Shown piece by piece: positions 1-34,953 of a stretch of DNA of 34,953 nucleotides. The position numbers and the translations under genes are program-made. Positions within the stretch are counted from its first letter, which is position 1. The number at the start of each line of letters is the position of its first letter. The DNA is from a virus: IMG/VR virus record IMGVR_UViG_3300032665_000114, positions 1-34,953 of that record, one strand, 5' to 3'. The notes under the pieces are model-generated. The model saw only the letters and a list, made by a program, of their open reading frames with translations. It had not been told where the DNA came from and made no database searches.

Positions 1-1
1 G

Positions 2-763
2 CTTCCGCTTAACACCACCGTCGGGGACTTGTGTGTTCAAGCCCTGAAAGACGCCGGGGCTCTCGGCGTCGGTCAGACGGCGCTTGCGGAAGATGTCAAC
101 GATGCCTGGATTCGGCTGCAATGGTTGTTGCAGCAGTGGGAGAGGCAAAGTCTACTAGTCTATCATCTGGTGACCTACCTTCAAGTCTCCGACGGCCGGA
201 CCACGCCATACCTTGTCGGCCCTGGAAGTCCCGACATCAACATCGGAACTCCAGGGCTGACCGCCCGGCCGAATCGAATCGAGTCGGCGTTTTTCGTCCA
301 AAACATCTCAAGTCCAAATGGTCCGATTCGCTTCAGCCTCCGGCTGTTGCAGTCCATGGTTGACTACAACAACCTGGCTATGCCGGGGTTGCAAACATTT
401 AGCCTGGTTGCCTTCTACGACGCCGCATGGCCGAATGGGATGTTGTACGTCTGGCCATGGCCGAACGCGGCACAGTACTCGGTCGGGGTGACAGCCAGAG
501 AGCAACTGCCGGCGAGTTGGCCGAGTTTAACCACGAATGTGGTCCTGCCGTTCGAGTACTACCTCGCGATGGTGTCAAACCTCGCTATGCTCCTCCGACC
601 CAAGTATGGCCTCGGAACCTTCCCAGGCGACATGGTTCCGACGATTGCGAAGAATTCACTTGCTGTTCTTCGCAAAGGCAATACCAGAATTCGGAATCTC
701 GACATGCCGGCGAGCCTGAAACGAAAAGGACTTTATTCGATCTTCTCTGACCAGATGTACTAA
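2..763 (+). CDS. P22 gp4-like head-completion / tail adaptor protein (5' partial)
   Basis: The frame is open to the left edge, so the true start lies before the window; 253 codons plus stop are visible. The visible N-terminus (TTVGDLCVQALKDAGALG) followed by a helix with NDAWIRLQWLLQQWERQ is the pattern of P22 gp4-family proteins, which bind under the portal, close the packaged head and recruit the tail hub. The C-terminal half carries YYLAMVSNLAMLLRPKYG, where gp4-type proteins have a conserved helix that checks for residues lost from the lattice. It is followed 26 bases later by a small structural gene and then by a gp10-like hub, which is the P22 order. The visible part is longer than P22 gp4 itself (about 166 residues), so it is a family relative rather than an orthologue. 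Confidence 0.75.
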   Translation, partial: LPLNTTVGDLCVQALKDAGALGVGQTALAEDVNDAWIRLQWLLQQWERQSLLVYHLVTYLQVSDGRTTPYLVGPGSPDINIGTPGLTARPNRIESAFFVQNISSPNGPIRFSLRLLQSMVDYNNLAMPGLQTFSLVAFYDAAWPNGMLYVWPWPNAAQYSVGVTAREQLPASWPSLTTNVVLPFEYYLAMVSNLAMLLRPKYGLGTFPGDMVPTIAKNSLAVLRKGNTRIRNLDMPASLKRKGLYSIFSDQMY

Positions 764-789
764 CCTCATCCACGAAAGGAAACAAGAAC

Positions 790-1242
790 ATGGTTGCGAA
801 ATCTTTCTCCGGCTTGCTGAACCCCAACGATCTGACTCCCGGGCCGAGGTTGATTGACGGAAGCACGATTGCTGCGTTGGTCCAGCAAAACAACACGGGC
901 AACACCGGCCTGACTGCCCTGGCTGGCGGCGGTTACACTGGCGCGACGCCCTGCTCGAATTACATCAACGAGTTCACCACGGTCGCGAGCGCAAATGACT
1001 CGGCGGTTCTGCCGAGTGCGATCGCCGGGATCGAGATCACCGTCATCAACTCCGGCGCGCAGAATCTTCGACTTTACTGCTCCACAGGCAATCAGGCCAA
1101 TTTGAATGCCTCCGGCGTTGCCCAGGCTGACACGATTATCCCGCAAGGCGGCGGAACGGCGACGTATATCACCATCCCGGCGAATGGAACTGCGGTGATG
1201 TCGGCAACGGCCCTGGGCCGTTGGAAGAGCCAGAATTATTGA
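790..1242 (+). CDS. Small virion-region protein, unknown function
   Basis: 150 residues, preceded by a good ribosome site (AAAGGAAA, 7-8 bases before ATG). I do not recognise the family. The second half is beta-rich and threonine/glycine/asparagine-rich (AGIEITVINSGAQNLRLY, ITIPANGTAVMSATA), which suggests a compact beta-sandwich such as a head-decoration or tail-accessory protein. It sits between the gp4-like and gp10-like genes in the same operon, so a structural role is likely but is inferred only from position and composition. There is no signal peptide or membrane segment. Confidence 0.8.
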   Translation: MVAKSFSGLLNPNDLTPGPRLIDGSTIAALVQQNNTGNTGLTALAGGGYTGATPCSNYINEFTTVASANDSAVLPSAIAGIEITVINSGAQNLRLYCSTGNQANLNASGVAQADTIIPQGGGTATYITIPANGTAVMSATALGRWKSQNY

Positions 1243-1272
1243 TCGAGGTCGTGCGGCAGAACTGGCAACCTC

Positions 1273-2775
1273 ATGGCCCGGTTGGATCTCATCGGCGGAG
1301 CATACTACGGCCGGAGTGTGCTCTCCGGGGCGATGAAATGCGTTAACCTTTTTCCGGAGAAAAATCGAAAGGACGCGACCAGCCCAGTTAGTCATTACCA
1401 ACGACCGGGATTGAGGGCGCTGAGCGCTCCGATCGTCTCCGCCCCCGGCCGAGGCATTTGGCGTGCTTCTAACGGAAATGGTTACTGTGTCATCGGGCAA
1501 AACTTGTATTCCCTGGACGCTAACTGGAACTTGACTCAGGTTGGCACCTTGGTCTTTCCCGGCGCGACTGTCGTCTCCGCCGCTGACAACGGTACGACAA
1601 TGGTCATCGGGGATGGGACTGGCGTTGGCTACCAGGTGACTTTGGCGACGAACGCGTTTTCTCTCATCGCCGATCCGACGAATATTTTTGCCGGGACGAG
1701 TCAATGGCAGTACCTGGACACGTTTTTGCTTTGGGCCTTGCCGAATAGTCAACTTTTTGGCAGCTCCCTGTCGAACGAAGTCACCTTCGACGCAACGTAT
1801 GTCGCGGGGAAGACAGGGTATCCGGACAAGCTCAAGACAATTTATGTCAACAAGCGAATTTTGTATCTGTTGGGAGACCTCAAGTCTGAAGTCTGGTATG
1901 ATGCAGGAAATTCTCTTTTCCCGTTTGCGATTCTCCCTGGAGCCTACATCGAACACGGCATTGCGGCGATTCGGAGCGTTGCGAGCGCCGACACGAGTGT
2001 TTTCTGGCTCGCGCAGAATCTTCAAGGCATCGGACTGATTCTGAGACAAAAGACTTACGAGACCAAGGTTATCTCGAACCACGCGATTAGCTTCGCGATT
2101 CGGCAGATGATCGCAAATGGCGCAGATGTCTCCGACGCCGTGGCGTACACCTACACCCAAGATGGGCATTTGTTCTACGTCATCACGTTTATTTCCGGCG
2201 ACCAGACCTGGGTTTACGATGACGCGATCGGGGACCCGGAGCTGGCTTGGCATCAACGCGGGTGGACCGACAGCGACGGAGTGCTTCATCGTGAACGGCT
2301 CATCCAAGCCGCGTATATCAACGGGACGAATGTTGGGATTGATTGGCAGAATGGAACCATCTACGCCCTCGATCCGAATTATTACTTCGATCAGGTGAAT
2401 GGGGTCGCCGGGGCAATTAACTACACGAGGACCTTTCCGCAGGTCTGGATGCTAGATGGCCCAAATGGACCTGTCGATGCCTCCGGCCACGGGATGCAGT
2501 TGAGCAAGTTCACGCTCGACCTCGAGTGCGGCAACGGACCGATCGACATCAATGGATTGCCAGCAAGTGTGAGCCTCCGGTACTCCCGCGACCGGGGAAA
2601 GACATTCTCAGCGAGTGTGCTCCAATCCGCCGGGGAGCCTGGCAAGTATGAAACCCAGCCGAAATGGGGACCCCTCGGCTTCTCTCGCTTCCCGGTGTTC
2701 GAGGTCAACTATTCCTTCGCCGGCCAAGCGACGCTTAACTGCGCCTGGCTTGATGGAAAGGTGGCGACGCAGTGA
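1273..2775 (+). CDS. P22 gp10-like packaged-DNA stabilization / tail hub protein
   Basis: 500 residues, close to the 472 of P22 gp10. The N-terminus (ARLDLIGGAYYGRSVLSG then CVNLFPEK) matches the opening of gp10-type hub proteins, in which a short strand is followed by a conserved (C/V)NL(Y/F)PE motif. The middle holds repeated beta-propeller-like strands (YLLGDLKSEVWYDAGN, GIAAIRSVASADTSVFWLAQN, DGHLFYVITFISGDQTWVYD), as expected for this family. In P22, gp10 binds gp4 and forms the hub that carries the needle and tailspikes. No strong ribosome site is visible before ATG. The stop codon overlaps the next start (GTGA), so the next gene is translationally coupled. Confidence 0.8.
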   Translation: MARLDLIGGAYYGRSVLSGAMKCVNLFPEKNRKDATSPVSHYQRPGLRALSAPIVSAPGRGIWRASNGNGYCVIGQNLYSLDANWNLTQVGTLVFPGATVVSAADNGTTMVIGDGTGVGYQVTLATNAFSLIADPTNIFAGTSQWQYLDTFLLWALPNSQLFGSSLSNEVTFDATYVAGKTGYPDKLKTIYVNKRILYLLGDLKSEVWYDAGNSLFPFAILPGAYIEHGIAAIRSVASADTSVFWLAQNLQGIGLILRQKTYETKVISNHAISFAIRQMIANGADVSDAVAYTYTQDGHLFYVITFISGDQTWVYDDAIGDPELAWHQRGWTDSDGVLHRERLIQAAYINGTNVGIDWQNGTIYALDPNYYFDQVNGVAGAINYTRTFPQVWMLDGPNGPVDASGHGMQLSKFTLDLECGNGPIDINGLPASVSLRYSRDRGKTFSASVLQSAGEPGKYETQPKWGPLGFSRFPVFEVNYSFAGQATLNCAWLDGKVATQ

Positions 2776-3245
2776 CCACCGGAACAAACACCAAAGCGAA
2801 TAATCCGACGGTGCCGGATCTCGGCTTTCCGTTTGTGAACGAAGAAGGGATTATCTCGCTTCCGTGGTACAGGCTGTTGATTGACCTGCTGAGGCGAACC
2901 GGCGGGAGTCAGTATTCCGTCCCCTCGGCGGTGTACTTTGTACTGAGTTCCCTCGGCCTCACGGCGTATTTGGTTGACACGAATAAGAGCCTGGGAAATA
3001 TCATCACCACCTTGTCTCCTGGTGGCGCGGCGGTTCCTGCCGCTCCAGTGACTTCGCCGTTTGTTTACCAGGCAGCTGGGGCAGGAACCCTCCTAGTTGA
3101 ATCTGGCCAAGTTGAAATGTCCCGTGATGGAGTTAATTGGTATGTCTTTGGCCTAGCTGGTGGGGCGATTTCGCTTCGATCTGGTGATTCCGTTCGGGTT
3201 ACTTGGTACAACGTCGTGCCGAAAATCACCTGGATGCCGAGCTGA
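2772..3245 (+). CDS. Small tail-region protein, unknown function
   Basis: 157 residues, starting with GTG that overlaps the stop of the hub gene (GTGA). The N-terminal segment has the sequence GIISLPWYRLLIDLLRRTGG, a short Pro-Trp helix seen in many small proteins that follow tail hub genes in podovirus-like genomes. The C-terminal half is a predicted beta domain (GTLLVESGQVEMSRDGVNWY, SLRSGDSVRVTWYN) that could be a fibre-attachment or receptor-contact domain. I cannot assign a function. Its stop codon overlaps the next start (TGATG). Confidence 0.8.
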   Translation: MTTGTNTKANNPTVPDLGFPFVNEEGIISLPWYRLLIDLLRRTGGSQYSVPSAVYFVLSSLGLTAYLVDTNKSLGNIITTLSPGGAAVPAAPVTSPFVYQAAGAGTLLVESGQVEMSRDGVNWYVFGLAGGAISLRSGDSVRVTWYNVVPKITWMPS

Positions 3246-4318
3246 TGGCCTCTTTTGTCGTCTTCTCCGCCGGAAGAAGCCGAACGGCTTGGCTTGCCCG
3301 ACTTTTGTCCCACGGTAAGTGGACCTGCGAGCATGAGGCAAGTCGATTTGCCCGAAGTCTGGATGATGTGAAAGCGGCTTTGCGGCTGCCATATATCGGC
3401 TACATCGACACCTCCGCTGCGGCGTTTTGGCGAAATGTTGTCAAGATGGCTCCGGAGGCCAAATTTGCTGTCATCCACCGCGACCCGGAAGCCATTGTTC
3501 GCTCTTTTCTTTCCCTGCCAACGCACGGCGCGTTTACATGGGACGAGGCAAAGGTTAGACTGCACGTAGCGCAGCAGGTCGCGAAGCTAAGGCAGATTGA
3601 AGCAAGGGTACCGGGGGTCTGCAGCCTGAACGCCGATGACCTGGATGATTACGGCAAGACGAATGGACTGGTACAACATTTGACCGGGGAGACCCTGGAC
3701 CGGGTTAGGTGGAAAAAAGCGAAGAAGGTCAATGTTCAGGCGAGCGTGCCTGGGTTGTTCCGTCAGGCTGACGCCGGGAAAGAAAAACTAGCCCGGCTAG
3801 GACTCGAACTCCGACAAGAATCAATCAGGGCAATGCGTCGGGCCGCACCTGTCGACTGGTCGTCTTTCGAGTTTGTCAACCTGTCCCTGGCCAATTTTTT
3901 ATTCGCGGGGAAGGACCTGTTCATCCAGCATTCAAGAAGCGTCGGCGAGCCTGATGATTCTTGGACGAGGAAAAATCTGGAGCAATGGGCGAAAATCGAG
4001 TCGGCAGGGAATTTGTTGATTCTAACAGCCTGGAAGAACAACAAGATGGTTGGGTATCTGATGACCATTCTTTCTCCAAGTCTCGAGCGCCGTGGCTCCA
4101 TGGAGGCGGTCAACACGACTTTCTTCGCGGGGAAGGATTTTCCTGGCCTTGGTCGGAGACTCCAGCTGATAATGATAACCGCGCTGCGGGAGCTAAAATT
4201 CGACAAACTTTGGCTTCGGGATGGAACCCGTGGTTCTGGTGGTCGAATGGGCCTTATGTATTCTCGACTTGGTGCTTTGCCCGATGGCCAACTTTGGTCA
4301 TTTGACCTGAAGGATTGA
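3245..4318 (+). CDS. Sulfotransferase-like / GNAT acetyltransferase-like fusion protein
   Basis: 357 residues. The start was placed at the ATG in TGATG that overlaps the stop of the previous gene; an in-frame upstream start would run 42 bases into that gene. Residues 1-150 look like a P-loop sulfotransferase: FSAGRSRTAWL (7-17) fits the 5'-phosphosulfate loop, and RDPEAIVRSFLSL (79-91) fits the 3'-phosphate-binding motif RDPxxxxxSxxS/L. Residues 245-357 look like a GNAT fold: GNLLILTAWKNNKMVGYLMT, then GLGRRLQLIMITALRELKFDK and a terminal WLRDGTRGSGGRMGLMYSRLG. GNAT proteins are known in podovirus tail clusters; the sulfotransferase half is unexpected. The target could be a capsid or tail protein, or a host surface glycan. 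Both assignments rest on motifs only. Confidence 0.65.
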   Translation: MASFVVFSAGRSRTAWLARLLSHGKWTCEHEASRFARSLDDVKAALRLPYIGYIDTSAAAFWRNVVKMAPEAKFAVIHRDPEAIVRSFLSLPTHGAFTWDEAKVRLHVAQQVAKLRQIEARVPGVCSLNADDLDDYGKTNGLVQHLTGETLDRVRWKKAKKVNVQASVPGLFRQADAGKEKLARLGLELRQESIRAMRRAAPVDWSSFEFVNLSLANFLFAGKDLFIQHSRSVGEPDDSWTRKNLEQWAKIESAGNLLILTAWKNNKMVGYLMTILSPSLERRGSMEAVNTTFFAGKDFPGLGRRLQLIMITALRELKFDKLWLRDGTRGSGGRMGLMYSRLGALPDGQLWSFDLKD

Positions 4319-4322
4319 TCTC

Positions 4323-5069
4323 ATGGGAATGGCAGCAGCTATTGTCGGAGCCGGGGCACTTGGAGTCGCCGGGTCGGTCGCCTCGGGGGTTATTGGTGCG
4401 AACGCGGCCCAGAGTGCGGCAAGTACCCAGGCTGCTGCGGCTGACACGGCATCCAACAACACCCTCGCGATGTTCAACAAGACCCAGGCGAATCTCGCCC
4501 CGTTCGTCGGCGCGGGGACGAATGCGTTGACGCAGATGCAAAATCTCACCGGGACGAATCCGGGCGGGAACCCGCTGACCGCTCCGTTGACGGCGAAGTT
4601 CAACCCGACAATGACCGACCTCGCCGCGACGCCAGGGTATCAGTTCACCCTCGATCAGGGGCTCAAGTCGACGCAGAATGGCTTTGCGGCCCAGGGACTC
4701 GGGACCTCCGGCGCGGCGCTGAAAGGCGCGGCGAACTATGCTGAAGGGCTCGCTGGCACGACGTACCAGCAGCAGTTTCAGAATTACCTCACGCAGAACC
4801 AGCAAATCTACAACCTGCTAGGTGGACAGACTTCCCTCGGCGAGAACGCTGCCGCGACGACAGGCAACCAGGGCCTGACCGCGACCGGCCAGGCTGGCAA
4901 CTTCTTGACCTCCGGCGCTGCGGCGAGCGCGGCGGGGACGATCGGCGCGGCGAACTCGACAATTAACAGCCTATCCGGCATCAGCTCGGCTGGTAACAAC
5001 ACCGCCATGATGCTGGCGTTGAATAATTCCGGGTTGTTCAGCAGTGGTGCTGGCGCGAGCAGCGGTTAA
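4323..5069 (+). CDS. Probable DNA-ejection / internal virion protein
   Basis: 248 residues with ribosome site AAGGA ten bases before ATG. The N-terminus is a small-residue hydrophobic stretch (MGMAAAIVGAGALGVAGSV then GVIGANAAQ), typical of small podovirus ejection proteins that insert into membranes. The centre has PGYQFTLDQGLKSTQNGFAA and GLAGTTYQQQFQNYLTQNQQ, a pattern I know from phage proteins annotated as DNA-transfer or tail-associated. Alanine, glycine, asparagine, threonine and glutamine dominate and there are almost no charged residues after position 140. It lies directly before two larger candidate ejection proteins, matching the gp7-gp20-gp16 arrangement of P22. The exact equivalent is not certain. 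Confidence 0.65.
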   Translation: MGMAAAIVGAGALGVAGSVASGVIGANAAQSAASTQAAAADTASNNTLAMFNKTQANLAPFVGAGTNALTQMQNLTGTNPGGNPLTAPLTAKFNPTMTDLAATPGYQFTLDQGLKSTQNGFAAQGLGTSGAALKGAANYAEGLAGTTYQQQFQNYLTQNQQIYNLLGGQTSLGENAAATTGNQGLTATGQAGNFLTSGAAASAAGTIGAANSTINSLSGISSAGNNTAMMLALNNSGLFSSGAGASSG

Positions 5070-5080
5070 AGGAGTCCTCC

Positions 5081-5629
5081 ATGCCTGACGACGCGATGAA
5101 TACGGAATTGCCAGGGCCTTCGGCTCCCCCTGCGGCTGGCACCTTGCCCCCCGGCCATCCCCTCGCCCCGCTTGACCAAGCCCATCAACAGGCCAAAGCG
5201 GTGCATGGCAAGGTCGAGCAGGCAAGTGGAATGCTTGCCACGACGAGAGCGGAACTCGACAAACTTACGGCCCTCGGCGACGCGGTGACATCCGACGATG
5301 TGCTGGAAGGGATGTCCAAGCTCGTGGCCGCCGGGGCGGACCCAAAAGTCTTGCTGGCTCTGATGGCCGGGAATCCAGCCCAAGGCACCCCGCCGATGCC
5401 GGAGGGTGGAACCGCGCTGGCGGGCTGGATTGCCCAGCAGGACCAAACTATCAAGGCCCAGGAAGCCCAGATTGGGCAGATCAAGGCCCAGACCCAGCAC
5501 GCGCTTGGCATCGCAGCAACGAGGGTCCTCGCGGGGCACCGGGCCATGAGCATGATGGGAGCCGGCGAAGCCGGTCCGGTCCAACCTAGTGCTCCTCCGG
5601 CTGGCAATCCCAACCCTCTCCTACACTAG
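5081..5629 (+). CDS. Unknown Ala/Pro-rich virion-region protein
   Basis: 182 residues with a strong ribosome site (AAGGAG, 6 bases before ATG), 11 bases after the previous gene. Both ends are proline-rich and probably disordered (PGPSAPPAAGTLPPGHP near the start, PSAPPAGNPNPLLH at the end). The middle (about 30-80 and 120-160) is predicted helical with heptad-like spacing, for example QDQTIKAQEAQIGQIKAQTQ. This fits a scaffold-like or linker protein of the internal virion set. Its C-terminal PPAGNPNPL resembles AGSPNPL in the next gene product, a possible shared processing or docking tail. No known family recognised. Confidence 0.75.
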   Translation: MPDDAMNTELPGPSAPPAAGTLPPGHPLAPLDQAHQQAKAVHGKVEQASGMLATTRAELDKLTALGDAVTSDDVLEGMSKLVAAGADPKVLLALMAGNPAQGTPPMPEGGTALAGWIAQQDQTIKAQEAQIGQIKAQTQHALGIAATRVLAGHRAMSMMGAGEAGPVQPSAPPAGNPNPLLH

Positions 5630-5640
5630 GACCTGACTCG

Positions 5641-7419
5641 ATGCCGACCGTTGACACCGACCTGAACCCCGTCCCGTTCAATCCTGGCGGAGACATGAAC
5701 CCCCTCGGCGTTGTTGACAACGTCATGACGCTGCGGGGGAAGATGCTGCAACAGCAGCAGATGTCGCAGATGCTGGCGGCGAGGCAAAAGTTTGGCCAGA
5801 TCGTCGCGGCGACCCAGGCGAGCGGTGGTTCTATGGAAGACGGGCTCAATGCGGCCCTGAAAGATCCGCTGGTTGCTGGGTATGGCGGGGAGCTTTACGC
5901 CCAGTATAAACAAGGCTTGCTAGCAAATGTGCAGATTCAGGGGGAACAGCAACGGCAGTCCGTCGATGGTCTCGGTGTGGTGCATAAGGCAATCGCGGCA
6001 GCCGGAGACGATCCGAGGAACTTTGACAAATCGGTGAATGCCGGACTTGCGGCATTGAGCCCGACTGCGCGCGCGCGCGACGCCGAGGCCGTTGGACATA
6101 TCAAGACCATGCTGACGACGAACCCGGATGGAACCCCGGCAGATCCGGCGACTTATGCCGCGAACCGCGCTCGCTGGGCGATCTCCACCGGCGCTCTGGA
6201 TCCTGGAACGATCGGGGCGTTGTACGGTACTCCGAAGGAAGTTGACCAAGGCGGGCAGAAAGCTTTTGGCAACGTGACTTCAACCCTTCCGGGGTATCCT
6301 GGCGCTCCGGCTCCGGGAAGTTTTACCCCTGGCTCCATCGTCCCCATGGGCGTCGCGCCGAGGACGGAGGTGACCCCTGGTGGGGGTAGTCTGACCATCC
6401 CGGCAGTGCCTCCGGGAGCTGCGAATCCGTTGACTGGAGGAGGGGGACAGGGTGCGACTCCGGCTCCTCCGGCTGGAAGTCCCAACCCCCTCAGCGCGGC
6501 AAGTTCCATTCCGACCACGAATCTCGCCGGCTCCCCGGCCCAACCCATGCCGAGCGCGGGAGCCGGAACGGCAAGCGGCAAGACGACTCCGACCTCGACC
6601 TTCGGCGGCGGGCCGACTGTTGCCCCGGACGACATCCTGCCTAAACCGGTGCTTGGGACCAACGGACTGCCGGTTCGCACGGCGGATCAGCAAGGCTCGG
6701 TGGGGGAGCTGGTCAAGCAGTTTAACGAACACCAGCCGCAATATGACATGACAGCCCAGTCTCTCGCCCGGCTTGACAACGCGAAGGATAACATTCAGAC
6801 TCTGGCTAAAGGTGGTGGGTGGATGACGCCGGGAGCTGCAGGAGCCATTCGGGCAAATCTGGGCAATGTTATCAATACATTCTCTGCTATTGTTGACCCC
6901 AAGGCCCCTCCGCCTGTTGACATCAACAAGGTCGCGGCGGCCCAGGATTTGATCAAGGAGACCAACACTCTCGGTTTCTCCCTCGCCCATCAGATGTTCG
7001 GCGGGGGCAGAGAGCCGCTCGGGATCGTCAACGATGCGATCAGCTCGGTTCCTGGAATTGAGAACTCGCCTCTCGGCGGAATGCTAGTTGCTGACATTCT
7101 CAAAGCCGGTGCGACCTGGCAACTGGATCAACGGGCCTTTAAGCAGGACTGGCTGGAACGAACCCACGGCGACCTTACCGGCGCGGATACGGCGTTTGCC
7201 AAGCTGAACCCTCCTAGCTCCTACATGGGCAAGGTAATGGAGACCTACGGCCTCGGGCCGAAAGGGTTCACGAGCCCGGAGGCGGTGAAATCTGCCGTCC
7301 AAAACCACCTGATAACGTCGAAAATGGCCTATGACCAGATGAAGGCCCAAGGGATGATCTCGGACAAAGTCTACAACGCGGCGGCCAAGCGAGACTTTGA
7401 ACCTACTGGGAGTCAATAA
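5641..7419 (+). CDS. Putative DNA-ejection protein, mid-size
   Basis: 592 residues. The N-terminal 200 residues are helical and glutamine-rich (MLQQQQMSQMLAARQKF); residues about 210-335 are a long proline/glycine/serine/threonine-rich linker; the C-terminal 250 residues are again folded and helical (AQDLIKETNTLGFSLAHQMF, WQLDQRAFKQDWLERTHGDL). Size, domain rhythm and position between a small and a very large internal protein fit the middle ejection protein of P22-like phages (gp20 place), but I see no specific diagnostic motif. It is followed by the next gene after two bases. Confidence 0.6.
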   Translation: MPTVDTDLNPVPFNPGGDMNPLGVVDNVMTLRGKMLQQQQMSQMLAARQKFGQIVAATQASGGSMEDGLNAALKDPLVAGYGGELYAQYKQGLLANVQIQGEQQRQSVDGLGVVHKAIAAAGDDPRNFDKSVNAGLAALSPTARARDAEAVGHIKTMLTTNPDGTPADPATYAANRARWAISTGALDPGTIGALYGTPKEVDQGGQKAFGNVTSTLPGYPGAPAPGSFTPGSIVPMGVAPRTEVTPGGGSLTIPAVPPGAANPLTGGGGQGATPAPPAGSPNPLSAASSIPTTNLAGSPAQPMPSAGAGTASGKTTPTSTFGGGPTVAPDDILPKPVLGTNGLPVRTADQQGSVGELVKQFNEHQPQYDMTAQSLARLDNAKDNIQTLAKGGGWMTPGAAGAIRANLGNVINTFSAIVDPKAPPPVDINKVAAAQDLIKETNTLGFSLAHQMFGGGREPLGIVNDAISSVPGIENSPLGGMLVADILKAGATWQLDQRAFKQDWLERTHGDLTGADTAFAKLNPPSSYMGKVMETYGLGPKGFTSPEAVKSAVQNHLITSKMAYDQMKAQGMISDKVYNAAAKRDFEPTGSQ

Positions 7420-7421
7420 CC

Positions 7422-10166
7422 ATGGCAAGCCCGAGTGATGTTGACCCGTTGGCGGGAATTAACTCGACGTTGAAGGCTGGTCCTGGGGCGGAGGTTGATC
7501 CACTCGCCGGCGTGACGGACTTTACAAAGGATTATGAAAGCAAGGGGACGCAAAGGTCTTCCGACTGGGCCTCGGGCTCGGCCCTGCATGCTCCAGCCTA
7601 CGCGGCCCAACAAGTCGGCAAGGGAATCATCGACACAGCGAAGTTGCCGAGTGAGGTTGATTCGATCCTCCACTGGGCCGGGAGTTTCTTGCCAGATGAA
7701 GTCCGGAACTCGCCGACTGCCAATGCGGCTTTGGATGCCGCTAGCTCGGCCATCAACCCTGTCGGGGCCATTGCGAACAAGGTCAGCCAGCTGGCTGTTG
7801 GTAAGAACGCGACTGACCTGCTGAAACCAAGCCCTGAGACCGTTGACTCGGCCACGAATGCACTCGGCCTCAACTCGCTCAAGCCGCAGAACGTTGCGGA
7901 AGACCTGGTAGGTGGGGCATCTTCCGGCCTTGGCTCTGCCGTTCCATTCGCCATCGCGGAGCCGGAATCTGCCCCCATGCAGCTCGGCGCGGGTGTGGCT
8001 GGTGGACTTGCTGGCAAGATTGCCGAATGGGCTGATCCTGGCTCTACCTGGGCCCCCGTAATCGCCGGGGCGCTTGGTGGGCTAAGCACAGGCATGGGCA
8101 TTCATTATTTTTCCCACTTGGCAGATCTTGCAACCGCGAAAGCGGCCGTCGAGGCCTCCGCGAAAGAACTAGCCGCCGCGCAAGCCTCCAAAGACGCTCT
8201 GACCCTCGGCAAGGCCAATGAACTCGTGCCGAACTTTGACGCGCTGAACTCCGCCAAAGACGCCGTGAAGCAAGCTCAGGTCGAACACGAGACCGCTGCG
8301 AATGTGGCCATCGCGGCAAGTAAGGATGTCCAAGACGCGTCGATCGCTGCGGCCAGGGCCCAGATTGACACCAGCAAAACAAACCTCGACCTTGCAACGA
8401 AACAACATGAGGCCAATGTTGTCTCATCTGCCGAAACCCGAGACCAAGCGATTGCGAAGACGCAAGAGACAATCGCGGACTCGAAAGGCCAGCTTGACGA
8501 CCAGTTGGCTGATTTGAAATCCCGCGCGAGACAGTCGGAAGCCTCGCGCGACGCGGCGATTGACTCGGCCAAAGCTGGCACCGCTCCGATTGCGGATGAG
8601 GACATCGAATCCGGGCTGAAGTCCATCGCGGATAAACACTCTACCGAGATCGACCCGGATAAAGTCGGTGAAATTGGGCAAGCGCAAGCGAGGAATTTTG
8701 TAACTTCCACCACGGGTAGTCTCGCGAAAGCCGAAGACGCCGCTTGGGCTCCGCTGAATGCCAAGATGGCCGAGGCCGGATCGCAGGAAATGCCGGGATT
8801 TGAGGCAGCGGTTAACGCAGCGAAGGGCCGAGGGGGAGCCCTGGCCGAGACTCTCGCCAAAGTCGTTCCGAATAACGCGACTGGACTCGCGAAGACCCTG
8901 GAAAAATTCGTCCCGGATGAGGCGACAGGAATCGCCGCGCCGGGTCCTAGCTTTGCCGATATGAAAGAACTTCGGTCTGCCCTCGGCGAGGCTCGGGGAA
9001 ACCCGATGGCGTTGAAGGACATCGGGGAGAAAAATCTTACCTCCATGTACGCGGCCCTGACCTCCGACATGCGCGCGGCGGCGGAAAAGGCAGGGATGGC
9101 TGACGCTTTCGACGCTGCGAATGGGGTGTCGAAGGAAGGCCGAGATTTCGTTGACGGAGTCTTGTCCAAAATCGCGGCGAGTGATAAGCCACAGGCTGGA
9201 AAAGACCTTGCTCCTGGTGAGGTCGTGCACCAACTGTTGACTCAGGCTAAAAACACTGGAACCACCCTGGCGGCTCTTCGCGCTCGACCGGAGTTCAAAA
9301 ATTTCGTCGATGGCCTTGCGGCGGTGCAGATCAACAAAGCGATAGCCAGCCCGAAGGAATGGCAAAGCCTCGCGCCTGGGGCGAAGGCCGCGTTGGTGCC
9401 TGAGGCAGCGGATCGCGCGGCGATCGAGACCTTACTCGCGGATAAAGGCCGAGCGGTTGGTGACTCTGCCCCTGCGATCAAAGCCGCGCATGACGCGCAT
9501 TTGAGCAATCTGGAACAAATCGAAGCCGAAAGACTTGCGGCAAGTCAGGCTCACAAGACCGCTGTTGCGAATGCGAAAGCGGAAGCGGAATACGCGAAGA
9601 CGAGCCATAAGACGAATGTGGAAGAGTCTGGAAGAGGACTGGAAGCGGCGAGCCAAGCGCATAAGGCAACGGTCGAAAAAGCCACGGATTTGATCGCCCA
9701 GGCGAAAGCCGCCCATGCGGAGGATAAGGTTGCCGCGAGGACTTCTACTGCGAATGCGATTGCCAATGCGAGGGCCGAGGCCGAGGCGACGACTCGAGGC
9801 ATTCGGCGAGGGAATGTTGAGACCCAGGCGGAAGGGATTCGGAAAGGCTTGGATGTCTCCGGGGCTCAGAGAAACCTGGCAAGTGCCAAAGAACACTTGG
9901 CTAGTTTCTCCCCGACCCCGAGTCAACATGGCATCAATGCGCTCGTTGGTGCGGATCTGGGCGAGCACCTGGGAGATGTCTCTGGCCATCTGCTTGGCCT
10001 CTCTGGCATCCCATACCACGCCTCTGCCCTGGTCGGCGCGGCGCTGCCAACTGCGATCAGAGGGGTCAAGAACTTCCTGACCTCGCCGGGGAAGACGAGG
10101 TCTGCTGTGCAGGGTGGAATTGGTGGAAGTGAGGCGGGGTCTACAAACCCCCTGCTCCGCCGCTAA
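7422..10166 (+). CDS. Large internal virion / DNA-ejection protein with coiled coils
   Basis: 914 residues, ribosome site GGGAG nine bases before ATG. Residues about 160-235 hold alanine/glycine-rich hydrophobic segments (GAGVAGGLAGKIAEW, VIAGALGGLSTGMGIHYFS) that could cross or penetrate a membrane. Two long Ala/Lys/Glu-rich coiled-coil regions follow, about 235-400 and 690-830, separated by a globular middle (about 400-680). The C-terminal part has another weak hydrophobic region (HLLGLSGIPYHASALVGAALPT). This is the plan of the largest podovirus ejection protein, which passes through the tail and helps DNA cross the envelope. No lytic transglycosylase or other enzyme motif is visible. The stop overlaps the end of a leftward gene by four bases. 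Confidence 0.65.
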   Translation: MASPSDVDPLAGINSTLKAGPGAEVDPLAGVTDFTKDYESKGTQRSSDWASGSALHAPAYAAQQVGKGIIDTAKLPSEVDSILHWAGSFLPDEVRNSPTANAALDAASSAINPVGAIANKVSQLAVGKNATDLLKPSPETVDSATNALGLNSLKPQNVAEDLVGGASSGLGSAVPFAIAEPESAPMQLGAGVAGGLAGKIAEWADPGSTWAPVIAGALGGLSTGMGIHYFSHLADLATAKAAVEASAKELAAAQASKDALTLGKANELVPNFDALNSAKDAVKQAQVEHETAANVAIAASKDVQDASIAAARAQIDTSKTNLDLATKQHEANVVSSAETRDQAIAKTQETIADSKGQLDDQLADLKSRARQSEASRDAAIDSAKAGTAPIADEDIESGLKSIADKHSTEIDPDKVGEIGQAQARNFVTSTTGSLAKAEDAAWAPLNAKMAEAGSQEMPGFEAAVNAAKGRGGALAETLAKVVPNNATGLAKTLEKFVPDEATGIAAPGPSFADMKELRSALGEARGNPMALKDIGEKNLTSMYAALTSDMRAAAEKAGMADAFDAANGVSKEGRDFVDGVLSKIAASDKPQAGKDLAPGEVVHQLLTQAKNTGTTLAALRARPEFKNFVDGLAAVQINKAIASPKEWQSLAPGAKAALVPEAADRAAIETLLADKGRAVGDSAPAIKAAHDAHLSNLEQIEAERLAASQAHKTAVANAKAEAEYAKTSHKTNVEESGRGLEAASQAHKATVEKATDLIAQAKAAHAEDKVAARTSTANAIANARAEAEATTRGIRRGNVETQAEGIRKGLDVSGAQRNLASAKEHLASFSPTPSQHGINALVGADLGEHLGDVSGHLLGLSGIPYHASALVGAALPTAIRGVKNFLTSPGKTRSAVQGGIGGSEAGSTNPLLRR

Positions 10167-10267
10167 TCACACAACCAGTTCACGAAAGTTCCGAAAGCCC
10201 ACACGAGCAGGAGTGGAACTCCGACAATCGCGAGGACCGCGAAGAATCTGATGTCTTCGGGATTCAT
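10163..10267 (-). CDS. 34-residue single-pass membrane protein
   Basis: Starts MNPEDIRFFAVLAIVGV and continues with PLLLVWAFGTFVNWLCD. About 20 consecutive hydrophobic residues (8-29) form one membrane helix; the N-terminus is short and charged. The ribosome site (GAAGGA) stands about nine bases before ATG, and the start overlaps the stop of the preceding small gene (ATGA). The stop lies 4 bases inside the end of the convergent virion operon. The size and place at the end of an operon would suit a small holin-like or membrane-anchored accessory protein, but no function is shown. Confidence 0.6.
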   Translation of the reverse strand: MNPEDIRFFAVLAIVGVPLLLVWAFGTFVNWLCD

Positions 10268-10431
10268 GAGAAAAATTCCTTCGGAAGCTCGAAAGTCCAA
10301 AAAGGTACGAGACAACCTTGTGCCTTTAGCTCTCGAATTCGATCATTAGCCTGACGAATGCAAGTTCGAGGCATTGAACGATCGAAAATTGGAATGCCTC
10401 GATGATACCCGGTAAATATCCACAAGTACAT
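10264..10431 (-). CDS. 55-residue protein, unknown function
   Basis: The product begins MYLWIFTGYHRGIPIFDRSM and contains a basic helix (CIRQANDRIRELKAQGC) before a hydrophobic/aromatic tail (LVPFWTFELPKEFFS). The ribosome site AGGAG stands eight bases before ATG and overlaps the stop of the upstream gene; the stop overlaps the next start (ATGA). These signals make it a real gene in a three-gene leftward unit. I do not recognise a family. Confidence 0.65.
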   Translation of the reverse strand: MYLWIFTGYHRGIPIFDRSMPRTCIRQANDRIRELKAQGCLVPFWTFELPKEFFS

Positions 10432-10442
10432 GACCTGGGCTC

Positions 10443-10709
10443 CTACTGCGGCCGAATCGCCACTTCGACCTTGTCGAGCATCTCGCTTAACTCACGTCGA
10501 AGGGCAATCACGGTCTCGATCGGCATGGTCACGGCGACGCGAGGGTGAAGCGAGATTTGCGCTCCGGTGGAGGTCGAAATCACGAAACGCTCGGAGAAGA
10601 CGAGCCTAAGGTTACTCCCCAACATGTTGAACCCGTAGGAGTTCACGAAGACGGATTCGCAGGACAGCAACAGGGACAAAGTGGATTCAGCGTCAAGGGG
10701 CTCGGACAT
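10443..10709 (-). CDS. Hypothetical protein, weakly DUF3467-like
   Basis: 88 residues. The pattern (VNSYGFNMLGSNLRLVFSER, then HPRVAVTMPIETVIALRREL) of an N-terminal strand region with a C-terminal helix recalls DUF3467 proteins, which have strands ending in a V-V-M-T/S-P-x-x-A-K-x-L helix; the match is loose. First gene of the leftward unit that ends at 10163. A GC hairpin (GGACGC/GCGTCC) and a palindrome lie just upstream, so it probably has its own leader or promoter signal. The ribosome site is weak (AGAAAG). Confidence 0.65.
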   Translation of the reverse strand: MSEPLDAESTLSLLLSCESVFVNSYGFNMLGSNLRLVFSERFVISTSTGAQISLHPRVAVTMPIETVIALRRELSEMLDKVEVAIRPQ

Positions 10710-10721
10710 GGAATTCTTTCT

Positions 10722-10770
10722 GGACGCGAATGCGTCCTTTGATGGTCAAACTATGGACCGGGGATCGGTC
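10722..10770 (-). promoter_or_regulatory. Leader hairpin plus dispersed palindrome (copy 1)
   Basis: Upstream of the 10709 start lies a perfect hairpin, GGACGC-4 bases-GCGTCC (10722-10737), followed at 10738-10750 by the palindrome TTTGA-TGG-TCAAA and then CTATGGACCGGGGA. The palindrome and its flank recur at 23886-23900 and 34111-34125. It lies at the boundary between the HNH gene and the next leftward unit. An operator or a phage-specific promoter element are both possible. Confidence 0.5.
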
Positions 10771-11444
10771 GTTTGTGTTTCTCTCATCATCTTATCAGCT
10801 TCAGTTTTACCGAACTGCCTAACACAGTTAACATAAAATTCAATATCAATTTTTGTCCAATTTGCCTTCTTTAACTCCCGCTGCAAGTTCTTCAATTCCT
10901 TCTGCTCCCTTAAAATCTCGTGCCCAATCAATAATTCGCTGTCGCTTCTTCCAATGCCATTGTTGTTGACATCGCTCCCGACAGAATTTCTGCCATGCTC
11001 GGTCGGGGAGAAAAAGATCTCCGCAATTGACGCATTTGGATTCTTCGCGTTTTCCCATTTCAGTCTATCCTCAAGTCTTGCTTGCTTGTTTCTGTTGAAA
11101 ACAACCGCAGTCCAGAGCGTGTATCCGAATTCTTCTAATTCCTTCGCGGTGAAGTTGTTGTATCCGCTCCAGCGAAGTTTGAGCCTTTCTTGAATATAAT
11201 CTCTTTTATGATTAACAGTCTCAAATACTTTATCACTTGCAATTGAGTTGCATTCAAGACAACTCGGCAGAATAAATCTTCCACTGCTAACATCGAGCAC
11301 TTCTGCCATCATGACTGCTTTTGAGATCGGCAAGAAATGATCCCCGCATTCCTCCCATTCCCCGCAATAGACGCAGAGACCCCCGTTGTTGAGTCGGTAG
11401 TAAAGCGCGTTTTGACGGCGCATATCTGATTCGCGTTGGCGCAT
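10746..11444 (-). CDS. HNH-type endonuclease
   Basis: 232 residues. The zinc/HNH framework is visible: CVYCG (24-28), GDHFLPIS (34-41) giving the Asp-His of the first strand, and LPSCLECNSIASDKVF (59-74) giving the second Cys pair followed by Asn. Such HNH proteins in phages are often free-standing homing nucleases or DNA-packaging helpers. After residue 125 the sequence is less convincing because an overlapping frame carries a clear zinc ribbon (10846-11058), so the C-terminus may be overprinted or the gene may be frameshifted. A very strong promoter ends only about 7 bases before ATG, so the transcript may be leaderless. Its base composition is more AT-rich than its neighbours, which suggests recent acquisition. 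Confidence 0.75.
   Translation of the reverse strand: MRQRESDMRRQNALYYRLNNGGLCVYCGEWEECGDHFLPISKAVMMAEVLDVSSGRFILPSCLECNSIASDKVFETVNHKRDYIQERLKLRWSGYNNFTAKELEEFGYTLWTAVVFNRNKQARLEDRLKWENAKNPNASIAEIFFSPTEHGRNSVGSDVNNNGIGRSDSELLIGHEILREQKELKNLQRELKKANWTKIDIEFYVNCVRQFGKTEADKMMRETQTTDPRSIV
10846..11058 (-). CDS. Overlapping zinc-ribbon protein within the HNH gene (-1 frame)
   Basis: 70 residues, in the -1 frame relative to the HNH gene. It contains CVNCGDLFLPDRAWQKF followed by CRERC and a basic helix WHWKKRQR, the classic CxxC-x12-CxxxC treble-clef/ribbon with an FC(S/R) second knuckle that occurs in many phage proteins. This conserved motif is unlikely to arise by chance. A possible ribosome site (GAGG, ten bases before ATG) would allow independent translation. 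Alternatives are a -1 frameshift joining the HNH N-terminus to this ribbon, or a sequencing error. Confidence 0.45.
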   Translation of the reverse strand: MGKREESKCVNCGDLFLPDRAWQKFCRERCQQQWHWKKRQRIIDWARDFKGAEGIEELAAGVKEGKLDKN

Positions 11445-11451
11445 GGGAATT

Positions 11452-11487
11452 ATTGTAATGCATTAGAAATGCATTTGTCAATGCGTT
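11452..11487 (-). promoter_or_regulatory. Strong leftward sigma70-type promoter with tandem palindromic operator
   Basis: On the minus strand TTGACA (11476-11481, consensus) is followed after 18 bases by TACAAT (11452-11457). Two perfect copies of the palindrome AATGCATT (11457-11464 and 11468-11475) fill the spacer and a third, near-perfect copy (AATGCGTT, 11480-11487) overlaps the -35 box, with 11- and 12-base spacing, about one helical turn. This is the layout of a repressor-controlled promoter. Predicted transcription would begin about at the HNH start codon. Confidence 0.65.
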
Positions 11488-11562
11488 AAGGTAGGTCGGG
11501 ATGTCCAAGGCCAAAATCATGGCTTTCCCTTCGCGCATGGCCGTTAACTCCCCTTTGACCCG

Positions 11563-11940
11563 TTACGAACGCCTCATTTTCCCGTTTCCATCCCCCGGCA
11601 CCAATCCCGCTCCCACCGGAGCAAAGAAGCAATACGGATGCGTCACGCTCGGGGCTTCGCCGCCGAAGGTCGGCCAGTTGGTTCCGTAGAAAATCCAATA
11701 CTGCCCATCGAGGCTCGGCAGCGCGTCTTTGAACGGAACGACGTATGGATAGCCTCGTATGTGGTATCCGTCGGACTCGAGAGTGATGTCGGACGGGGTG
11801 AGCAAGTGCGCGTCAGCTGGCCCGCAACACGCAGCTTTGACCCACGCGGGGACCTCGGTCCCATCGGCCCAGAGATCGTGTGGGGAAGCAGAAGTGACGT
11901 AAAACAGCACTGCCCCAACCAGACTAAACCTTTTCATCAT
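11563..11940 (-). CDS. Secreted protein with CCG motif, unknown function
   Basis: 125 residues with an N-terminal signal peptide (KRFSLVGAVLFYVTSASP) and a mature part containing ASPHDLWADGTEVPAWVKAA followed by CCGPADAHLL, plus a Pro/Tyr/Cys-containing end (THPYCFFAPVG). I know this pattern from small exported proteins that are common in Bradyrhizobium/Rhodopseudomonas-type genomes and their phages; their role is not established. Exported to the periplasm, it may act as a host-modifying (moron-type) product. The strong site GGAGG precedes two consecutive ATG codons; the second (11937) is better spaced. The start overlaps the end of the winged-helix gene by 17 bases. Confidence 0.75.
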   Translation of the reverse strand: MMKRFSLVGAVLFYVTSASPHDLWADGTEVPAWVKAACCGPADAHLLTPSDITLESDGYHIRGYPYVVPFKDALPSLDGQYWIFYGTNWPTFGGEAPSVTHPYCFFAPVGAGLVPGDGNGKMRRS

Positions 11941-12268
11941 CCAGCCTCCTCCCGCTCATGGAATATCCAACACCCCAGATAGAATGAATCTTGACTCCAT
12001 GTGGCCGGAGTTTTTTCCTCAGTCGGCAAAGCAGAACTTGAAGTGTCCCCCCTCCAAATCCTTTCGCGTTGTCAGAGTGAAGGTACATGGCGGTTTCAAT
12101 CTGTTCTTTAGTCGCGATCTTGTTAATCAACAAGCAAGCGAAGATTCTTGCCTCGGTTCTCGTAAGCCCCCAACCAGGCGGCGTGGTGCATTTGGCCTGA
12201 AAAATGGCCTCGTATTCCTCGACCTTGGCCTGGAGCCGTTCGATCTTGTTCAGCAGGTTCTCAACCAT
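11924..12268 (-). CDS. Winged-helix (PhoB/OmpR C-terminal type) transcription regulator
   Basis: 114 residues. Residues 1-25 form a short coiled coil (LLNKIERLQAKVEEYEAIF) in place of a receiver domain. From about 34 on, LTRTEARIFACLLINKIATK, then the recognition-helix region (QVLLCRLRKKLRPHGV) and the wing IHSIWGVGYSM follow the Trans_Reg_C pattern closely (the G-x-G-Y turn is typical). Stand-alone domains of this kind occur in alphaproteobacterial phages. Lacking a phospho-acceptor it is probably a constitutive DNA binder, perhaps acting on phage promoters or mimicking a host response regulator such as CtrA; this is an inference. Confidence 0.75.
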   Translation of the reverse strand: MVENLLNKIERLQAKVEEYEAIFQAKCTTPPGWGLTRTEARIFACLLINKIATKEQIETAMYLHSDNAKGFGGGTLQVLLCRLRKKLRPHGVKIHSIWGVGYSMSGRRLDDEKV

Positions 12269-12278
12269 GGGTCTGCCC

Positions 12279-13499
12279 TCACTCCTTCGGCTTCAGGAAA
12301 ACCCCTTTCGGGATATATTTCTCCGTCCCGGCTTGTCGGACAAACGCGCCGGATTTCTCGGCCAGCTCGACGATCGCTTTGACTTTCTCACTTGGCGCTC
12401 GTTCGGATACGAACGAGTAAAGCAGGGTGGAGTCCAGCGGTTCATTCTTATCCTTGATATACTTCGCGACCCCCCAGCGATGGAGTTCTTCGATGATGGA
12501 TTGGTCCGACTTCCCGGTCATCGCGCGGAAGATGTCCGGCATGGTGGTCTCGGCCTCCAGCAACCACGACACCGCGCGGGTCGCGTCGGCGAGGGAAATC
12601 TGCATGGACTTGCCCCGGGAGATCGCGGAAATCCCGGAAAGTTTCATCACATTCATGGCTCGGTTGGAGCAGTACGCATTTAGCTTGGAATGACTCGGAA
12701 TAGGCTGGCCGCCGTCCATCCACCAGTTCTGGAAGAATTCGATAGCATCAGGCGCCCAGGTGATCTCGCCCTGCAGCCGCGAGAGTTCGCCAAGGCGGGT
12801 CAGAATTCGCTGTCGAACTCCCCCAACCTGCTCCGTGATCAAAAACGGATCGCGGATGCGCGTTTCAGACGAAAACACCATGATACACCGTCTACCAAGT
12901 CCTGTGGTCCATACTTCTTCAGGAAAGGAAGAGGACATAAGCGAAGGCTGAATGCCTCCAAGCATATTGAGCACAGGATATTCAATATCAATACGAGCAG
13001 GATGACCGTGGCGACGACGCTCAGTGTGAGATTCTTCATTGTTGTAAATTCCATTGAGGGCTCCGATGAATTCCATGTCATACGCTGGCAGTAGCACCGA
13101 GAACTCCTCCGCCCCGACAAACAGCGCGGAATAGCTATAATGGTCGCCTTTGGCCGTGATTCGAGTCTGCTTTGAGTCAAACAAGGTGTCGATCAGGCTT
13201 GCTTTCGTCACCGACTTATCCGCGACTCGGAACGCCTTGCTCTTTGTCCCAGGTTCCAGCGCGTTGAAGATCAAGTCCCGAGTCGTCGAGATAATCTGCT
13301 TTCCGGTCCCCGGTGGGGCGACCAGGAGGGTGTACAAATTCGGAAAGGTGATGAAGCGCCCGGTCCGAATCCAGATACGACGTTCGAGTGCCCCGGCGAC
13401 CAGGCTGATCCCCGCCCACTTCCGAAAGATCTCGGGGGACCATTCGTCCTGGGTAAGGGTGAAGAAGTCGGAAACCAGGTCGTGGGGAGCGTCAGGCAC
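12279..13499 (-). CDS. DUF3987-like P-loop ATPase, putative replicative helicase
   Basis: 406 residues starting at GTG. The Walker A motif is APPGTGKQ (61-68), with Gln where Ser/Thr is usual. ALFVGAEEFSVLLP (about 127-140) stands in the Walker B place, and a later GLGRRCIMVF contains a candidate arginine finger. The overall plan matches DUF3987-type ATPases that in phages and plasmids are linked to primases and serve as helicases. No primase domain is present here. It directly follows the polymerase gene, 48 bases downstream. A winged-helix-like tail (about 330-400, KYIPKGVFLKPKE end) may bind DNA. Moderately sure of the family, less of the exact function. Confidence 0.65.
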   Translation of the reverse strand: MPDAPHDLVSDFFTLTQDEWSPEIFRKWAGISLVAGALERRIWIRTGRFITFPNLYTLLVAPPGTGKQIISTTRDLIFNALEPGTKSKAFRVADKSVTKASLIDTLFDSKQTRITAKGDHYSYSALFVGAEEFSVLLPAYDMEFIGALNGIYNNEESHTERRRHGHPARIDIEYPVLNMLGGIQPSLMSSSFPEEVWTTGLGRRCIMVFSSETRIRDPFLITEQVGGVRQRILTRLGELSRLQGEITWAPDAIEFFQNWWMDGGQPIPSHSKLNAYCSNRAMNVMKLSGISAISRGKSMQISLADATRAVSWLLEAETTMPDIFRAMTGKSDQSIIEELHRWGVAKYIKDKNEPLDSTLLYSFVSERAPSEKVKAIVELAEKSGAFVRQAGTEKYIPKGVFLKPKE

Positions 13500-13528
13500 A
13501 TTGGTTCTTTCGGGGGTTTGTTTTGGTT

Positions 13529-13547
13529 GAAGCGGCCCGGCCGCTTC
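13529..13547 (-). other. Perfect GC-rich inverted repeat between polymerase and ATPase genes
   Basis: GAAGCGGCC and GGCCGCTTC separated by one base form a 19-base palindrome that begins at the polymerase stop codon. As RNA it would fold into a 7-bp stem with a 5-base loop. There is no T tract on either side, so it is not a classical terminator; an RNA-processing or pausing site is possible. Confidence 0.4.
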
Positions 13548-15160
13548 TAGTTCATCCGACGGGCAAGCCCGGACTCACGACGGCGGAGGTCCGGGGAACC
13601 AGGCTTGAACTTGACCAGCCCTTCGAGATTCAGGCGGGGAATTTTCTTCCCCTCGACGCGTGCTTTCGCTTGGTCCGCCTGAGTCACCTGGCTCCCCCAG
13701 TTCCAGCCGACCTTGGCCTCCCCCGGAACGACATAACGGCGTCCGTTGGGGGCGACGAGTTCGACTTTGATTAGTTCAAGAACCCGGCCGATGATTTCCG
13801 CCTCGTCAAGGCTTTCGGGATACTGGAAGGTAATCGAGTCGTAGGTCTGGGCCAACAACTCAATCCGGCGCTCGTACTTCCAGGCCCGCCAAAGGCCCAG
13901 GTTCATTCTGTCTGCTGTTGTCGATTGAGGCAAAAACGCAATAGCTTCTCGTAAAGTCGCATCATCTCCGGGTCGTCCAAAAAAATGTCTGCGACGGCCA
14001 AAAGGGGTCGTAATGGATTGGGTGGTTTGCAGCTGCTCGGCTGTCCACCTCCACCAGCGAGGGATCGCGGGGAAGGCGGGGAGGATTTCCGGAGTTCCGT
14101 TTTGGCGGTTTTCAGGGGCTCCTCGGCAATATCGTGCTTGAAATTCCTCCATAAGCGAGGTCGGGACTTTGAGACTTCTAGCAGCCGTCCAAGCTGTTCC
14201 CATGTAGTTCGAGAGATGTGAACCCTTTTTAGCCATGTCCCGGTAGGAGAATTCTCGATAAAAATTTCTGTCGGCGATAGCGCGATCTGCAGCTTTATTT
14301 CCTGTCCATCCGAGCCCCGGCCAAATCCGCTTAGCGTTATTCGTGTGGAGGTCTCCTCCTTCACAATTGTTAAGGAAATCCCAGTCATTGAAAAGGCATC
14401 CGCAGAAGAATCCGACATCTCTTGCCTCCACTTGTTCAAGGTCGATTACAGCCATTCGGTAGCCGGGGTCAGCGGTGAAGACATATCTCAACCCCGGTGC
14501 GATATTTTGAGCATTCCGACCAGTTCCGAATGCGTTCTCGGAGGAGCTGGGCCTCCCCGTCTCCGTTCCAGCGATGTTATACGCCGCGCGGAAGCGGCCA
14601 TCCGGGTCGATCTCGGTCTCGAAGACTTCAAGTTGCTTCGCGAGGTCCCGAATGGTCAAGATGAGATTGACGAAAGGTCTGGCATACAAGTATTCATCTA
14701 GCTTCTCCAGAGCCTCCCGGTCTACCGAGACTCGCGGGATGCCTTTTTTCCGCAGGATGACTTCGGGGAGCCGAAGTTCGGAGTAGAAGAATTCTTTCAG
14801 CTGTTTGACTGACCTGGGGTTGAGCCCGGAGGACCAGACGGAAGTCGCCAAGGTATCCAACAACCCTTGAAGTTCCCCAATCCGGCCCCGAAGCTCCTCC
14901 GCAGCCTGACGTCTTGCCAGCTCATCCACCGCGAAGCCCCGCATCATGAGGTCGAGGTAGGGGGCCTGCAAGGCCCGCTCGAAGGAATAAATTCCAGCCC
15001 AGGAGGACTTGCTGTGGCTTGCCACCCGGTTAATCTCGTTGAATATCTCCGTCGTCAGACAGCAGTCAAGTCCGTTGTAGACCTGGAGCCCGTCATCGGC
15101 AGACAGCCGGCGTCCTCCATAGACATTCCCCTCGGCAAGCTGGCTCGTGTCAACTAACAT
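13547..15160 (-). CDS. Family A DNA polymerase (polymerase domain with only the ExoIII end of the exonuclease)
   Basis: 537 residues. Motif A is VIDLEQVEAR (238-247), motif B is RDMAKKGSHLSNYMGT (307-322) and motif C is TYDSITFQYP (439-448). Motif C has Tyr-Asp-Ser where Pol I has His-Asp-Glu; the catalytic Asp is kept. The N-terminus (1-40) contains VYNGLDCCLTTEI, the ExoIII motif (YxxxD) of a DnaQ-like 3'-5' exonuclease, while ExoI and ExoII are absent. Those two motifs are found at the C-terminus of the UDG fusion encoded at 15812-16996, so the exonuclease domain is divided between two genes. The start overlaps the stop of the DUF1937 gene (TGATG). It is the replicative polymerase candidate of the phage. 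Confidence 0.9.
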   Translation of the reverse strand: MLVDTSQLAEGNVYGGRRLSADDGLQVYNGLDCCLTTEIFNEINRVASHSKSSWAGIYSFERALQAPYLDLMMRGFAVDELARRQAAEELRGRIGELQGLLDTLATSVWSSGLNPRSVKQLKEFFYSELRLPEVILRKKGIPRVSVDREALEKLDEYLYARPFVNLILTIRDLAKQLEVFETEIDPDGRFRAAYNIAGTETGRPSSSENAFGTGRNAQNIAPGLRYVFTADPGYRMAVIDLEQVEARDVGFFCGCLFNDWDFLNNCEGGDLHTNNAKRIWPGLGWTGNKAADRAIADRNFYREFSYRDMAKKGSHLSNYMGTAWTAARSLKVPTSLMEEFQARYCRGAPENRQNGTPEILPAFPAIPRWWRWTAEQLQTTQSITTPFGRRRHFFGRPGDDATLREAIAFLPQSTTADRMNLGLWRAWKYERRIELLAQTYDSITFQYPESLDEAEIIGRVLELIKVELVAPNGRRYVVPGEAKVGWNWGSQVTQADQAKARVEGKKIPRLNLEGLVKFKPGSPDLRRRESGLARRMN

Positions 15161-15576
15161 CAGGCTCTCTCCACGCCAGCGACACTTGTCCCAACTTGGC
15201 CGGTCAGTCGCCAGTCCGCGTTATCGAACTGCCAACCCGCCCAGCCTTTCGGTTCAATGCCTCGGATCGGAATTTTGCGCTCGAGGGCAAAGACTAGTTC
15301 TTTCTTAAGGCCGATGGAGTCCTTCCAGCCATCAATTAGCAAGATGTACAGTCCGCTAGCTCGCTCCAGCATCGCCTGGTTGTAACCCCACCAAAAACCC
15401 GCATCGGTGGGCATTTTGAACTTGGTGCTGATCTCATGGTTGTGGATAATCGGGGAGTAGACCCAATACTTATTCCACAGCAACCAATAAGTCGCCTTTT
15501 CGGTCTGGTCGAATCTGGCCTTGACGACCTCGGGGTCTTTGTGGGAGTACGGGCTGGCAAGGTAATAGAAACTCAT
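15160..15576 (-). CDS. DUF1937 protein (nucleoside 2-deoxyribosyltransferase-like fold)
   Basis: 138 residues. MSFYYLASPYSHKDPEVVKA at the start, a central WVYSPIIHNHEI and the later GLYILLIDGWKDSIGLKKEL define the DUF1937 family, related in fold to nucleoside 2-deoxyribosyltransferases and DUF4406. Nucleotide-metabolism or modified-nucleotide roles have been proposed for such folds; none is shown here. The gene sits between the two parts of a divided exonuclease/polymerase. It has an ATGA overlap with the upstream 66-residue gene and a TGATG overlap with the polymerase. Confidence 0.85.
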   Translation of the reverse strand: MSFYYLASPYSHKDPEVVKARFDQTEKATYWLLWNKYWVYSPIIHNHEISTKFKMPTDAGFWWGYNQAMLERASGLYILLIDGWKDSIGLKKELVFALERKIPIRGIEPKGWAGWQFDNADWRLTGQVGTSVAGVERA

Positions 15577-15773
15577 GATACTCTTCCTCCGGCCGCATCC
15601 CGTGCAAGATTTTTATGCGGAACGATCACGTGCTCCCTCGCGAGTCGATTTACCAGACTCTCTCTTTCATTCGCGCAAGATACCATCCAACTTCCCCAAC
15701 CGATCGCCGCGTCGAAATCCTGGTCGATTTTTTTGATTCGTTCTAACATTTGCTCTATTGATTGTTTTTCCAC
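15573..15773 (-). CDS. 66-residue protein, unknown function
   Basis: Starts with GTG after a good ribosome site (GGGAGG, nine bases). N-terminal amphipathic helix (EKQSIEQMLERIKKIDQDFD) followed by a small segment ending in RDAAGGRVS. No family recognised. It overlaps the DUF1937 start (ATGA) and is the first gene after the UDG-exonuclease gene, 38 bases downstream, so all are in one transcript. Confidence 0.65.
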   Translation of the reverse strand: MEKQSIEQMLERIKKIDQDFDAAIGWGSWMVSCANERESLVNRLAREHVIVPHKNLARDAAGGRVS

Positions 15774-15811
15774 AACCTAGTCCTCCCAGGGGAACAACAT
15801 GACGAATGATA

Positions 15812-16996
15812 TTATTCATCCGCCTTTACTCCAACTTCGTCGCTTCGGTGCTTTCGCATGAGTTTCCACGCGGGCTCGGAGGTATAGATGCTGCCGAGGA
15901 AGCCGAGGCCCTTCTGCAGCTCAGGAAAAATCGAATGATGCAGCAACATGGTGTCTTCCGCACAGTTTGCAACCTTGAGCCCGACTCGGAGCAAATACTG
16001 CAAATCATACATTCCGTTTTGAAACACCTTAGGCAACGTCGAAGCCAAGAGCCTTGAGACAGCGAGCCAAGCTCGCTCCTCCTCGGCGCGTCCGCACCAA
16101 TAGCTCCCATTCCCGGTCGCCGAGTGACTGTCGAAGGGGATAACCATGGCTTCCGTTGAGCTTCTGGCAAAACCGATACAGGTGATCATTCCCTTGCTCG
16201 TCTCTATATCCACACTCAATAATGCGGGTGACGCGGAGATTGTCTGGGAAGTCCATGCCTCGACCTCATCTATTGTTGGGTTGATTAGGATCGACCGGGA
16301 CGGTCGAATGATAACTGGGCTTGCCGACTCCCTCCACGCCTTCATCAAGTCCGCGACGACGATGGGCCTCCAGGCCCAGTTCCGCATGACTCCGGCGGGG
16401 TGATAGGAGGCCAGGGTCTTGAGTCCTCGGGGTTTTTGACTCGTCGATACAGTGCCTCTAATTCCGCCAATTCCAGTGGTTCCGAGGACAGCCCAACAGG
16501 CGGTGTTGCCAAGGGCGAGGATGAGATTGGGGCTTGTGGCTGATATTTCCGAAACGAGTCGATCAACTTCTGGCAGGAACTCCGGACGGAGATAATTTCC
16601 GGTCGAGATTGGGCCATGGACATAATTCTTTCCTTTGTCTGGCAAGGCAGTTTTGGCAACACTGAGGTTCTCGAGCTTGTTATCCGGCGGGCGGAGGGCG
16701 AGCACATTCGTCATGCCGATACCGGCGGCGCGTAGCCAGGCTTCCCGACGTTGCACCCACGCTCCGCCGCCGAAGTGGAACAGCTTCCGGGCTTCGGCAT
16801 GAAGCTCCGGGAAAACATCCGGCATGGCCTCGCCGAGCATCAAGAACAATTCCTTTCCACTCGATCCCACAAACGGCCTCCGGCAACCCGCCTCGGCTTC
16901 CCCCCAGGCTTCGCCGATGAGCAGCATCCTGAGTGAAGCCCCGGGGGTCATCCCGGAGGTCGCGGCGAAGGGGGGCAACGGCACGTGCTCGGTCAT
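15812..16996 (-). CDS. Fusion of family-4-type uracil-DNA glycosylase and 3'-5' exonuclease N-terminal part
   Basis: 394 residues. The start at 16996 was chosen because it overlaps the previous stop (ATGA) and follows GGAGG by eight bases. Residues 23-215 are a UDG-superfamily domain: LLIGEAWGEAEAG (26-38) corresponds to GEAPGxxE and PFVGSSGKEL (41-50) to PFxGxxG, and SYHPAG (197-202) is the second catalytic motif. Residues 255-394 are the start of a DnaQ-like exonuclease: ExoI SVDIET (261-266) and ExoII NGMYDLQYL (327-335). It ends soon after GLGFLGSIYTSEPAWKLMRK, before ExoIII, which is present at the start of the polymerase gene. N-terminal UDG-like domains are known in some phage polymerases; here the chain has been broken. 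Confidence 0.85.
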   Translation of the reverse strand: MTEHVPLPPFAATSGMTPGASLRMLLIGEAWGEAEAGCRRPFVGSSGKELFLMLGEAMPDVFPELHAEARKLFHFGGGAWVQRREAWLRAAGIGMTNVLALRPPDNKLENLSVAKTALPDKGKNYVHGPISTGNYLRPEFLPEVDRLVSEISATSPNLILALGNTACWAVLGTTGIGGIRGTVSTSQKPRGLKTLASYHPAGVMRNWAWRPIVVADLMKAWRESASPVIIRPSRSILINPTIDEVEAWTSQTISASPALLSVDIETSKGMITCIGFARSSTEAMVIPFDSHSATGNGSYWCGRAEEERAWLAVSRLLASTLPKVFQNGMYDLQYLLRVGLKVANCAEDTMLLHHSIFPELQKGLGFLGSIYTSEPAWKLMRKHRSDEVGVKADE

Positions 16997-17235
16997 TTCC
17001 ATCCCCTCCAACCAGGTAGCTGACCATCCGCCAGATTTTCTAACCAATTCTTCACTGTTGCCTCGTCGAAGTTTGCCAGATGACCTTGGACGATTTTCAT
17101 TTGACCCAGGGTGAAGTTCATCACCTTCATCAGGTCCCGAATGGCCTTCGGAAAGGTCTCGTACAGGCCGTATTCCGCCTCGACCTCCCTCCTCCTATCG
17201 TTCGCCACGGGCGCGTCGTTTGGCTCGATCGACAT
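16993..17235 (-). CDS. 80-residue protein, unknown function
   Basis: Mostly helical, acidic N-terminal half (ANDRRREVEAEYGLYETFPK) and a C-terminal part (NFDEATVKNWLENLADGQLP). No family recognised. The strong ribosome site GGAGG six bases before ATG supports the start even though it lies 41 bases inside the end of the ParB/methyltransferase gene. Its stop overlaps the UDG-exonuclease start (ATGA). Confidence 0.75.
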   Translation of the reverse strand: MSIEPNDAPVANDRRREVEAEYGLYETFPKAIRDLMKVMNFTLGQMKIVQGHLANFDEATVKNWLENLADGQLPGWRGWK

Positions 17236-18679
17236 TCAGGGCCTCCATTGCCAGTCGGGTCATTCGGGGGTCGATTTCCAGGCCGAGGACGCGGGAGGCC
17301 CCGAGGTTCTCGGCGGCGCGAAGGCTGGTACCAGAACCGCAGGTCGGATCGAACAGACTTGTATGTTCATCCACCAACATTTCCATAAAGTGCGTCAACA
17401 TCGGCTGAGGCTTGGCCGATTGATGAATCGACTTGTCTGTCGGGGCGGCATACGCATCAGCTTTGATTCGGACGATGTTACGTTTTCCACGAGAGCCAAG
17501 TAGACAGGTCTCGTACACATGCCGGGGCTCGTAGTTCGGACTTGCCGCGATTCCGACGTTGTCAGATTTCATCCAGATGAGCGGGAACCGGGACCAGGAA
17601 ATGCTGGGCGCAAGCCGGGCAAAAGTCTCCCTCGTCCAGGACTCGATTTCCCACTTGTTCGAGAACCAGAACATGATGTGGGCTTCGACAGACATGATCT
17701 TGTCCAGGTTCAGGCAGAGACACTCGACCAGCTGTTGGTACGTGCTAGCAGAGTCATCATACCCTTCTCCCGCATCCCGGCCCATTTGACTCCGATTCGC
17801 CCCGGTGCGGACCCCGTTGGAGGAGAACAAATTGACCCCGTAAGGGAAGTCACAGTGAATGAGGTTGAACTTCTTCCCGGTGTAGGTCGGCAGCCAGTCG
17901 AGCAGGCTGACGTTTAGAATCGGATCAAGGTCGAAGGTGGGGAGGGTGAGCTGGGTTGCTGGTCGAGGGACGGTTGGTGTCGTTGGCGCGCTGACAACCG
18001 TTCCGTCTTGCCAGTCTTCGATCGCTTCGATGGTCTCGGGGCTCGGGAACAGTTGAGGGTCCGTGGCTGCTGCCTCCCCGGCTGGTAGGTCCTTCGCCGC
18101 TTGCAGGGCCTCCGGCGTGCTGGCTTCCAGCAATTCCTCCAACACATTCCCATCGGCGCGTTTTTGCCGTCGGAGCAGAATGTTGTACGCCTCCCGCACC
18201 GTTCCGGCTTTTGCGACATGTTCATCCTCCAGGTCCGGGTAGACCTTCAGATACATCGAAATCGTACCAGCGGTCAACGCGCAGTTTTGCGCGGTCAGGC
18301 TCGCGGTCCAGTCTTGGTCGGTGGTGCAGTAGAGGTCGTGAATTCTGGCCACGGCCGAGACCAGGTCCTGCCACGCGAGGTCGGACCTCTTGATGTTTTC
18401 TTCGAGTTCAATGATCTGGCGCTCGATCGGGTCGAGGGAGTTGAGGAACCGAGCGTAGATTTTGCTATGCCCTAGCTCGATGCACGATTTCAACCTTCTC
18501 TCCCCGGCGACAAGACGGTAGCCGAGGCCCTCACGCTCGACGATAATCGGCTCGATGAGGCCCCGGAGGGCAATGGACTCCCGGAGACCATCTGTCTTGA
18601 CCTCCCGCCGCTGTCGGCCTTCCCTCGCGATGTTGATAAGGCTGATCTCGATCGACTCTGAATGATCTAACAACGGCAT
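17195..18679 (-). CDS. ParB-like domain fused to a beta-class DNA (N4/N6) methyltransferase
   Basis: 494 residues. The N-terminal domain (about 8-150) has the ParB/Srx nucleotidase motif YRLVAGERR (54-62) and the following ENIKRSDLAWQDLV helix of the ParB family. Residues about 255-490 are a methyltransferase with catalytic motif IV DFPYG (277-281) before the SAM-binding motif I FDPTCGSGTSLRA (443-455), so the motif order is class beta. Such ParB-methyltransferase fusions are known in phages and mobile elements; they could protect phage DNA from host restriction. The target sequence cannot be read from the protein. The ribosome site is weak. Proline/threonine-rich linker 200-250. Confidence 0.85.
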   Translation of the reverse strand: MPLLDHSESIEISLINIAREGRQRREVKTDGLRESIALRGLIEPIIVEREGLGYRLVAGERRLKSCIELGHSKIYARFLNSLDPIERQIIELEENIKRSDLAWQDLVSAVARIHDLYCTTDQDWTASLTAQNCALTAGTISMYLKVYPDLEDEHVAKAGTVREAYNILLRRQKRADGNVLEELLEASTPEALQAAKDLPAGEAAATDPQLFPSPETIEAIEDWQDGTVVSAPTTPTVPRPATQLTLPTFDLDPILNVSLLDWLPTYTGKKFNLIHCDFPYGVNLFSSNGVRTGANRSQMGRDAGEGYDDSASTYQQLVECLCLNLDKIMSVEAHIMFWFSNKWEIESWTRETFARLAPSISWSRFPLIWMKSDNVGIAASPNYEPRHVYETCLLGSRGKRNIVRIKADAYAAPTDKSIHQSAKPQPMLTHFMEMLVDEHTSLFDPTCGSGTSLRAAENLGASRVLGLEIDPRMTRLAMEALNVDRAKRRARGER

Positions 18680-18709
18680 GGAGGGAGGCCTGGAGTTGGA
18701 GGGGGCAGA

Positions 18710-18744
18710 AGCCGGGAGGGAATGAATGCCGCTCCCTCCCGGCT
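18710..18744 (-). other. 12-bp perfect stem-loop between the SSB-like and methyltransferase genes
   Basis: AGCCGGGAGGGA (18710-18721) and its exact reverse complement (18733-18744) flank an 11-base loop. In the leftward transcript this would be a very stable hairpin between two genes. No T tract follows, so it is more likely an attenuator, RNase site or mRNA-stability element than a simple terminator. Confidence 0.5.
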
Positions 18745-18763
18745 GTGGCGACTAGCGCGACTG

Positions 18764-19192
18764 TTACACCGCGCCGATATCGGCCGTTTCGTTGGCCAGC
18801 TCATTGCTCCGCTTGTTCAAATACTGCTTGACGCTCACCTTGACCTGCTGACCAACGACCTCGGGGATGATTTCCTCGTACTGAGCGCCAGGACTGCCGA
18901 CACCGAGCGCGCGGAGGAATTCGTCGAGCCGGAACAGGGCCTCGTCAGTCAGGTAGAAATCCCGGCGCCAGGACCTCTTCGTGATGTCACAATGTCGCTC
19001 GTCTTCCGGGATGTCATCCGCCCAGGCGAGGAACTTCCCGTTGAACCTGACGTAGGGGGTCTTTTTGTCGTTCTGGCTCTCGCCGACCTCGAAGGAGGTA
19101 ACAATTCCGAGATAATTCGGGGAGACCGGAAGGACCTCCGGCTTTTTGGCCTCGAAGGCGGGCTTGCGGAGCAAAGAAGAAAAGTCAACCAT
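18764..19192 (-). CDS. Putative single-stranded-DNA-binding-like protein paired with Sak4-like ATPase
   Basis: 142 residues. Beta-rich beginning (PVSPNYLGIVTSFEVGESQN, TPYVRFNGKFLAWADD) and a helix-rich centre (RDFYLTDEALFRLDEFLRAL) ending in strands (EVVGQQVKVSVKQYLNKR). Proteins of this shape next to RecA-like annealing ATPases are often phage SSBs or their partners (DUF669-type); I infer the role from context and cannot confirm an OB fold. The C-terminus lacks the acidic -DDIPF type tail. It is the last gene before the stem-loop at 18710. Confidence 0.6.
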   Translation of the reverse strand: MVDFSSLLRKPAFEAKKPEVLPVSPNYLGIVTSFEVGESQNDKKTPYVRFNGKFLAWADDIPEDERHCDITKRSWRRDFYLTDEALFRLDEFLRALGVGSPGAQYEEIIPEVVGQQVKVSVKQYLNKRSNELANETADIGAV

Positions 19193-19284
19193 GAGAGTGC
19201 TCTTTCTGGGTTACAAAGTGAGGGAGGATTCCCTCGGGGGTGAAGGTTTGTTGTTTCCAACCCACCTACAAACTGGAAGGGGGC

Positions 19285-20082
19285 TCAGGCTCCCTTGAGG
19301 TCTCGGAAAAACTCGGCCAACCCGGTCGCTTGGTCGTACTCCGGCTTGACTTTGCCTGGGTTGGAGTTTTTCAACTCCACAATCCCTGCCGTGTTGGTGA
19401 CGATTTTACGTTTTTGATTACTCCCCATCCCGGTCGTCTTGACCATCAGGGCGGAGTTGAAGTACAGGCCGACCTTCGGGGAGAGGGCCTGCCCGGTCGA
19501 GGTCTCTGGATACCCCCGTTGCGGCCCGCCGTCCTCCCCGATGTACTTGATATGACAGTTCACGATGACGTTACATTTGACGTTTTCGTCGAACAACATT
19601 TGCAACAGTGACTCGACTAGTTGCTGACCTTGGTACCAATCCGACTGTTGCGGGGCTTGGCCGAGCCTCCCATTCATGGACAGGTTAAACGCCATCGCGG
19701 CTTTGCCGAGGGTCGTCAAGGTGTCGATGACCAGGACATCGCGCTCGCCCCAGGAGGTCAGAGGCCCAAGGTCGGCGGTTTCGGTCTTCCAGTTCTGCAA
19801 CAAGCTCACCGCCCGGTTCCAAACTGTCGCCTTGGCTGGCACAAGTTTCCCCGCCGCGTTTTTCATGGAATCCGTAATCGTCTCGTACTCCACCGTGGCC
19901 CCCTCCTTCTTGCCTTTCAGCACGTTTGCCAAAATGTCCAGGCCATTGTCCAGGTCGAGAATCCGGAGGTTGTATCCCGCGAGAACCAGACTGACCAACG
20001 CCCCGGTCTTCCCGGCCCCTGAGTCTCCGATCAACAACATTTTGGTCGTTCTGGCCGACTGGTGGTTTTCTAGCTTTCCCAT
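19285..20082 (-). CDS. Sak4-like RecA-fold recombination ATPase
   Basis: 265 residues, a compact RecA core. Walker A is GDSGAGKT (19-26), Walker B is DVLVIDTLT (115-123), and VNCHIKYI may represent a sensor strand. It lacks the N-terminal and C-terminal domains of host RecA, which fits phage Sak4-type single-strand-annealing ATPases; these are usually encoded beside an SSB-like protein, as here. It also lies in one operon with a PD-(D/E)XK exonuclease (21311-22279), giving a plausible nuclease/annealase/SSB recombination set. A 13-base overlap with the preceding Tat-signal gene shows translational packing. Confidence 0.8.
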   Translation of the reverse strand: MGKLENHQSARTTKMLLIGDSGAGKTGALVSLVLAGYNLRILDLDNGLDILANVLKGKKEGATVEYETITDSMKNAAGKLVPAKATVWNRAVSLLQNWKTETADLGPLTSWGERDVLVIDTLTTLGKAAMAFNLSMNGRLGQAPQQSDWYQGQQLVESLLQMLFDENVKCNVIVNCHIKYIGEDGGPQRGYPETSTGQALSPKVGLYFNSALMVKTTGMGSNQKRKIVTNTAGIVELKNSNPGKVKPEYDQATGLAEFFRDLKGA

Positions 20083-20429
20083 GGTGGCGGTGTCCTGTAG
20101 TTTTTTGGAAGTCTAATGCGTGTGCTGTTGTCAAGCGCGAACGAGTCGTCGTATTGGAGTCCATTTAAGAATTTGTTGGAATTTTTCCACACTGAGACTG
20201 CTTCTCGCGTAATCATCTGAATGGTTAAAATTCCACCCTTGCCATTAGTCGCGACAACAGCCTCACCATTCGCAAATCCCCAGTCAGTTTCGGCGACAAG
20301 TTCTCCAATCTCCTCCTCGATCGACTTGACCGGCATTAGGCTGGCCACTCGGACAATCGCCGGGGCGGCCAGGAGCAGTACGAGGCCTTGGATGAAACCT
20401 CGTCGAGTCGGCGCGATGATTTCAGTCAT
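20070..20429 (-). CDS. Small protein with twin-arginine signal (Tat signal protein A)
   Basis: 119 residues. The N-terminus has PTRRGFIQGLVLLLAAPAIV (7-26): a Thr-Arg-Arg-x-Phe-Ile twin-arginine motif followed by a hydrophobic core and Ala-Pro-Ala, then ASLMPVKS. The APAIVRxxSLMP type signal is frequent in small phage proteins. The C-terminal part (FANGEAVVATNGKGGILT...) is unassigned. It begins 8 bases inside the end of the TatA-like gene, so it is translated after TatA and likely in balanced amounts. It would be anchored in or exported across the inner membrane by a Tat pathway. Confidence 0.75.
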   Translation of the reverse strand: MTEIIAPTRRGFIQGLVLLLAAPAIVRVASLMPVKSIEEEIGELVAETDWGFANGEAVVATNGKGGILTIQMITREAVSVWKNSNKFLNGLQYDDSFALDNSTRIRLPKNYRTPPPWES

Positions 20430-20634
20430 CGGTTCTGCTCTTCGGCAGGGCCTTCTTCAGCTCCGCCTCAACCTGCTCCTTCGCCTCGGTCGTATCCGAC
20501 AGACCTCGCCGAAGGTCCCCGAAGCCCTTTCCAATGTCTCCCATGATGGAGGAAATCTTCCCTTTTCCTCCGAATAGAACCGCGGCGACACAGATGAAGA
20601 TCATCCAGTGAGTGATAGATAGACTGCCTAGCAT
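20422..20634 (-). CDS. tatA: TatA/TatE-family twin-arginine translocase subunit
   Basis: 70 residues with ribosome site AAGGAG nine bases before ATG. The N-terminus (SLSITHWMIFICVAAVLF) gives a single membrane helix, followed by the hinge FGGKGK and an amphipathic helix (SSIMGDIGKGFGDLRRGL), then a charged tail ending in SRTDD. This is the exact TatA plan: short periplasmic N-terminus, TM helix, FG hinge, G-D-x-G-K-x-x-x-x-x-R/K-x-G helix. TatA forms the variable-size translocation oligomer of the Tat pathway. Here it is phage-encoded and flanked on both sides by genes for Tat-signal proteins. It may specialise the host translocon for phage clients or form pores itself. Confidence 0.85.
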   Translation of the reverse strand: MLGSLSITHWMIFICVAAVLFGGKGKISSIMGDIGKGFGDLRRGLSDTTEAKEQVEAELKKALPKSRTDD

Positions 20635-20646
20635 GGTGGTGGCTCC

Positions 20647-21054
20647 TTATGCTTTGATTGTTCCGTCGGGGTTGAACCAGGAGAGCGGCTTGTGGTTCAG
20701 GTAACGATGCTTGTTTTCCCCTATCCTGGCTGCCAATTTTTGCACCAAGTCGGGCTCATTCCGAAGAATGACTTTCATAGGAACCGCGCCGAGATTGTTC
20801 AACCATCCCCAGCCGTCAGTGCCAAGCTCTGTCATGATGTCTTTGGCGACAACCGTGTGGATTTCCCGAATCATCGGCGTAAGCACCCGCTCGGCATAGG
20901 AGTCGAGAATGACTGGTGAACTCGGCAAGATCAACTCCGGCACGACGGCGAGTTTCATCGGCGTGATGATGCGGAGAACCGCCGGGGCGGCGATCAGGCC
21001 GGAGAGGATTCCGAGGAATCCTCGGCGGGAGGGGGAGGTCAGCAGTTCGCTCAT
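20647..21054 (-). CDS. Small protein with twin-arginine signal (Tat signal protein B)
   Basis: 135 residues. PSRRGFLGILSGLIAAPAVL (8-27) is a canonical Ser-Arg-Arg-x-Phe-Leu motif with a hydrophobic core. The mature part contains ILDSYAERVLTPMIREIHTV and an aromatic segment (DGWGWLNNLGAVPMKVIL). Function unknown. Its start overlaps the stop of the upstream 87-residue gene (ATGA) and its stop is 12 bases before the TatA-like gene start. Confidence 0.75.
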   Translation of the reverse strand: MSELLTSPSRRGFLGILSGLIAAPAVLRIITPMKLAVVPELILPSSPVILDSYAERVLTPMIREIHTVVAKDIMTELGTDGWGWLNNLGAVPMKVILRNEPDLVQKLAARIGENKHRYLNHKPLSWFNPDGTIKA

Positions 21055-21314
21055 GGTGTAATGATCCTTACTTGGGTACCTCGCCCCGGCAACTTACTCA
21101 CCGTGGCAAACTGTCCCTTGGCAACTAGGCTGGGGTAGATTGACGTAGTCCTACCGCTGAAACCTGTCACAACGAATCGTTGCAGTCGGGGCAATGGGAC
21201 ACGCCAAAGCTTACCCACTCCGTGGACTCCGTCAAACTCGATGATTTCCCCGACGGCCAAAGCTGAATCAAGTTCAACCGTGAACTTGTCCAAGATTTTG
21301 ACCAGCCTTGTCAT
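21051..21314 (-). CDS. 87-residue protein, unknown function
   Basis: The ATG at 21314 overlaps the stop of the nuclease gene (ATGA) and has AGGA before it; a TTG six bases upstream is an alternative. The predicted fold is mostly beta, with hydrophobic strands (KFTVELDSALAVGEIIEF, LQRFVVTGFSGRTTSIYP). No family recognised. Its neighbours are the nuclease upstream and a Tat-signal protein downstream. Confidence 0.7.
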   Translation of the reverse strand: MTRLVKILDKFTVELDSALAVGEIIEFDGVHGVGKLWRVPLPRLQRFVVTGFSGRTTSIYPSLVAKGQFATVSKLPGRGTQVRIITP

Positions 21315-22279
21315 AACCAATCCTCGCTAACCCCTGGGGTCTTGACTCGAAACCCCCGTTGCAACAACCCTGCTCTGACTCCCGGCTTGGCCGCACAGAC
21401 CTCCCGAAAGTCACACCCGCCGTAAAGGCCGCAGGATTTGTCATTCTGGGGCCAGTGGGCTGCGATCGCGCAAGCCTCCATCTGACCAAGCCAATAATGG
21501 CTATCCCGCAACCACTCATCCAGGCCTTCCTCGGTCCTCGGCACCAAGCCTCGGTCGAAGCGGGAGAACGTCACTTTGACTTCAATCCCATCTACGATGA
21601 GCCCCTCGACCGGGAAGTCGAAGGCGGTTTTGGCAGCAATCGAATAAAGGGAGAACTGGTTATCGGGACTAAATTTCTTGTAGAAGTCGATACCCAGGGC
21701 ATGGCCTGTCGTCTTAATATCCTTTACGAAAAACTTCCCGCCGAGTTCGACAATCTTGTCCAGCTTTCCGATGAAGATCACAGACTCGTTGGCCCTGGTA
21801 CGGTAGCCCGAGTCGATCGCGAAGTCAAGCTCCACCGCCGGCTTCCCGCTGGCCAGTCTGACCGTCCTGCACGGGTCCGGCGATTCGAGGTTCCATTTAT
21901 CCAGGTACCAAACTAGGGTCCTCACGGCTCCTTCTCGCGTCTTCGCGTTGTCGCCGGAAGTCCAGGGGCGGTGGAGCTTTGAGTCCCAGGTAGCGCGAAG
22001 CGCCCACTCAACCACATCTAACAAGGCAGCTTCGTGCTCCATCCCAGCGAGAACATTCAGGTCATATCTCTCGCTCCCTTGATGAATCAACGTTCCGAAG
22101 GTCAGGTGGACGCTGCGATTAAACGGCTCGAGGCCAAGTACAACCGAATAATAATACTGCCTTGGGCACGCTTTGAACGGCCCGAGGCTGCTGCTGTTGA
22201 CCTGGACCTGGAGACCAGGGATGGCCTTGGAAAACCTCGGGTCGGAGAGGAACGCTGGCTGGGTTTGTATCATTTCCAT
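21311..22279 (-). CDS. PD-(D/E)XK superfamily (RecB/Cas4-like) nuclease with four-cysteine cluster
   Basis: 322 residues; start at 22279 follows GGGAGG by eight bases. SSSLGPFKACPRQYYYSVVL (30-49) and LTFGTLIHQGSERY (59-72) are the opening motifs of PDDEXK_1 nucleases; GKLDKIVELG (171-180) with VKDIKTTG (185-192) are the catalytic Asp and (D/E)xK residues. Cys38 near the start and Cys283, Cys289, Cys295 near the end form the spacing of an iron-sulfur clasp as in AddB/Cas4/Dna2. Together with the Sak4-like ATPase it likely forms the phage recombination module. Confidence 0.85.
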   Translation of the reverse strand: MEMIQTQPAFLSDPRFSKAIPGLQVQVNSSSLGPFKACPRQYYYSVVLGLEPFNRSVHLTFGTLIHQGSERYDLNVLAGMEHEAALLDVVEWALRATWDSKLHRPWTSGDNAKTREGAVRTLVWYLDKWNLESPDPCRTVRLASGKPAVELDFAIDSGYRTRANESVIFIGKLDKIVELGGKFFVKDIKTTGHALGIDFYKKFSPDNQFSLYSIAAKTAFDFPVEGLIVDGIEVKVTFSRFDRGLVPRTEEGLDEWLRDSHYWLGQMEACAIAAHWPQNDKSCGLYGGCDFREVCAAKPGVRAGLLQRGFRVKTPGVSEDWL

Positions 22280-22482
22280 TGTGCGGCCTCCCGACATGCG
22301 AGGATAACCGCAGAATACATAGCAAATTTGTCTTCAGCTGAGGTTTCAAGCGGTGATGCACACCATTCGATCATCGCCCATTCGATCACTTGGAGAAGCA
22401 ATTCTCTCGGCTGTCGATTTAACTCACAACCGAACATATTGATAGTTCGTCCTGATGGGGGAAAAGCGGGTTCGAGCGACAT
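22270..22482 (-). CDS. 70-residue protein, unknown function
   Basis: Contains INMFGCELNRQPRELLLQVI and a helical end (AEDKFAMYSAVILACREAAQ). It overlaps the nuclease start by 10 bases and is 12 bases after the preceding gene, so it is in the same operon. No family recognised. The ribosome site (AAAGG) is modest. Confidence 0.65.
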   Translation of the reverse strand: MSLEPAFPPSGRTINMFGCELNRQPRELLLQVIEWAMIEWCASPLETSAEDKFAMYSAVILACREAAQWK

Positions 22483-22494
22483 GGTGGCTGCCTT

Positions 22495-22770
22495 TCAAAA
22501 GTCCAGATCGCCTTGGACCTGGATGGTCTGACCGAGGATGACCTTGGCGGTCTTCGGAACCTTGGCGGCTGGAGTGGCCTTCCCCGGCTTGGCCTCTTCG
22601 GATTTCGCAAACCTCTTCCGCTGTGCCCGAAGCGCCTCAACGATCCTCGGCACGGCGGCCTTAAACCTGGCAATTTCCCTATCCGGGTCGATCGACATGA
22701 GGTCGGCCAACGAAGCTGGCGAAGCCTCGGCGAGTGCAGTGGACTGTGGGATGACTCCGGTCTCATTCAT
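22495..22770 (-). CDS. 91-residue protein with acidic -GDLDF C-terminus
   Basis: The N-terminal part has a short helix (DPDREIARFKAAVPRIVEAL) followed by a Lys/Ala/Pro-rich linker (SEEAKPGKATPAAKVPKTAK) and a final strand VILGQTIQVQGDLDF. The terminal acidic-hydrophobic motif resembles SSB tails and recurs in at least three other products of this region. Function unknown. It overlaps the upstream gene by ATGA. Confidence 0.65.
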   Translation of the reverse strand: MNETGVIPQSTALAEASPASLADLMSIDPDREIARFKAAVPRIVEALRAQRKRFAKSEEAKPGKATPAAKVPKTAKVILGQTIQVQGDLDF

Positions 22771-22973
22771 GACTGCTGACTCCCTGCATCAATCTTGGCT
22801 CTCGCGGCGGCTTTCAGTTCCAAGACTCGCTTATGCACAATCTTCCTGACCGCCCTGGCCGTTCCAAACGCCGTTGCTGACCTCGGCCCGTAGTTCGCCT
22901 CCAGCCAGTCCCAGTCCTCCGCATAAAGCTGCACATGCCGGGCGACGGTCGGCAGTTCTTCCTTCTTGCTCAT
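22767..22973 (-). CDS. 68-residue possibly ribbon-helix-helix-like protein
   Basis: TVARHVQLYAEDWDWLEANY followed by TARAVRKIVHKRVLELKAAA gives one strand and two helices, the shape of short ribbon-helix-helix proteins in phages (HVQLYAEDW as strand, AVRKIVHKRV as second helix). DNA binding is an inference. Start overlaps the stop of the upstream gene (ATGA). Confidence 0.6.
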   Translation of the reverse strand: MSKKEELPTVARHVQLYAEDWDWLEANYGPRSATAFGTARAVRKIVHKRVLELKAAARAKIDAGSQQS

Positions 22974-23251
22974 GGCCCCGTTCCTTTTTTCTCGACCTTG
23001 ACGATCACCAGGTCGCCTTCGGATTTTAGCTCTTCTGGGATCGTTCGGATTTCTAACTGACGAAGTTCTGCGTCATACGCGTCGGCTCGTGCTCGGTAGA
23101 ACTCGTTCTTGGCTTTTTCGACATTCGGGGTTCTGATGATGACGCCGATTCTGGCTCGCAGGGCGTAGTAAAGTTGCCCCAACCTGTCGGTCGGAAAAGC
23201 ATCAAGTTTGATGTTGGATGGGCGAGGTTCTGGCTCGGTCATAGCTGGCAT
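22970..23251 (-). CDS. 93-residue protein, unknown function
   Basis: The centre (DRLGQLYYALRARIGVIIRT, AKNEFYRARADAYDAELRQL) is helical and the end is a small Lys-rich strand (EGDLVIVKVEKKGTGP). The ribosome site GGAGAG stands just before two in-frame ATG codons (23251 and 23242); its spacing favours the second. No family recognised. Confidence 0.65.
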   Translation of the reverse strand: MPAMTEPEPRPSNIKLDAFPTDRLGQLYYALRARIGVIIRTPNVEKAKNEFYRARADAYDAELRQLEIRTIPEELKSEGDLVIVKVEKKGTGP

Positions 23252-23271
23252 CTCTCCGGCCGCAACGCGGC

Positions 23272-23748
23272 CTATAGCATATCCTCGATCGCGGCCTTCG
23301 CCGTCTCCATCTTGGCCCGGAGTCTCCTCGTCGCCTCGGCGATCAGGTCGGTTCTTCCGACCAGCTTCGCGACCTCCGCCTCGTACTCCCCTTCCGGCAG
23401 TTGATACCCACCGCTGCGCTGCAGACTCTCCACCTGCTCCTCCGCGAGTGTCCGAAGTTCCGCCGCGAGGCTGCCAGATTTGACCTTGCTTTGTGGCCGG
23501 GGTTTGAACTGGTATTCCGCGTCGATGGCCTTGGCGCGGAGCTGGAGCGCCGCTAGCCCCTGCTCGTCCAAAATCCCGTCGTGGCTTCCATGGCTTCGCA
23601 GCAACCTGTCATATTCCCGCCGGATGGCCTCGCGGATGTTCTCCGCCCTGACGTTGTTCAGGACTTCCGACTCGGTCTTGCCAATGGTCTGACCTGGGGC
23701 GAACGGCTCGCTGATCTCGAACGAGTAGTGAGATAGGGAAATTTGCAT
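23272..23748 (-). CDS. 158-residue helical protein, first gene of an operon
   Basis: The N-terminus has strand-like MQISLSHYSFEISEPFAPGQ; the rest is helical (NIREAIRREYDRLLRSHG, LAAELRTLAEEQVESLQRSG, ATRRLRAKMETAKAAIEDML). No family recognised. It is preceded by a very good promoter (23796-23824) and a GC hairpin, so it starts the transcription unit that includes the Tat and recombination genes. The sequence before ATG (GGAACCTCCTCCCC) has no plain Shine-Dalgarno motif and resembles the leaders at 32865 and 33821. Confidence 0.75.
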   Translation of the reverse strand: MQISLSHYSFEISEPFAPGQTIGKTESEVLNNVRAENIREAIRREYDRLLRSHGSHDGILDEQGLAALQLRAKAIDAEYQFKPRPQSKVKSGSLAAELRTLAEEQVESLQRSGGYQLPEGEYEAEVAKLVGRTDLIAEATRRLRAKMETAKAAIEDML

Positions 23749-23778
23749 GGGGAGGAGGTTCCGTGGTGGGGAAGCGGG

Positions 23779-23824
23779 GCGCGAAGCGCGGGTCCATTGT
23801 AGGGTAGGGCGATAGCATGGTCAA
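23779..23824 (-). promoter_or_regulatory. Leftward sigma70-type promoter with leader hairpin
   Basis: On the minus strand TTGACC (23819-23824), 17 bases, then TACAAT (23796-23801). The leader contains the short hairpin GCGC-GAA-GCGC (23779-23789) about 30 bases before the start codon. The same plan (promoter, GCGCGAAGCGC hairpin, ATG) is found at 32888-32943. Confidence 0.7.
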
Positions 23825-23848
23825 GGGGGGAAGGGCACGGGATGGGGG

Positions 23849-23900
23849 ACTATGGACAAGGGACGCATGATCCCCCTTGTCCATAGTTTGACCATCAAAC
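23849..23900. repeat. 14-bp inverted repeat joined to dispersed palindrome (copy 2)
   Basis: ACTATGGACAAGGG (23849-23862) and its exact complement (23874-23887) flank 11 bases. The right arm runs directly into the palindrome GTTTGA-CCA-TCAAAC (23886-23900). The segment GTCCATRGTTTGAC recurs at 10738 and 34111 (opposite strand there). It lies between two leftward genes, just upstream of the promoter at 23796; it could be a terminator-like structure for the preceding unit, an operator, or both. There is no T tract. Confidence 0.6.
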
Positions 23901-23917
23901 TTGACAGCCTTCCCCAG

Positions 23918-24292
23918 TCAAAAGTCCAAATCATCGTTGATAACGATCGTGGGTTCTTTCGAGCTGAAGACCACGGTTCTACCTCGAAGACTCTCCGGAT
24001 CTGGATGCGCCCAGGTAACCGCGTCCTGGGGCGGCTCCTCCGCGAAGAAGTCTCGGAAGGTTTTTTCCGGGTCGGAGTTCCAAGCTGCTAGAAACGTCGG
24101 AACTTCATGCTCGAACAACGAGGTCATAAACGTCCTTCCGTTCCCGCCGTGGAAGACTTTGACGAGCCAACGAGGCCCCACCACATCTCCGCTTTCCGGA
24201 ACCAGCACAAGCCCTGGCAAGATGGTCGTGCTGGCAAGCCAGTAGGGCATTCCGACATATGACCGAGGTCTGTCGGGATCGTGGAATCTCAT
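23918..24292 (-). CDS. 124-residue protein with -NDDLDF C-terminus
   Basis: Contains DPDRPRSYVGMPYWLASTTI, PRWLVKVFHGGNGRTFMTSL and SDPEKTFRDFFAEEPPQDAV, and ends in TIVINDDLDF. The terminal acidic-hydrophobic motif is shared with the proteins at 22495 and 32602. No family recognised; the beta/helix mix looks like a single small domain. ATGA overlap with the upstream gene; last gene before the palindromic element. Confidence 0.65.
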   Translation of the reverse strand: MRFHDPDRPRSYVGMPYWLASTTILPGLVLVPESGDVVGPRWLVKVFHGGNGRTFMTSLFEHEVPTFLAAWNSDPEKTFRDFFAEEPPQDAVTWAHPDPESLRGRTVVFSSKEPTIVINDDLDF

Positions 24293-24579
24293 CGCGAGGT
24301 CTCTCCCAACAACAAGGGCGGCCGAACGGCCGCTAGGACCTCGATCCCCTTCATCCCGCCATTGATTGTCTGGTCAAATTTCTCCCAGGCGGAATTGATG
24401 GCTTCGGCCGCCTCCAACCCATTCGCGGAGGAGCTTACCGTGATTCCGTTTCGTTCGAGAGTAATGTACGCAAACCAGACCTTGGGCTTGAGATAACTCT
24501 CAATACTTCGACTAAATGACAACTTGGCCTCGACGAGGTCGAGTTTGGCACAAATGGCTTCAATGCTGAGCTTGGTCAT
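24289..24579 (-). CDS. 96-residue protein, unknown function
   Basis: A helical start (SIEAICAKLDLVEAKLSFSR) is followed by strands (VWFAYITLERNGITVSSSAN) and a helix (EAAEAINSAWEKFDQTINGG). No family recognised. ATG follows AAAGGACTCC. ATGA overlap with the next gene and a 35-base gap after the helicase gene. Confidence 0.65.
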   Translation of the reverse strand: MTKLSIEAICAKLDLVEAKLSFSRSIESYLKPKVWFAYITLERNGITVSSSANGLEAAEAINSAWEKFDQTINGGMKGIEVLAAVRPPLLLGETSR

Positions 24580-24614
24580 GGTAGGGAGTCCTTTCGAGGT
24601 TGGTGTGTGGTGGT

Positions 24615-26192
24615 TCAGCCGTTAAAGTCTTCCAAATTCGCTTCCACCAGGACATTCTTCGTCCGGGTCTCGCAGACGTACTTGAGGTTCCATTCCTGCC
24701 TCAGTTGACTCTCATCCCCCCGCTTCGCCGCTTGCCGGGCGAATTTGCTCGGCACTCTCCAGGGGTCCAGATGGACGACCACGTCCCATTCCAGTCCTTT
24801 CGACTTGTGAATGGAGCCCAGGATGACTTGGCCACTCGCGGAGTCAAAAAGCCTATCAATCGCGAGCTTCATCCCTCCGACATCGTTGATCCCATCCGCG
24901 CTTGCAACCGCCCGCAGGCACTCTGCCCGATCGACAATCCCAGCGACCTTCCCATCGTGGCCATTTGCCAGCGCAAGGGAAGTCTCTCGTTCCTCCCAGT
25001 CCCGGAGTTTGGCACAAAAAACATCTACCGGGACCAGGTCCCCTGGCTCGATTTTCTTCACCAGAGCAATTAGCCCTTTTCCTATGTCCCGGCCTAGCAT
25101 GATAACTCCGACCCCGCTTCGGATTAGCTTGAACGCGAGCGACAGCAAGGGGCCGTTGTTCCGACAGAGAACCGCAAGGCTCGCGTTGCTTGCAGGTTTC
25201 AGCCCTAGCAAGGTCCCCTTGTCCCAGCCAACCGGGCCTTCGGCGTCTTCCTCCCACTCCCACTTACTTGCACTCCCCTCCGCGTTCGTATGCCACGCGC
25301 GGAAGCCAGGGGCATGATGCTGCTGTCGGGCAACAATCGTCTTCGGACAGCGAAAGGTCAAGGTCAGCGGTTTGCTGTCCCAGGCTTTTCTCAGCAACAG
25401 CATCTCAGCCATGGACTCCGAGTGGGCCCCTCGAAATCCATAGATTGCCTGCTTTGGGTCCCCGCAGACGAACAGGCGTCCATCCGGCCTGAGGCTCCGT
25501 TCGACCATTCTATGCTGCAACGAACTCAGATCCTGGGCCTCGTCCACCAGCATCACCGGATACTGCGGAAACTTCAGCCCGAAGACCGTTGGGTAGTAAA
25601 TCTGGTCGTCGAAGGAGATAACTCCTCGCTCGGTCAGATGGTTGTTCTGGGCCAGGACCTCCCGGCAGAGTTCGAGAATGAACTCTGTCGTCTCGCGGGG
25701 GATCATTTTGGAGTCAGCGAGGTCGAGCCAGTTGTCGTCGGTGTCGGGCAGGAGCCCAACCCCCTGGCTTTTCGGAATGACCCCGGCGGCCTGGGCCTCG
25801 ACAACCAGGGTCCTTGCCGCGTCCCAGTCATCGGAACCAAGTTCCAGCTTCCAAGCCTTCGCGACTTCGGAGACCAACTTGCCAACCTTCTTGGTATCAA
25901 TGCTCCAGCGAGTCACTCCCGGCATCCCGCGCATGAGCGCGCCGTAGCCGTAGCCGTTCATGGTGCTCACGCTGAAATTATCCGAGAACCTTTCTTTCAG
26001 TTCCGTCGCTATGCTCTTGTTGAACGCGAGCGCCACCGCCGGGACTTTGATCTTCCTCCCCAACAACTGCAACGTTGTCGTCTTGGCACAGCCGGCGTAG
26101 GCCGAGATCATCATCGAGTTCGAGCTTGCAATTGTCGTCGCGACGATGTCGTCTTGTTCCTCGGTCGGAGTTACAGTTGGTTTGATGGCCAT
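24615..26192 (-). CDS. UvrD/Rep-like superfamily 1 helicase
   Basis: 525 residues. Motif I is AYAGCAKTTTL (31-41), with Ala where the second Gly of AGSGKT usually is; the Lys-Thr is kept. Motif II is VDEAQDLS (216-223), motif III VCGDPKQAIYGFRGA, motif IV LTLTFRCPKTI, motif V ILGSIHKSKGLEWDVVVHLD and motif VI LKYVCETRTKNVLVEA. All are in the expected order, so it is a compact helicase with reduced accessory domains. It ends NLEDFNG. Role: DNA unwinding in phage replication or recombination. The start overlaps the stop of the HIRAN-like gene (TAATG). Confidence 0.85.
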   Translation of the reverse strand: MAIKPTVTPTEEQDDIVATTIASSNSMMISAYAGCAKTTTLQLLGRKIKVPAVALAFNKSIATELKERFSDNFSVSTMNGYGYGALMRGMPGVTRWSIDTKKVGKLVSEVAKAWKLELGSDDWDAARTLVVEAQAAGVIPKSQGVGLLPDTDDNWLDLADSKMIPRETTEFILELCREVLAQNNHLTERGVISFDDQIYYPTVFGLKFPQYPVMLVDEAQDLSSLQHRMVERSLRPDGRLFVCGDPKQAIYGFRGAHSESMAEMLLLRKAWDSKPLTLTFRCPKTIVARQQHHAPGFRAWHTNAEGSASKWEWEEDAEGPVGWDKGTLLGLKPASNASLAVLCRNNGPLLSLAFKLIRSGVGVIMLGRDIGKGLIALVKKIEPGDLVPVDVFCAKLRDWEERETSLALANGHDGKVAGIVDRAECLRAVASADGINDVGGMKLAIDRLFDSASGQVILGSIHKSKGLEWDVVVHLDPWRVPSKFARQAAKRGDESQLRQEWNLKYVCETRTKNVLVEANLEDFNG

Positions 26193-26638
26193 TAGTTGAA
26201 CTCCACTGTGAGCGTGACCAGTTCGCCAACAAACCCCGCCGTCGCCTTCAACGGGAAGTCCATTCCGAATACCTGCATGGCTTGGCGGATCTCGACATTG
26301 CCGACGAGGCTAGCATCCGCCGCCTTGGCCTTCGCGAGGGGCTTTCCTCCGCTTGCGGCGACATGACCGAGAAATATTTCTCCCGCTTCATTCAGGTCCG
26401 CCACGCTGCTTCCCATGCCGAGAAGTTCAAACTCCAGCGCAAACAACGACTCTTGGTCAAATGCCCTCACGGCCACCTTCACCTTGATCGCGTTGGCGTC
26501 ATACGGGTTGTCACTCGCATCCAGCAATTCCACCTGGGCCCCGGCGGGCAGGGCCTTCAGGACCACTTTGCTCGGCGGGACGAAATGCTGGCCGACGAGA
26601 AAGGTCTTGAGCTTGGTAAACGTGGTGATCTGGTCCAT
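26192..26638 (-). CDS. HIRAN-like domain protein
   Basis: 148 residues; ribosome site AAAGGAG before ATG. VVLKALPAGAQVELLDASDN followed directly by PYDANAIKVKV is the HIRAN signature (strand, E/D-x-x-NPYDxNAIxV), and a later FLGHVAASGGKPLAKA corresponds to the LGYLP region. HIRAN domains bind 3'-OH DNA ends (as in HLTF) or act as modules on SNF2 and nuclease proteins. The protein is translated directly before the helicase and could direct it to DNA ends. The C-terminal part (QVFGMDFPLKATAGFVGELV) is unassigned. Confidence 0.7.
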   Translation of the reverse strand: MDQITTFTKLKTFLVGQHFVPPSKVVLKALPAGAQVELLDASDNPYDANAIKVKVAVRAFDQESLFALEFELLGMGSSVADLNEAGEIFLGHVAASGGKPLAKAKAADASLVGNVEIRQAMQVFGMDFPLKATAGFVGELVTLTVEFN

Positions 26639-26650
26639 GCTGGTTCTCCT

Positions 26651-26809
26651 TTATATTATCGTTAGTTCGTTTTTTGCCAAATTCAAGATAAGATCAGCTA
26701 TTTCAACACTACCATAATCCGTTGCCATACTACCATTGTCTCGCCAGATCATGATCTTGATCTCTGGCGGAAGCGTAGACAAATGTTCGATCAGCTCTGC
26801 GACTGTCAT
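26651..26809 (-). CDS. 52-residue protein of a small phage family
   Basis: Begins MTVAELIEHLSTLPPEIKIM and continues IWRDNGSMATDYGSVEIADL. The MTVxELIExLxxLPPxxxV pattern is one I know from many small phage and plasmid proteins of unknown function. A GGAGG site stands five bases before ATG, and the start overlaps the upstream stop (ATGA). The next gene starts 13 bases after its stop, and the ribosome site AAAGGAG overlaps its last codons. Confidence 0.7.
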   Translation of the reverse strand: MTVAELIEHLSTLPPEIKIMIWRDNGSMATDYGSVEIADLILNLAKNELTII

Positions 26810-26842
26810 TTGAACCTCCGACTTAACTCCCCAACAACTCCT
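26805..26842. repeat. Direct repeat, copy A
   Basis: The 26 bases starting GTCATTTGAACCTCCGACTT are identical to 27128-27153, with similarity continuing about 12 bases. Read on the minus strand they encode the protein end ELSRRFK-stop plus the GGAGG site and next ATG. It joins two adjacent gene borders and suggests duplication or recombination of small gene modules. Confidence 0.7.
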
Positions 26843-27132
26843 TCCTTAACCTGCTCCAATCGTTCTTTCACCGCGTTTAACTGTGACTCAAGCCTCGATT
26901 TTTGGTTTTCTTTCCTTCTCACGTAGGAATCAAACGCGAGTTCCACTGTCGGATACGCGAAACGTTTTCGGGCATCGGTCAATACAAACTTTCCTACTCC
27001 CCAATTGTCAAGCCAAACTCCTTTTGGAGTCTTTCTTGTCACTGTCAATTCTCGTTTTTGATAACTCGGAGCCGTTCCTTCCCAGTTATCACTATCCTCG
27101 AACCTATACCAGACTTCGTGGTCCTGGGTCAT
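26806..27132 (-). CDS. 108-residue protein, unknown function, -ELSRRFK end
   Basis: Start at 27132 was chosen from GGAGG five bases upstream; longer upstream reading is only the antisense-like shadow of the neighbour. The N-terminal part has HEVWYRFEDSDNWEGTAPSY and strands RELTVTRKTPKGVWLDNWGV; the C-terminal half is a coiled coil (KENQKSRLESQLNAVKERLE). It ends VVGELSRRFK, like the next protein upstream. Function unknown. Confidence 0.7.
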   Translation of the reverse strand: MTQDHEVWYRFEDSDNWEGTAPSYQKRELTVTRKTPKGVWLDNWGVGKFVLTDARKRFAYPTVELAFDSYVRRKENQKSRLESQLNAVKERLEQVKEGVVGELSRRFK

Positions 27133-27165
27133 TTGAACCTCCGACTTAACTCCGCCAACAATTCC
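27128..27165. repeat. Direct repeat, copy B
   Basis: Second copy of the 26-base sequence of 26805-26830, again placed exactly over a stop/GGAGG/start junction. Confidence 0.7.
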
Positions 27166-27578
27166 TCCTTCGACAACAACCCCACATCCGGCTTCAACTT
27201 CTCCACCTTCAGCGCGAGGGCCAGCAACTCCTCCCTCAGCCCGACAATCGTCACGACTTCGTCTTCCGGCGGTGGCGACCAGGACCTCCTCGGCCCGGAA
27301 TGACCACCGCCAACTCCCGCCCCTTTGACCACCATCACGACCGACTGGTCTCCAACCAGATAACAAATCTTCCCTCCATCCTTCCCGGTCCGCTTCACCA
27401 GCCCGGACTCCGTCGCTTTGTGCAGAAACCCGGAGACCCCGCCGATGGTGACGTTCTTCCTCTCGTGAGTCAGGGCCTCGTAAAGATCTCCCGCCGTGAA
27501 CACCGGCGGGAGAGCCCTCCCTGTCCACTCCGGGTCCTTCAACGCCGCGTAGGTCGCCTTCGAGGTCGATTCGGTCAT
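27129..27578 (-). CDS. 149-residue winged-helix-like protein, -ELSRRFK end
   Basis: Start at 27578 follows AAAGGAG. Residues about 25-75 (FTAGDLYEALTHERKNVTIG, then SGFLHKATESGLVKRTG) look like a small winged helix with a basic recognition helix and a wing. The C-terminal part is acidic/leucine-rich helices (LREELLALALKVEKLKPDVG) ending LLAELSRRFK. DNA binding is inferred. ATGA overlap with the neighbour. Confidence 0.65.
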   Translation of the reverse strand: MTESTSKATYAALKDPEWTGRALPPVFTAGDLYEALTHERKNVTIGGVSGFLHKATESGLVKRTGKDGGKICYLVGDQSVVMVVKGAGVGGGHSGPRRSWSPPPEDEVVTIVGLREELLALALKVEKLKPDVGLLSKEELLAELSRRFK

Positions 27579-27763
27579 CGGGGTTCTCCTTTGGTTTGTT
27601 GTTCCACGCAAATTGCCTCCTTGCGAAGCACTTGTCCCCGCGACCTTCGGTCTCGTTCATGCCATTCGTTCCGGCACTTCGTGCAGCAGAAGACCTTATG
27701 TGGAGCGGAGGACGGTAGCTCGCCGAGGGGCCTTCCGCAGTTTTTGCAGCCCAGGTCAGTCAT
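27575..27763 (-). CDS. 62-residue zinc-ribbon protein
   Basis: Start at 27763. Contains GCKNCGRPLG and KVFCCTKCRNEWHERDRR, a CxxC...CxxC ribbon followed by basic residues and a Gln/Glu-rich tail. Similar to small nucleic-acid-binding zinc ribbons of phages. It overlaps the next start (ATGA) and the upstream gene by 8 bases. Confidence 0.7.
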   Translation of the reverse strand: MTDLGCKNCGRPLGELPSSAPHKVFCCTKCRNEWHERDRRSRGQVLRKEAICVEQQTKGEPR

Positions 27764-28142
27764 TTCCCTGGTCCTTCTCCTTGGCATCAAGTAGCTTCCT
27801 CGCATCATCAAGCCCCTGGCTCCAACCACCTTGCGGCACCCTCGCACTCCCAGGCTTTCCGACCACGCCGGCCAGCGCCGCGCGAAGCATTTCCTCCCCT
27901 TGGGCCACAAAGAAACCATAACTCTGCATATCAAACGCATTCGGGAACTCATCCCCTCTCTGCCTCACCAAAAACATCACGTACCCCATCGCTGCGGCCT
28001 CCCGCATCGCGCGGGCTTCCTGGGTCTCCCAGGCGCGGAGAGGGCGAGCAATAGGCTCGGGAAGTGAGGCACTTGCAGTTGCCAACGCAGCTGTGGCGAC
28101 TGCCTCGTCCACCGCTTGCATTGCGGAAGTCAGATTGGTCAT
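27756..28142 (-). CDS. 128-residue protein, unknown function
   Basis: Ala-rich N-terminus (VDEAVATAALATASASLPEP), then a helical segment (ARAMREAAAMGYVMFLVRQR) and the conserved-looking SYGFFVAQGEEMLRAALAGV. The end is acidic (DARKLLDAKEKDQGND). No family recognised. AGGAG stands seven bases before ATG. Confidence 0.65.
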   Translation of the reverse strand: MTNLTSAMQAVDEAVATAALATASASLPEPIARPLRAWETQEARAMREAAAMGYVMFLVRQRGDEFPNAFDMQSYGFFVAQGEEMLRAALAGVVGKPGSARVPQGGWSQGLDDARKLLDAKEKDQGND

Positions 28143-28169
28143 TTTGGTTCTCCTGGTTGTGGTTTTTAC

Positions 28170-28250
28170 CTAGTTCTGGTGGGTGCGTCGAGGGAGCCCG
28201 TCGGCATCGTCAATCGCGGCGAGCTCGATGACAATGCCAATCTCGCCCAT
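28170..28250 (-). CDS. Possible 26-residue microprotein
   Basis: MGEIGIVIELAAIDDADGLP and a basic end RRTHQN. ATG overlaps the stop of the upstream gene (TGATG) and GGAGGGG lies 5-8 bases upstream. The signals are good but the product is tiny, so I give moderate weight. The 27 bases between its stop and 28142 carry nothing I recognise. Confidence 0.4.
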   Translation of the reverse strand: MGEIGIVIELAAIDDADGLPRRTHQN

Positions 28251-28735
28251 CACGTCCCCTCCTTCGCGATAAGCGCGGCCAGGATCGCGACGAGGCGAGC
28301 TAGCGGTTCGGTCGCGCCGACTTGCGCCTTTCCGCCGTCGTATATTTTGCCGCCGATACGACCGACGCCACTGTCGGGATCGAAGCATGAGGAGAAAAAC
28401 ACTGGCTCGGGCGTTTCGTCCTCTGTCTCGTCGTCGTAGGTGTATCCAAACCCGCTGTTGAAGTGGAACCCCGGCAGCACGCGTTCCGCGAGGGCGGCGA
28501 GAGCGTCGAGGCTTTCGGAATAGCGATTCGTTTGCCAAATGGCCTTCTCGCCCTTCTCGGTGCGAAATGAATAGGCTTTCCCGAGGGGCATATTGGAGCG
28601 CGCCTGACGTTCGTTGACCCGCATGAATTTCTGAAACGTGAGCCCCTTGTCCAAACAATGAACCAACGCGTCAATCTCACGATCCGGGCCGGTCGCCGCC
28701 TGAACGCGCGCGAGCAATTCGGGTAGGTTCGACAT
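28250..28735 (-). CDS. 161-residue protein, unknown function
   Basis: The N-terminal ATGPDREIDALVHCL pattern is typical of small proteins in alphaproteobacterial phages. The middle has WQTNRYSESLDALAALAERV and GFHFNSGFGYTYDDETEDET, and the end is helical (EPLARLVAILAALIAKEGT). ATG at 28735 overlaps the previous stop (TGATG); GTG at 28738 is an alternative. No function known. Confidence 0.65.
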   Translation of the reverse strand: MSNLPELLARVQAATGPDREIDALVHCLDKGLTFQKFMRVNERQARSNMPLGKAYSFRTEKGEKAIWQTNRYSESLDALAALAERVLPGFHFNSGFGYTYDDETEDETPEPVFFSSCFDPDSGVGRIGGKIYDGGKAQVGATEPLARLVAILAALIAKEGT

Positions 28736-29214
28736 CACTTCGCTCCTTCGAGATACGCGACGATGGCGGCGCGGGTCGCATCATTCGCGAGGTCCAAAGC
28801 TGCGTTAATAGACATCGCAAAACCAAGCGCTGAAAACCCTCGGATCAGCACATACTCCAATGGAGGCCCCTCGCACATGCACTCGCGAAGAGCTTTTTCC
28901 GCCCTCTCGACCGCCGCCTCGTTGATCTCGATTGGCGTGAGGCGGTAGCCGTTCGTTGCAAGAGCCGCGATGATTCGATCAGCGTAAAAGCCGTCGATCA
29001 GTTTGACCGTCGCGAAAATCGACTTCGCCAACGCCTCTTCTGGGGTGAGGGTCATGGGGGTAGCCGACTTCTCAGGCTCCGCATAAGCGCAGTCGGCGCA
29101 CATCAACGCGCGTTTGTCGCCAATGAAGCCGTCGAGACATTTCGAGCACTTGCTCATATAGTCGCCCGGCGCCCATAGCCCGCGCTTGGGTCGGGTATCG
29201 GTTTTCCATTCCAT
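28735..29214 (-). CDS. 159-residue protein with N-terminal zinc ribbon
   Basis: CSKCLDGFIGDKRALMCADC (23-42) is a CxxC-x14-CxxC ribbon. The rest is helical and includes EAAVERAEKALRECMCEGPP and ALDLANDATRAAIVAYLEGA. The start at 29214 is supported by GGTGAG; ATG at 29157, just before the ribbon, is a possible shorter start. Function unknown. Confidence 0.65.
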   Translation of the reverse strand: MEWKTDTRPKRGLWAPGDYMSKCSKCLDGFIGDKRALMCADCAYAEPEKSATPMTLTPEEALAKSIFATVKLIDGFYADRIIAALATNGYRLTPIEINEAAVERAEKALRECMCEGPPLEYVLIRGFSALGFAMSINAALDLANDATRAAIVAYLEGAK

Positions 29215-29238
29215 GATCGTCTCACCCTCTCCTGTTCT

Positions 29239-29619
29239 TCACCAACGCGCGGTAGGCGGCGCGGGTCGGTCCTCGTCAGCAACAAACAGCGTGGCCTTCC
29301 GTTCAACAGTATGAAATCCGCACGTCGGACACGGCCCATTGTGCGGGTCGTGCTTAGGCTCCACCGGCACCGCCACGACAGCGGGGGATGGCAGCGAGTC
29401 GAGAAAGTCACGGGCGGTGGTTCCTGCCGCTGTAGGAGCGCCCAACAATTCCCCCACCACCCTCGCCGCCTCGGCTTGGAGGGCGGCGAGTTGGGAGCGG
29501 AGGTCTCGAATCGTGTCGCGGTATTCGGCGAGAGTTTGCTTGTCCATCTCGGCCATATCGCCAGCAACGTTCAAGCGGCGAAGCGCCCGAGCCAAATCTG
29601 TTTCGTTACCGTGTTCCAT
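29239..29619 (-). CDS. 126-residue coiled-coil protein with CPTCG knuckle
   Basis: Residues about 20-65 form a coiled coil (LAEYRDTIRDLRSQLAALQA). GPCPTCGFHTVERKATL near the C-terminus is a half zinc knuckle preceded by HDPHNGP, possibly a His/Cys site. No family recognised. It abuts the next upstream gene without a gap. Confidence 0.65.
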   Translation of the reverse strand: MEHGNETDLARALRRLNVAGDMAEMDKQTLAEYRDTIRDLRSQLAALQAEAARVVGELLGAPTAAGTTARDFLDSLPSPAVVAVPVEPKHDPHNGPCPTCGFHTVERKATLFVADEDRPAPPTARW

Positions 29620-30195
29620 CTACACCTCCTTCGTCTTGCGGATCTCGGCGAGCGCGTAGGTGCAACGATAGAAAGCCGTCAACGGCGTCCCTTCGCCCGA
29701 AAACTGCGTCTCCCCCATCGCAAAGTATTTCAAGATTGGAGTGGCCTCGGCCAAGGCCTCTTCCGCCACCCTCAGCGCATCCGCCGTGGGGGAGGGTTGG
29801 AGTGGGAGGGGGAGTCGGCGTATGCCTCGCGCAAGAAGGCCGTTGTATGGATATTGTCGATCTTCAACGTATTTCGCTGCGGCTTCCCGTATCCCCGCCG
29901 CATCGGTCGGCGGCTGTTCGGCGAGACGGAGCGCGGACAAGATAGCGTCGGCATGGTCTACTGCGAACTCGCTTAGATTGAACCGTTTCATGCGACCGAA
30001 AGGGCCGTTTGGTTCCTTGGCGTATTCGTCCAACAGCGCCGCGAATTGCTCGCTCAGTTTCTCGCTCATGTCGCTGGAACCTTGCGGGAATGGCCGCGTC
30101 TGTGGCCGTTCTTCACAATGCGCCCCATGAGTGCAACGATAGTCATGGTTGTCGATGCTGGCGCGTTCGCAGCTTAGGCAGTTAGCTCGGCTCAT
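29620..30195 (-). CDS. 191-residue protein with N-terminal Cys motif
   Basis: ATG at 30195 overlaps the previous stop (ATGA) and has AAGGAA upstream. The N-terminus has ANCLSCERASIDNHDYRC and HGAHCEERPQ, a Cys/His-rich zinc-binding region. The rest is helical (EQFAALLDEYAKEPNGPFG, HADAILSALRLAEQPPTDAA). A start 43 codons further (MSEKLSEQF, with AAGG nine bases before) would omit the Cys region. Function unknown. Confidence 0.65.
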   Translation of the reverse strand: MSRANCLSCERASIDNHDYRCTHGAHCEERPQTRPFPQGSSDMSEKLSEQFAALLDEYAKEPNGPFGRMKRFNLSEFAVDHADAILSALRLAEQPPTDAAGIREAAAKYVEDRQYPYNGLLARGIRRLPLPLQPSPTADALRVAEEALAEATPILKYFAMGETQFSGEGTPLTAFYRCTYALAEIRKTKEV

Positions 30196-30773
30196 ATCTC
30201 GGTTCCTTTGCTGGCGCGGGCGCGAATGGCGTTGGCAATCGCAAGAGCGACATGCGCGGTCATTTCTTTCTTGGTTAAACTGATCCACACGGAAATATCA
30301 ATCCCGAAAGATTCTTCCGCAGCTATCTTCGCACACGCTTCCCTCTCGGCCTCCACCGCCTCGGCTATTCTTGCCCGTTCGCTGTCTTCGTTGGCGTTTA
30401 GCAAGGCTTCCGCCTCGGCTTTCTCACGCTCAAGCCTCGCGATGGTCGCGCGGGCGGCGGCGAGGTCGGACACCATCCGCTTGACGGCATCCGGCATGAT
30501 GTCAAGCGAATGTTTATCGTTCCATCCGAGTGCGGTGCGAATGGCATACGCAAGCTTCAACGAGTGCTCGACCATCGCTAGATCGCGTGCTTGGGCCTTG
30601 CACCGTTCCGTGAGCGCGTCCCGTTCGGCTGCTACGGCGGCGAGGAGATCGGCGGCGGACGCACGTTCCTCGTCAAAACAGTTCCCGCACATATCGTCGG
30701 CGGTTGACCTATACCGCAACACCGCGATCATCGCCGCCACGGCCTCGGGGGTGGTGTTAGTTTCTTTCTTCAT
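30192..30773 (-). CDS. 193-residue coiled-coil protein, unknown function
   Basis: Start at 30773 follows GGGGAG by eight bases and overlaps the previous stop (ATGA). The N-terminal third has MCGNCFDEERASAADLLAAV; the middle is a coiled coil (ARATIARLEREKAEAEALLN). The C-terminal part (AVEAEREACAKIAAEESFGI, VALAIANAIRARASKG) resembles the repeated EREACAK helices of many phage early proteins. Function unknown. Confidence 0.7.
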   Translation of the reverse strand: MKKETNTTPEAVAAMIAVLRYRSTADDMCGNCFDEERASAADLLAAVAAERDALTERCKAQARDLAMVEHSLKLAYAIRTALGWNDKHSLDIMPDAVKRMVSDLAAARATIARLEREKAEAEALLNANEDSERARIAEAVEAEREACAKIAAEESFGIDISVWISLTKKEMTAHVALAIANAIRARASKGTEI

Positions 30774-31135
30774 GACTTGGACTCCCCCTCCAGGCTTTCC
30801 AAAAACTCCAGCTCGGCTTTCGCCGCCTTGCGCCAAAGAGCTTTGGCATCCATTGGCTCGTATTGGTCGGATGCCTCTCGTTGCCAATTCTTCCACGCGT
30901 GCCAGGCATTCTTCCATGGAGTATCCTGGCAATAGTCCTTTCCGGTAACCCGCGCCACTGGGCAAGCCCTGCAAGTCAGCATGTAGCACAAGGCACAGGT
31001 CCGACCGTCAGGTGGGAGCCCTGGTTCCTCCGCCGCGACTAGCTCTTTCCAATGGGCGATGCTGGCCCGCAGCGCCTCGGCTTCAATGTCGTTGTGAACA
31101 AACCTGGCGTGCATCGCTTCAATGCCGTTTTCCAT
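30770..31135 (-). CDS. 121-residue Cys-rich protein, unknown function
   Basis: Start at 31135 follows GGAGGAAG. Contains TCALCYMLTCRACPVARVTG followed by KDYCQDTPW: six cysteines in about 20 residues, a likely metal site or iron-sulfur cluster. Trp-rich helices (WKNAWHAWKNWQREASD) follow and the end is acidic (ELEFLESLEGESKS). No family recognised. It overlaps the next small membrane gene by 17 bases. Confidence 0.65.
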   Translation of the reverse strand: MENGIEAMHARFVHNDIEAEALRASIAHWKELVAAEEPGLPPDGRTCALCYMLTCRACPVARVTGKDYCQDTPWKNAWHAWKNWQREASDQYEPMDAKALWRKAAKAELEFLESLEGESKS

Positions 31136-31232
31136 GGCCTTTCTTCCTCCGGCTGGCTGCGACAATCTTCTTTTCCCCTGCCAGGCAACATAACCCGGCC
31201 CAAAGGGCAATTCCGATGACTGCGGTTAGCAT
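31119..31232 (-). CDS. 37-residue single-pass membrane protein
   Basis: MLTAVIGIALWAGLCCLAG is one membrane helix; a basic tail (EKKIVAASRRKKGHGKRH) follows, giving a type-I-like orientation with the positive tail inside the cell. The ribosome site AAGGAGG is eight bases before ATG. Second of two tiny membrane genes in a row; a holin-, spanin- or toxin-like role is possible but not shown. Confidence 0.65.
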   Translation of the reverse strand: MLTAVIGIALWAGLCCLAGEKKIVAASRRKKGHGKRH

Positions 31233-31245
31233 GGGCCTGGCCTCC

Positions 31246-31341
31246 TTAACCACAAGACCAGAACCCGCTGGCCCAGATAACCACCCCGGAAAGCAGCAGA
31301 ACAAACCAGACCATCCTGGGCGAATGATTCTCATCCAACAT
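31246..31341 (-). CDS. 31-residue single-pass membrane protein
   Basis: MLDENHSPRMVWFVLLLSGV followed by VIWASGFWSCG. Residues 10-25 are a membrane helix after a short acidic/polar N-terminus. Good site GGAGGACTT before ATG. It overlaps the end of the preceding 51-residue gene by 11 bases. Function unknown. Confidence 0.6.
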   Translation of the reverse strand: MLDENHSPRMVWFVLLLSGVVIWASGFWSCG

Positions 31342-31486
31342 GGCTGAAGTCCTCCGGGAGTTCTCCAAGACTGGCCAACGCGGCGAGCCAGGCGTCGAGG
31401 GCTTTGCCCGACAAGAAATAAATCTTCCCGGCCTCCACGACTCCCCCGTAGGCTTCCGCGAGGCTTTGTTTTGCTTTAGCTGTCAT
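31331..31486 (-). CDS. 51-residue protein, unknown function
   Basis: MTAKAKQSLAEAYGGVVEAG, then KIYFLSGKALDAWLAALASL and GELPEDFSHVG. The start overlaps the previous stop (ATGA) and the codon use matches neighbouring genes. No family recognised. Confidence 0.6.
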   Translation of the reverse strand: MTAKAKQSLAEAYGGVVEAGKIYFLSGKALDAWLAALASLGELPEDFSHVG

Positions 31487-31860
31487 GACTGCTGTTCCTC
31501 TTCTTCGATTCCATAGTCCACGCTGTCGTATTCCGCGAGGTCAGCCCAGATAGCCGTTTGCTGTCCGGCCTCGAACGCCTCCCAGAGTTCATCCCCGAAC
31601 TCGGAAGAGTTGAACTCATGGGCGTTTTGCTCAAACGGGGAGAAGTCCCTCGCCTCATCCGCTGCCTCGAAACAAGTGTCCTCATGCACCTCTCGGATAT
31701 TTTCCGCCGTGACCTTGACTCGGCCGAGTGAACCCGTCCACAAGACCTGACCTAGGCTCGGCACGTTGTGACAAGCAATGCCGTGTCCATGGCTCCAGCC
31801 GCGTTGCCACGCGGAAGAAAGCAGGTCGTCGGCGGAATATGGAAATGGTGTGACTGGCAT
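31483..31860 (-). CDS. 125-residue acidic protein, unknown function
   Basis: The N-terminus is ADDLLSSAWQRGWSHGHGIA, a pattern I recall from small phage proteins; the middle has RVKVTAENIREVHEDTCFEA and the end is strongly acidic (YDSVDYGIEEEEQQS). The site AGGAG stands nine bases before ATG. Acidic proteins of this type may mimic DNA or bind a host enzyme, but this is speculation. Confidence 0.65.
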   Translation of the reverse strand: MPVTPFPYSADDLLSSAWQRGWSHGHGIACHNVPSLGQVLWTGSLGRVKVTAENIREVHEDTCFEAADEARDFSPFEQNAHEFNSSEFGDELWEAFEAGQQTAIWADLAEYDSVDYGIEEEEQQS

Positions 31861-31863
31861 GGC

Positions 31864-31938
31864 TTACACTCCTCTCAACATATGGCGTTCCTTAGCCGTA
31901 ACTTCGTGCTTCCCACGAAAAGCTCTTGGCGCGATCAT
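31864..31938 (-). CDS. Possible 24-residue microprotein
   Basis: MIAPRAFRGKHEVTAKERHM then LRGV. ATG overlaps the stop of the 47-residue gene (ATGA) but no strong ribosome site is seen, so it would depend on reinitiation. Its end overlaps the ribosome site of the next gene. Weak candidate. Confidence 0.3.
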   Translation of the reverse strand: MIAPRAFRGKHEVTAKERHMLRGV

Positions 31939-32078
31939 GCTGCCATCGTTCGAGATAAAGATTCGGGAATTGTCAGGAAAAATCCAAATATTTCCTTGTG
32001 AAAATCTTCGTAAAGATTTTCGGGGTCATCTTCCCAGATTTGTTCGCATTTTTTGGCAAAGCTGGCTGCTATTGACAT
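31935..32078 (-). CDS. 47-residue protein, unknown function
   Basis: MSIAASFAKKCEQIWEDDPE then NLYEDFHKEIFGFFLTIPES. GGAGGAG lies nine bases before ATG. It is a small acidic/aromatic helical protein with no family recognised. Gap to the next upstream gene is 17 bases. Confidence 0.55.
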   Translation of the reverse strand: MSIAASFAKKCEQIWEDDPENLYEDFHKEIFGFFLTIPESLSRTMAA

Positions 32079-32095
32079 GATTTAGGCTCCTCCGG

Positions 32096-32584
32096 TCAAA
32101 AATTCAACTCAACATTCCTTGCGTCGATTGGCGCGGCCTTGGCCTCCCGGCTGGCGCGAGCTTTCGCCGCTCCGGCTAGGCCAGCCGCCGTAACCCCGGC
32201 TGGAATTTTCCGCACTGTCACCCCGCCGCCGACGTCCCGAGCTTGGTATCTCGCATCGTTCTCATGACTACTGCGATGTACCATCTTTGGGGACAAACCT
32301 CGAGCGACTGCAAGGTCGAACTGACAGAACGGACAGCGGGAATCCGGGAACATGCTGTGGCGTTCCCAATGCTGCAGCTGCTGCCGAGTCGGCGCGCCGT
32401 CGGAGCCGAGTTCGGTCCGGGACTGGGCTTGGGACAACAAGATTCGCCGGATGGTGTCGGCGGGGTTCACTGTGCTGGTTTGCCGCAGCGGAACAACACG
32501 TGCCGCTCCTCCGCTGCCTGGTAGCTCGATTTGGAGCCCGCCGTCTGGGGACAAGCTGACGATTAAACTTGGATTGGCTGGCAT
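32096..32584 (-). CDS. 162-residue protein with CPFC motif and -VELNF end
   Basis: The start (NPSLIVSLSPDGGLQIELPG) is beta-rich; the centre has ADTIRRILLSQAQSRTELGS and SRCPFCQFDLAVARGL, a half zinc-finger with a nearby His (HWERHSM, MVHRSS). The C-terminus ends RNVELNF, similar to the -LDF tails of neighbours. Function unknown. Confidence 0.65.
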   Translation of the reverse strand: MPANPSLIVSLSPDGGLQIELPGSGGAARVVPLRQTSTVNPADTIRRILLSQAQSRTELGSDGAPTRQQLQHWERHSMFPDSRCPFCQFDLAVARGLSPKMVHRSSHENDARYQARDVGGGVTVRKIPAGVTAAGLAGAAKARASREAKAAPIDARNVELNF

Positions 32585-32601
32585 GACTTTGCTCCCTCCG
32601 G

Positions 32602-32865
32602 TCAGAAATCTAGCTCAGGCAAAGTGGCGACAAACTTTGCCGCGTCTGGATGGTCGAAACCATAAACCTCTGCTGTGGACTTCGCGAACAAGGTCAAAGC
32701 GCGCTCGATGGCAGCCAGCGAAATTGGCCCTGGCCTCGTCCAGACGGCTTTGAACGGCAGGTTCCAGATGACTTCCTTGACCTCTCGCGGGAGGAGGTCA
32801 AATTGTTCCAAAGACTGCTTCACGTGGGGAAGTCCGACGCATCGGACTGTGTTGAGATTTGACAT
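32602..32865 (-). CDS. 87-residue protein with -PELDF C-terminus
   Basis: Start at 32865 follows GGAG by eight bases. Contains LPREVKEVIWNLPFKAVWTR and LAAIERALTLFAKSTAEVYG, and ends AKFVATLPELDF. It is the first gene after a strong promoter, so it is expressed from its own unit. Function unknown; the acidic-hydrophobic tail may bind a common partner. Confidence 0.7.
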   Translation of the reverse strand: MSNLNTVRCVGLPHVKQSLEQFDLLPREVKEVIWNLPFKAVWTRPGPISLAAIERALTLFAKSTAEVYGFDHPDAAKFVATLPELDF

Positions 32866-32887
32866 GGGGAAGGCTCCATGAATAGGA

Positions 32888-32943
32888 ACGCGCGAAGCGC
32901 GTACCCGATAGGGAACAATACCCGTGGGGCCGTGGAAAGTCAA
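32888..32943 (-). promoter_or_regulatory. Leftward sigma70-type promoter with leader hairpin
   Basis: On the minus strand TTGACT (32938-32943), 17 bases, then TATTGT (32915-32920). A perfect hairpin ACGCGC-GAA-GCGCGT (32888-32902) lies in the leader, about 25 bases before the ATG at 32865. Same plan as the promoter at 23796. Confidence 0.7.
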
Positions 32944-32958
32944 CGCCCGTTGGCGATC

Positions 32959-32973
32959 CCGCGCGTCGCGCGG
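32959..32973. other. GC palindrome after the 32995 gene
   Basis: CCGCGCG-T-CGCGCGG lies between the end of the leftward gene at 32995 and the next promoter, so it may end or slow the upstream transcript. No T tract. Confidence 0.35.
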
Positions 32974-32994
32974 CCATGCCAAAATTCGGTCCCC

Positions 32995-33282
32995 TTATGC
33001 CTTTTTGTTATCCCTTTCTCGAGCCTCTCTTGCCTCTTTCCACTTTTGCTCCCTCGCATCGTTTTCAAGTTTCACAAGCACCAAATCAAGCGCTCGGGAA
33101 GTCCGTTCTTTCGCGGCGGAGACAACGGCGGTGAGAAGATCGGAAAAGTCAGCCTGGCTGATGTTCCCGATCGCGGCTTTGTTCGCGATGGCTGCCACGT
33201 CTTTTCTGATTCGTATGTTTTCTCGATGGAGTTCAAGGAGCCCGTCGAGAATCGCATTTGTTTCTCCTGGTGTGAACATCAT
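32995..33282 (-). CDS. 95-residue helical protein, unknown function
   Basis: MMFTPGETNAILDGLLELHR, IRIRKDVAAIANKAAIGNIS, a helical region with RALDLVLVKLENDAREQKWK and a very basic tail (EAREARERDNKKA). ATG overlaps the previous stop (TGATG). Possibly nucleic-acid or protein binding. No family recognised. Confidence 0.65.
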   Translation of the reverse strand: MMFTPGETNAILDGLLELHRENIRIRKDVAAIANKAAIGNISQADFSDLLTAVVSAAKERTSRALDLVLVKLENDAREQKWKEAREARERDNKKA

Positions 33283-33821
33283 CAGACCAACCCCGCGTCT
33301 TTGGTGTCTTGCATTACCTTTTCTCTAAACGCGCGTCCTTCGGCCTCTTTGAGCGCTGCGGGGTTTGGTACCCGTTGAACCATATCGAACATTGCGGCGT
33401 TTGCCGCGTCGGCTGGGTCTATTCGTCCAGCCGCGGTTGTTTCGCGGGAGAGGGTCGAAGTGTGGGATTGTTCGATTTGGTCATTGCGACTGGGGAATTG
33501 GCTGGTAGGCTGACGATTCCAGGCCGGTGCAACCAGTCCTTGGCGCTTGCGTCTTTTGTACCGCAGCATTGCCTCGTTTCGTTTATGAGTTAGGGAATAA
33601 TGGATTAGCTCGGCCTTGATCACGCTGTAGGCAATTGCGATGTTCTTTTCCGACTCGGGCACAAGTAACGCGATCGCGTCGAAAAACTCGCGGGAGGTTA
33701 CATCTCCGTGGAGGAGAGATTCACAAGCTATTCTGATTGTGGCGACCATTTCCCGATAGGTCTGGGCGATCGACTCGGCCGAGTCGATGATTTCTTTGAT
33801 GCGGGACTGCGTGATAGGCAT
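33282..33821 (-). CDS. 179-residue protein, first gene of the leftward block
   Basis: Helical N-terminal half (IKEIIDSAESIAQTYREMVA, SEKNIAIAYSVIKAELIHYS), a basic centre (KRNEAMLRYKRRKRQGLV) and a disordered middle (SQFPSRNDQIEQSHTSTLSR). The end is polar. No family recognised. It follows a leader with GCGCG hairpins and starts the first transcript after the divergent region. Confidence 0.7.
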   Translation of the reverse strand: MPITQSRIKEIIDSAESIAQTYREMVATIRIACESLLHGDVTSREFFDAIALLVPESEKNIAIAYSVIKAELIHYSLTHKRNEAMLRYKRRKRQGLVAPAWNRQPTSQFPSRNDQIEQSHTSTLSRETTAAGRIDPADAANAAMFDMVQRVPNPAALKEAEGRAFREKVMQDTKDAGLV

Positions 33822-34110
33822 GGGAGAAGGCTCCAGGATGGCGCGAAGTGGCGCGCAAGCGCGACAAAGGGTAGGTAGGGGTATGGTAACATGTATTGTA
33901 TAACACGATATGCCGTCTTAGTCGCCTTCCGTCCACGGGCCAAGGGACTCGTTCGGGCAAGCGTGGACCGAGGGGAAGGCTAGAGTTTTCTTGTTTTTAT
34001 ATATAAAAAAAAAATGTAGTAAACCGACTGAGAAGAAAAAATGATCCATTCGCCACAATCCGGGAAGATTGGACAAGGGACGGAAGGAAGCCCAGTAAGG
34101 CGAATGTAAT

Positions 34111-34125
34111 GTTTGACCGTCAAAC
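34111..34125. repeat. Dispersed palindrome GTTTGAYSGTCAAAC (copy 3)
   Basis: GTTTGA-CCG-TCAAAC followed by CATGGACCGGGGA. It matches the copies at 10738 (TTTGATGGTCAAAC-TATGGACCGGGGA) and 23886 (minus strand). A sequence TGGACAAGGGACG nearby (about 34071) also recurs at 23853. Confidence 0.6.
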
Positions 34126-34387
34126 CATGGACCGGGGACGGCGGGGCAAGGAATGGGCGGGGGACGGAAGGCACGCGGGACAACATATGGCTTTGTCCAA
34201 TACGCCAAATGGTATCCCATGGCGCGTTTCGACTTGCCCGACTCCATACTACATCCGCGCCCATGCGCCCGCCCACGCGCGTGTCAAACATTGCCCGGTC
34301 GCACCACTGGCCAATCCAAGTCATACCCCGGCCTAATTTTAGTATGGCCGATTTTTGAAAAAATTTCCACCAGTCCCAAAATTGTTG

Positions 34388-34416
34388 TTGACGGGGAAGT
34401 CAATCCGAGCGATAAC
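34388..34416 (+). promoter_or_regulatory. Rightward sigma70-type promoter
   Basis: TTGACG (34388-34393), 17 bases, GATAAC (34411-34416), with an A/T-rich stretch upstream (about 34334-34380) that could serve as an UP element. The predicted start of transcription is about 40 bases before the ATG at 34464. Confidence 0.65.
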
Positions 34417-34463
34417 GAACCCATAGAAGCGAACGGCGCTTCTAAACCAAAGGAAAAGTCACC

Positions 34464-34953
34464 ATGTCTTACGTCACTTCAATTGACGGCTTTGATTTTC
34501 CCCATGACGCCATTTCGGCCAAGAATAAGGATACGCTGATTCGTCGCACGATTAAGCATATCATGAACAACGAAACGTCGTCGGCTGTTGTTGCTAAGCT
34601 CCGCGGGGAAGCCGTCAAGGCTCTCGGCGAAAATGCCAGCGAGGAAGCGAAAGAAGCCGCCTGGGAGTCGGTCAAGTTTGACAAGACCAATCCTGACCAT
34701 CTCGCTTTGAAGAAAGAAGAGCAAGGCAAGCGCGCGCAAACTATCCTCCATGGCGAAATCGGCGAGTCTACTCGCGCGCCGAGCCAGACGCCGCTTGAGG
34801 CCGAGATTGCCCGCATTGTCCGCGACCGCGTGATTGCGGTCCTGGTCGGCAAGGGGATACTTGACAAGGGCCGCAAGCTGCCTAAGCCGGAGCAGACCTT
34901 CGCGACGAACAAAGGCGTTCGGACTTTCGGGGACATGTGCGAGGGGTATTACA
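34464..34953 (+). CDS. Unknown rightward gene (3' partial)
   Basis: 163 codons to the right edge without a stop; ribosome site AAGGA eight or nine bases before ATG. Begins MSYVTSIDGFDFPHDAISAK; then IRRTIKHIMNNETSSAVVAK, KALGENASEEAKEAAWESVK, and an end with EAEIARIVRDRVIAVLVGKG followed by TNKGVRTFGDMCEGYY. It is helical, Lys/Glu/Ala-rich and resembles no family I can name. It is driven by a strong promoter and is probably the first gene of a rightward early or middle unit. Confidence 0.75.
   Translation, partial: MSYVTSIDGFDFPHDAISAKNKDTLIRRTIKHIMNNETSSAVVAKLRGEAVKALGENASEEAKEAAWESVKFDKTNPDHLALKKEEQGKRAQTILHGEIGESTRAPSQTPLEAEIARIVRDRVIAVLVGKGILDKGRKLPKPEQTFATNKGVRTFGDMCEGYY

Follow-up and report, generated by a model that had tools for sequence, protein, structure and literature searches.

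Pieces of a P22-type coat protein behind Tat-like signals, next to a TatA-like gene, in an uncultured P22-like podovirus

What does a gene for a TatA-like protein do in the recombination operon of a phage, between two genes whose products begin with twin-arginine signals? The question is raised by a linear contig of 34,953 bp, an IMG/VR record of an uncultured virus, which was analysed over its whole length (hereafter the window). An earlier note had described a 70-residue TatA between two RR proteins on the minus strand, and the ORF coordinates agree with this description. The observation is confirmed, whereas its interpretation is partly supported and has changed in kind. The striking feature appears to be a set of export-tagged coat pieces, accompanied in one case by TatA, and not a trio of export genes. 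The earlier note had not recognised the passengers as coat pieces, nor that the group has a fourth member, the gene for P3.

The virus and the layout of the operon

Gene content identifies the virus as a P22-like podovirus. Its P22-like morphogenesis is evident from a gp10-type head closure/stabilisation protein; a DNA ejection protein is also encoded. No terminase, portal or coat gene was identified in the window. Proteins common to the window and contig L007 are ~50% identical, and comparison with L007 places the expected coat gene of this phage to the left of the start of the window. After the morphogenesis genes come those for replication and recombination, in a block that runs leftwards. 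The features that concern us here are the following:

1273..2775, plus strand, P22 gp10-type head closure/stabilisation protein, nearest relative in Pseudomonas phage PAE2
19285..20082, minus strand, Sak4-like annealing ATPase, adjoining gene downstream, part of this operon
20070..20429, minus strand, P1, 119 aa, TRRGF, Tat-like module and coat N-arm/F-loop piece
20422..20634, minus strand, tatA-like gene, 70 aa, TM helix, FGG hinge and amphipathic helix
20647..21054, minus strand, P2, 135 aa, SRRGF, Tat-like module and coat P-domain helix piece
21051..21314, minus strand, P3, 87 aa with the ATG start (89 aa with TTG at 21320), signal-less piece of the coat I-domain
21311..22297, minus strand, PD-(D/E)XK exonuclease, adjoining gene upstream, part of this operon

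The genes are packed tightly and with overlapping ends, as the earlier note had read them: P1 overlaps the end of TatA by 8 bp and the start of Sak4 by 13 bp, P2 and P3 overlap by 4 bp, and a gap of only 12 bp separates TatA from P2. Shine-Dalgarno-like sequences are clear and codon use is phage-typical for TatA and P2; codon use is less phage-typical in P1 and P3.

Elsewhere in the window, the DNA polymerase is split over ORFs 13547-15160 and 15812-17047 (minus strand), both of which match phrog_17, and a nucleoside 2-deoxyribosyltransferase-like ORF (15160-15576, minus strand) sits between them. ORF 17195-18679 (minus strand) encodes a 494-aa protein combining a ParB N-terminal domain with a DNA methyltransferase domain. 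A strong GC skew of -0.278 is local to positions 27001-28000, the rest of the contig being mildly skewed.

The TatA-like protein and the Tat-like module

The TatA-like protein is real by homology and of the alphaproteobacterial type, as judged from profile and sequence comparisons. It matches Pfam TatA_B_E (PF02416) with E=3e-4 and 20.4 bits (cut-off 21, hence 0.6 bits short; E=1.9e-5 within its own record) and solved TatA chains with E=0.0075-0.014. Its identity to TatA of alphaproteobacterial loci is 39-42%; four of these matched loci belong to Hyphomicrobiaceae, where tatB- and tatC-like genes come after tatA. Because of this identity the phage host is probably an alphaproteobacterium. The predicted structure (pLDDT 65) comprises a TM helix (residues 4-21) and an amphipathic helix (residues 27-61) with FGG between them, and the equivalent of D31 and the FG hinge are retained; the model has the TatA plan described in the earlier note. 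Length, TM helix, FGG hinge, amphipathic helix and D31 equivalent are thus as in bacterial TatA (PF02416), the closest of which lie in Hyphomicrobiaceae tatABC operons. In contrast to these, the window TatA is phage-encoded, has no adjacent tatB or tatC, and carries Leu at the position of E. coli F39, which is Phe in all six aligned relatives. In E. coli, the F39A substitution leads to trapped TatA assemblies and to loss of CueO export (PMC10092561). The Leu bears on the activity of the phage TatA, where it may matter, and not on its homology.

The earlier note had suggested looking for the same trio in other phages, and this search returned nothing: tatA was found in none of 85 whole phage records (80 of them relatives of the exonuclease locus), and the exonuclease-Sak4 interval of 80 related loci holds no tatA, no coat pieces and no credible RR proteins. 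Two pattern scans of IMG/VR found no TatA relatives, with short patterns that diverged copies can escape. The tblastn matches of TatA among isolate phages are bacterial-named or host-like tat-annotated records, or unannotated 1.8-kb records, and judged by record names and annotation none looks like a phage tatA. Within the collections searched, no contig but this one has the trio. PHROGs probably already holds a phage TatA-like family, since phrog_29532, listed as of unknown function, is matched by E. coli TatA at 1.3e-13; this family has matches in 12 of 14 control genomes. The window TatA differs from it in matching it weakly (E=0.073). As to the slot itself, the distance between the exonuclease and Sak4 genes in the relatives L051-L130 varies from an overlap to ~1.6 kb, which suits a slot with changing gene content.

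The two RR proteins share their first 42 residues with 40% identity, following the pattern RRGF..L.AAPA[IV][VL]R...MP. The motif [ST]RRxF, an h-region and a basic residue after it are present in both P1 (TRRGF..LLLAAPAIVR) and P2 (SRRGF..LIAAPAVLR). By eye, an APA follows the h-region in each and is a candidate signal peptidase site. The modules lie as follows:

20322..20411, minus strand, Tat-like module of P1, PTRRGFIQGLVLLLAAPAIVRVASLMPVK
20947..21033, minus strand, Tat-like module of P2, PSRRGFLGILSGLIAAPAVLRIITPMK

When a profile of the module was run against 17,137 frames, the best unrelated frame did no better than E=0.009. Given this result and the identity shared by P1 and P2, the TRRGF and SRRGF signals, called canonical in the earlier note, are more than chance. 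Two module scans added six more proteins in five other phage contigs (the near-identical L132 and L133 being counted as one), in which unrelated passengers stand behind the module, and in this wider set the pattern reads RR.F..GL..L[LI]AAPA[IV]V[RK]...[LI]MP[VI][KR]. In a search of three alphaproteobacterial genomes the module had no match, and among 385 alphaproteobacterial genomes (the class of G088) only two gave matches, partial ones within frames of 347 and 541 aa. Since it is nearly absent from these 385 genomes, the module appears to be a phage-associated element and not a host leader; its reading as an ordinary host Tat leader is unsupported by the scans of alphaproteobacterial genomes. 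It resembles bacterial Tat substrates with AAPAIVRA-type leaders in its RR motif, h-region and trailing basic residue, and differs from ordinary bacterial Tat leaders by the additional conserved MP[VI][KR] and by its near absence from those 385 genomes.

Coat-protein pieces behind the module

Behind the module, P1 and P2 continue with segments of a capsid protein. A tblastn search with P1 against phage records returned P22-type coats (PAE2 coat, 50% identity, E=5e-6), and the coat-homologous stretch of P1 is 58% identical to the coat of L007. The proteins of L007 and L008 were first read as relatives of P1 and proved to be full-length, plain coat genes. With a profile of five coats run over the six-frame window, the best three matches are the neighbouring genes P1, P2 and P3:

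20097..20231, minus strand, P1 coat-homologous stretch, P1 residues 67-111 corresponding to coat 5-56
20776..20910, minus strand, P2 coat-homologous stretch, P2 residues 49-93 corresponding to coat 96-139
21060..21272, minus strand, P3 coat-homologous stretch, coat 239-315 (241-315 with the profile of five coats), I-domain

For each of the three, none of 2000 shuffles attains the real score. A profile of 15 coats, run over 10,076 open frames (the window plus 90 phage loci), places P3 (E=1.7e-8), P1 (E=5e-7) and P2 (E=0.024) at the top, the next frame having E=2.6; from these values the coat homology of P1 and P3 is firm and that of P2 moderate, helped by its position. By homology, P1 and P2 are chimeras of the Tat-like module followed by a piece of P22-type coat protein; the C-terminal 40 aa of P2 lie outside the coat-homologous part. 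In the anatomy of the P22 coat (PMC9965877), the pieces correspond to the N-arm and F-loop (P1), the P-domain helix (P2) and the I-domain (P3). They cover about 52, 44 and 76 of 396 coat positions, respectively, and are partial, diverged and internally deleted, P1 keeping the conserved core MITREA..NSN.FL..QYDDSFA. Lacking the complete HK97 fold (A, P, E and I parts), P1, P2 and P3 are pieces and not coat proteins. Whereas P22-type gp5 (PF11651; phrog_283) unites these regions, here they are separate short pieces in distinct genes, two of which bear an N-terminal Tat-type module. The model of P3 (pLDDT 48) has as its first PDB match the I-domain of the CUS-3 coat (6mnt), with that of P22 in fifth place; this match is supporting only, because the model is of low confidence and its alignment included coat rows. 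An origin from a single inverted coat gene was considered and rejected: the pieces follow the coat order on the plus strand yet are encoded on the minus strand, which one inversion fails to produce.

The other module proteins carry different passengers. That of L132 corresponds to the N-terminal arm of a major head protein from phrog_371 (0 of 300 shuffles as good), a capsid family unrelated to the P22-type coat. In L140, the passenger weakly matches tail-protein repeats of the same phage, and a module joined to a tail-protein piece is possible there. Among the eight module proteins, three hold a capsid piece, perhaps one a tail piece, and four have no traced virion protein (two in L131, and those of L134 and L138). 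Pectate-lyase-like passengers seen by eye in L134 and L138 had no profile support and are not claimed. The two tandem module proteins of L131 (2995-3799, plus strand) are encoded directly 5' of what by eye appears to be a large terminase gene. The earlier note had counted a lack of conservation of the trio in related phages against its own proposal; on that point the collections searched are unfavourable, although the pattern of module plus virion piece recurs.

Possible roles of the cassette

The reading that we favour, with a probability of about 0.35, is that an accessory cassette uses Tat to send coat-derived baits to the inner membrane or through it. Four genes, P3-P2-TatA-P1, would have been inserted as a unit between those of the exonuclease and Sak4. 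P1 and P2 would be the baits, the phage-wide Tat-type targeting module preceding their P22-type coat pieces, while P3, an I-domain devoid of signal, could travel only with a partner; signal-less partners are known to be co-exported by Tat (PMC4273604). Host TatBC, aided or altered by the phage TatA, would deliver the pieces to this membrane or beyond it, and the membrane-located or exported baits would hold coat binders. These may belong to a competing phage (its scaffold or coat) or be a capsid sensor of the host. The N-arm of the P22 coat is the scaffold docking site (PMC9965877), and major capsid proteins are sensed or bound by bacterial immune systems (PMC9712102; PMC11312562). The model draws support from the coat homology of three adjacent genes, from the recurrence of the module with a second capsid family (phrog_371 in L132) and from the position of TatA next to Tat-type proteins, and a bait that holds coat binders at the membrane, or takes them through it, would fit all parts. 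Against it, coat, scaffold and the known capsid sensors are cytoplasmic, and full export would remove the bait unless it were bound first. Moreover, four of the eight module passengers are untraced to virion proteins, the trio occurs in one contig, the coat pieces are partial and diverged, and the phage TatA is devoid of the essential Phe. A variant that we consider very unlikely turns Tat into an ejector: baits would bind cytoplasmic coat recognisers, either host capsid sensors (of the CapRel or Thoeris types) or the scaffold of a rival, and remove them by hitchhiker export, with the phage TatA widening or boosting the pore. The bait model would, like Tab (PMC10884400), act on virion assembly; Tab, however, stops tail assembly, and coat pieces or Tat tags do not appear in the outline and abstract of its report.

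The same chimeras could also result from mosaic gene birth, in which the module would repeatedly have taken up stretches of late genes, yielding small membrane or secreted products whose coat parts have no coat-related role. This is possible, though we lean against it. Each module-bearing phage has different passengers, P1 and P3 show weak codon adaptation, the coat pieces are diverged and internally deleted, and virion genes form such a large part of phage genomes that random capture would often take them; functionless gene birth accounts for the variety of passengers about as well as the bait model does. It fits less well with three distinct coat pieces adjoining in one operon, with the fusion of the module, in two unrelated phages, to the extreme N-terminus of the respective coat type, and with the core retained in P1. 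An artefact, whether from chimeric assembly of the metagenome or from host tat sequence included in the viral contig, is hardly credible: although the source is an uncultured IMG/VR contig whose second copy was not found, the genes are translationally coupled within a phage operon, adjacent tatB and tatC are absent, the identity to every full-length host tatA match (36-49%) denotes a diverged gene, GC resembles that of the flanks, and a module-capsid fusion is also present in an independent phage.

Two further readings place TatA at the centre. Phages often change the envelope of the cells they infect. This habit, together with the adjacency of TatA and two Tat-type proteins, speaks for the proposal of the earlier note, in which TatA would send P1 and P2 to the envelope to exclude superinfecting phages or to time lysis. 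We found no positive evidence for either role and regard the proposal as unlikely, since the neighbours are DNA recombination genes with no recognised lysis gene beside the trio, and the passengers are coat pieces and not receptor-binding or channel proteins. Of its broader claim, that the phage supplies a translocase subunit for its own clients, the adjacency of a phage TatA to proteins with Tat-type signals stands, but the supposed clients are coat pieces on a phage-wide module. Alternatively, the phage TatA may jam the translocon of the host: it would be a dominant inhibitor, P1 and P2 would serve as the substrates that trap the machinery, and the outcome would be an altered envelope or a block in the export of a host factor. 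Such jamming is a live rival because of the Leu at the essential F39 position, where the six relatives have Phe and where the E. coli Ala variant traps TatA assemblies and abolishes CueO export (PMC10092561). We nevertheless hold it distinctly unlikely, as replacing Phe by Leu is less drastic than replacing it by Ala, both D31 and the FG hinge remain in place, and the coat pieces would be left unexplained.

In the open-access literature we found no description of such proteins and no precedent for such a use of Tat, and the earlier note was aware of no described function for such a trio; export-tagged coat pieces with a phage TatA form an arrangement without described precedent known to us. 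If the bait reading is true, phages would route pieces of their own shell proteins into a bacterial export pathway, and the recognition of capsids by host immunity would become linked to protein export. Even if only gene birth is at work, the recurrence of the module with virion pieces in unrelated phages would show the origin of some unannotated small phage genes. The phage TatA, in which an essential residue is changed, is a natural variant that lends itself to direct testing.
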